A stretch of DNA of 38,710 nt from Chloroflexota bacterium (GTDB lineage: Bacteria; Chloroflexota; Anaerolineae; Anaerolineales; VGOW01): the NCBI GenBank assembly GCA_016197225.1, contig JACPWC010000082.1:1-38710 (forward strand). The letters run 5' to 3'. The notes beneath the pieces are model-generated. The model did not search any database and had not been told where the DNA came from. It saw nothing but the letters and a program-made list of their open reading frames with translations. Shown in pieces: positions 1 through 38,710 of the stretch; position 1 is the first letter of the stretch, and every line of letters starts with the position of its first letter. The position numbers and the translations under genes are program-made.

Positions 1-12
1 AAAGATCTTCCA

Positions 13-1065
13 TCAGAAATCCTGCGACGCCTGCGCCACCCACCCCACCAGATCGCCAAACTGGATTCGCACCCAGACGCGGCCTGCATTGTCGGGCTGT
101 GGTGGATCGGGCAACAGTGAGACTTGCGTGCCAAACGGCAGCGATCCGATTCGATTGCTTGGCTGACCGGGCGCTGGCACGCGCGGCTCACTGCGGACGT
201 TGAGGGAAGGTCGGACGATCACCCAACGTTGAGGGAGTGGAGGCGGGGGAACCGTCTCGCCGGGGAAGCGGTAGATTTCGTCGGGCCGGGTCGGTTCGTA
301 GTCCCGAAACAAATCCCACAACGTCCGATCAAATTTGGTCGCCCGATAAACGCTGGCGAAGGTGGCGTTGTTCAGTTTGAGTTGATCAAGATAGGCGGTA
401 AACTGCTGAGGCGTGAGCGGTTGTGTTCCGGCTTCGTTGGTATAAGCGCCGAGGATCGGATAGACCGAGGGCCGGTAGCCCCAGCGCGTTTCGGGCTGAA
501 CGCGATTGAGGTGGCCGTAGGCCCAATCGGTGATGACGGTGCGCGGCGGGCGGAGGAAAGTGCCGTAGCACATTGGCATGAGACCGCCGCGACAGGTGGG
601 CACAAGTTCGTCGAAGCGTTTGTCGAGATGGTTGAGGATGTTAGGGAACGAATTGAAGAAAAGCGTTTGGGGATCGAGGCTAAAATCGTCGGTGAGGTGG
701 CGGGCGAGTTGCAGAGCGCGGGCGGGGCCGTCGGGACCGGTGAGCGAGCGCGCTTCGGCGTCGAAGATTGCGCCGAGGTAGCCGTCCTCTTGAATCGCGC
801 GGCGGGCGTACATGGCTTCGTTGCGCGGCGCTTGAGGGTTGTTGAGGTAGATGCTGTACCAGGCCACCGGCCACAGCCCGGCGTCGCGAATTTGCTGGGC
901 AACACGCGGCGCGGTTGCGCTGTCATAGGCGGCGTCGGGCGGCCTGAAGGTGAGCACGTGATAGAAGATGTAGCGCGCGCCAACGTGCTGGGCCAGTTCG
1001 ATGGCTTCGGGTATGTCGGTTTCGGGCCAGGCCCAGATGGCTTTACCAAAGAGTTGAGGAGGCAT
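13..1065 (-). CDS. TIM-barrel-like protein with C-terminal SH3-type domain
   Basis: The product is about 350 residues. Residues 1-260 read like a TIM-barrel hydrolase-like domain: repeated hydrophobic strand ends such as YIFYHVL and AIFDAEA, and a conserved-looking acidic DAEA segment. A proline-rich linker near residue 270 (VPPPPLP) leads into a bacterial SH3-like domain at about 281-350, with the typical SLNVRSEP and WVRI/GWVA strand motifs. I see no signal peptide, so secretion is not supported. ATG at 1065 is preferred over a TTG two codons upstream; neither has a strong ribosome site. SH3b domains usually bind cell-wall peptides, so a wall-related or glycan-related role is a guess. The catalytic activity is not identified. 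It is the last gene before the left edge of the window, downstream of the phosphatase gene. Confidence 0.75.
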   Translation of the reverse strand: MPPQLFGKAIWAWPETDIPEAIELAQHVGARYIFYHVLTFRPPDAAYDSATAPRVAQQIRDAGLWPVAWYSIYLNNPQAPRNEAMYARRAIQEDGYLGAIFDAEARSLTGPDGPARALQLARHLTDDFSLDPQTLFFNSFPNILNHLDKRFDELVPTCRGGLMPMCYGTFLRPPRTVITDWAYGHLNRVQPETRWGYRPSVYPILGAYTNEAGTQPLTPQQFTAYLDQLKLNNATFASVYRATKFDRTLWDLFRDYEPTRPDEIYRFPGETVPPPPLPQRWVIVRPSLNVRSEPRVPAPGQPSNRIGSLPFGTQVSLLPDPPQPDNAGRVWVRIQFGDLVGWVAQASQDF

Positions 1066-1079
1066 AAGCAACGATTGGG

Positions 1080-1146
1080 CACGAAGGCACTAAGGCACAA
1101 GGACACAAAGTCTTTCTTCGTGTCTTTGAGTCTTCGTGTCTTCGTG
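1080..1146. repeat. Intergenic quasi-tandem inverted repeat (cgaaggcac family)
   Basis: The 86-base gap between the phosphatase and SH3-protein genes is filled by a hairpin-forming element. The left arm carries variants of a 7-9 base unit (cgaaggcac, taaggcac, aaggacac). The right arm carries the complementary words (cttcgtgt, ctttgagt, cttcgtgt). It belongs to the class of intergenic elements listed throughout this window and may act on the RNA between co-transcribed genes. No run of T follows, so it is not a canonical terminator. Confidence 0.7.
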
Positions 1147-1157
1147 TTGTAAAGCAG

Positions 1158-1604
1158 TCAGTCCGATGGAGAGTTTTGCAGTAAAGTCATGTACGACACT
1201 TCTTCGCCGTAGAAGGCGCAGAGCGAAGTCCAGAGCGTCGGGTGCGGCTGGGCCAGCGGGTGTTTGGCTTTCAATTCGCGGTAGGCCTCGATCACGCTCA
1301 GGCCTTCCTCTTCCTTCAAGGCCGCAATCGCAAACGTGGTTGAGCGGCTGATTCCGGCTCCGCAGGCTACCAGCACCTTGCGACCCAGCGACTTTTGCAG
1401 GCGCACAAAATCCACGCCCTCTCTCAGCAACGCTTTCGGCAATGGCTCGCCGTCTTCGACGTGGACGAAGCGGGCGGCGATGCCGATCTGTTGCACGCTC
1501 TCGGCCAACTGCAACATCGCGCCGATCTCGTGCGTCCGAAGGAGATCAACGTCCAGCGTTTCGACAAACTTGCCAACGTGAAGCCAGGGACGGATGGTGA
1601 ACAT
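1158..1604 (-). CDS. Dual-specificity protein phosphatase (Cys-based)
   Basis: The 148-residue product is the size of a minimal dual-specificity phosphatase domain. The CX5R phosphate loop is at residues 81-87 (CGAGISR followed by S), giving catalytic Cys81 and Arg87. Asp51, in a VEDGEPLP segment, fits the general acid. The residue before the Cys is Ala rather than the usual His, which is unusual for the family. The family hydrolyses phospho-Ser/Thr/Tyr or other phospho-monoesters in the cytoplasm; the substrate is unknown. The gene starts 7 bases after the stop of the 159-residue membrane protein gene, so the two are probably co-transcribed. The fold is confident, activity somewhat less so. 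Confidence 0.85.
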   Translation of the reverse strand: MFTIRPWLHVGKFVETLDVDLLRTHEIGAMLQLAESVQQIGIAARFVHVEDGEPLPKALLREGVDFVRLQKSLGRKVLVACGAGISRSTTFAIAALKEEEGLSVIEAYRELKAKHPLAQPHPTLWTSLCAFYGEEVSYMTLLQNSPSD

Positions 1605-1611
1605 TGGTTGA

Positions 1612-2091
1612 TCACAACTTCAAGTGTGGCGCGTAGTGTTTAATGTCATTACGCAATTCGCCGTTACGTAATTGAGCCTCAAATCCTAGCAATGTGATTT
1701 GTTTTACAGATCGTCGCGCAAACCAATCCCAGTTATTGATTCGGTCAGCCGGGTGGTCAAGTACAAGAGTGTCGATATGCACAGCAATGATATTGGCCCA
1801 GTTGGTGCAAAAGACAGCACCTAAATGATGGTATTCAATTCCCTCGGGCGAAATTACAAGGTAGGTATGAGTCGCTGAGAACAACATGAAAATTGCCGCA
1901 GTCCCAAGAAAAATATAAATGAGTAAATCTCGCCATAAGTTATTAGAAAAGGAGCGGTTTTGCAATGATACTATCAACTGATTCAGGAGCAAGACAACTA
2001 AGAAAGATATAAGTGTTGCAGCACTAATCGAGCCAAGGCGCGAAATCAATGCTGGCCTATACACCTTTCCCGTTTTTTCTCCCATTTTCAT
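1612..2091 (-). CDS. Hypothetical two-TM membrane protein, AT-rich gene
   Basis: The product has 159 residues and is not recognised as a named family. Two hydrophobic segments at about residues 22-42 and 55-73 form a likely membrane hairpin. The part after residue 75 (YLVISPEGIEYHHLG) resembles the start of a bacterial PH-like (bPH) domain of the kind seen after two TM helices, but this is a resemblance only. The gene is clearly more AT-rich than its neighbours on both sides, which suggests a separate origin. It starts 9 bases after the adenine deaminase stop codon and ends 7 bases before the phosphatase start, so it sits inside a tight gene string. ATG at 2091 is used; another ATG lies two codons in. 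Confidence 0.7.
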   Translation of the reverse strand: MKMGEKTGKVYRPALISRLGSISAATLISFLVVLLLNQLIVSLQNRSFSNNLWRDLLIYIFLGTAAIFMLFSATHTYLVISPEGIEYHHLGAVFCTNWANIIAVHIDTLVLDHPADRINNWDWFARRSVKQITLLGFEAQLRNGELRNDIKHYAPHLKL

Positions 2092-2100
2092 TTCTTGTGC

Positions 2101-3864
2101 TCACTCAATCACTACTGGAACCAACTTCCTCTGCCTCACATCTACCAATCCCTTATCCGTCAACCCGGCTTCGGGGATGGAAGGCAGAGAAACGAACGAG
2201 AGAGTCATGAAGGGCGAGTTGAGGGGCGAGCCGAGTTCGCGGGCGGCGGCGTTCAACTTCTCCAGCGCCGCATTCACTTCTGCCGCCGGGCGGTCGCTCA
2301 TCAGCCCAGCCACCGGCAGGGGCAGGTCGGCCAGCACCTTGCCCTCAGCCACAGCCACAAAGCCGCCGCGAATTTTCACAAGTGCGCGAACACACGTTGC
2401 CATGTCGTCGTCGTTCGTTCCCAGCACGACGATGTTGTGATGGTCGTGAGCCACCGTTCCGCCGATCGCGCCGCGCTTCAACCCAAAACCTTTGGCGAAG
2501 GCGACGGCGATGTTACCGTTCTTGCCGTGCCGCTCGACCACCGCAATCTTCAACACGTCCTGAGCCACGTCCGGCTGAACCTGACCGTCCACGACCTTTA
2601 GCTCCGCTTCGCGGAAATAATTGATGATCTGATCGGGCACAATCTCGATGACCCGAACCTTGACGCTGGCGCGCGACGATCCAACCGCCAGCCTGAAATG
2701 GGTTGCTTTGGTTCCGCGTTTGGCCTTCACCGTGTTCTTGAGCCAGGCGGCGTAACGGATCGGCGGCACCGTCACAACCAGCTTGCCATTTTCAGCGACC
2801 AGCCGCCCGCCCACATAAACTTGCGCGGGCGTGATCGGGTTTAGCGAGTCCGAAAGAATGAAGTCGGCGAAGCGGCCCGGCGTGAGCGCGCCCAGGCGAT
2901 CATCCAGCCGGAAGTGTTCGGCGGCGTTGAGCGATGCCATTTGAATGGCCTGGAGCGGATCGAGGCCGAGCTTGATGGCTTCGTTGACGTTGTAATCAAT
3001 GTGACCTTCGCCGGCAATGTCGGCGGAAAATTTGTCGTCCACGCAAAACATCATGCGCCGGGTGGGCAGGCTCTCGCGCACGATGCCGGAAATCAGGTCG
3101 CGCAAGTTGCGCTCGGACGATCCTTCGCGAATGATGACGGCCAGACCCACGGCCAGCCGCGCCTTCACGTCCTCAATCGTCACGCACTCGTGGTCGTCGG
3201 CCAACCGCCCGGTTGCATACGCCTCAAGGTCTTTGCCGGAGAGTCCGGCGGCGTGGCCGTTGGCAATCTTGCCTCGGGCGTGCGCCGCCAGAATCTTTTT
3301 GAGGTACGGCGCTTTGTATTCCAGAACTTTCGACGGATCAAGTTCGCCGAGGCTGATCGCGTCCGGCCAGGCCAGAATGCGGCGCACTTCTGCCGGGCCA
3401 AGTTCTGCGCCCGTCGTTTCGAGGCCGGGCGCGGTGGGCACGCGCGAGGAGACTTCGACGAAGAGGCGGTAAGGAAGTGTCGGGGCCGAACGAAAAAATT
3501 CGGCCAGCCCGTCGTAACCGGCCACGTTCGCCACTTCCATCGGGTCAACCAGAAGCGTGGTCGTGCCGGTCGGCACGACAACTTCGGCCAGCCGGTCGGG
3601 CGTGAGCAAAGCCGATTCGATGTGAATGTGGGCGTCAATGAAGCCGGGGATGGCAAAACGACCGCCTGCTTCAACAGTGGCGGTTGCCCGGCGATCACCG
3701 CCCGGTAGAACCGACACGATCCGGTCGCCGCAAATGCCAATGTCCGTCTCGACGATCTGCTCGCCGTAAACATCCACCAGCCGCACATTGCGAACGAGCA
3801 GGTCCAGTGGCCGCTCGCCGAGCGCCGCCCGAATCTGATCTTGCAGATCACTCACAACATTCAT
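2101..3864 (-). CDS. ade: Adenine deaminase (copy 1)
   Basis: The 587-residue product matches the usual length of bacterial adenine deaminase (amidohydrolase superfamily), which converts adenine to hypoxanthine and ammonia in the cytoplasm. The metal-binding HxH lies at residues 79-81 (DAHIHIES). Further family motifs are PTGTTTLLVDPMEVAN, LGELDPSKVL, NGHAAGLSGKDL, ADDHECVT and the FCVDDKFSAD segment with the later metal-site Asp, followed by a C-terminal domain with VAHDHHNIVVLGTND. The gene lies directly downstream of the BMP ABC importer genes, which makes an imported purine its likely substrate source. A second, clearly different adenine deaminase is encoded at 12034-13845. No strong ribosome site precedes ATG 3864. 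Confidence 0.95.
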   Translation of the reverse strand: MNVVSDLQDQIRAALGERPLDLLVRNVRLVDVYGEQIVETDIGICGDRIVSVLPGGDRRATATVEAGGRFAIPGFIDAHIHIESALLTPDRLAEVVVPTGTTTLLVDPMEVANVAGYDGLAEFFRSAPTLPYRLFVEVSSRVPTAPGLETTGAELGPAEVRRILAWPDAISLGELDPSKVLEYKAPYLKKILAAHARGKIANGHAAGLSGKDLEAYATGRLADDHECVTIEDVKARLAVGLAVIIREGSSERNLRDLISGIVRESLPTRRMMFCVDDKFSADIAGEGHIDYNVNEAIKLGLDPLQAIQMASLNAAEHFRLDDRLGALTPGRFADFILSDSLNPITPAQVYVGGRLVAENGKLVVTVPPIRYAAWLKNTVKAKRGTKATHFRLAVGSSRASVKVRVIEIVPDQIINYFREAELKVVDGQVQPDVAQDVLKIAVVERHGKNGNIAVAFAKGFGLKRGAIGGTVAHDHHNIVVLGTNDDDMATCVRALVKIRGGFVAVAEGKVLADLPLPVAGLMSDRPAAEVNAALEKLNAAARELGSPLNSPFMTLSFVSLPSIPEAGLTDKGLVDVRQRKLVPVVIE

Positions 3865-3875
3865 CAGAAGGATTC

Positions 3876-3940
3876 ACCGCAAAGACGCGAAGAACGCAAA
3901 GAAAGTCTTTTTCTCTTTGTGCCCTTCGCGCCTTCGCGGT
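3876..3940. repeat. Intergenic inverted repeat (accgcaaagacgcgaag family)
   Basis: This element fills the gap between the ABC permease stop and the adenine deaminase start. The left arm is accgcaaagacgcgaagaac and continues with cgcaaagaaag. The right arm reads back as the near-complement and ends in gccttcgcggt, so the region folds into a long imperfect hairpin with a T-rich apex. Each arm contains the degenerate unit cgcgaaga or cgcaaaga twice or more. Confidence 0.75.
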
Positions 3941-3945
3941 AAAGA

Positions 3946-4914
3946 TCAATGGCCGCGCTCGCCGCGAACGTAGGGCAGGCCCAGCGCCGCCGGAGCGCCG
4001 AGACGCTGGCGCAGTGCCTGGCGCGAGCCGATGATGAGAACGATGATAGTGAAGGCGTACGGCAACATTTGCATGAAGAAGCCGTAGTAAGGGTTGTAGT
4101 AAAAGGGGTTGTTGAAACCGAAGAGCGTCGTCGGGCCTTGAATGTCGAGGATGGCGCGGCGGAGCGCGCCAAAGGCGTAGGAGCCAAAGGCGGCCCGCCA
4201 CGGATCCCACTGGGCAAAGATCACGAGTCCGACCGCGATCCATCCCTGCCCCGACGTGGTCAACTCGCTGAACCAGCCGGGTGAGATTGCCAGGCTGATC
4301 GTGCCGCCGGCCAGCCCGGCTAACATGCCGCCCAGGAAGACGTAGAAATAGCGTAGTTGGTAGACGTTAAGGCCCATCGCGTCGGCGGCAGTCGGGTTTT
4401 CGCCGATGGCTCGCAGGTGCAGGCCGGGGCGGGTGCGGTTAATATAGAACCACACCAGCGGCAGCATGGCGAAGCCCACGTAGACCATCACGCTCTGGTC
4501 GGTGAAAAAGATTGGGCCGACGACAGGGATGGCCGACAACAGGGGAACCGTGAACCGGGGCAGGAGGGTGATTGTGCCGGCTTTGCTCAAGCCTTCGCCG
4601 AACACCAGGCTCAGGCCGGTTCCCAAAAATGTAAGGGCCAGACCGCTCACCACCTGATCAGCCTGAAAGTGAATGGTGACAATGCCGTGCAGAATCGCCA
4701 ACAGCCCGGCCATGAGCATCGCCACCAGCAATCCCAGCCAGCCGTTGCCGGTGGCCACCGTCACGCTGAAGGCGCTCATCGCGCCCATCAGCATCATGCC
4801 TTCCACGCCCAGGTTGAGCACCCCGGATCGCTCGGCAAAAATTTCGCCGATGGTGGCGAACAATAACACGGTGCCGCTGGCGACGCCCGCTTGAAGAATG
4901 ATGATGGGATCCAT
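3946..4914 (-). CDS. BMP-type ABC importer permease (YufQ/NupQ-like)
   Basis: The 322-residue polytopic membrane protein starts MDPIIILQAGVASGTVLLFA. It shows the GEIFAERSGVLNLGVEGMM motif and the later AIGENPTAADAMGLNVY cytoplasmic-loop motif, both typical of BPD_transp_2 permeases in guanosine/nucleoside importers (NupQ/YufQ type). About eight to nine hydrophobic segments are visible. With the preceding permease it should form the channel of the importer. The frame stays open far upstream, but ATG 4914 is chosen because it follows the stop of the partner permease (4917-4919) by two bases and begins at the conserved N-terminus. The downstream gene is adenine deaminase, after a repeat-filled gap. 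Confidence 0.93.
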   Translation of the reverse strand: MDPIIILQAGVASGTVLLFATIGEIFAERSGVLNLGVEGMMLMGAMSAFSVTVATGNGWLGLLVAMLMAGLLAILHGIVTIHFQADQVVSGLALTFLGTGLSLVFGEGLSKAGTITLLPRFTVPLLSAIPVVGPIFFTDQSVMVYVGFAMLPLVWFYINRTRPGLHLRAIGENPTAADAMGLNVYQLRYFYVFLGGMLAGLAGGTISLAISPGWFSELTTSGQGWIAVGLVIFAQWDPWRAAFGSYAFGALRRAILDIQGPTTLFGFNNPFYYNPYYGFFMQMLPYAFTIIVLIIGSRQALRQRLGAPAALGLPYVRGERGH

Positions 4915-4916
4915 CG

Positions 4917-6035
4917 CTAAATCTCCCCTGCCCGAACGACCCGGACTCGATAACGCAACAGCACGTCGCTGGCGATGAGCATGAACAGAATGATGCCTTG
5001 AATGAGGCGCGGCACACCCGCCGGTTGAATTTCGCGCCCGGCCAGGATGAGGCCGCCAAACAGGATGGCGACGACGATCACCACCAGCGGGTTGAGCTTG
5101 GCCAGCCAGGCAATGATGATGCCGGTGAAGCCATAGCCGGGGGAGATGCTGGTTTGCAAACGGTGCACCACGCCGGCGATCTCGCTCATGCCGGCCAGCC
5201 CGGCCAGCGCCCCGGACGTCATCATCACCAGCACCGTATTCTTCACGATGTCGATTCCGGCATACTGGGCGGCGCGCGGGTTGTCGCCGATGAGGCGAAT
5301 TTCGTAGCCCCAGCGACTGCGATAAAGAATGTACCAGATGATAAAGGCGGCAATGATGGCAATGATCAAACCGGCGTGAGTCGTCAAACCACGAAACGCC
5401 GGTATCTGTTTGGCATAATCGGCCAGGCGCGGCAGCCAGGCCGCCTTCTGGAAGGTCTTGCTCAACTGGAAGCCGCCTTCGCTCCACACCCCGAAGACAA
5501 AGTAATTGACCAGGGCAACGGCAATATAGTTCAACATCAGGGTCGTGATGATTTCGTTGACATTAAGCCGGGCCTTGAGCCAGCCGGGGATGAAGCCCCA
5601 CAACGCGCCGCCGGCCACCCCGGCAATCAACATCACCGTTATTGCCACCGGGCGAGGAGCGGTTTCTGGAACCAGGCCGGACAGGATCACCGCGCTGGCC
5701 CCAAGCGCTCCTATGTAGAACTGGCCTTCGGCGCCGATGTTCCACAGCTTCATGCGGAACGCCAGCGAGCAGGCCAGGCCGACCATGATCAGCGGTGTGG
5801 CCTTGACCAGCGTGTCGGAAAACACGCCAATGTCGCCGAAAGCGGCTTTGCCGATGTGGACGTAAGCCGCAATGGGGTCGCCGCCGACCAGCTTGAGTAT
5901 CACCGCGCCCAAAATCAGCGCCACGATGATTGCGCCCAACGAGACAGCAGGACTCAGCCAGCGCGGCACGTCGAGGCGCGGTTCGATTTTGATCGTAAAT
6001 GGAAGGCCGGACTTTGCTTGAGCAGTTGTTGCCAC
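4917..6035 (-). CDS. BMP-type ABC importer permease (YufP/NupP-like)
   Basis: This is a membrane permease of about 372 residues from the BPD_transp_2 family. It carries NIGAEGQFYIGALGA, LNVNEIITTLMLNYIA and IGDNPRAAQYAGIDI, the motifs of the longer permease of BMP-type nucleoside importers. An in-frame TTG at 6086 would add 17 residues, but GTG at 6033-6035 is preceded by GGAGG with a 5-base spacing, whereas the TTG has no good site. I therefore take GTG 6035 as the start. The gene lies between the ATPase gene (54 bases upstream) and the second permease, whose ATG follows two bases after this stop, so coupled translation is likely. Confidence 0.9.
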   Translation of the reverse strand: MATTAQAKSGLPFTIKIEPRLDVPRWLSPAVSLGAIIVALILGAVILKLVGGDPIAAYVHIGKAAFGDIGVFSDTLVKATPLIMVGLACSLAFRMKLWNIGAEGQFYIGALGASAVILSGLVPETAPRPVAITVMLIAGVAGGALWGFIPGWLKARLNVNEIITTLMLNYIAVALVNYFVFGVWSEGGFQLSKTFQKAAWLPRLADYAKQIPAFRGLTTHAGLIIAIIAAFIIWYILYRSRWGYEIRLIGDNPRAAQYAGIDIVKNTVLVMMTSGALAGLAGMSEIAGVVHRLQTSISPGYGFTGIIIAWLAKLNPLVVIVVAILFGGLILAGREIQPAGVPRLIQGIILFMLIASDVLLRYRVRVVRAGEI

Positions 6036-6089
6036 ATGTACCTCCAGGGGTTTGAGATTCGAAAGCTGAGAGACTGCCGTAGCCAACTT

Positions 6090-7610
6090 CTAGCCATCAA
6101 CCGTCTGTCGTTTGGCCCCGGTCATCATCAAGCCAATCTGTTCCAGATCGTGCTCAACCAGGTCGCCCACAATTTCGCCTTCGTAGATCACCAGGATGCG
6201 GTCGCTCAAGGCAAAAATCTCTTCCAGTTCTTCGGAGATGAGCAGGACGGCGGCTCCCGCCTCACGCTGAGTCAACAGCAGACGTTGCACGCCTTCGATT
6301 GCGCCCACATCCAGGCCGCGCGTGGGTTGCACGGCAATCAACAACTTGGGTTGGGCCGACAGCTCACGGGCCAGGATCACTCTCTGCAAATTCCCGCCGG
6401 AGAGCAGCCGGGCCGACACGTCCACGTTCGGCGCGAGGATTGCGTATTCGTCTTTCAACGTTTCGGCTCGCTTGCGCGCCGCCAGGCTGTTGAGCGACCA
6501 GCCTTGCGCCAGCGGCGGGTGGCGATAGCTTTTCATGATCACGTTGTCCACAATGCTCAGGTTGGGGGCCGAGCCAACGTGGTTGCGATCTTCAGGGATG
6601 TGAGCCACGCCTTTTTGAATGGAGGCCATGGCCGACCGGTTCGACACGTCTTCGCCGTTGACCAGAATCCGGCCCGAGGCGCAGCGCCGCAAGCCGGTGA
6701 TCACTTCGGCCAGTTCGCGCTGGCCGTTGCCGGCCACCCCGGCCACCCCCACGATCTCCCCGGCCCGCACCGTGAGCGACAGATTCTTCAAGGCCGGCCG
6801 GTTTTTGTCGTTAATGGCGTTCACCTGGTCCAACTGCAAAACAACCTCTCCGGGCGCTTGCGGTTTCTTGTCGAGGAGGAAGAGAACGGCGCGGCCCACC
6901 ATCAGTTTGGCCAGTTCGGCTTTGGAGGTGTCGGCGGTCTTGAGGCCGGCGGCCGTCACCTTGCCATGACGCAGGACGGTGATGCGGTCGGCGATGCTCA
7001 TCACTTCGTGGAGCTTGTGGCTGATGAAGACGATGGATTTGCCTTCGGCGGCCATGGCTCGCAGAGTCTTGAACAGGCCTTCGATCTCCTGCGGGGCCAG
7101 CACCGCCGTTGGCTCGTCCATGATCAACACTTGCACGCCGCGATAGAGCATTTTGAGGATTTCGACTCTCTGCTGTTCGCCGACCGAGAGTTGCCAGATT
7201 TTAACGTTAGGCGTGATGCGCAACCCGAAACGCTCGCCAAGCTCGGCCATTTGTTTGTCGTAATCGGAAAGGCGCATGAAGAAGCGCGGCTCGTCGAGGC
7301 CTAGCAAAATATTTTCGGTGACGGTCTGGGAGGGGATGAGGGTGAAATGCTGGTGGATCATGCCCAGGCCGCGGGCGATGGCGTCGCGGGGAGAATTGAA
7401 GGACACGGTTTCCCCGCGCACGGCGACGACTCCGGCCTCGGGCTTGTAAAGCCCGGCCAGGACGCTCATCAGGGTGCTCTTGCCGGCGCCGTTCTCGCCC
7501 AGCAAGGCGTGAATTTCCCCGGCCCGCAGATCAAAGTCAACATGATCGTTGGCCAGCACACCAGGGAAGCGTTTGACTATGCCTCGCATTTCGACAACGT
7601 TGTCGGCCAT
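6090..7610 (-). CDS. BMP-type ABC importer ATPase (double NBD, YufO/NupO-like)
   Basis: The 506-residue protein has two nucleotide-binding domains, as in sugar/nucleoside importer ATPases. NBD1 has Walker A GENGAGKST at residues 38-46, signature LSVGEQQRVE at 141-150 and Walker B VLIMDEPTAV at 161-170. NBD2 has a degenerate P-loop (GVAGNGQRELAE), signature LSGGNLQR and IAVQPTRGLD in place of a full Walker B, which is normal for this class. It powers uptake through the two downstream permeases; the lipoprotein gene upstream supplies the substrate. A perfect 14-bp inverted repeat lies between the lipoprotein gene and this one. ATG 7610 has AAGGA nine bases upstream. Confidence 0.95.
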   Translation of the reverse strand: MADNVVEMRGIVKRFPGVLANDHVDFDLRAGEIHALLGENGAGKSTLMSVLAGLYKPEAGVVAVRGETVSFNSPRDAIARGLGMIHQHFTLIPSQTVTENILLGLDEPRFFMRLSDYDKQMAELGERFGLRITPNVKIWQLSVGEQQRVEILKMLYRGVQVLIMDEPTAVLAPQEIEGLFKTLRAMAAEGKSIVFISHKLHEVMSIADRITVLRHGKVTAAGLKTADTSKAELAKLMVGRAVLFLLDKKPQAPGEVVLQLDQVNAINDKNRPALKNLSLTVRAGEIVGVAGVAGNGQRELAEVITGLRRCASGRILVNGEDVSNRSAMASIQKGVAHIPEDRNHVGSAPNLSIVDNVIMKSYRHPPLAQGWSLNSLAARKRAETLKDEYAILAPNVDVSARLLSGGNLQRVILARELSAQPKLLIAVQPTRGLDVGAIEGVQRLLLTQREAGAAVLLISEELEEIFALSDRILVIYEGEIVGDLVEHDLEQIGLMMTGAKRQTVDG

Positions 7611-7641
7611 GAACTCAGTCCTTTACAAAGAGGCGCATAAA

Positions 7642-7670
7642 TGTAGGGGCGACGTAACGTCGCCCCTACA
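7642..7670. repeat. Perfect 14-bp inverted repeat between lipoprotein and ATPase genes
   Basis: tgtaggggcgacgt and its exact reverse complement are separated by one base. The hairpin sits 24 bases downstream of the binding-protein stop and upstream of the ATPase start. In ABC operons a stable hairpin here often protects or enriches the binding-protein message relative to the downstream genes; that role is inference. No T-run follows on either strand. A related gggcgatg...tcgccc hairpin is at 26430-26448. Confidence 0.8.
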
Positions 7671-7693
7671 AACAATCAGGTTATCAGAAAACG

Positions 7694-9004
7694 TCAGCCG
7701 CCGATGTCGGGCAGTTCGGCGGTGATGCCGTCGGCCCACCAGTACATGCAGGTACTGCAGGGCGAGCCAAATTCCTTAAAGCCGTCGAGGTCGAGTTGTT
7801 CAAGCGAGACGCCGTCGGCCAGGATTTCGTTGCCCTTGTTGTCATTGAGCGGGCCTTTGAAGACATCGAACCGGGTGAACTCTCCGGCCAGGGCCAGGGC
7901 CATCGTGTCTTGAATCATCTTCACGTCCTCGGCGGGCAAGTCGGCCACACCGGGTTGCGGGGTTTGACCTTCCATGAAACCATAGAGACCCAGCGCGCCG
8001 GTGTCGGCATCGAAGTATTCAAAGCCGGGTTTGTAGGCGCCGTCCTTGACTTCCTGAGCGATGCGAGCGTAGACCGGGCCCCAATCCCAGTACATGGTCG
8101 TCAGACAACGCTCGACCTTGCAGTTGCCGTTCCAGTCGTAATTGATGCCCCACTTGCCCTTTTCCTGGGCCACATCGCCGGCGGCGGGTGTGTCAGCGCC
8201 GGTGAAGACGACCTGCGCGCCGGCGTCAAAGAGTGAAGCGGCGGCTTCTTTCTCGATCACCGGGTCATGCCAGGTGTTGATCCAGCGCACGTCCATGGTG
8301 CATTCGGGACAGGTCTTGCGCATGCCAATGGCAAAGGCGTTGCCCAGGCGCAGTTCTTCGGGGATCGGGAAGGTAGCCATGTAGCCGATCTTCGGGTTGC
8401 CGTCGGTCTTGGCGCGCGAGCCGGCCAGCATACCGGCCATGTACTTCATGGTTTCCATCGCGCCGAACAGGTTGCCGAAGTTCGTTTCGTTGGTCTTGAA
8501 GCCGGAGATGTGGACGAACATGGTGTCGGGGAACTCTTCAGCCACGGCGGCCATGGCGTCCATGTAGCCGAACGAGGTGCCGAAGATCAGGTTGAAGCCC
8601 TTGCGAGCGAGACTGCGATACACTTGCTCGGCCTCAGCGCCTTCAGGCACGAGTTCGATGTAGGCGACGTGGGTGTCCGGCACATTCTGTTCGACGTACG
8701 TCAGGCCTTCGTAGTGGGCCTGGCTCCAGCCGCCGTCGTCGTGCGGGCCAATGAGCACCATGGCTACATTGAACTTGCCCGCTTCAACATCCGGGATCTG
8801 AAAGCCGGTCTCGGGCGGAGCGGTGGCCGCTGGCGGTTCGGTCGCCGCCGGGGGCTGGGTGGCGGCGGGCGGTTGAGTCGCCGCCGGGGGTTGGGTGGCC
8901 GCTGGGGGCGGGGCGGCGGTGGTGGCGGCGCCACCACAGGCTGTTACGACGAAGGCCGCAATCATCAGCAGGCTCGTCAACGTCCAAAGTTTTTTAGCAA
9001 ACAT
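7694..9004 (-). CDS. BMP family substrate-binding lipoprotein
   Basis: The 436-residue product starts with a lipoprotein signal peptide (MFAKKLWTLTSLLMIAAFVV) and lipobox VTAC with Cys23. Residues 33-64 form a linker of five PPAAT(Q/E/A) hexapeptides. The remainder is a BMP (PnrA/Med-like) binding domain with NVAMVLIGPHDDGGWSQAHY, a Phe/Gly-rich FGTSFGYMD segment and a VVFTGADTPAAG segment. Proteins of this class bind purine nucleosides or related ligands outside the membrane and deliver them to the permeases encoded next. The neighbouring adenine deaminase, carbamate kinase and carbamoyltransferase genes support a purine-type ligand. ATG 9004 has a strong AAGGAGGAG ribosome site. Confidence 0.95.
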   Translation of the reverse strand: MFAKKLWTLTSLLMIAAFVVTACGGAATTAAPPPAATQPPAATQPPAATQPPAATEPPAATAPPETGFQIPDVEAGKFNVAMVLIGPHDDGGWSQAHYEGLTYVEQNVPDTHVAYIELVPEGAEAEQVYRSLARKGFNLIFGTSFGYMDAMAAVAEEFPDTMFVHISGFKTNETNFGNLFGAMETMKYMAGMLAGSRAKTDGNPKIGYMATFPIPEELRLGNAFAIGMRKTCPECTMDVRWINTWHDPVIEKEAAASLFDAGAQVVFTGADTPAAGDVAQEKGKWGINYDWNGNCKVERCLTTMYWDWGPVYARIAQEVKDGAYKPGFEYFDADTGALGLYGFMEGQTPQPGVADLPAEDVKMIQDTMALALAGEFTRFDVFKGPLNDNKGNEILADGVSLEQLDLDGFKEFGSPCSTCMYWWADGITAELPDIGG

Positions 9005-9116
9005 TTCTAGACTCCTCCTTGTTGAGTCAGCAGAACACTTTTATTTCTCTTCAATGACGGCAATAAAACAACTTGAGCGATAAGACTCACCTCCTTCAAC
9101 GAGTGTGGGGCAAAAC
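9005..9116 (-). other. 112-base leader upstream of the binding-protein gene
   Basis: This gap separates carbamate kinase from the binding-protein gene. Besides the strong ribosome site of the lipoprotein it holds a second AAGGAGGTGAG near 9091-9101 that is not followed by a recognisable reading frame. The middle is AT-rich (TTGTTTTATTG, GAAATAAAAG) and could carry a weak promoter, but no convincing -35/-10 pair with normal spacing is visible. I see no riboswitch core that I recognise. Confidence 0.35.
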
Positions 9117-10058
9117 TTACGGCCCGATCCAGGTGCCGGTTTCGCCCGCCAGGGCGCGGCCAATGTTTTCCGGGTTGGTGATCAACGCCTGCTTGCCGCC
9201 GCGCTCCAGGAACCAGATGACGGCCTGAATTTTAGGCCCCATGCTTCCTTTAGCAAAGTGGCCGACCTCTGAATACTGGCGGGCTTCAGCCAACGTGATC
9301 CGGTCGAGCCATTGCTGGTCAGGCTTATTGTAATTGAGGGCGACTTTTTCGACAGCGGTAGAAATGACGAACAAATCGGCCTGAATACTGTTCGCCAGCA
9401 ATGAGGAAGCATAGTCTTTGTCAATGACGGCTTCTACGCCGATGAGTTCGCCCTTCTCGTTTTCGACGACGGGGATGCCGCCGCCGCCGACGGCTACAAC
9501 CGTGAAGCCGGCTTTGATCAGCGTTTCAACGGCTTCGCGCTCGACGATGCGTTTGGGCAAGGGCGAGGCCACGACTCGCCGCCAGCCCCGTCCGGCGTCC
9601 TCGACCATCGCCCAGCCTTCCTGCTCCATCTTCACTTTCGCTTCAGCCTCGCTCATAAACGACCCAATCGGCTTGGACGGACGCTGAAAAGCCGGATCGT
9701 TTTTGTTCACCAGCACCTGCGTCACTACCGTCGTCGCCTCTTTCTTCATGCCCCGTTTCTTGAACTCGTTGTGCAGGGCTTTCTGGAACATGTACCCAAT
9801 CGCGCCCTGAGTGTCTGCCCCGCAGGCGTCCAGCGGCACTTCGTGCAACTCGTGCCTGGCCAACTCCGACCGCCTGAGAATGAAACCTACCTGTGGCCCG
9901 TTGCCGTGCGTCACGATCACATCCCAGCCGGCTTCAATCATCCCGGCGATGTGCTTCATCGACTCACAGGCCGCCAGGTATTGATCGTTAACTGTCTTGT
10001 GTTTCTCGTCGGCGATAAGGGAGTTGCCGCCGACGGCCACAACCGCGACTTTGCTCAT
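9117..10058 (-). CDS. arcC: Carbamate kinase
   Basis: The 313-residue product has the full-length amino-acid-kinase fold of carbamate kinase, which makes ATP from carbamoyl phosphate and ADP in the catabolic direction. Visible family motifs are the N-terminal VVAVGGNSL, VIVTHGNGPQVG, PLDACGADTQGAIGYM, VVAVGGGGIPV, AVIDKDYASSLLA and the C-terminal KGSMGPKIQA. It is encoded immediately downstream of the YgeW-type carbamoyltransferase, so the transferase should supply its carbamoyl phosphate, as in fermentative arginine or purine/ureide breakdown. No arginine deiminase is visible nearby, which together with the adenine deaminases favours the purine/ureide version. The 68-base gap to the transferase holds an inverted repeat. 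Confidence 0.96.
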   Translation of the reverse strand: MSKVAVVAVGGNSLIADEKHKTVNDQYLAACESMKHIAGMIEAGWDVIVTHGNGPQVGFILRRSELARHELHEVPLDACGADTQGAIGYMFQKALHNEFKKRGMKKEATTVVTQVLVNKNDPAFQRPSKPIGSFMSEAEAKVKMEQEGWAMVEDAGRGWRRVVASPLPKRIVEREAVETLIKAGFTVVAVGGGGIPVVENEKGELIGVEAVIDKDYASSLLANSIQADLFVISTAVEKVALNYNKPDQQWLDRITLAEARQYSEVGHFAKGSMGPKIQAVIWFLERGGKQALITNPENIGRALAGETGTWIGP

Positions 10059-10070
10059 AGTTCAATTTTC

Positions 10071-10110
10071 AATGCACAATACACAATGCACAATTGAGAA
10101 TTGTGCATTG
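10071..10110. repeat. Inverted repeat between carbamoyltransferase and carbamate kinase genes
   Basis: Positions 10084-10095 (caatgcacaatt) and 10099-10110 (aattgtgcattg) form a perfect 12-bp stem with a three-base loop. A direct second copy of the word aatgcacaata lies at 10071-10081, so the left arm is quasi-tandem like the other intergenic elements. It sits inside the presumed ygeW-arcC transcript. Confidence 0.75.
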
Positions 10111-10126
10111 TTATTTGTGAATTGCC

Positions 10127-11107
<981 letters not shown>

Positions 11108-11140
11108 GTTTGTATTATTCTCCTTGAAGATTATGAAGGT

Positions 11141-11887
11141 TCAGCGTCCCACTTTTCGCACCACGTGGAACTTGAAGTAACCAGGCGTAAAGTGACTATG
11201 CGAGTGATCGATGGCCCGCCCGTCCTGCGTGTACAGCACGGCTTCGAAATGCAACAGCGGCGTGCCGCGTTGCAGGCTCAGGTGGCGGGCCAGCGACCCG
11301 TCCGCCGACTCGGCGGTGATGGCCGTGCGCGACTGGCCCAGGGCCGGGTTGCCGCGCTTGAGCAATAAGTCCAGCACCGAGCCGCTAAAGTTTTCCATTT
11401 CTTCCTGAGTGACAACTCCTGTCGGCAAAACATCTGTCAAATAGGCAACGGGCACCGCCCCGGCATAAATGGTGCGGGCGATTTCGACGACGGACGCGCC
11501 CGCCGCCAGGCCAAGTGAGGCGGCGTGCTTATCGTCGGCAGGGCATTCGTTGACCACCAGGTCAGTCACGTATGTTTCCAGGTTCAGGCGACGGGCCAGG
11601 GTATCAATGCTCTCCAGCACTTCCAGTCCGCTTTCAATGATGGGGTGCGGAGCCAGCACAAACGTGCCTACGCCTGGTTTGCGAGCAATGCGGCCCCGCT
11701 CTTCAAACAACCGCATGGCTTCGCGCAGCGTTGCCCGCGAGATGCTCAACCGCTTTGCCAGTTCCGGTTCGGTGGGCAAACGCTCGCCGGGCGAAAGCGA
11801 GTCGATCCACTGGCCCAGCGCCTCCTCGGCGCGCAGATACAACGGGCGAGAGTCCATTTGAGTCTTGGGGCGGGCAGTTGGGTTCAT
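11141..11887 (-). CDS. GntR family regulator with UTRA ligand domain (HutC subfamily)
   Basis: The product is about 248 residues. An N-terminal winged helix (about residues 15-80) has GERLPTEPELAKRLSISRATLREAM, the hallmark GntR recognition region, followed by GVGTFV. A UTRA effector domain (about 95-245) follows, ending in HSHSHFTPGYFKFHVVRK. ATG 11887 is chosen because GAGG lies five bases upstream; a TTG five codons further up has none. Regulators of this subfamily are usually repressors released by a pathway metabolite. It sits between the adenine deaminase and carbamoyltransferase genes and is the obvious local regulator of purine uptake and breakdown. The 146-base gap upstream has a small 6-bp hairpin (atagcc/ggctat, 11993-12009) and no clear promoter. 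Confidence 0.92.
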   Translation of the reverse strand: MNPTARPKTQMDSRPLYLRAEEALGQWIDSLSPGERLPTEPELAKRLSISRATLREAMRLFEERGRIARKPGVGTFVLAPHPIIESGLEVLESIDTLARRLNLETYVTDLVVNECPADDKHAASLGLAAGASVVEIARTIYAGAVPVAYLTDVLPTGVVTQEEMENFSGSVLDLLLKRGNPALGQSRTAITAESADGSLARHLSLQRGTPLLHFEAVLYTQDGRAIDHSHSHFTPGYFKFHVVRKVGR

Positions 11888-12033
11888 AAGCACCTCGCGC
11901 AAGTTAGAGCCGCCAATAAAGCCGTGTTTCCGGCGCAGTTGCGCTGCATCGGCGGCAGTCCAAGTTAAGATCCGACGGGATTGAGTTGAGGCATAGCCTC
12001 GCCGGCTATCTGATAAAACCCGTCAGGCCCGGA

Positions 12034-13845
12034 TTAAATCAGCACCGGCACAAATTCAAACTTCGTCACATCCACCAGCCCCAAATCCGAAATTCGCAAT
12101 TCGGGGATGACGACCAGAGCCAGCAACGACAATTGCATATTGGCATTGTGCAGTTGACAGCCACAGGCCCGGTAAGCGGCCAACACCTTCTCGGCCTTCG
12201 CCGCCACGGCATCGGCCCGCTCATCCGACATGAGACCGGCGATCGGCAGTTCGACGACAGCCTCTACTTTATCATCTTTCACCACCAGCATCCCGCCGCC
12301 GCGCGCCGCCAACTCGTTGGCGGCCATCGCCATCGCCGCCTCATCGGTGCCGACGACGAGCATGTGATGACTGTCGTGCGCGACTGTTGAGGCAATCGCG
12401 CACGGCGTATTAAAGCCGAAGCCATGCACAAACCCGACCTGCACCCCGCCCGTTCCTTTGTGCCGTTCGACAAGCGCCACTTTGCAAACATCCAGCGCCG
12501 GGTCGCCTTTCACTTCGCCGCTGTTCACCGGCAGGTCGAACCTCAAGTGTTTTGTCGGCGCCTGGTTCTCAATCACGCCGATCACATTCGCCTTGACTTT
12601 GGAATTTGGGTTTTTGGGATTTTGGGATTTGGGGCCTGGAATTTTGAAATCCGCCGCCGTCAACTTCTTTCCCAAATGCACCGACTGCTTCACGTCCACC
12701 GGATACTCGAACCGAGGCAGGTCAACCGCCAACTTGCCACCCTGGGCCAGCACTTCCCCCGCCCCGATCACCACGTCAATCGCCAGCGCCGACAAATCGC
12801 TCACGATCAAAATATCGGCGTAGCGCCCCGGCGCGATCTGGCCCACGTCGTTGCTCACGCCGAAGTGCTCGGCGGTGTTCAGCGTCGCCATTTGAATCGC
12901 CGTGATTGGCTTGAGGCCTTGCTGAATCGCGTGCCTCACCACCCGGTTCATGTGGCCTTCGTTGACGAGCGTGCCGGAATGCGAGTCGTCGGTGACGAGG
13001 ATGAAATGGCGCGGGTCGAGTCCCATTTCAGTGACGGCCTTCACCTGAGTCGCCACGTCGTACCAGGCCGAACCGAGTCGCAACATCGCTTTCATCCCTT
13101 GCCTGACTCGGGCGACGGCATCGTCAACGCGAGTCCCTTCGTGATCATCCGCCGGGCCACCCGCCACGTAACCGTGAAACGGCCTGCCCAGGTCGGGCGC
13201 GGCGTAGTGGCCGCCGATCACTTTGCGCGCCTTCATCGTCTCGGCCATCTCGCCGTGCATCTTTGGGTCGGAGAGGAACACGCCGGGGAAGTTCATCATC
13301 TCGCCCAGGCCGATGACGCCCGGCCAGGTCATCGCCTCGCGCACTTCGTCCGGGCCGATGCTGGCCCCCGGCGTTTCCAACCCTGGCGCGGAAGGCACGC
13401 ACGACGGCATTTGTACCCAGACGTTGATGGGCAAGTTGGCGGCTTCATCCACCACCAGCCTCACGCCGCGCAGGCCGAAGATGTTGGCGATCTCGTGCGG
13501 GTCAATGAACATGCCGGTCGTGCCGTGCGGGATGACAGCCCGGGCAAACTCGGTGACGGTGACCATGCCCGACTCGACGTGCATGTGGCCGTCGAGCAAG
13601 CCCGGCACGAGGTAGCGCCCGGCGGCGTCAATCACTTTGGTGCTCGACTCCAACGTGTGACTGGCGTCCGGCCCGACGTAAGCGATGCGCGAACCTTTGA
13701 TGGCAACGTCAGTGTTCGGGACGATCTCGCCCGACTGCACGCACACCCACTGCCCGTTGCAGATGATCATGTCGGCGGGCGCGCGGCCCATCGCGCAATC
13801 CACCAGTTCGCGGGAAATTTCGTGCCAGGGTCGGCGTTTAGGCAT
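12034..13845 (-). CDS. ade: Adenine deaminase (copy 2) with in-frame repeat insert
   Basis: The 603-residue amidohydrolase carries adenine deaminase signatures: GHMHVES (His87, His89, Glu91), IPHGTTGMFIDPHEIANIFG, VIGLGEMMNFPGV, GGHYAAPDLG, GPADDHEGT, VTDDSHSGTL and the C-terminal STVAHDSHHMLVVGTDE. It differs throughout from the copy at 2101-3864, so the two are old paralogues rather than a recent duplication, and may differ in substrate range. A low-complexity segment, KIPGPKSQNPKNPNSK, coded by a tandem repeat at 12601-12651, interrupts the region between the two conserved domains. The start overlaps the DUF4058 stop by 8 bases. The gene is upstream of the GntR regulator. Confidence 0.94.
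   Translation of the reverse strand: MPKRRPWHEISRELVDCAMGRAPADMIICNGQWVCVQSGEIVPNTDVAIKGSRIAYVGPDASHTLESSTKVIDAAGRYLVPGLLDGHMHVESGMVTVTEFARAVIPHGTTGMFIDPHEIANIFGLRGVRLVVDEAANLPINVWVQMPSCVPSAPGLETPGASIGPDEVREAMTWPGVIGLGEMMNFPGVFLSDPKMHGEMAETMKARKVIGGHYAAPDLGRPFHGYVAGGPADDHEGTRVDDAVARVRQGMKAMLRLGSAWYDVATQVKAVTEMGLDPRHFILVTDDSHSGTLVNEGHMNRVVRHAIQQGLKPITAIQMATLNTAEHFGVSNDVGQIAPGRYADILIVSDLSALAIDVVIGAGEVLAQGGKLAVDLPRFEYPVDVKQSVHLGKKLTAADFKIPGPKSQNPKNPNSKVKANVIGVIENQAPTKHLRFDLPVNSGEVKGDPALDVCKVALVERHKGTGGVQVGFVHGFGFNTPCAIASTVAHDSHHMLVVGTDEAAMAMAANELAARGGGMLVVKDDKVEAVVELPIAGLMSDERADAVAAKAEKVLAAYRACGCQLHNANMQLSLLALVVIPELRISDLGLVDVTKFEFVPVLI
12601..12651 (-). repeat. In-frame tandem repeat inside adenine deaminase copy 2
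   Basis: The plus strand shows the word tttgggat repeated with small changes (ggaatttggg, tttttgggat, tttgggattt) and is flanked by near-complementary ends (ggaattt and attttgaa). It encodes a Pro/Asn/Lys-rich stretch unlike the rest of the enzyme. It has the look of the intergenic elements but is in a coding region and keeps the frame. Confidence 0.7.
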
Positions 13846-14623
13846 TCTGCTTCTCCCGTTTCAAAAGAGACTCTATCCAAGTCTGCTCTTCCGGCAACAA
13901 CTCCGGCGGCGGAGGTGGCTGATGATAGTCAATTCGGATGGCATACGCCCCGCGCTCATAAATAGCGGCTACCGTCGCGTTCAAATCAAGCATGACATCC
14001 GGGTCGGGTTTGAGTAACGGCACGGGCAGGACAGGCAATTTATCCTTCAACTGTATCGGCCAGACCTGGACGGTGGGGCGTTTTTCGAGTCGGCTGAGGA
14101 TAATGTAGTACGGCGCGAGCGGAACCGGGTCGAGCAGTGGCGGGCGCTCGCCGGCGCGCAATAGATCGATCTCGATCAAATGGGTGTCGGAATTCAACAC
14201 CGCTTGCCGTTTGCGGTGGTAGCTTTCAAAGGCTTTGTGGCCGCGCTGTTTGTTGACCGGAGAGAGAATCTCGATGCTGGTGATCAATTGCCGATCGTTG
14301 GCGGCTCGAATCTCGACTGTGAATAGTTTGAGCGGGTCGAGCGCCACCCGGCTTTCAACCGGCGCCGGGCCAGCAGTGGAGATGACCGGATACGTTGTTT
14401 GAGTCTCTCGTAAAACCACACCCACATCTGGCCGTCCCTGGCGGGCGATGCCGACCTCGACATCGTCGTAACTCACAAAGACCTCAACAGCCGCGTAATA
14501 GCGTGGACGTATTTGAGGAGAGAGTTGCCCTTGTATCTCAGTAGCCAGGTTATGATGAAAATCCTGCCAAATATCAGGATGTTCGATGTAGGGATCCATG
14601 CCCGGAAACGGCGATGGCATCAT
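13838..14623 (-). CDS. DUF4058 family protein
   Basis: The 261-residue product starts MPSPFPGMDPYIEHP, the diagnostic opening of DUF4058, and continues with IWQDFHHNLATEIQGQL, YAAVEVFVS, RRPDVGV-like RQGRPDVGVV, TSIEILSPVNK and SYHRKRQAVLNSDTHLIEIDLLR. The segment with a conserved Glu, PVNK and later ExD acidic residues is reminiscent of restriction-endonuclease-like cores, but no activity is established and I assign none. Such genes are frequent in Chloroflexi and cyanobacteria. AGGAGGT lies three bases before ATG 14623 and six before the next ATG (14620), so the second Met may be the real start. It is 12 bases downstream of the small membrane protein gene and overlaps the adenine deaminase start. 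Confidence 0.88.
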   Translation of the reverse strand: MMPSPFPGMDPYIEHPDIWQDFHHNLATEIQGQLSPQIRPRYYAAVEVFVSYDDVEVGIARQGRPDVGVVLRETQTTYPVISTAGPAPVESRVALDPLKLFTVEIRAANDRQLITSIEILSPVNKQRGHKAFESYHRKRQAVLNSDTHLIEIDLLRAGERPPLLDPVPLAPYYIILSRLEKRPTVQVWPIQLKDKLPVLPVPLLKPDPDVMLDLNATVAAIYERGAYAIRIDYHQPPPPPELLPEEQTWIESLLKREKQNA

Positions 14624-14635
14624 CTACCTCCTGCT

Positions 14636-14827
14636 CTACTTATCACCATGATACCCCTTCACAAACTGCTTCACCACAAACCGCACAATCTCGGCACCGA
14701 AGGCCAGCGCCAGCACCGCCACCACAATTGCCACCTCGCCCAGCCCCACCCGCCGGAACAGCCAGGTGATGGCGGCCAGCACGGCGAAGAGGGCGAAGAG
14801 GAGGGAGAGGCGGGAGAGGAGGTTCAT
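14636..14827 (-). CDS. Small two-TM membrane protein
   Basis: The 63-residue product has two hydrophobic segments (about residues 4-22 and 30-50) joined by FRRVGLGE, with a basic C-terminus. No family is recognised. Its ATG overlaps the stop of the upstream amidohydrolase gene as TAATG, which strongly suggests translational coupling and supports it being a real gene. The position within a purine operon suggests a membrane accessory role, but nothing in the sequence says what that is. Confidence 0.65.
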   Translation of the reverse strand: MNLLSRLSLLFALFAVLAAITWLFRRVGLGEVAIVVAVLALAFGAEIVRFVVKQFVKGYHGDK

Positions 14828-16263
14828 TACCCATCCACCAACTCTTTCGCAATCCCATTATGCTTCTCAACCACCGGCCCCAAATCCACCGTCGTCAACT
14901 GGCCTTCCTTCACCACCCACTTGCCGTTCACCATCACGTAGTCAGCTTTTTGCGGGGCGCAGAAGAGGACGGAGGCAACCGGGTCGTGGACGGCGGCACC
15001 GGCATAGTCAAGGCGGTTGAGGTCAATGGCGAAGAGGTCGGCGCACATGCCCTTTGCCAGCGAGCCGATGTCGTCGCGGCCCAGCACCTTCGCGCCACCA
15101 AGTGTCGCGATCTCCAACGCCTCGCGGGCCGTCATCCACTCCCCCTCTCCTGTCGGCGCGTCCTTCGACTTCGCTTCGCTCCGCTCACGCTTCGCGTGCG
15201 CCGACGGGAGAGGGGGCCGGGGGGTGAGGGCCAACCGGGCCAGCAACATCGCCTGCCGTGCTTCGCCAAGGAGGTGCGAGCCATCGTTGGAAGCCGAACC
15301 GTCCACCCCAAGCCCCACTTTCACACCGGCGGCCCGATACTTCTTCACCGGGGCAATGCCGGACGCCAGCCGCATGTTCGACGACGGGCAGTGTGCGGCT
15401 CCACAGCCGGTTTGCGACATCAACCTGATCTCAGAATCGTTGACGTGAACGGCGTGGGCGTACCAAACATCCGGCCCCACCCAGCGCAAAGTCTCCATGT
15501 AGTCCACCGGGCGATGGCCGAACTTCTCTAAGCAAAAATTCTCTTCGTCGAGCGTCTCGGCCAGGTGAGTGTGCATGGTCACGCCATATTCACGCGCCAG
15601 CGCCGACGACTGCTTCATCAGTTCCGGCGTCACCGAGAACGGCGAGCACGGCGCGACCACGATCCGCAACATCGCGCCGTGCATTGAATCATGATAAGTC
15701 TGAATGAGTCTCTGGGTGTCCTTGAGAATCTCGTCTTCGTCCTCCACCACGCTGTCGGGCGGCAGGCCGCCTTTGGACTCGCCCAGACTCATCGAGCCGC
15801 GTGAAGCGTGAAAGCGAATGCCGATTTCTTTGGCCGCCCGAATCTCGTCGTCTAGCTCCGAGCCGTTCGGGAAGAGGTAGAGATGATCGCTGGCAGTGGT
15901 GCAACCCGAAAGCAACAACTCGGCCAGACCCGTGAGCGCCGAAACATAAACAGCCTCAGGCGTCAGGCGCGCCCAGATCGGATATAAAGTTTTGAGCCAG
16001 TTGAAGAGCGTTGCGTTTTGCGCGGCAGGGACAGCGCGAGTGAGAGTTTGATAGAGATGATGATGGGTGTTGACAAGGCCGGGGAGGACGATGTGGCCGC
16101 TCATGTCAATAACGTGGGCTTCCATCACCGTCGGCAGTTCGTTCGTCGGGGCAACCGCCTCAATCACCCCGTCGCGGATGATCATCCCGCCGTTCTGAAT
16201 CTCCCGGCGGGCCGGATCCATTGTCACCAACACGTCGGCATGGCGAAGAACTATGGTCGTCAT
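14827..16263 (-). CDS. 8-oxoguanine deaminase/SsnA-like amidohydrolase with in-frame palindromic insert
   Basis: The product is about 478 residues, from the AtzA/TrzN-type amidohydrolase group. Visible metal-site motifs are NTHHHLYQ (His67-His69), MHTHLAET (about 230-237), a Trp-Tyr-Ala-His-Ala-Val-His segment (267-273) and GVDGSASND (319-327). NTHHHLYQTLTRAVP and LFNWLKTLYPIWARL match the 8-oxoguanine deaminase subgroup, which also resembles SsnA of the E. coli purine-catabolic region. It probably deaminates a guanine-type purine in the cytoplasm. Residues about 346-376 are a repeat-encoded insert (LTPRPPLPSAHAKRERSEAK and on). ATG 16263 has GGGAGG upstream and lies just inside the predicted transcript, whereas the TTG at 16290 lies at the transcript start and is rejected. 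It is the first gene of the purine locus. Confidence 0.9.
   Translation of the reverse strand: MTTIVLRHADVLVTMDPARREIQNGGMIIRDGVIEAVAPTNELPTVMEAHVIDMSGHIVLPGLVNTHHHLYQTLTRAVPAAQNATLFNWLKTLYPIWARLTPEAVYVSALTGLAELLLSGCTTASDHLYLFPNGSELDDEIRAAKEIGIRFHASRGSMSLGESKGGLPPDSVVEDEDEILKDTQRLIQTYHDSMHGAMLRIVVAPCSPFSVTPELMKQSSALAREYGVTMHTHLAETLDEENFCLEKFGHRPVDYMETLRWVGPDVWYAHAVHVNDSEIRLMSQTGCGAAHCPSSNMRLASGIAPVKKYRAAGVKVGLGVDGSASNDGSHLLGEARQAMLLARLALTPRPPLPSAHAKRERSEAKSKDAPTGEGEWMTAREALEIATLGGAKVLGRDDIGSLAKGMCADLFAIDLNRLDYAGAAVHDPVASVLFCAPQKADYVMVNGKWVVKEGQLTTVDLGPVVEKHNGIAKELVDG
15136..15231 (-). repeat. In-frame palindromic element inside the 8-oxoguanine-deaminase-like gene
   Basis: Arms at 15141-15159 and 15198-15216 match as reverse complements at 18 of 19 bases (ccccctctcctgtcggcgc against gcgccgacgggagaggggg). 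The 38-base loop is itself rich in complementary words (cgcttcgctccg, cacgcttcgcgt). A ccggggggtgagg tail follows. The whole unit adds about 31 codons without breaking the frame between two conserved helices of the enzyme. Confidence 0.85.
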
Positions 16264-16294
16264 CAACCCTCCCGATGGTTTGTCATACAAAGTT

Positions 16295-16324
16295 ACTATA
16301 AGCCTGTCGGGCGGCTGTTGTCAA
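16295..16324 (-). promoter_or_regulatory. Sigma70-type promoter of the purine locus with palindrome over -35
   Basis: On the minus strand TTGACA (16324-16319, perfect) and TATAGT (16300-16295, five of six) are separated by 18 bases. The predicted start near 16288 leaves a leader of about 25 bases before ATG 16263. The -35 overlaps a palindrome TGTTG-A-CAACA (16317-16327), and a second TTGACA lies 16 bases upstream (16335-16340). The GntR regulator is a candidate ligand for such a site; that is inference. Confidence 0.65.
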
Positions 16325-16429
16325 CATACAATTCTGTCAAAAATTCGAGCGATTCTGACGGAAAACGCAGGCCGGCGGGCTTTTGTTCCGCCATCCCTGT
16401 TCTCTGATTACAGCTTTGGCGTTGAAAAA

Positions 16430-16957
16430 TCAGGCCGCCTCGCCGCCTGTGGTTTGGGCCTCGGCCCCGGCCTGGCGCGCGCCTAACTCTCGATCCAGAA
16501 GCAACAATGCCGGGCCGTCATTCCCAATCCGTTTCAACTGCTCGACGATGGCCGTAGCCGTCTTCTCCTCTTCCACCTGCTCATTGACGAACCACTGAAG
16601 CATGACTTGCGAGGCGTAATCATTCTCTTTGGCCGCCAGCCCGTACAGGTTGTTGATCGAGGCCGACACTTTCTGCTCGTGCTCCAGCGCCTTCTGTAAT
16701 ATTTCCAGCGGCGAGCCGAACTCAACCGGCGGCTGAGGCAGGGCTTGCAAAACCACTCGCCCGCCCCGGCTGTTGATGAAGTCGAAAAGCTTCATGGCGT
16801 GCAAGTGTTCCTCGCCGCTTTGAATCCGCATCCAGTTGGCAAAGCCGGGCAGGGTCTCGGCCTCAAAGTGAGCCGACATCGAAAGGTAGATGTAGGACGA
16901 GTAAAACTCCATTGCAATCTGGTTGTTGATTGCGTCTTGAACGGTTTTGTTAATCAT
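16430..16957 (-). CDS. ftnA: Ferritin (FtnA type)
   Basis: The 175-residue product is a non-haem bacterial ferritin that oxidises and stores iron in a 24-subunit shell. From ATG 16957 the ferroxidase ligands fall at exactly the positions of E. coli FtnA: Glu17, Tyr24, Glu50, His53, Glu94, Gln127 and Glu130. The C-terminus ends in an Ala/Gly-rich tail (AEAQTTGGEAA). AGGAGAG lies upstream of ATG 16957; an in-frame upstream extension to 16987 lacks support. It is downstream of the histidine kinase gene, separated by a gap with two small hairpins. The 166 bases between its stop and the next gene contain that gene's promoter; no clear terminator is visible. Confidence 0.95.
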   Translation of the reverse strand: MINKTVQDAINNQIAMEFYSSYIYLSMSAHFEAETLPGFANWMRIQSGEEHLHAMKLFDFINSRGGRVVLQALPQPPVEFGSPLEILQKALEHEQKVSASINNLYGLAAKENDYASQVMLQWFVNEQVEEEKTATAIVEQLKRIGNDGPALLLLDRELGARQAGAEAQTTGGEAA

Positions 16958-17004
16958 GGTTACTCTCCTCTGGCGGTTAAAAACCACGCCAACGAACTAC
17001 ACGA

Positions 17005-17054
17005 AGCCTGCCTTCGCAGGCTGTTTGCGCGCGCCGAGTCCGCGAAGGCGGACT
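17005..17054. repeat. Pair of small hairpins between kinase and ferritin genes
   Basis: AGCCTGC-CTTC-GCAGGCT (17005-17022) and AGTCCGC-GAAG-GCGGACT (17037-17054) are two perfect 7-bp stems with four-base loops, 14 bases apart. The surrounding bases (ctacacgaagcctgc, ggactttgtgcccgcttcg) repeat the words cgaag and cttcg. They lie within the 127-base gap upstream of ferritin and could affect its leader RNA. Confidence 0.7.
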
Positions 17055-17084
17055 TTGTGCCCGCTTCGCGTGTTGACGCGAATT

Positions 17085-18893
17085 CTATTCGCCGCCTAAC
17101 GGCAGAACCACCGTAAACGTCGCCCCGCGCCCCGGGCCGTCACTGTGAACGCGCACCGTGCCCTTGTGCGACTGGACGATCCAGGCCACGATGGACAAGC
17201 CCAGGCCCGACCCGTGGCCGATGCCTTTGGTAGTGTAAAACGGATCAAAAACCTTCTCCAACGACTCGGTTGGGATACCAATTCCCTGATCGGCCACTTC
17301 CAGAATGGCTTCGGTCTTGGCCCGGCGCGTTCTCAGGGTGACGGTTCCCCCGTCCGGCATGGCATCGCGGGCGTTGCTGAGCAAGTTGATGATCACCTGA
17401 GCGATCTGGTTACGGTCACATAAAATCTTGGGCAGGTTCGGGTCTAGCTCGGTCACCAGCTTCACCTTGTTCCAACCCTTCAACTGGTAACCCATCAACA
17501 GCAACGAGTCTTTTGCCACCTCGGTCAAACTATAGCGGGCCAGTTCCTGCTCGCCGCCGCGCGAGTAGTTGCGGAGCGTTTGCACGATGCGCGAGGCGTG
17601 TGAGGCGGCCCGATCCACTAACGGCAGGATCATTTCCATCGTGTCCGGGCTGATTTCTCCCTTGTCGTGCATCTCGCCCTGCAGGGCCTCGACAGCAGTG
17701 ACGATAGTGGTCAGCGGATTGGTCACTTCATGAACCACGCCCGCGGCCAGCGTGCCAATGCTGGCCAACTTCTGCGAGTCGAGCAGGGCTTCATTGGACT
17801 GTTGCAATTCAAACGTCCTCTGCTCCACCCGTTTTTCCAGCGTCTCCGACCAGGCCCGCAGTTCGGCGTTGAGGCGCTCGTTCTCGCGCAGGGTGACTAC
17901 CTGACGGCTGATGACGAACACGGTGAGCAGAACTGCGCTGAACAACACGCCTTTCGCACCGAGCGAGAATTCAACCCCGGCCACAAAGATCACCAGGCTG
18001 TAGCCCAGAACGATCGCCACAAACGGCAGAAACGGCGAGGCGCGTTCCAGCACAACCATCGCCAACTTCTCGCTCGACGATTCGGCCTGGTAGTAGGATT
18101 GGCGAATCGCGGCCAGGGCAAACAAGGCGTAGGCCATCAGCCAACCGGCGCTCACCGGGTCGCCAGTCACTTCACGTTTGGCAAGCGTGAGGTAAGCCGA
18201 GATCAGGTCGGCGGCGACGAAGCAAGCCAGCCCGGCCAGGAAGATGACGAGCGCCGAACGGGTGGTGACATCCGGGCGGCGCAAGAGCATGGACACGATG
18301 CCGCCCAGCACCACCAGATCGCCGATCGGGTAAATGGCGGCGAACAGTTGACTCGTAAAGTCGCTCCCGCTGGCGCTGGCCGCCGGGCTGACGACGAAAT
18401 ACCAGACCACCATCCAGGCGGCAGTGATCACAATCAGCAAGTCAAGGGCGAACTTCAACCGGTCATTGCGGCTGAGCGGCGCGCACGGCAACAACAGCAA
18501 GCCCGCCAGCGCCAGCGGATAGAAGGCGAGATAGAAAACGTCAACGAGATAGTAGAGTGAACTATCTTCAGGGAGAGCGGCGGCGAGATCGAAGTAAGTG
18601 AAGATCGCGTCGCCGATTAAGAGAGCGGCGATGCTCAGGCCAAAGACGATCCAGGCCCGGCGCAATCGCCGTTCGAGAGCGGTGGCCGCCGCCACGCGGG
18701 CGGCGGCGGCCACGGCGAAAAGGCTGATCGGAAAGAAGGCCAGGTTGGAGATCAGGCGGCCATTTTCGTCGCCGCCTAAAAACGTCCAGGCGGCGAAGGC
18801 CAGGGCGTAGACGACAGCCCCCAGCCCCAAAATTCCCCAGCCATTGCGAAGCCAGGGGGGAAACTCAAATTGTCGTGCGTCGGCGGCGTTCAT
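17085..18893 (-). CDS. Membrane sensor histidine kinase
   Basis: The 602-residue product has a large N-terminal membrane module (about nine hydrophobic segments in residues 20-335), then a coiled-coil stretch (about 335-375) and a kinase core. The H-box GVVHEVTNPLTTI puts the phospho-accepting His at 388. The ATPase domain has QVIINLLSNARDAMPDGG (N-box), VADQGIGIP (G1), DPFYTTK (F) and GSGLGLSI (G2). The membrane module lacks an extracytoplasmic loop large enough for a classical sensor domain, so it may sense within the membrane. No response regulator gene is adjacent, making it an orphan kinase here. It begins 11 bases after the FolD stop, so it is probably co-transcribed with folD. Confidence 0.92.
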   Translation of the reverse strand: MNAADARQFEFPPWLRNGWGILGLGAVVYALAFAAWTFLGGDENGRLISNLAFFPISLFAVAAAARVAAATALERRLRRAWIVFGLSIAALLIGDAIFTYFDLAAALPEDSSLYYLVDVFYLAFYPLALAGLLLLPCAPLSRNDRLKFALDLLIVITAAWMVVWYFVVSPAASASGSDFTSQLFAAIYPIGDLVVLGGIVSMLLRRPDVTTRSALVIFLAGLACFVAADLISAYLTLAKREVTGDPVSAGWLMAYALFALAAIRQSYYQAESSSEKLAMVVLERASPFLPFVAIVLGYSLVIFVAGVEFSLGAKGVLFSAVLLTVFVISRQVVTLRENERLNAELRAWSETLEKRVEQRTFELQQSNEALLDSQKLASIGTLAAGVVHEVTNPLTTIVTAVEALQGEMHDKGEISPDTMEMILPLVDRAASHASRIVQTLRNYSRGGEQELARYSLTEVAKDSLLLMGYQLKGWNKVKLVTELDPNLPKILCDRNQIAQVIINLLSNARDAMPDGGTVTLRTRRAKTEAILEVADQGIGIPTESLEKVFDPFYTTKGIGHGSGLGLSIVAWIVQSHKGTVRVHSDGPGRGATFTVVLPLGGE

Positions 18894-18904
18894 GAATGAG
18901 TAGA

Positions 18905-19789
18905 TTAGCTCACGCCGAAAGCCGCTTGCGCGCCGCGCAGGGTGTTGCGGATGAGCATCGCAATCGTCATCGGCCCCACGCCGCCCGGCACAGGCGTGAT
19001 TGCGCCCGCCACTTCTTTCACGTCGTCGAAGTCCACGTCGCCGACGAGGCGGTAGCCGCTCTTTTTAGTCGAGTCTTCGACGCGGTTGATGCCCACGTCA
19101 ATCACGTACGCGCCCGGCTTCACCCAGTCGCGCTTGACCATGAGCGGGCGGCCAACGGCGGCGATGAGAATGTCGGCTTCACGGCAGACGGCGGGCAGGT
19201 CTTTGGTGCGCGAGTGGCAGATGGTGATGGTCGCGTCGCGGTGCAGGAGCAACATCGCCGCCGGAAGCCCGACGATGTTAGAGCGGCCCAGCACCACGGC
19301 GTTGGCCCCTTTGAAGGTGGCGCCCGCTTCTTCCAGCAGAACGATACAGCCGGCCGGGGTGCAAGGCACAAACAGAGGTTTGCGGCCCTTCATCGAAAGG
19401 CGACCAATGTTCACCGGGTGAAAGCCGTCCACGTCTTTGTCAATGCTGATCTTGTTGAGGACGGCTTCTTCGTTGAGGTGATCGGGCAAAGGCAGTTGGA
19501 CGAGAATGCCATGCACGTTCGGGTCGGCGTTGAGTTGAGCAACGAGCGACTCGACTTCTTCCTGCGTGGCCGTCTTGGGCAGTTCGTGGCCGAACGATTC
19601 CATGCCAACTTCGGCGCAGGCTTTGCGTTTGGATTTGACGTAGGCCTGTGAGGCCGGGTTCTCGCCCACCAGCACCGTAGCCAGGCCGGGCTTCTTGCCG
19701 GTTTTGGCGGTGAGGATTTGCACATCGGCGGCCACTTGCGCGCGCACTTTGGCGGCAATGGCCGTTCCGTCTATAAGAGTTGCAGTCAT
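18905..19789 (-). CDS. folD: Bifunctional methylenetetrahydrofolate dehydrogenase/methenyltetrahydrofolate cyclohydrolase
   Basis: The 294-residue product is a normal-length FolD, interconverting methylene-, methenyl- and 10-formyl-tetrahydrofolate in the cytoplasm with NADP. Signatures are the catalytic YVKSK (Tyr50, Lys54), [52 protein letters not shown] and the C-terminal [35 protein letters not shown] precedes ATG 19789. Its product feeds one-carbon units to purine synthesis, but there is no other link to the purine locus. Upstream lies the HNH-nuclease remnant. Confidence 0.97.
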
Positions 19790-19803
19790 ATTGGTCTCCT
19801 AGT

Positions 19804-20000
19804 TCAGTCTTCAGGTGGATGCCAACCTACGCCAGCCCAGAGCAGGCGAGCGGCAACAATATCAGGGTTATTCAAAGGATGATATGCTCAACAGTCAGGG
19901 GTTGGCCGGTAATTTTCGAGGAGGTGCGACAGTAACCGCAGCGCGGCCCGGCCTGGTTACGCAGGCGCTCATACACGACCTCCGGGATGACAGAGGTCAT
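19804..20000 (-). pseudogene. HNH endonuclease remnant with internal deletion
   Basis: Translation from ATG 20000 gives 41 codons including RCGYCRTSS and LTVEHII, the CxxC and His of an HNH nuclease start, then stops. About 20 bases on, in another frame, the sequence reads LNNPDIVAARLLWAGVGWHP and ends PED at a TGA (19804-19806). This matches the usual C-terminus of the same small HNH proteins. The middle, with the second half of the HNH motif, is missing, so the gene is an internal deletion. Its ATG overlaps the upstream stop as ATGA, a sign that it was coupled to the 143-residue protein. Confidence 0.75.
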
Positions 20001-20428
20001 TTCTCAGTTTCAAGTTCGGCCAGGGTCGGGATCCGTTCGCCGCGCCACTTGAGAAGCAAGGCGGCATAGGCTTTGCGAAACATCAAGCGATCCGCTTCGG
20101 CTCGCAGGACTGCTAATTCTTTTTGCCCCGCCTCGTCCAGCATCCCTGCCGAGTTGGCGGCCAGTAACGCATCGTAACGCGCTACTTGCGCCGAGTTCAT
20201 CTTGGCCCGCAAATGTTGTTGCAGTTCGGCGCTAGGCATTGGTTCAAGCAAAGCCAAATCGGCGCGAAAAGCAACAGGCACATCTTCCAGCAAGGGCGGC
20301 AAACCGGCTCGGAGGGTCTCAGCAATAATTTCGTCCACCGGGCGATGCACGATCTCTGCAATCCGGCGTAAACGATGAGCCGCCGCCGCCGGCAGGCGGA
20401 TGGTCAGGGTTTCGGTAGCAGTCGTCAT
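19997..20428 (-). CDS. Ribbon-helix-helix-like protein, partner of the lost HNH nuclease
   Basis: The 143-residue product begins with a segment (about residues 6-45, TLTIRLPAAAAHRLRRIAEI and on) that fits a ribbon-helix-helix DNA-binding motif: a short basic strand followed by two helices. The rest is alpha-helical and charged, with no recognised domain. Its stop overlaps the start of the HNH remnant as ATGA. Small proteins of this kind commonly precede HNH nuclease genes, so it may have been an antitoxin-like or accessory partner, now orphaned. GAGGAG lies nine bases before ATG 20428. The upstream gene is the histidine kinase, 44 bases away. Confidence 0.7.
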   Translation of the reverse strand: MTTATETLTIRLPAAAAHRLRRIAEIVHRPVDEIIAETLRAGLPPLLEDVPVAFRADLALLEPMPSAELQQHLRAKMNSAQVARYDALLAANSAGMLDEAGQKELAVLRAEADRLMFRKAYAALLLKWRGERIPTLAELETEK

Positions 20429-20472
20429 GGCTTTTAGCTCCTCTCAGTATGACCTCGCTACCATTATACCGC

Positions 20473-21834
20473 TCACTGCAATATGAATGCCACACGCAGA
20501 CCGCCACCTGAAACATTGTTCGCTGAAATCGCGCCGCCCTGGGCTTCGACGAGCTGGCGGGCAATCGCCAGCCCCAACCCGGCCCCGCCCGCCGCTCGTG
20601 ACCGGGATTTTTCTCCCCGCCAGAAGCGATCAAACAACCGGGGCAGATCGGCCTCTGGCACGCCGGGGCCGTTGTCGCTCACGGCCAATTCAACGCCGCC
20701 AGCCACGCCCCGGGCCGTGATCGCCACCCGGCCTCCTTTTGGAACGTAGCGAAGCGCATTGCTGATCAGGTTGCCAATCACTTGCGACACACGCTGGGAA
20801 TCGGCAGAGACGGCTGGTAAACCAGAGTCGGCTTCCACGGTGAGTGCGACGCCTTTTTCAGAAGCTTCAGCGGCAAACAAGTCGGCGGCCTGCCGGGCCA
20901 GTTCACTCAAGTCCACCTGTTGCTGATCAAAATGCAGTTGGCCCGACTCGGCCAGGGTGAGCAGGCGCAAATCTTCGACCAGCCGTTCAAGGAGATACGT
21001 TTCTTCAAGCACGGGGGCGATGTGCGAGTCGTCGGCGGGGTAGACGCCGTCCACGATACCTTCGAGTTTGCCGCGCATGACGGTGAGCGGGGTGCGAAGT
21101 TCGTGAGCGATGTCGGCCAGCAGGTCGCGGCGCTCGCGGTCATTGCGCTCCAACGAGCCGGCCATGCGGTTGAAGGAATCGCTGAGGCTCCGCAGGTCGC
21201 CGGGGCCGCCCACCTGCACCCGAGTGGAAAGATCGCCGTCGGCCACAGCATGAGCCGCCGCGATCACGTCGGCCAGCGGCGTGACCACGCGGCGGGCGAG
21301 CATGAAGCCGATGAGGAGGGTGAGGACGCCGGTGAAAAACGAGATGACGCCGACCGGCAGGGCCAGGCCGCCCAACACGCCCAACGGCAGGCCAAAATTT
21401 ATGCGCTCGATCACCAGCGCCCCGATTTGCTCGCCGCCGGCAACCAGCGAGAAGCGCGGGGCGCGGGCGTTGAATGGGTAGATTTGCCCGACTCGTGAGG
21501 TGTTGGTTTTGCCGCCATCGAGCAGTACCCGCCCTTCTTCGTCAAGCAGTATCATGCGCTCCCAGCCAAACTCGGAAATGCCGCTTTCCTTTGACACCAG
21601 CGCCTCTACACCCAGCCAACTGCCCCGGCCCAGGTAATAGGCTTCGGCCTGTCTTCCCTGGTCGGGCATGAAACCCGCACCGCCCTCGAGGGCCTGGCCG
21701 ACGACGAACACGATCATGACCGCCAAAATTAGAACGGTAAGCAGAACCACCGTGCCGAAGGCCTGCATGAGGAGCGTGAAGAGGCGGCGGCGGATGTGGC
21801 GGGCGGAGTGGTGGGGGTCGAGGGAGTGAGTCAT
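20473..21834 (-). CDS. HAMP-domain sensor histidine kinase (BaeS-like)
   Basis: The 453-residue product has a TM helix at about 20-46, an extracytoplasmic domain of about 105 residues, a second TM at about 155-180 and a HAMP linker to about 232. The kinase core has the H-box LLADIAHELRTPLTVMRGKLEG (His244), the N-box SQVIGNLISNALRYVPKGG, G1 VSDNGPGVP, the F-box LFDRFWRGEKSR and G2 GAGLGLAIA. It should phosphorylate the OmpR-type regulator encoded just upstream. Both follow the adaptor-ATPase-permease genes on the same strand, as in envelope-stress systems that control drug efflux. The gap to the regulator gene contains a long inverted repeat. Confidence 0.95.
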   Translation of the reverse strand: MTHSLDPHHSARHIRRRLFTLLMQAFGTVVLLTVLILAVMIVFVVGQALEGGAGFMPDQGRQAEAYYLGRGSWLGVEALVSKESGISEFGWERMILLDEEGRVLLDGGKTNTSRVGQIYPFNARAPRFSLVAGGEQIGALVIERINFGLPLGVLGGLALPVGVISFFTGVLTLLIGFMLARRVVTPLADVIAAAHAVADGDLSTRVQVGGPGDLRSLSDSFNRMAGSLERNDRERRDLLADIAHELRTPLTVMRGKLEGIVDGVYPADDSHIAPVLEETYLLERLVEDLRLLTLAESGQLHFDQQQVDLSELARQAADLFAAEASEKGVALTVEADSGLPAVSADSQRVSQVIGNLISNALRYVPKGGRVAITARGVAGGVELAVSDNGPGVPEADLPRLFDRFWRGEKSRSRAAGGAGLGLAIARQLVEAQGGAISANNVSGGGLRVAFILQ

Positions 21835-21840
21835 TGAAGG

Positions 21841-21933
21841 GATGACAAGATGAAGGGGTGACAGGATGAATGCCGTTCTACTCGCAAATCATCTTGTCAT
21901 CATGTCACCTTGTCACCTTGTCACGCGAAGCGT
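21841..21933. repeat. Intergenic inverted repeat (gatgacaagatga family)
   Basis: gatgacaagatga (21841-21853) pairs perfectly with tcatcttgtcatc (21889-21901). Each arm continues as degenerate copies of the unit: aaggggtgacaggatga on the left and atgtcaccttgtcaccttgt on the right. It fills the space between the response regulator stop and the kinase start. Confidence 0.8.
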
Positions 21934-21942
21934 GCCACCATG

Positions 21943-22611
21943 TCATTCTGCAAATTTGTAACCCACGCCATGCACGGTGAAGATGTACTCTCCCGGTTCC
22001 AGTTTGCGGCGCAAGTTGCGAATGTGCGAATCAATGGCCCGCTCGTAGCTCTCGAAGGCCACGCCTCTGGCGATGGTGAGCAGTTGAGCGCGAGAGAAGA
22101 TTCGGCCCGGCTGGCCGGCGAGTGCGGCCAGGATTTCAAATTCGGTGGGGGTGAGCGCCACTTCATGGTCGGGCCAGGCGGCCACGTAGCGGGCGCGGTC
22201 GAGGGTCAGGTCGCCGGCGCGGATGACTTCGGCGGTGGCGGCTGAACCGGCGGCGCGGCGCAGAACAGTGCGCGTCCGCGCCACCAGTTCACGCGGGCTG
22301 AAGGGTTTGGTGATGTAATCGTCCGCGCCAAGTTCGAGGCCGACGAGCTTGTCGCTTTCTTCCACGCGGGCGGTGAGCATGATGATGGGCGTCTGAGACT
22401 CGCGGCGCAATTCGCGGATCACGTCCAGGCCGTCCATCTGGGGCATCATGCCATCCAGCACGATGAGGTCGGGCCGTTCTTTGCGGGCCAGGGCCAGCCC
22501 TTTGAGTCCGTCGTTCGCGGTGATGACGGCGAACCCGGCGGCAGTCAGGTAGTCGCGGCAGATTTCGACAATCTTGGGTTCGTCGTCAATCACGAGGATG
22601 GTTTTCGACAT
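21943..22611 (-). CDS. OmpR-family response regulator
   Basis: The 222-residue product has a receiver domain (1-120) with acidic pocket Asp9/Asp10, phospho-acceptor Asp53 in LIVLDGMMPQMDG, Thr80 and Lys102 in TKPFSPREL. A winged-helix output domain (about 130-222) has LTPTEFEILAALAGQPGRIFSR and ends SHIRNLRRKLEPGEYIFTVHGVGYKF. It pairs with the downstream BaeS-like kinase. The position behind two efflux operons suggests it regulates them. The phased TTGTG repeats at 26330-26388, upstream of the proximal operon, are a candidate target, since this family binds direct repeats spaced by about one helical turn. Confidence 0.96.
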   Translation of the reverse strand: MSKTILVIDDEPKIVEICRDYLTAAGFAVITANDGLKGLALARKERPDLIVLDGMMPQMDGLDVIRELRRESQTPIIMLTARVEESDKLVGLELGADDYITKPFSPRELVARTRTVLRRAAGSAATAEVIRAGDLTLDRARYVAAWPDHEVALTPTEFEILAALAGQPGRIFSRAQLLTIARGVAFESYERAIDSHIRNLRRKLEPGEYIFTVHGVGYKFAE

Positions 22612-22628
22612 GGCCGAGTGTATTTTGC

Positions 22629-22655
22629 CACGAATTACACGAATTGCACGAAAGA
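22629..22655. repeat. Short direct repeats between permease and regulator genes
   Basis: Three near copies of a nine-base unit follow each other (cacgaatta, cacgaattg, cacgaaaga), followed by attattcg. It resembles one arm of the longer inverted elements elsewhere in the window. It lies in the 45-base gap between the permease stop and the response regulator start. Confidence 0.55.
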
Positions 22656-22656
22656 A

Positions 22657-23886
22657 TTATTCGTAGCGCAAGGCTTCGATGGGCCGCAGGCGCGAGGCAC
22701 GGTAGGCCGGGTAGAGGCCGAAGAAGATGCCGACTGCCGCCGAGAAGCTGAAGGCCATGAGGACCGAGTCGAGGGTGACAGTGGCGGCGATGAGGTTGGC
22801 CGCCTCTACTAAAGCGGCGATGCCCCACCCCAGCCCGATCCCCAGCACGCCGCCCAGCAGACTGAGCACCAACGTCTCGACCAGGAATTGAAGCAGGATG
22901 ACGCTTCGTTTGGCGCCCACTGCTTTCCGCAAACCGATTTCGCGGGTGCGCTCGGTGACGGAGACGAGCATGATGTTCATGATGCCGATGCCGCCGACGA
23001 GCAGGGAGATGCCGGCAATTGCGCCGAGGAAAACGGTGAGGGTGGTGGTGATGGCCGTGAGCGTCGAGAGTATCGAGCTTTGACTGAGGATGGAGAAGTC
23101 GAGAGCGTCGGCGGGCTTGAGGCGGTGCTCGCGGCGCAAGAGGCGCTCGGCCTGCACCGTCACGTCGCTGATGGCTTCGGGGCTGGAGGCCGAGATGGTG
23201 ACGGTGCTGAGGCGCAGTTTGCCGTTGACGGCGGCTGTCGAGCCGAATAGCTTTTCGTAGCCGGTCTCCAGCGGAACCATGATGATCTCGTCTTCGTTGA
23301 TGAAGCCGGACGCGCCTTTGGACTCCAGCACGCCGACCACTTTGAAGATGACGCCGTCAATTTTAATCGTCCGCCCCACCGGGTTGAGCGAGCCAAACAG
23401 GTCTGTGGCGGTTTGCGAGCCGAGCACGGCGGCACGCGCCGCGCTGTTCCGATCGGCTTCGGTGAGGAAGCGGCCGTATGCCACTTCGTAAGCGCGGGCC
23501 GGGGCGAAGTCGGGCGTGGTGGCGTTGACGTTGACGCTGACGCTTTCTTTGTTCTGGGTCACCGTCGCCCGCCCCTGAAACGTCGGCACGACGTAGTCCA
23601 CGTTCTTCAGGTTGGCGGCCAGCACTTCGTAGTCGGAGTAGTACATGAACGCGGTGGTGGTCTGAGCTTGCGGGCCTGCTTCGCGCACGCCGGGCATAAT
23701 GGTCAGCAGGTTCGAGCCGATGCCTTGCACTTCGCCGGTGATGCTGGCGGTTGCCCCGTTGCCAATTGCCATCAGGGCTACGACTGCGCCAACGCCAATG
23801 ATGATGCCCAGCATCGTCAGGGCCGAGCGCATTTTGTTAGCGGTTAATGCCCGCAAGGCAATACGGAAGTTTTCTGAGAAGTTCAT
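22657..23886 (-). CDS. MacB/YknZ-like ABC transporter permease (copy 1)
   Basis: The 409-residue product has the MacB/FtsX layout. There is one TM near the N-terminus (LTMLGIIIGVGAVVALMAIG), a large extracytoplasmic domain (about residues 50-270), then three TMs. It carries the conserved SVTERTREIGLRKAVGAKR loop and the C-terminal GLYPAYRASRLRPIEALRYE. It lacks a fused ATPase, which is encoded separately upstream. Together with the adaptor it should export peptides, drugs or lipids across a single membrane. It is a clear paralogue of the 26449-27675 product, with much of the sequence identical. Confidence 0.94.
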   Translation of the reverse strand: MNFSENFRIALRALTANKMRSALTMLGIIIGVGAVVALMAIGNGATASITGEVQGIGSNLLTIMPGVREAGPQAQTTTAFMYYSDYEVLAANLKNVDYVVPTFQGRATVTQNKESVSVNVNATTPDFAPARAYEVAYGRFLTEADRNSAARAAVLGSQTATDLFGSLNPVGRTIKIDGVIFKVVGVLESKGASGFINEDEIIMVPLETGYEKLFGSTAAVNGKLRLSTVTISASSPEAISDVTVQAERLLRREHRLKPADALDFSILSQSSILSTLTAITTTLTVFLGAIAGISLLVGGIGIMNIMLVSVTERTREIGLRKAVGAKRSVILLQFLVETLVLSLLGGVLGIGLGWGIAALVEAANLIAATVTLDSVLMAFSFSAAVGIFFGLYPAYRASRLRPIEALRYE

Positions 23887-23893
23887 AATTCCC

Positions 23894-23981
23894 AGTGAAC
23901 AGTTATCAGTAAACAGTTATCAGTGGTCTCTCCACTACTAATAACCCATAACTGATTACTGTTCACTTTTCACTGTTCACT
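23894..23981. repeat. Intergenic inverted repeat (agtgaacagttatc family), copy 1
   Basis: The left arm repeats agtgaacagttatc, and the right arm repeats its complement (gattactgttcac, ttcactgttcact), giving a long imperfect hairpin with an AT-rich loop. It fills the gap between the ATPase stop and the permease start and reaches into the ATPase stop codon. About 90 of 100 aligned bases, including the loop, match the element at 27683-27769 in the paralogous operon. Confidence 0.85.
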
Positions 23982-24723
23982 AACGACCGGCATCCGCCGC
24001 CAACGCTACTTCGCTCGGCCTCGGCGCGCCGGCGGCCAGCGGCTTTTCGATGCGCTCGTCGGCCACCACCTGGCCGTCGGCCATGCGGATGACGCGCTCC
24101 GTGTGGCGGGCGATGAAGGGATCGTGTGTCACGTAAATGACGGTTTGGCCGAAGTCGCGGTGCAAGTCCTGAAAGAGCTTGATGATCTCGGTTCCGGTCT
24201 TGCTGTCGAGCGCGCCGGTCGGCTCGTCGGCCAGCAGGATGGCCGGGTTGTTGGCCAGGGCGCGGGCGATTGCCACCCGCTGTTGCTGGCCGCCGGAAAG
24301 TTCATTGGGCCGGTGGTGCATCCGGTCGCCCAGTCCCACTTTGTCCAGCGCCCCTTCGGCTCGCTTGCGCCGCTCGCGCCCGGTCACGCCGCTGTAGATC
24401 AACGGCAACATCACATTGTCGAGCGCCGTCGTCCGGGCCAGCAGGTTGAACTGCTGAAAGACAAAGCCGATTTTCTGACTGCGGACTCCGGCCAACTGAT
24501 CGTCGGTCATGTTTTCGACGTTGACGCCGTCGAGGCTGTACGCGCCGCTGGTCGGCACGTCGAGGCAACCGAGGATGGCCAGCAGGGTGCTTTTGCCGGA
24601 ACCGCTCGGCCCCATGATGGCCGTCATCTCGCCCTTCTCGATGTTCAGGCGCACGCCGTCGAGGGCGCGCACTTCGGTTTCGCCCATCTGATAAATTTTG
24701 GTGACGTTTTCGATTTCGATCAT
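23980..24723 (-). CDS. MacB/LolD-type ABC ATPase (copy 1)
   Basis: The 247-residue ATPase has Walker [10 protein letters not shown] at residues 38-46, Q-loop [12 protein letters not shown], signature [17 protein letters not shown] and Walker [17 protein letters not shown]. These are the motifs of the MacB/LolD/YknY group that drives mechanotransmission-type exporters. It forms a set with the adaptor 17 bases upstream and the permease downstream. It is nearly the same as the 27768-28511 product and identical in length; the C-terminal [20 protein letters not shown] tail is shared, which marks the two as duplicates. Confidence 0.96.
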
Positions 24724-24740
24724 GGGTGATTACCTGCCTG

Positions 24741-26306
24741 CTATCCCGGCCCAAAAGGCGACCCGCCGCTCGTCGGCTGGGGTTTGACAATTTGCACTGA
24801 CTCGCCGGATTGAAGCGGGCCGGCGATGATGACCAGTTCATCTTGCACGTCGCCGCTCACCACGTTCACCCGCTCGGTCGTGCCATCCGCGTTGAGGCGA
24901 TTGACAAACTCGCCGTCGTCGTCCAACTGCACTGCATCGAGCGGCACGGCCAGCGCGCCTTCGACCGTGTCGGTGACGATATTGGCGTTGGCCGTCATGC
25001 CGATCAGCACTTGCGAGCCGGCCCCGGCAAGGTCTACGCGCACGGTATACTTCACCAGCCCTTGCACGCTCACGCCGTAGCGCGAGATTTGCGACACTTC
25101 GCCGTTCAGGATCAAGTCGGGAAGCGGATCAAGAGTAACGGTGACGTGGTCGCCGACGGCGATCTGGCTCACGTCGGTCTCGTCCACCGACACCTCCACG
25201 TGCAACTGTGAACGGTTCGCCAGCACGACAGCCGCCTGCGCCTGCGAAACCGAGTCGCCGGGCTGGTAATTGACGGCCAGCACTTCGCCGTCAAACGGGA
25301 CAATCAGAGTCAGCGAGTTGGCCGTGGCCTGAGCGGCCAGCACTCTGGCTTCTGCCGCCGCGATGTCGTCGGGGTCGGCGCCGTTGAGCAGTTGGTCGAG
25401 TTTGTCCTGGGCCTCGGCCAAATTGGCTTCGGCCACGGCCACTTTGGCTTTGGCAATCGCCAGCTTGTTGGCATCCGGGCCGAGCAGGGCAGAGTTGAGA
25501 TTGGCGACGGCGTCTTCGTATTTGACTTGGGCCTCTTCCGCCGTGTCTTCTTTGTTGGCCTTGTCGGTGTTGATTCGCAATTCAAGCGTTTGCTGTTGCG
25601 AGAGCGCCGACTCGTAAGTTGCCCGCGCCTGCTCCAGGCGGTTTAACAACTCAGTCTTGTTGTTGCTCTCGTCGTACCTGGCCTGCGCATCCTGGTAGCG
25701 CCGAAAGGCGGCGTCGGTGTTGGCGACGGCGGTGTAGTAGGCCTGCACGTCGGCGCTGTTGTCGGCCAATTGGCGGTTGGCAGTTGCGGTGTCCAGCGCC
25801 AGTTTGGTGTCGTCAACGGCGTCGTACAGGCTTTGGCCGGCGGGATTCTCAACAGACTTCAAATCTCGCTTTGCCTTGTCGAACGCATCCTGCGCGTCAG
25901 CCACCGCTTTTTGGGCGTTGGCAACCGCCGTGTTGGCGGGATGCAGTAAATCATCCAAAGCGTTTTGGGCGTTGATGAGATCGGACTGGGCCAGGATCAC
26001 GTTTTGGGGCGCAGTGGCCGGGTCAACCGTCATCAGCACCTCACCCGCTTTCACCATGTCGCCCTCTTCTACGTTGACGGTCGCCACGTTGCCCGTCGTC
26101 TTCCAGAACAATGAGTCGGACTGCAAAGCTTCCACCGATCCCGATGATTCGACAGAGGATACTGCGGTGACAGTCGTCACCGTTCCGGTTGTTACGCTCG
26201 ACGTGGTCTGGGCCTGATTTCGTTGCACAACGGGCAAGACGGCGGCTGTCACCAATGCGGCCACAACCACCACCCCGCCTAGAATCCAAAATGTTCGCGC
26301 TTTCAT
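24741..26306 (-). CDS. HlyD/MacA-like membrane-fusion adaptor (copy 1)
   Basis: The 521-residue product starts at ATG 26306 (AAGGAG eight bases upstream), giving an N-terminal membrane anchor (about residues 6-24). A split biotinyl-lipoyl domain has GDMVKAGEVLMTVD before and VPFDGEVLAVNYQPGDSVS after a long Ala-rich helical hairpin (about 110-310). Beta-barrel and membrane-proximal domains follow (SVDETDVSQIAVGDHVTV; LAVPLDAVQLDDDGEF). It is the first gene of its operon. An in-frame extension to 26441 has no ribosome site and is rejected. In a monoderm this adaptor would work like YknX, without a TolC partner. The C-terminus GGSPFGPG is shared with copy 2. Confidence 0.93.
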   Translation of the reverse strand: MKARTFWILGGVVVVAALVTAAVLPVVQRNQAQTTSSVTTGTVTTVTAVSSVESSGSVEALQSDSLFWKTTGNVATVNVEEGDMVKAGEVLMTVDPATAPQNVILAQSDLINAQNALDDLLHPANTAVANAQKAVADAQDAFDKAKRDLKSVENPAGQSLYDAVDDTKLALDTATANRQLADNSADVQAYYTAVANTDAAFRRYQDAQARYDESNNKTELLNRLEQARATYESALSQQQTLELRINTDKANKEDTAEEAQVKYEDAVANLNSALLGPDANKLAIAKAKVAVAEANLAEAQDKLDQLLNGADPDDIAAAEARVLAAQATANSLTLIVPFDGEVLAVNYQPGDSVSQAQAAVVLANRSQLHVEVSVDETDVSQIAVGDHVTVTLDPLPDLILNGEVSQISRYGVSVQGLVKYTVRVDLAGAGSQVLIGMTANANIVTDTVEGALAVPLDAVQLDDDGEFVNRLNADGTTERVNVVSGDVQDELVIIAGPLQSGESVQIVKPQPTSGGSPFGPG

Positions 26307-26329
26307 ACGAAACTCTCCTTCTAAATTGA

Positions 26330-26388
26330 TTGTGGCTACTGTAAGCGCGAGTTGTGCAGAAATTGTGGAGACGGCGCGGAGGGTTGTG
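26330..26388 (-). promoter_or_regulatory. Four TTGTG direct repeats phased at about one helical turn
   Basis: TTGTG begins at 26330, 26352, 26363 and 26384, giving spacings of 22, 11 and 21 bases. Three of the four extend to TTGTGG. They fill the region between the upstream terminator and the adaptor gene start. Direct repeats at multiples of about 10.5-11 bases are typical OmpR-family sites, and such a regulator is encoded four genes downstream. A weak -10 (TACAGT on the minus strand) lies among them. Confidence 0.5.
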
Positions 26389-26394
26389 GGAAAC

Positions 26395-26420
26395 AAAAAA
26401 GCCCTCTCAGCAGAGAGGGC
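26395..26420 (-). terminator. Rho-independent terminator of efflux operon copy 2
   Basis: GCCCTCTC-AGCA-GAGAGGGC (26401-26420) is a perfect 8-bp GC-rich stem. On the minus strand it is followed by six T (26400-26395). It lies 28 bases after the permease stop and ends the adaptor-ATPase-permease unit from 30153, so the next adaptor gene needs its own promoter. Confidence 0.9.
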
Positions 26421-26429
26421 CAATTTGTG

Positions 26430-26448
26430 GGGCGATGTCATGTCGCCC
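26430..26448. repeat. Small hairpin directly after permease copy 2
   Basis: GGGCGA and TCGCCC form a 6-bp stem around tgtcatg, immediately after the permease stop codon and before the terminator. The words gggcga and tcgccc are the same as in the perfect repeat at 7642-7670, so it is probably a short relative of that element. Confidence 0.6.
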
Positions 26449-27675
26449 TTACTCGTATCTCAACGCTTCAATAGGCCGCAGGCGCGAGGCGCGCCAGGCC
26501 GGGTACAGCCCGGCGAAGATGCCGACCAGGCCGGTGACGACGAAGGCGATGGTGATGGTGGCCATGTCCACGCGTGTGGTGATCTGGCCGGAGAGGTTGA
26601 CGAGGTAAGAGATCAGCCAGCCCAGGCCGATGCCGAGCAGGCCGCCGATGAAACTGAGCACCAGCGTCTCGATGAGGAACTGCACGAGAATGGCCCGCCG
26701 CTTGGCCCCCACCGCTTTACGCAAACCGATCTCGCGGGTGCGCTCGGTAACAGAGACCAGCATGATATTCATCACGCCGATGCCGCCGACGACCAGCGAG
26801 ATGACGCCGATAAAGCCGAGGAAGGCGGTGAGGGTGGCGGTGATAGCGGTGAGGGCGCTGAGGAACGCCGTCTGGCTCAACACAGTGAAGTCGAGTTCGT
26901 CGTTGAGCTTGAGGCCGTGCTGGCGGCGCAGAATGCGCTCGGCCTGGACGATGACGCCGTTCACCACTTCCGGGCTGGCCGCCGACATGGAAATATCGGT
27001 AACTTGCCGTTTGCCGTTCACGGTGGCGAACGAGCCATAGAGTTTGTCGTAACCGGTTTCCAGCGGGATGACGACAATCTCATCGGCGTTACTGAAGCCG
27101 GACGCGCCTTTGGACTTGAAGACGCCCACGACTTCAAAGGGGATGCCGCCGATTTTGATGGTGCGCCCCACCGGGTTCAGCCCCCCAAACAAATCCTGCG
27201 CGGTTTGTGAGCCGATGACGGCCACCCGCGTCTTGCTGGACTGATCCTGTTCGGTGAGAAAACGCCCGCGTTCAATTTCGTAGGCCCGCACCGAGGCAAA
27301 CCCGGCGGTGGTGGCCGTGATGCTAACGTTGACCGTGTTCTTGCCGTAGGTGATGCCCTGGCCAAACCCCTGAAACGACGGCGCAATGCCGGCGATGTTG
27401 TCCACATTTTTGACCAGTGCTTCATAGTCGGAATAATACAAAAAGGAAGCAACTGCCTGGTCGCCGCGATCAAACCGGCCTGGGAACACTGTGATCAGGT
27501 TTGCGCCGATGCCCTGCACCTGGCTGGTGATGCTGGCCGTCGCCCCGTTGCCAATCGCCATCAGCGCCACAACAGCGCCAACGCCGATGATGATGCCGAG
27601 CATGGTGAGGATGGAGCGCAGTTTGTTGGCGGCCAGGGCGCGCAGGGCGACGCGGAAGTTTTCGGAGAAGTTCAT
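26449..27675 (-). CDS. MacB/YknZ-like ABC transporter permease (copy 2)
   Basis: The 408-residue product has the same layout as copy 1: an N-terminal TM, an extracytoplasmic domain and three C-terminal TMs, with SVTERTREIGLRKAVGAKR and GLYPAWRASRLRPIEALRYE. The first 55 residues and the TM region are almost identical between the two, while the extracytoplasmic domain (about 60-240) differs most. That pattern suggests a change in partner or cargo specificity. It is followed by a hairpin and a strong terminator. Confidence 0.94.
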   Translation of the reverse strand: MNFSENFRVALRALAANKLRSILTMLGIIIGVGAVVALMAIGNGATASITSQVQGIGANLITVFPGRFDRGDQAVASFLYYSDYEALVKNVDNIAGIAPSFQGFGQGITYGKNTVNVSITATTAGFASVRAYEIERGRFLTEQDQSSKTRVAVIGSQTAQDLFGGLNPVGRTIKIGGIPFEVVGVFKSKGASGFSNADEIVVIPLETGYDKLYGSFATVNGKRQVTDISMSAASPEVVNGVIVQAERILRRQHGLKLNDELDFTVLSQTAFLSALTAITATLTAFLGFIGVISLVVGGIGVMNIMLVSVTERTREIGLRKAVGAKRRAILVQFLIETLVLSFIGGLLGIGLGWLISYLVNLSGQITTRVDMATITIAFVVTGLVGIFAGLYPAWRASRLRPIEALRYE

Positions 27676-27682
27676 AATTCTC

Positions 27683-27769
27683 AGTGAACAGTTATCAGTG
27701 AACAGTTATCAGCGGTCTCTCCACACTAATAACCAATAACTGATCACTGTTCACTCTTCACGGTTCACT
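27683..27769. repeat. Intergenic inverted repeat (agtgaacagttatc family), copy 2
   Basis: The same element as at 23894-23981, in the same place of the paralogous operon: between ATPase stop and permease start. Two copies of agtgaacagttatcag in the left arm face actgatcactgttcact and cggttcact in the right arm. The ggtctctccac loop is shared with copy 1. Confidence 0.85.
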
Positions 27770-28511
27770 AATGACTGGCATCCGCCGCTAACGCCATCTC
27801 ACTCGGCCTCGGCGCTCCGGCTTCGAGCGGATGCTCAATGTGTTCGTCGCCCACAATCTTGCCGTCGGCCAGGCGGATGACGCGCTTGGTGTGGCGGGCG
27901 ATGAAGGGATCGTGAGTCACATAGATCACGGTCTGGCCGAAGTCGCGGTGCAAACGCTGGAAGAGGCCGATGATCTCCGCGCCGGTCTTGCTGTCGAGGG
28001 CGCCGGTCGGCTCGTCGGCCAGCACGATGGCCGGGCTGTTGACGAGGGCGCGGGCAATGGCGACGCGTTGTTGCTGGCCGCCCGAAAGCTCGTTCGGGCG
28101 ATGGTGCATCCGGTCGCTCAGTCCCACTTTATCCAACGCCTCTTCGGCCAGTTTGCGCCGCTCGCGCCCGCGCGCGCCGCTGTAGATGAGCGGCAGGGTG
28201 ACGTTGTCGAGGGCGCTGGTGCGGGCTAGCAGGTTGAACTGTTGAAAGACAAAGCCGATCTTGCGGCTTCGCACGTCGGCCAGTTGGTTGTCGCTCATCT
28301 TTTCGACGTTGAGGCCGTCGAGGCGGTACTCGCCGCTGGTGGGCACGTCGAGGCAACCGAGAATTGCCATGAGCGTGCTCTTGCCCGATCCGCTCGGCCC
28401 CATGATGGACAACATCTCGCCCTTTTCAATCTTCAGGCTCACCCCGTCCAACGCCCGCACTTCGGTGTCGCCCATCTGATAAATCTTGGTGATGTTTTCG
28501 ATTTCGATCAT
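27768..28511 (-). CDS. MacB/LolD-type ABC ATPase (copy 2)
   Basis: This 247-residue ATPase begins [20 protein letters not shown]; a longer in-frame start at 28598 would run through the intergenic repeat and is rejected. Walker [10 protein letters not shown] (38-46), [29 protein letters not shown] and [15 protein letters not shown] are all present. It couples to the permease encoded downstream and the adaptor encoded upstream. Its stop codon, like that of copy 1, lies at the edge of the agtgaacag-type repeat. Confidence 0.96.
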
Positions 28512-28528
28512 GCGCTGTCGCAACAATG

Positions 28529-28581
28529 GATGAAGGATGAAAGACGGCTTATCCGTCGTCCATCGTCCTTCGTCTATCGTC
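28529..28581. repeat. Intergenic inverted repeat (gatgaaggatgaaagacg family)
   Basis: gatgaaggatgaaagacgg (28529-28547) faces ccgtcgtccatcgtccttcg (28553-28572) across a five-base loop, with a further cgtctatcgtc tail. The unit gatgaa/gatgga/gacga is repeated within each arm. It fills the gap between adaptor and ATPase in efflux operon copy 2. Copy 1 has only 17 bases there, so this element was gained or lost after the duplication. The same word family recurs at 32651-32715. Confidence 0.8.
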
Positions 28582-28584
28582 AAT

Positions 28585-30153
28585 TTATCCTGGCCCAAAC
28601 GGCGAGCCGTTATCCGTAGGCTTTGGCTCTACCATCTGCACTTTATCGCCGGGTTTCAAATCGCCGGTCACCACTACCAACTCGCCTTGAACTTCGCCGC
28701 TCACCACGTTCACCCGCTCCAGCGTGTTGTCAGCTTTAACCCGGTTGACGAACTCGCCCTGCGGATCAAGTTGCACAGCGTCGAGCGGCACGGCCAGCGC
28801 GCCTTCATTCTTGTCGGTCACAATCGAAACGTCCGCCGTCATCCCCAGCAACACTTTCGGGTCAACTTTCACCAGATCGACTCGCACCGTATACTTGACG
28901 AGGCCTTGAACCGCCGAACCGACCGGGTTGATCTGCGACACTTGTCCGTCCAGATTCAGATCGGGCAAAGAGTTGAAAGTCACCGTCACCGGATCGCCAG
29001 GCAAAATGTCGCTCACGTCGGTTTCGTCCACCGACACGTCTACGTGCAAAACCGAGCGGTTGGCCATAACGACGGCGGCCAGCGATTGCGACACGGCGTC
29101 GCCCGGCTGGTAGTTCACCACCAACACTTCGCCAGCAAAGGGCGCTTTGATGGTGAGCGCCTCGACGGCGGCCTGGGCCGCCTGAACTTTGGCTTTGGCC
29201 ACGGCGATGTCGTTGGGATCAGCGCCATTCGTCAGTTTATCGAGCTTGTCTTTGGCATCGGCCAGGGTCGCTTCGGCCACGGCCACTTTGGCTTTGGCGA
29301 TGGCAAGCTTGTTGGCGTCCGGGCCAAGCTGAGCCGCATTGAAGTTGGCCTGAGCTTGTTCGTATTTGTCTTGCGCTTTCTTCAAAGCATCATCTTTGTT
29401 GGCCTGATCGGTTTGAGCGCGCAGGGCAATCGTTTGCTGGTTGGCGAGCGCGTTATTGTAAGCGGCCTGGGCCTGTTGAAGCAGGGCCAAATACTCGGTC
29501 TTCTCGTTGCTGGCATCGTACTTGGCTTTGGCGTCCTGATAAAACCGGAAAGCCTCGTCAACTTGCACGGCCGCGTTGTTCAAGGCTTGAACGTCGCTAC
29601 TGTTGGCCGCCAACTGCACGTTGGCCTGAGCATTGTCGAGCGCCAGTTTGGCGTCAGAAAGAGCATCAGCCACGCTCTTCCCGCCAGGAGTCTCCACCGA
29701 GATCAAATCTCGCCTGGCTTTGTCGAGCGCATCCTGCGCGTCGGCCACCGCTTTTTGGGCGTTGGCAATCGTCATGTTGGCAGGATGCAGTAACTCGTCG
29801 AGAGCCTTCTGGGCGGTAATGATGTCAGCCTGGGCCAGGACCACGTTTTGGGGGGCAGAGGCGGGGTCAACCGTCATCAATACGTCGCCCGCATTCACCT
29901 TGTCACCCGCTTTGACGTTGACCGTCGCCACTTTGCCTGTCGTTCCCCAAAACACGGTAGCCGATTGCTGAGCCGCTACCGAGCCGGATGATTCGACACT
30001 GCTGACGGCGGTGATTTGAGAGACATCGCCGGTTTTGAGTTCGGCGGCGTTTTGCTGGCGGCTGGCCAACACGCGCGAGGCGACCACTCCGCCGCAGATC
30101 AGCAGGAGGGCGATGCCGCCCAGGATGGCCCACAATCTTCGTGATTTCAGCAT
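28585..30153 (-). CDS. HlyD/MacA-like membrane-fusion adaptor (copy 2)
   Basis: The 522-residue product parallels copy 1. It has an N-terminal membrane segment (about residues 9-27), lipoyl half GDKVNAGDVLMTVDPASAPQNV, a long Ala/Lys/Asp-rich alpha-helical hairpin, the second lipoyl half APFAGEVLVVNYQPGDAVS, then SVDETDVSDILPGDPVTV and LAVPLDAVQLDPQGEF, ending NGSPFGPG. Much of the coiled hairpin is shared with copy 1 (PDANKLAIAKAKVAVAEA). It is the first gene of the distal efflux operon and is preceded by a short palindrome and possible extended -10 sequences. Confidence 0.93.
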   Translation of the reverse strand: MLKSRRLWAILGGIALLLICGGVVASRVLASRQQNAAELKTGDVSQITAVSSVESSGSVAAQQSATVFWGTTGKVATVNVKAGDKVNAGDVLMTVDPASAPQNVVLAQADIITAQKALDELLHPANMTIANAQKAVADAQDALDKARRDLISVETPGGKSVADALSDAKLALDNAQANVQLAANSSDVQALNNAAVQVDEAFRFYQDAKAKYDASNEKTEYLALLQQAQAAYNNALANQQTIALRAQTDQANKDDALKKAQDKYEQAQANFNAAQLGPDANKLAIAKAKVAVAEATLADAKDKLDKLTNGADPNDIAVAKAKVQAAQAAVEALTIKAPFAGEVLVVNYQPGDAVSQSLAAVVMANRSVLHVDVSVDETDVSDILPGDPVTVTFNSLPDLNLDGQVSQINPVGSAVQGLVKYTVRVDLVKVDPKVLLGMTADVSIVTDKNEGALAVPLDAVQLDPQGEFVNRVKADNTLERVNVVSGEVQGELVVVTGDLKPGDKVQMVEPKPTDNGSPFGPG

Positions 30154-30180
30154 AGAGATACTCCTTGATCTTTATAGCAC

Positions 30181-30213
30181 GCCTGTCAGATGTGGCAGGC
30201 CATTAAGTTATAA
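30181..30213 (-). promoter_or_regulatory. Palindrome and possible extended -10 upstream of adaptor copy 2
   Basis: GCCTGTCAGATGTGGCAGGC (30181-30200) is a palindrome with one mismatch in 8-bp arms. Just upstream on the minus strand is TGTTATAAC (30216-30208), an extended -10 with five of six matches to TATAAT, but no good -35. The palindrome would lie in the leader or act as an operator. Confidence 0.35.
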
Positions 30214-30350
30214 CACCTTTGGAGAAAAACTTGTGACGGAGGCTCGCCGCGTCATCATAACTCACTTTGATGAGAGGGATATGTGCGCTTGCCGGGCGAA
30301 GACGCTCCATCAATAAGACCGGGCCGGGTTGGGAAAGTTTCGGGGTTAAC

Positions 30351-30383
30351 AAAAAGCGAGAAATGACGGGCGCATTTCTCGCT
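30351..30383 (-). terminator. Rho-independent terminator after the ANTAR-like gene
   Basis: AGCGAGAAATG (30355-30365) and CATTTCTCGCT (30373-30383) form a perfect 11-bp stem with a seven-base loop. On the minus strand it ends in a run of T (30355-30351). It lies 36 bases after the stop of the 84-residue gene and isolates it from the efflux operon. Confidence 0.9.
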
Positions 30384-30418
30384 TGGAAGAGCAAGAGCTG
30401 GGTTGAGTCGTTGGCGGG

Positions 30419-30673
30419 CTAACGCCTCAGGGGAAGCGGCCGGTGGTCTAGCACCGATTGGCTCACCACCAGGTTGACGCCGCGCTTGAGTGACGGAGCG
30501 GCCAGGACAACGGTTGCCACGTCGCTGAGCAAAACGCCGTAGCCGGCCGCAAGCTGAGCCAGGGCGCTGTGGCATTCGCGCGAAGTCCAGCCGAATTCTG
30601 CTTGAAGACGCTGAATAGCCCGGGAATAGATCTGCTCTGTTTCTGATTCGAATGAAGTTTGAGTAGCCATCAT
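30419..30673 (-). CDS. Small ANTAR-like helical protein
   Basis: The 84-residue product is helical. Residues 14-58 (YSRAIQRLQAEFGWTSRECH, then SALAQLAAGYGVLLSDVATV) follow the three-helix spacing of ANTAR RNA-binding domains: an A...L core, a turn, then LA and l-DVA. The match is by eye and tentative. No receiver or sensor domain is attached. It is a single-gene unit with its own perfect -10 promoter upstream and a strong terminator downstream. A degenerate second copy lies at 30944-31021. If the assignment is right it could bind a nascent RNA hairpin and affect termination. Confidence 0.6.
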   Translation of the reverse strand: MMATQTSFESETEQIYSRAIQRLQAEFGWTSRECHSALAQLAAGYGVLLSDVATVVLAAPSLKRGVNLVVSQSVLDHRPLPLRR

Positions 30674-30761
30674 TTTCGTGCCCTTTCGCGAACAGATTTT
30701 ACAGATTGAGATTTATTTTACTAATGGCAGATGAAGAGAATATTACAAACTGACCATCATC

Positions 30762-30790
30762 ATTATAGAGTTGGGCGCAAACCAAGTCAG
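30762..30790 (-). promoter_or_regulatory. Sigma70-type promoter of the ANTAR-like gene
   Basis: On the minus strand CTGACT (30790-30785) and a perfect TATAAT (30767-30762) are 17 bases apart. The predicted start is near 30755, leaving a leader of about 80 bases before ATG 30673, AT-rich and without an obvious hairpin. It follows directly after the terminator at 30803-30831. Confidence 0.65.
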
Positions 30791-30802
30791 TAAAGAACCA
30801 AT

Positions 30803-30831
30803 AAAAAAGCCGAAGGGGTTACGCTTCGGCT
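30803..30831 (-). terminator. Rho-independent terminator downstream of the amidohydrolase region
   Basis: AGCCGAAG (30808-30815) and CTTCGGCT (30824-30831) form an 8-bp stem with an eight-base loop. On the minus strand it is followed by TTTTTT (30808-30803). It ends the transcript coming from the amidohydrolase gene, about 190 bases after its stop. Confidence 0.9.
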
Positions 30832-30903
30832 ATTTGAAACATACTTCTCAAACTTTTATGGGTCTCCCGACTTTAACGGGAAATGGGACGCAGACGCAAA
30901 GAT

Positions 30904-30936
30904 AAACCCTTAGGGTCTTTGAGGCCCTAAGGGTTT
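30904..30936. repeat. Perfect 12-bp inverted repeat (aaacccttaggg)
   Basis: aaacccttaggg and ccctaagggttt enclose a nine-base loop (tctttgagg). It stands directly at the downstream edge of the degenerate ANTAR-like copy, as if it had replaced that copy's 3' end. Confidence 0.85.
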
Positions 30937-30943
30937 GGTGAGT

Positions 30944-31021
30944 GGCGGAGAGGATCACCCTCGCCACATCTTGCCGCAAAACGCCGTAGGCCGCCGCATA
31001 TTCGGCCAGGGCGCTGTAGCT
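30944..31021 (-). pseudogene. Degenerate second copy of the ANTAR-like gene
   Basis: The minus-strand frame reads SALAEYAAAYGVLRQDVARV then ILSA, which matches SALAQLAAGYGVLLSDVATV then VLAA of the 84-residue protein at 16 of 24 positions. The DNA also matches (gcaaaacgccgtag shared). The fragment begins three bases after the amidohydrolase stop and ends at the aaacccttaggg hairpin. It has no start of its own and lacks both ends, so it is a relic rather than a gene. Confidence 0.65.
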
Positions 31022-31023
31022 GA

Positions 31024-32646
31024 TTACAGTCCGGGGTCTCGGTATTTGAACTCGCCACCCACTACCGTGCCCAGCACCCCGGCCTCCCGAATTTCCATTG
31101 GCGGGCAATGGAAAATATCACGATCCAAAATGGTGAAATCGGCCAGCTTGCCAACTTCAATGGATCCCAAATTAGCCTCGTTGTTGCCGGTGTAAGCCGG
31201 GCCTTTGGTATATCCGTCAACCGCCTCGGCCACCGTGAGGCGTTGTTCCGTGTACCACCCGGTCTCTCCAGGCGAGCCGTCGGCGCGGCGGCGGGTAACG
31301 GCGGCGTGAATGCCCCACAACGGGTTGATCGGTTCCACCGGCGTGTCGGAGCCGAAGGCCAGAATCGTGCCGTGATTGAGTTGCGTCCGCCAGGCGTAAG
31401 CGCCAACCGAACGTTTGCCCCAATACTTGTCGGCCATCAGCATGTCCGACGTGGCGTGAATCGGTTGCATCGAGCCGACGATCTTGAGCTGGGCGAAACG
31501 GTGCGAGTCGGCGGGGTGGACGATTTGCAGATGCTCGGCGCGGTGGCGGAGAAAACGTATTGCGTATTGCGTATTCCGTTGAGACTCTTCGGCGCGCAAA
31601 GTCTCAAACACGTCCAGCAAATCGTGGTTAGCCTTGTCGCCGATGGCGTGAACGGTGAGGGCCAAACCGTTCTTTGCGGCCAGTGAACCGCGCTCGTAAA
31701 TTTCCTCTTTGTCGGTGACGGTGATGCCGAAGTTGGTGGCGTCATCTTCGTAAGGCTCGATCATGGCCGCCGTCTTGGGGCCGAGCGCCCCGTCGGCAAA
31801 AATTTTCACGTTGCCGATCCGAATCCAGTTGTCGCCAAAACCGGAGCGCAAGCCGACGGCAATCGCGTGATCGAGATAAGCGACCGGAATGTTTTTGACG
31901 ATCCGCAGGCCAAGCTGGCCGCGCTCGCGCAGAAGTTGATAAGCCCTGAAAGCTCGAATGCCGTCGAAGTCGTGCAGGCCGGTCAGGCCGAGTCCCCACG
32001 CCAGTTCCTGCCCCTTGAGCATCGCCTTCGCCACATCGTCGGCAGTGATGACGAGCGCCGACTCGCCCGAGTCTTTGGTTGTGTACGAGCGTCTGCTGAT
32101 TAAATCCATCGCCGTCTCAAACAAGATTCCGGTCGGCGCTCCCGCCGCGTCGCGCCCCACCTTGCCGCCTGCCGGGTCGGGCGTGTTGGCGGTGACTCCG
32201 GCCAGCTTGAGGCCGAGCGAGTTCGTCCAACCGGCGTGCATAGATTTGGCGGTGAGATACACCGGATGATCCGGGGCAACCGAATCGAGTTGGGAGGCCG
32301 TTGGAAAATCAACGCCCCAGCGGGTGTAGTTCCAGCCGTGGCCGCGAATCCATTGTCCTTTGGGCGTGACGGCGGCTCGCTCGGCCACCCGGCGCAAAGC
32401 TCCGTCAAGGGTGTCGGTCTCCACGTCCACGTTGGTCAAGCCGAGCGAGAACCACTCGAAATGAGCGTGAGCGTCGGTGAGGCCGGGAAGCACGAGCGCG
32501 CCCTTGAGATCGATCTGCTCAGCCTTCGAGTCGGCCAGCGCGCGAACTTCAGAGTCAGCGCCGAGGGCCAGAATCCGGTCGCCCCGGACGGCGACGGCAG
32601 TGGCGGGAGTGGGCGAGTGTATTTTGGCGTTGTAGAGGGTGAGCAT
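31024..32646 (-). CDS. YtcJ-type amidohydrolase
   Basis: The 540-residue metal-dependent hydrolase belongs to the YtcJ/NfdA group of amidohydrolases. Motifs in order are LPGLTDAHAHFEW (metal HxH), GHGWNYTRWG, KSMHAGWTNSLGL, KIFADGALGPKTA, LTVHAIGDKANHD, RHRAEHLQ and FGSDTPVEPINPLWGIHAAV, then PAYTGNNEANLGSIEVGKLAD. Members hydrolyse amides of various kinds; the substrate is not predictable. A short repeat at 31553-31579 encodes part of the QRNTQYAIRF segment just before the RHRAEHLQ metal motif. No transport genes are adjacent. The gap to ParB upstream holds a long inverted repeat. Confidence 0.93.
   Translation of the reverse strand: MLTLYNAKIHSPTPATAVAVRGDRILALGADSEVRALADSKAEQIDLKGALVLPGLTDAHAHFEWFSLGLTNVDVETDTLDGALRRVAERAAVTPKGQWIRGHGWNYTRWGVDFPTASQLDSVAPDHPVYLTAKSMHAGWTNSLGLKLAGVTANTPDPAGGKVGRDAAGAPTGILFETAMDLISRRSYTTKDSGESALVITADDVAKAMLKGQELAWGLGLTGLHDFDGIRAFRAYQLLRERGQLGLRIVKNIPVAYLDHAIAVGLRSGFGDNWIRIGNVKIFADGALGPKTAAMIEPYEDDATNFGITVTDKEEIYERGSLAAKNGLALTVHAIGDKANHDLLDVFETLRAEESQRNTQYAIRFLRHRAEHLQIVHPADSHRFAQLKIVGSMQPIHATSDMLMADKYWGKRSVGAYAWRTQLNHGTILAFGSDTPVEPINPLWGIHAAVTRRRADGSPGETGWYTEQRLTVAEAVDGYTKGPAYTGNNEANLGSIEVGKLADFTILDRDIFHCPPMEIREAGVLGTVVGGEFKYRDPGL
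31553..31579 (-). repeat. In-frame quasi-tandem repeat inside the YtcJ-type gene
   Basis: The plus strand reads the word gtattgc in tandem, with a variant third copy: acgtattgc, gtattgc, gtattcc. The ends aacg and cgtt are complementary. It encodes Asn-Thr-Gln-Tyr-Ala-Ile-Arg-Phe between the FETLRAEE helix and the RHRAEHLQ metal motif. This resembles the other word-based repeats but is short. Confidence 0.6.
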
Positions 32647-32650
32647 GGAA

Positions 32651-32715
32651 GATGACGAAAGACGATGGACGATGGACGACGGCTTGCCATCGTCAGTCGT
32701 CCTTCGTCTTTCGTC
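32651..32715. repeat. Intergenic inverted repeat (gacgatggacgatgg family)
   Basis: The left arm is gatgacgaaagacgatggac plus a further gatggacgacgg. The right arm is ccatcgtcagtcgtcc plus ttcgtctttcgtc. The unit ga(c/t)ga(a/t)g is tandem within the arms and only a four-base loop separates them. It fills the gap between the ParB stop and the amidohydrolase start. Confidence 0.85.
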
Positions 32716-32723
32716 GCTGTCGT

Positions 32724-33581
32724 TTATTCGTCCCCAATGAGCCGATCCGCCAGCGCGTTCAACTCTTCATCAGAATAATAGTGAATGACAATCGTGCCGC
32801 CTTTGCGGCCCCGGCTGAGATTGACTCGCGTGCCGAGCACGTCGCGCAAGCGGTTCTCCAGCGACTGCACTTCGGCGGACTTTTTGACTTTGGCCGGTTT
32901 GACGTTCTTGTGGCCGGTGAGCTGGCGCACCAGTTCTTCGGTTTGGCGGACGTTTAACCCCTTGCCTATGATGGTGGACATGGCCGCCGTTTGCGCCTGG
33001 GCGTTGGGCAGTGAGAGCAAGGCGCGGGCGTGGCCTTCGACGAGTAGGCCCTGGGCCAGCGCGCCCTGAATCTTGGACGGCAGTTTGAGCAGACGGATGG
33101 TGTTCGTCACCGTGGCGCGTTGCTTGCCTACACGCTTCGCCACTTCGTCGTGCGAGAGGCTGAAGTCGTCGGCCAGATGCTTGTAAGCCTGAGCCGACTC
33201 GAGCGGCGAGAGGTCGGCCCGCTGGATGTTCTCGATGAGGGCCAGTTCGAGCAGGTGTTGATCGGATGTTGGCCCGCGAATGATGGCCGGGACGGTGGCC
33301 AGCCCGGCCAGCTTGCTGGCCTCCAGGCGGCGCTCGCCGGCGATGAGGATGAACTGGTTGGCGGCCTCACTGCGAGAGACGATGACGGGCTGGATCACGC
33401 CGTGTTCACGGATCGAGGCGGCCAGATCATTCAATTCCTGTTGATCAATGTACGTTCTTGGCTGGCGCGGGTTGCGCGTGATCTGCGAGACCAGCAGTTC
33501 AACCGGCCCGCCGCGAGCGTCGTCCGAGTCGTTGGTGGGAATGAGCGCGTCGAGGCCGCGCCCGAGGCCGCGGTTAGGCAT
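32724..33581 (-). CDS. parB: ParB/Spo0J-like partition protein
   Basis: The 285-residue product has the ParB order. It opens GLGRGLDALIP, has an N-terminal CTP-binding domain with NPRQPR and AGERRLEASKLAGL (the GERR motif), a helix-turn-helix region (SHDEVAKRVGKQRATVTNTI RLL type) and a C-terminal dimerisation domain ending HYYSDEELNALADRLIGDE. It should bind parS and slide as a CTP-dependent clamp. parA, normally just upstream, is not there; instead an NTF2-like gene overlaps the start by 8 bases. No perfect parS site was seen in the window. Confidence 0.95.
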   Translation of the reverse strand: MPNRGLGRGLDALIPTNDSDDARGGPVELLVSQITRNPRQPRTYIDQQELNDLAASIREHGVIQPVIVSRSEAANQFILIAGERRLEASKLAGLATVPAIIRGPTSDQHLLELALIENIQRADLSPLESAQAYKHLADDFSLSHDEVAKRVGKQRATVTNTIRLLKLPSKIQGALAQGLLVEGHARALLSLPNAQAQTAAMSTIIGKGLNVRQTEELVRQLTGHKNVKPAKVKKSAEVQSLENRLRDVLGTRVNLSRGRKGGTIVIHYYSDEELNALADRLIGDE

Positions 33582-34059
33582 TCGTCTGCGCTCCCTGTTT
33601 TTGGATGAAGGCCTCTAAGCCACGACTGGCCGTTTTGCGAATGGCGGCTTGCATGGGCGGCGACCAGCCGAGGAGCGCGCCCGGCGCGCCTAGGGCCATG
33701 CCGGCCCACTTCCACAAATCGAACGAATCGGCGTGGCGGACAATTTTGCCGTCGCGAAATTCAAATGTTGCGTCAATCACGTTGAGAACTTTGCGGCCTG
33801 TTTGAGAAAAGCTGTAAGTCGCTTCCCAGTGCGCCGAGCCGGCCCGGTCGTCGGCTCGGACGTTGGTGAAGGTGAGAGTCAAATCCTTGCCGCGCGCGCA
33901 CAACATTTGCCACATGGCCCCCGCCCGCGCGCCCTGAAGGTGAGTGAACACCGGGTCGGAAAAAAGGATGTCGGGATGGTAGCAGGCAATCATGCCCGCC
34001 GCGTCTCGCTTTTGGAAGCTGGTGTAGAAGGTGTGGATGAGCTGTTCGTTGGGATGCAT
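33574..34059 (-). CDS. SnoaL/NTF2-like protein
   Basis: The 161-residue product has the NTF2-like fold signature: NEQLIHTFYTSFQKRDAAGM, CYHPDILFSDPVF, then strands with WEATYSFSQTGRKVLNVIDA and FEFRDGKIVRHADSFDLWKW. A helical tail of about 35 residues follows, with LGWSPPMQAAIRKTASRGLE. ATG 34059 is preferred (AAGGA upstream) over a TTG ten codons earlier. Such proteins may be small enzymes or ligand binders; the function is not known. The 3' end overlaps the parB start by 8 bases. Confidence 0.88.
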   Translation of the reverse strand: MHPNEQLIHTFYTSFQKRDAAGMIACYHPDILFSDPVFTHLQGARAGAMWQMLCARGKDLTLTFTNVRADDRAGSAHWEATYSFSQTGRKVLNVIDATFEFRDGKIVRHADSFDLWKWAGMALGAPGALLGWSPPMQAAIRKTASRGLEAFIQKQGAQTNA

Positions 34060-34096
34060 CGTAATTCCTTTGGGAGTCGTGCGCTTCAACTTATAT

Positions 34097-34157
34097 ATTA
34101 GCCGCTAATTACGCGAATGGGCGCGAATTATCCAAATTCAATTCGCGAAAATTAGCG
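34097..34157. repeat. Intergenic inverted repeat (cgctaattacgcgaat family)
   Basis: cgctaattacgcgaat with a second gcgcgaatta on the left faces attcgcgaaaattagcg on the right. The 185-base gap between the PPOX-class gene and the NTF2-like gene also has further cgaatttcgcgaaattt words at 34210-34225. No promoter with good spacing was seen there. Confidence 0.7.
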
Positions 34158-34244
34158 AAGTTCATGGCAGAGGTTTTGGCAACTACAAACTCGTAAAACT
34201 TCATCTCCACGAATTTCGCGAAATTTGAGATCGTCAATTCGTAA

Positions 34245-34676
34245 TCAGAACCCGCGCAACTTCTTGGGAATTATACGCAGGGCGACGGAATATGTTTGGG
34301 CAAAACTTTCGGGCGTGGTGTCGAGCCGTTCGATGCCGTCCCGGTACTTTTCCAGGTAAGCGACGTGGGCGTCTGCCGGAGGCGCGTCAGCGTCTATTTG
34401 AACTTCGCCGGTGAACACGGCCACGTCTTCGCCGCGCTCGCCGCCGTCGAAGTGCAGGGCCACCTTCGGGTTGTGGGCGATGTGCTTGAGGCGGTGCGTC
34501 CCGGGCTGGGTGTAAATCAGAAAGCTTTCACTTTCCCACACAAACCAAACCGGGTTGGGTTGCGGCGTGCCGTCCGCGCCTACCGTCGTCAGCCAGATGG
34601 CTTGTTCATGTTGCAAGCGCCGCAGAACGCGAGCGCCGAAGTCGGTGTTGGGGTTGATGAGCATGTTGACACCCAT
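34245..34676 (-). CDS. PPOX-class F420-dependent oxidoreductase-like protein
   Basis: The 143-residue product has the split-barrel flavin/F420-binding fold. Motifs are LRRLQHEQAIWLTTVGADGTPQPNPVWFVWE, FLIYTQPGTHRLKHIAHNPKVALHFDGG and DVAVFTGEVQID, resembling the TIGR03667 (Rv3369-like) group. It is probably a deazaflavin-dependent reductase of unknown substrate. ATG 34676 is chosen: it follows the NACHT gene stop by two bases and has GGAG nine bases upstream. A GTG at 34691 and an ATG at 34664 are alternatives. Coupling to the NACHT gene is likely. Confidence 0.88.
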   Translation of the reverse strand: MGVNMLINPNTDFGARVLRRLQHEQAIWLTTVGADGTPQPNPVWFVWESESFLIYTQPGTHRLKHIAHNPKVALHFDGGERGEDVAVFTGEVQIDADAPPADAHVAYLEKYRDGIERLDTTPESFAQTYSVALRIIPKKLRGF

Positions 34677-34678
34677 AA

Positions 34679-36949
34679 TTAGAAGCTCCACTCACCCGGT
34701 GGCAAGAGCAAACTTTCTTCAATTGCCTTGCGATTTGATACTGCGGCCAATTGCAAACTTTGTGCCAGCAAAACGGTAGCATAATCGTATTGTTGAAGAC
34801 GTTCGCGTTGCTTGTCCGTCAGATTCCAGTCATGACCAATATTGCGATGGCTAATCATAACAGTCTGCAACTCTTTAGCAAAATCCTGCCACTGCGCTTT
34901 GGGAGCATTATCTTTTGGAACGCGCAAGCCTCGCAAGGCTTTATTTAAATCGGCCAAATCCATCCCTTCACTCTCTTTCAACGCAGTCCGAATCAGTCCT
35001 ATAAAGTATTCATTCAGGGCGAAGGCGCGGGCGAAGGCGAAGGCGCGGGCGATGGCGAAGGCGAGGTCGAGGTCGAGGGCGAGGGCGAGGTCGAGGGTGA
35101 GGGCGCGGTTGAGGTCGAGGTCTAGGTCGAGGGCGAGGGCAAGGTCGCGGTCGAGGTCGAGGGCGCGGGCGCGGGTGAAGGCGAGGTCGAGGGCGCGGGC
35201 GAGGGTGAGGTCACGGGCGCGGGCGCGGGCGAGGGCACGGGCAAGGTCGCGGGCGCGGGCGAGGGCACGGGCACGGGCGAGGGCGAGGGCGCGAGCGAGG
35301 GCACGGGCGCGGGCGAGGTCGCGGGCAAGGTCGAGGGCGAGGTCGCGGGCGAGGGTGAGGTCGAGGGCGAGGGCACCAATTCCGGCAGTGGCGTGGGCTG
35401 ACGCCCGTGCCACTGCCGGATGCCCGATCTCTTTGTAATCCAGCGCCTTATCTGCCGCCCACTCCATCATTTTGATCAGTTGCCCATCTTCGATAATCAG
35501 GCGGTCAATCGCCTCTCGGAAGAGGCTGAAGAAAGCACTGGCGTCGCTCAACATCCCCGCCGTCAGCAAAAACACCTCGCGCCAGCGGAGGTCGGTCAAA
35601 TGATGATCGATCAGCCGGGCCAGCGCACCTTCGGCGGCGTTGTCCACAATATAACGGGCGGTGAAATATTCCTGCAATGTGAGATGCGAAAAAGAATAAA
35701 TATGGTGAGCGCGCTCGACGAAAATGCTGTGCTGGAGTTCGATAGCTTTGACGATGGTTTCGCCGTCCGGCGTGCTCACATCGCGTCCTTCAACTGCCGG
35801 GAGCCGGGACACAAAGCTTTCCACCCGCCGCGCCAGGTCCTCCTGCCGGAAGAAAATTTCACCCTGCTCAAAATACTCGGCGGCAATGCGGGCAAACATC
35901 TGCCGCTTGCGCCCCAACGATAACGCCCGGTAAACGTCGTCGCGCTCGATGTTGCGCGAGGCATCCCATTTCTTCAACAAGGCTTCCAAAGCCTCTTCGT
36001 AAATTTCGTTCCGGTGGTGGGGGAAGGTGAGCGTGTCCTCGAAGGCCAGGCACAGTAGGACCAGCAGGAGCGGGGTCTGGGCCAGTTCGCGCAAGCCCCG
36101 ATGCTCGTCTTTATCCAATTCGGTTAAAAACCTTTCCCCTTTGGGCGGGCTGTCGGCAAACCATTTTCCGGCAAAGGTCTTGACCTGTGCCGGATCGAAA
36201 TCGGCGATCTCCACGTCGGTGAAACTTTGAAAAGCATAGTCGCTGGCGGCGATGCGGCAGGTGATCAGGTGTTTGTTTTGGGGATATTGTTTGACGAAAT
36301 CGTTGAGGGCCGTGGTCAGCCGGGCGCGTTGTTCCCTCTCTGCCTTCACTTCATCCAGCCCATCAAACAACATCATAGCCCAACCCTTGCTCAGGATATG
36401 TTCAATGAAAAGTTTAGCATCGGGAAAGGCGCAAATTTCAAATTGCCGCACGACGAAGGTCATCAGGTCCAGCCCGCTGTTCGACCATTCATGAAGCGAG
36501 ACAAAGATCGGTATCTTCTCGATTTTGTCCTCGAGCGCCTGCAAGGTCAGGTATCTGAGGAAGGTGGTCTTGCCCGCGCCCGGCTTGCCCAGAATGAACA
36601 GACGGTCTTTCTCTTTGGCGAGTTGCAGGGCGTTGAGCCGTTTGGGAGCACCAGCCAACGAACGATTCTCCTGGTGCGCCTTTTTCAACTGCTCAATATC
36701 GAATCGGAGTAGGGCCGTTGGCCTGTCCAAAATGTAGGCGTCGGTGAAGATGCCTTCCAGCGAGACAGGCTCAGGTTTGCCCAGCACTCGCATCTTGGAG
36801 TGCTGTTCTTTCAGGCGGCTATGATATTGGGTGGCGGCTCTATCCCAACGGAAATCTTCCCACGGTTTTTTAGCGGCACCGAGGAGTTTATCAACGATCT
36901 CTTTGCCATATTTGTCCCACAGCCAGGCTGCACCAAGTTCAAGGGTCAT
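34679..36949 (-). CDS. NACHT NTPase with a hypervariable two-residue repeat region
   Basis: The product is about 756 residues. An N-terminal helical segment (AWLWDKYGKEIVDKLLGAAK; MRVLGKPEPVSLEGIFTDAY) precedes the NACHT domain, with Walker A GKPGAGKTT at 121-129, Walker B AMMLFDGLDEV at about 191-201 and a FSHLTLQEYFTARYIV helix bundle near 440. Residues about 525-644 are a nearly pure alternation of A/D/N/T with L/R/F, coded by about 60 hexanucleotides. The C-terminus (HRNIGHDWNLTDKQRERLQQ and LLLPPGEW) resembles the end of cyanobacterial NACHT proteins. NACHT/STAND proteins act as oligomerising sensors, several in phage defence, but no effector domain is visible here. ATG 36949 has GGAG upstream. 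Confidence 0.92.
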   Translation of the reverse strand: MTLELGAAWLWDKYGKEIVDKLLGAAKKPWEDFRWDRAATQYHSRLKEQHSKMRVLGKPEPVSLEGIFTDAYILDRPTALLRFDIEQLKKAHQENRSLAGAPKRLNALQLAKEKDRLFILGKPGAGKTTFLRYLTLQALEDKIEKIPIFVSLHEWSNSGLDLMTFVVRQFEICAFPDAKLFIEHILSKGWAMMLFDGLDEVKAEREQRARLTTALNDFVKQYPQNKHLITCRIAASDYAFQSFTDVEIADFDPAQVKTFAGKWFADSPPKGERFLTELDKDEHRGLRELAQTPLLLVLLCLAFEDTLTFPHHRNEIYEEALEALLKKWDASRNIERDDVYRALSLGRKRQMFARIAAEYFEQGEIFFRQEDLARRVESFVSRLPAVEGRDVSTPDGETIVKAIELQHSIFVERAHHIYSFSHLTLQEYFTARYIVDNAAEGALARLIDHHLTDLRWREVFLLTAGMLSDASAFFSLFREAIDRLIIEDGQLIKMMEWAADKALDYKEIGHPAVARASAHATAGIGALALDLTLARDLALDLARDLARARALARALALARARALARARDLARALARARARDLTLARALDLAFTRARALDLDRDLALALDLDLDLNRALTLDLALALDLDLAFAIARAFAFARAFALNEYFIGLIRTALKESEGMDLADLNKALRGLRVPKDNAPKAQWQDFAKELQTVMISHRNIGHDWNLTDKQRERLQQYDYATVLLAQSLQLAAVSNRKAIEESLLLPPGEWSF
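35018..35376 (-). repeat. Hexanucleotide array (about 60 units) inside the NACHT gene
   Basis: The plus strand reads GG(G/T)C(G/A)(A/C) over and over with no change of register for about 359 bases. Each unit codes for two residues (A or D, then L or R). Most changes between units fall at second codon positions, so they alter the protein (A/D and L/R swaps). The unit length is a multiple of three, so slippage changes length without breaking the frame. It also makes the opposite strand open by chance. Confidence 0.95.
35381..35420 (-). repeat. In-frame hairpin next to the hexanucleotide array
   Basis: tccggcagtggc (35381-35392) and gccactgccgga (35409-35420) are perfect 12-bp complements with a 16-base loop that holds a further GGGC/GCCC pair. 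It encodes residues about 510-523 (His-Pro-Ala-Val-Ala-Arg and on) directly before the hexanucleotide region, in frame. Confidence 0.85.
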
Positions 36950-36970
36950 GGCGAACGCTCCACTTGAAAA

Positions 36971-37077
36971 GTCATTCCGAACCGTGCAGGATGTCACCCC
37001 GAACGAAGTGAGGAGTCTCTACCATCACCGTAAGCATAAGCAGAAATGCCTCGTTACTCTCGGCATGACATCTTTAG
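36971..37077. repeat. Degenerate interspersed repeat upstream of the NACHT gene
   Basis: The left part, gtcattccgaaccgtgc then tgtcaccccgaacgaagtga, and the right part, agaaatgcctcgttactctc then ggcatgaca, are imperfect complements (tgtca...ccga against tcgg...tgaca). The left arm itself contains the word gtca(t/c)ccgaac twice. It takes up the start of the 296-base gap upstream of the NACHT gene; the NACHT promoter is not evident. Confidence 0.6.
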
Positions 37078-37084
37078 CCACATT

Positions 37085-37190
37085 GCAAAAACCGCTCGAG
37101 CTGATACAACGCAGATTTTCGCTGATCTCTTTTTGTTTGTATCCGCGTCCATCAGCGTTTTTTCTGCGAAATCTGCGTTCCGGTTTTTGC
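37085..37190. repeat. Nested inverted repeat (gcaaaaaccg outer, aacgcagat inner)
   Basis: The outer arms gcaaaaaccg (37085-37094) and cggtttttgc (37181-37190) are exact complements. The inner arms aacgcagattttcgctgat and atcagcg...gcgaaatctgcgtt are imperfect complements, with a T-rich centre (ctctttttgtttgt). It lies between the truncated LysM/M23 gene and the NACHT gene and may have helped remove the 3' end of the former. Confidence 0.8.
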
Positions 37191-37230
37191 CCCTGAGCAG
37201 TTACAAATTGTACTCCAACCAGGCGTTGAA

Positions 37231-37247
37231 GAGACCTGCCAAGTCTC
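37231..37247. repeat. Short palindrome overlapping the LysM/M23 stop codon
   Basis: gagacctgccaagtctc is a 17-base palindrome with one mismatched pair. It covers the first two bases of the stop codon complement at 37246-37248, so the present gene end lies within repeat DNA. The acctg/caggt core resembles the palindrome at 30181-30200. Confidence 0.6.
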
Positions 37248-38577
37248 AGTAAACTATCGAACGTCCCCCTTCACACGACGGGTGTCCGATCAGATCGCCA
37301 ACCTCAATCGTGCGGCCTGTCGGCACACGGCCCTCAGCCGCAATGTGCAAAAATAGAACCGTCCATCCGCTCTGCTCGCGCCCATCACCGTCCAAATCTA
37401 AAACCACCACGCCGTCGCCCGAACGAACCACCAGCCCGGCGGCAGGCGCAACCACCCACTCATCCGATTTGATGCAACCGGCTTCCAACGACGGCGGGGC
37501 AAAGTCCAGAGCCGCCCACGGGCTACCCGGTTCCCAGGCCGCGTGCGGCCCGCTGATGTACAACCACTCGTGGCCGTCTACAAACGGCAGGCGCAGTTCG
37601 GGCTGAGTCAGGCCGTCTGGAATCAATGGCTCAAAACTTCTCTCGAACGGGTCGCCGAAGAGCCGGGTGTAAGCCGAGTACAGGCCGTCCGGGCCAACGT
37701 CGGCGCTCCACTCCGGGTCGTTATAAAGCCGCGAGAAGGCGAATTGCAACGCGACCGTGCCGGCGTTGAGCGTGGGGTGAATGCGCTGTTGTGAGCCGTC
37801 GGGAAAGTCGAGCGCCGTCACCGAGCCATCGCGCCAGCGATAGTAACCCAGGTTGAGGGTGTCGGCCAGCCAGTCGAGTTGTTGGAAGAGACCATCGCGG
37901 GCCGGGTTGCGATAGTCAATGGGATAGGCTTTGTCCGCCGGTTCAGCCGGGTCTGTCACCCAACCCGATTGATACTCCAGAATCGCCAACAGGATGCGGG
38001 GGCTGATCGAGTGATCAACCGCCACCAGTTGGACGATCTCCGCGCCGGAGCGCATGGTCTCGCGCACGAACTCGCGATAGTGCGAGAGATAGCCGCCCTG
38101 CGCCTTCACGAAATCCTCAGTGTCGAACCCGGCCACGCCAATGCTGTACACCAGTTCCGAGTCGGGCACAATCTTGAAGTTGGGGCCGGTCTGGTCGAGC
38201 CGGGCCGGGATGAGGATGATCTCGTCCGCCTGCAACGACTCGCCTGCTGAGAGTTGATTGAGCTTGAGCAGGTCTTCAAGCGGAACGTTGAAGCGTTGGA
38301 CGAGCAGGCCAAGCGTGTCGCCGGATTGAACGCGGTAGAGCAAGGTTTCGCCGGGGACTAACGGCGGAAGCGGCGTGTACGAGAAAGGCGTGGTGGGGGT
38401 GGCCTCAACCGTCGGGGCGGCAGTGGGCGGCATGGGCGTCGCTTCAAGTGTTGGAGTCAAACTGCCGACTGGCGTGACGTGGCCGCCCGCTCCCGGATCA
38501 ACCGGACCACGGGCGCAGGCAAGGGTGGTGAAGAACAGAATCAGGGTCGGGAGCAAGAGGCGGTTGAAACGAGTCAT
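37246..38577 (-). CDS. LysM/M23-like lipoprotein, probably 3'-truncated
   Basis: The 443-residue product has a lipoprotein signal (lipobox TTLAC, Cys21), a Pro/Thr-rich linker (25-75), a LysM domain at about 80-125 (LLYRVQSGDTLGLLVQRFNV), a long middle domain and a LytM/M23-like C-terminus. The latter includes GSPWAALDFAPP, VVRSGDGVVVLDLDGDG and WTVLFLHIA, ending GHPSCEGGRSIVY. In relatives as I recall them, GHPSCEGG is followed by a THxHIARKYNGEW-type segment carrying the last metal ligands; here the frame stops five residues later in repeat DNA. It probably lacks peptidase activity and may only bind peptidoglycan. Its ATG overlaps the upstream gene's stop (ATGA). Confidence 0.85.
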   Translation of the reverse strand: MTRFNRLLLPTLILFFTTLACARGPVDPGAGGHVTPVGSLTPTLEATPMPPTAAPTVEATPTTPFSYTPLPPLVPGETLLYRVQSGDTLGLLVQRFNVPLEDLLKLNQLSAGESLQADEIILIPARLDQTGPNFKIVPDSELVYSIGVAGFDTEDFVKAQGGYLSHYREFVRETMRSGAEIVQLVAVDHSISPRILLAILEYQSGWVTDPAEPADKAYPIDYRNPARDGLFQQLDWLADTLNLGYYRWRDGSVTALDFPDGSQQRIHPTLNAGTVALQFAFSRLYNDPEWSADVGPDGLYSAYTRLFGDPFERSFEPLIPDGLTQPELRLPFVDGHEWLYISGPHAAWEPGSPWAALDFAPPSLEAGCIKSDEWVVAPAAGLVVRSGDGVVVLDLDGDGREQSGWTVLFLHIAAEGRVPTGRTIEVGDLIGHPSCEGGRSIVY

Positions 38578-38710
38578 TGTCCATCCAGTTGGATCGTGTT
38601 GATCTCACTCCGGCAATCGCAGGCTTCGAGTTGGGTATCGCCGGTCCTCAGCCAGCCCTCATAGTCACGCCCGGCAGAGATCTTCGTCCCGCCGGCCAGG
38701 TTGACTGGAC
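38574..38710 (-). CDS. C-terminal end of an upstream protein (partial, possibly LysM/M23 paralogue)
   Basis: An open frame enters from the right edge and ends at TGA 38574-38576, giving 44 residues that include LAGGTKISAGRDYEGWLRTG, DTQLEACDC and NTIQLDGQ. The GRDYEGWL plus GDxxxxACDC pattern resembles the extreme C-terminus of Chloroflexi M23 lipoproteins, so this may be a paralogue of the next gene that keeps the end the latter has lost. The stop overlaps the downstream ATG by four bases (ATGA), indicating translational coupling. Confidence 0.6.
   Translation of the reverse strand, partial: PVNLAGGTKISAGRDYEGWLRTGDTQLEACDCRSEINTIQLDGQ

Follow-up and report, generated by a model that had tools for sequence, protein, structure and literature searches.

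A dispersed palindromic repeat family with a copy in frame in a predicted 8-oxoguanine deaminase gene of a Chloroflexota bacterium

The palindrome within a predicted deaminase gene of this Chloroflexota bacterium belongs to a family of dispersed, non-autonomous palindromic repeats resembling REP and MITE hairpins, and this membership has been shown within its own genome. The strongest new result is that the same loop of the deaminase has been occupied repeatedly by palindromes in other lineages. The best explanation, with a probability of about 0.8, is that a mobile copy of the hairpin family entered the deaminase gene in frame at a loop that tolerates changes in length. The copy was found in a stretch of 38,710 nucleotides that was analysed as a whole and is referred to here as the window.

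The arms of the window palindrome lie at 15141-15159 and 15198-15216 (no strand assigned). They are 19 nt each, 95% complementary and separated by a spacer of 38 nt. The window has 18 listed pairs of inverted repeats, and of these it is the sole one of at least 16 nt with more than 90% complementarity. Folded as RNA, the palindrome gave z-scores of -4.5 on the coding (minus) strand and -6.8 on the plus strand against dinucleotide shuffles, and none of 200 shuffles folded as well on either strand. The pair of 19-bp palindromic arms that the first-pass annotation had described at 15136-15231 is therefore real and better than expected of shuffled sequence. The whole element, a C-rich head followed by the hairpin, lies at 15141-15230 on the minus strand; covariance model R1, built from ten copies other than that of the window, matched 15142-15215 with an E value of 2.3e-9. 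The head, CCCTCACCCCCCGG, occupies 15217-15230 (minus strand) by sequence comparison, and its CTCACCCCCCGG part has the same letters in copies C16:80262 and C39:5340. A genome pattern search placed a second dispersed repeat, CCTTCGACTTCGCTNCGNTCCGCTCA, at 15162-15187 on the plus strand. It occurs at nine places in the genome at up to 3 mismatches, including the window and the C66 copy of the hairpin family, and the reversed control gave none. Because the hairpin loop holds this second repeat, the window copy is composite, with one dispersed repeat nested in another. Hairpin loops in genomes G039, G128, and G284 are likewise filled by motifs resembling the second repeat. The window also contains other inverted repeats: two alike of the AGTGAACAGTTATCAGT type at 23894-23981 and 27683-27769, perhaps a further dispersed family; a short-unit repeat (CAATGCACAATACACAATGCACAATT) at 10063-10124, just past the end of the ORF at 10127-11107; and one of the GACGATGGACGA type at 32654-32715, of 30 nt and 87% paired.

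The host gene is an amidohydrolase at 14827-16290 on the minus strand, identified by its ORF and profile matches. The ORF is intact and runs uninterrupted through the palindrome, with a reading of 487 aa. The protein matched NCBIfam NF006055 (8-oxoguanine deaminase) with 689.9 bits against a cut-off of 532, and the insert lies inside a Pfam Amidohydro_1 match at residues 67-459. Solved relatives include 3hpa and 7ww2/8is4; the latter are titled isocytosine specific deaminase, so that 8-oxoguanine deaminase is a predicted name and the substrate could differ. Orthologue alignments and an AlphaFold (AF2) model assign 31 codons (LTPRPPLPSAHAKRERSEAKSKDAPTGEGEW) at 15136-15228 on the minus strand to the element, corresponding to residues 355-385 of the 487-aa reading, or 346-376 when numbered from the first ATG, in agreement with the coordinates and peptide proposed earlier for an in-frame insert. 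The accompanying statement that the element adds about 31 codons holds for the residues encoded; relative to orthologues the protein has gained a net 26 aa, with some residues of a shorter loop replaced. The phmmer match to 3hpa is interrupted at the insert, from residue 357 to 384. The AlphaFold model has a mean pLDDT of 86.5, and its sole internal stretch below 50 comprises residues 359-382; such a value is expected of any insert without homologues. These residues are flanked by helices 340-355 and 388-402, as the first-pass annotation had claimed for the insert. On the suggestion of a surface loop, the model provides the low-confidence stretch between two helices, from which a loop that is exposed and distant from the active site may be inferred. 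Because dN/dS is about 0.11 for the window gene against that of G004 and 0.11 for G004 against G003, the gene appears to be without sign of decay, with synonymous sites near saturation.

Relatives without the insert have been found at short and long distance. The same-genus genomes G003 and G004 have a short loop at the site, a net difference of 26 aa; G002 holds a deaminase fragment of 139 aa only and G001 gave no deaminase match. The insert is absent from 18/18 aligned distant orthologues (18 of the 29 loci found, all from distant bacteria), so residues 346-376 are lacking in every one of these relatives. Alignment suggests that the window element replaced the short loop of the deaminase. 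Comparison of insert-bearing loci with their close neighbours again shows replacement: the carriers are missing LSNDPNR or a similar stretch at the place of the palindrome.

The family is widespread in its own 4.8-Mb genome. Model R1 gave 66 strand matches at E <=0.01, counted as 41 hairpins at 37 places. These are minimum numbers, as the covariance model scored 150 of the 2310 first-look candidates. The palindrome of the window thus recurs at 36 further places at least, in other genes, several frames, and both orientations. A divergent copy, C114:107256, was not among the model matches and is excluded from the count. An exact pattern of the arms occurred at 10 places with 10-40 nt between the arms, matched the window copy at 45-75 nt, and gave none in the reversed control. 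A BLAST search of the same genome returned 9 matches including the window's own, some of them to the second repeat, and has been superseded by the covariance model. By eye, the monomer reads as a C-rich head (about CCCYCACCCC), an outer arm (about CCCCTCYCC), YG, a middle stem (about 4-9 bp) varying between copies, a terminal loop often near AANNRCA, the complementary stem, CA, and GGRGAGGGG. The outer arms and the loop are conserved among copies, and the middle stems vary yet remain Watson-Crick paired. In the ten copies, pairing reached 96% and two-sided changes numbered 26, shuffles giving 9.0; 1 cell among 156 was G-U. Pairing fell to 56% when the partner was shifted by one column. The inner stems of 37 copies contained 213 Watson-Crick, 2 G-T, and 36 mismatched positions in a count that ends at two successive unpaired positions and so favours Watson-Crick pairs, a rule not used for the ten copies. 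Many of the mismatches are C-A adjoining the outer arm. Because G-T is almost absent, these data suggest that pairing of the stems is maintained at the level of DNA. Inverted dimers also exist, with a second hairpin at four places by the model and two more dimers by eye. Most copies have the C-rich head at one end; in long ones, for example C104 and C121, both ends carry it. Some copies are intergenic, for example adjoining tRNA-like sequence or gene ends. By eye, a copy at about 1500-1560 of locus L135 directly follows an apparent tRNA 3' end.

Many copies lie within genes. Open frames of at least 150 aa, antisense included, cover 32/37 places, as expected because the DNA is GC-rich. In the author's judgement, 19/37 copies occupy true in-frame positions inside genes, a count that selects open frames and is therefore uninformative on the number of insertions lost. 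For 18/19 of these the position is backed by an in-frame Pfam match or an aligned orthologue, and for C31 by the open frame alone; in 6/19 host genes the element lies inside the Pfam match. The host proteins include the window deaminase and proteins like MobA, ValS, class IV aminotransferase, FGE-sulfatase, GH31 N-domain, PabB, adenylate cyclase, Elp3, SbcD, Cas6, and JetD, as well as two of YfhO type, other membrane proteins, and others. The copies in C66 and C75 are near an N-terminus with an uncertain start. Of six frames, 4.68 were free of stops in the 37 copies and 4.74 in dinucleotide shuffles; six-frame openness does not exceed that of the shuffles and gives no support to an element shaped for coding.

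The deaminase loop itself has been filled more than once. Deaminase matches were obtained from 206/251 genomes, a part of which was read: 110 loci of the order in three rounds (29, 21, and 60), which with the window makes 111; 44 of the last 60 are from family f11, so that the sample is enriched for one family. Anchors located the loop in 105/110 loci and the other five, without inserts, were judged by eye. Palindromic inserts were found in the same loop in 10/110 loci, or 11 with the window, all in frame. The ten belong by eye to several classes and one is decayed; two ordinary loops flagged by the motif search (L260 and L043) were not counted, and a hairpin in L272 and a decayed hairpin in L290 were added by eye. 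All ten are in f11 (10/53 loci, against 0/57 in the others). In a tree of 106 rows built without the loop by a quick method, with SH-aLRT support only, each insert carrier is a separate tip; the distribution takes 11 changes, at least 5 of them forced by starred branches, and shows no clustering relative to shuffles. Differences among the three class B inserts amount to 2-5 of 51 sites, and those among their flanks to 32-42 of 150. Because the inserts are nearly identical while the flanks have diverged, one kind of source has reached all three tips in recent time, through either insertion or short-tract exchange. Short-tract recombination spreading inserts between lineages would lower the number of independent events.

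Recurrence has also been observed at other host sites. Ten sites were compared in 31 orthologue-site cells, some judged from protein only; 9 hold another palindrome and 22 hold none, although two of the 22, in sbcD of G006 and in the C121 host of G004, could be copies that have decayed. From the counted matches, which are minimum counts, at most 0.03 occupied cells would be expected against the 9/31 seen. Outside these cells are C55 and C72 (apparent paralogues), C2a and C75 (one aligned relative each, ambiguous), one-sided alignments, and C29a, C29b, C31, and C2b, for which no orthologue was aligned. In mobA, the element of the own genome (G000) is oriented opposite to the elements found in G004, G002, and G006. 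In elp3, four relatives are occupied and G001 and G003 share one copy. The sbcD gene of G004 holds a dimer with both stems different and that of G002 is empty, and the C16a host in G004 holds another flavour of the element. A membrane-protein loop is repeatedly occupied in the same manner. The valS gene of G002 (L161) has a different short-unit repeat in the same protein loop, with the peptide PTPITNYQLPTT. Separately, the C16b host of G004 (L150) has another repeat-like stretch in the palindrome's protein loop, with the peptide DPQFAIRNAE. Across genomes, the model matched at least 33/61, including the own genome, with the best candidates scored. The arm pattern matched 141/301 genomes of the phylum, an upper view of the family, as many of these genomes are matched by the reversed control too, a few of them more often than by the pattern. 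The highest counts among the 301 were 202 and 137 exact matches in G248 and G310 (controls 6 and 0).

Under the preferred reading, the element would have been inserted in frame into the deaminase gene once its lineage had separated from the nearest relatives compared, replacing about six codons of the short loop with about 31, and would have been tolerated owing to the position of the loop between two helices and its variable length. Copies may move as hairpins through a trans-acting enzyme, the favoured candidate being a single-strand transposase of HUH type, which acting in trans would account for the conserved shape. C-rich or accessible sites may attract the copies, and purifying selection would retain insertions only where they are in frame, free of stops, and located in loops or linkers. 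Mobilisation is a probable step in this scheme; no transposase for the element, target-site duplication, or strain-level pair of presence and absence was found, and the nearest empty sites, in which no target-site duplication was seen by eye, are diverged and show replacement.

A possible but doubtful alternative is a REP/BIME system in the strict sense, moved by a REP-associated tyrosine transposase (RAYT). Head-plus-hairpin monomers and inverted dimers are present, the genome has a RAYT-like Y1_Tnp gene, and hairpin and Y1 counts were correlated (Spearman 0.36, p 0.004), while presence of hairpins against Y1 genes gave a Fisher p of 0.09 at either threshold; both tests used 61 genomes with minimum counts, uncorrected for genome size and kinship, and point to a weak link between the hairpins and Y1 transposases. 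Against a RAYT, the palindromes that precede the own Y1 gene (L140, 3760-3900, by eye) are others, including CCCATGAATGAATTCATGGG. No family hairpin was found up to E 0.1 in 10 loci covering 9 Y1 genes, which rules against a RAYT acting in cis, and genomes G026, G030, and G060 have at least 6, 17, and 9 hairpin matches yet no Y1 match. By eye, the ends of the elements show no GTAG or CGTC tag and the heads of the 37 copies are C-rich, and the weak test of searching the window for GTAG-N10-CTAC gave none. A 580-aa Y1-like ORF at C85 looked by eye unlike a plain transposase.

An origin of the palindromes in place, through template switching or conversion between C-rich stretches and not through transposition, is rather unlikely. 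This origin keeps some probability because the empty loop of a close relative (L308) already has TCCCTCTCC at the junction, and the replacement of loop codons and the variable, paired inner stems with almost no G-T would also fit it. The head sequence that the window element shares with other copies outside the hairpin argues against it, as does the 90-96% identity of class B inserts at three separate tips. A regulatory hairpin with a function in the gene, such as an attenuator, mRNA stability element, or bypass element, is very improbable: the fold is very stable and other copies lie between genes, yet the hosts are unrelated, the position within genes varies, a bypass needs neither stop-free nor in-frame sequence, and the only Rfam matches were to miRNA families, all far under the gathering score (23 bits against 77). 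That the insert is a normal variable loop of the enzyme is hardly tenable, for although loop lengths by anchors range from 6 to 32 residues, 77/105 located loops have 17 residues (8 more at 24 include seven residues of the preceding helix), those of 25 or more consist of hairpin sequence, one of it decayed, and for the window gene the short loops of the same genus and the 18/18 distant orthologues refute it.

Entry of a mobile hairpin copy, the preferred reading, bears on how proteins change. The proteins here seem to be supplied with ready-made additional loops from repetitive DNA, and the data suggest a repeat origin for LTPxPSP- and RGEGxGVR-like stretches in this group's proteins. A broader and unlikely extension would have the hairpins, with outer arms and loop fixed and the paired middle stem free to vary, recognised by shape and not by sequence, moving as folded single strands and preferring certain protein loops; if true, they would steadily supply parallel diversification of loops throughout a bacterial order. 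Two questions have become testable: by what means the hairpins move and select their sites, and whether new protein loops come from repeats.

In-frame coding palindromes have reportedly been described, in the title of one study, as a unique but recurrent feature of Rickettsia. They were later found in a few groups besides Rickettsia. The NCBIfam library contains models of Rickettsia palindromic elements (RPE), and these were absent among the NCBIfam matches listed for 5/19 host proteins (the best 25 of 64 and the best 25 of 33 for the first two). As far as the accessible portions of the literature describe them (PMC10969869; PMC2229807), RPE are short dispersed palindromes in frame in unrelated protein genes. 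The family described here resembles RPE and the Wolbachia coding palindromes of Ogata, Claverie and colleagues, as excerpted, in being dispersed and in frame in unrelated genes, and resembles RPE in that orthologues in relatives lack the insert. It differs from the RPE of those accounts in being GC-rich with a C-rich head, in its variable Watson-Crick stems, and in the repeated occupation of one loop across the order. The parallel drawn by the first-pass annotation thus stands for behaviour, in which the hairpins work like RPE, and membership by sequence is no more than possible. An apparently unrelated family behaves like RPE in a 4.8-Mb genome, with the same loops occupied in parallel in many lineages.

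Other repeats offer further comparisons. In the available part of PMC3733652, GTAG/CGTC REP hairpins and dimers have been reported inside ORFs of Opitutus terrae, Rickettsia conorii, and Thauera, with dimers or groups of intragenic REPs amounting to 20-30 aa, two Xanthomonas species with different REPs at about the same recB site, and GTAG repeats in Chloroflexi. The window family shares with these the hairpins and dimers inside ORFs, lacks the GTAG/CGTC tag, and is not among the REPs described in that part. It likewise resembles REP/BIME in its short hairpin monomers and inverted dimers, and differs in having no tag and in that the Y1 genes scanned are without the same repeats. A REP survey (PMC12306157) tabulates three Chloroflexota genomes in the portion available. 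No earlier description of the hairpin family was found among the best-ranked papers of the literature searched, which covers few subscription journals. Nematomorph mitochondria have long mismatch-free inverted repeats inside genes (PMC6649704, in excerpt); these lie in animal mitochondrial genes, both arms code conserved parts of the protein, and no dispersed hairpin family is described in the excerpt. Repeats that are non-autonomous and whose open frames have become fused to genes are reported in partial texts of PMC2759123 (enterobacterial RU elements) and PMC2229807, and the window family is like ERIC/RU, Correia/NEMIS, and other bacterial MITEs so described in being non-autonomous and fused in frame to genes. 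In the table of PMC2229807, terminal inverted repeats characterise most of the MITEs and target duplications several of them; no target duplication was seen in the window family. Overall, its features leave the family unassigned between REP and MITE, as a variant among the in-frame coding palindromes.
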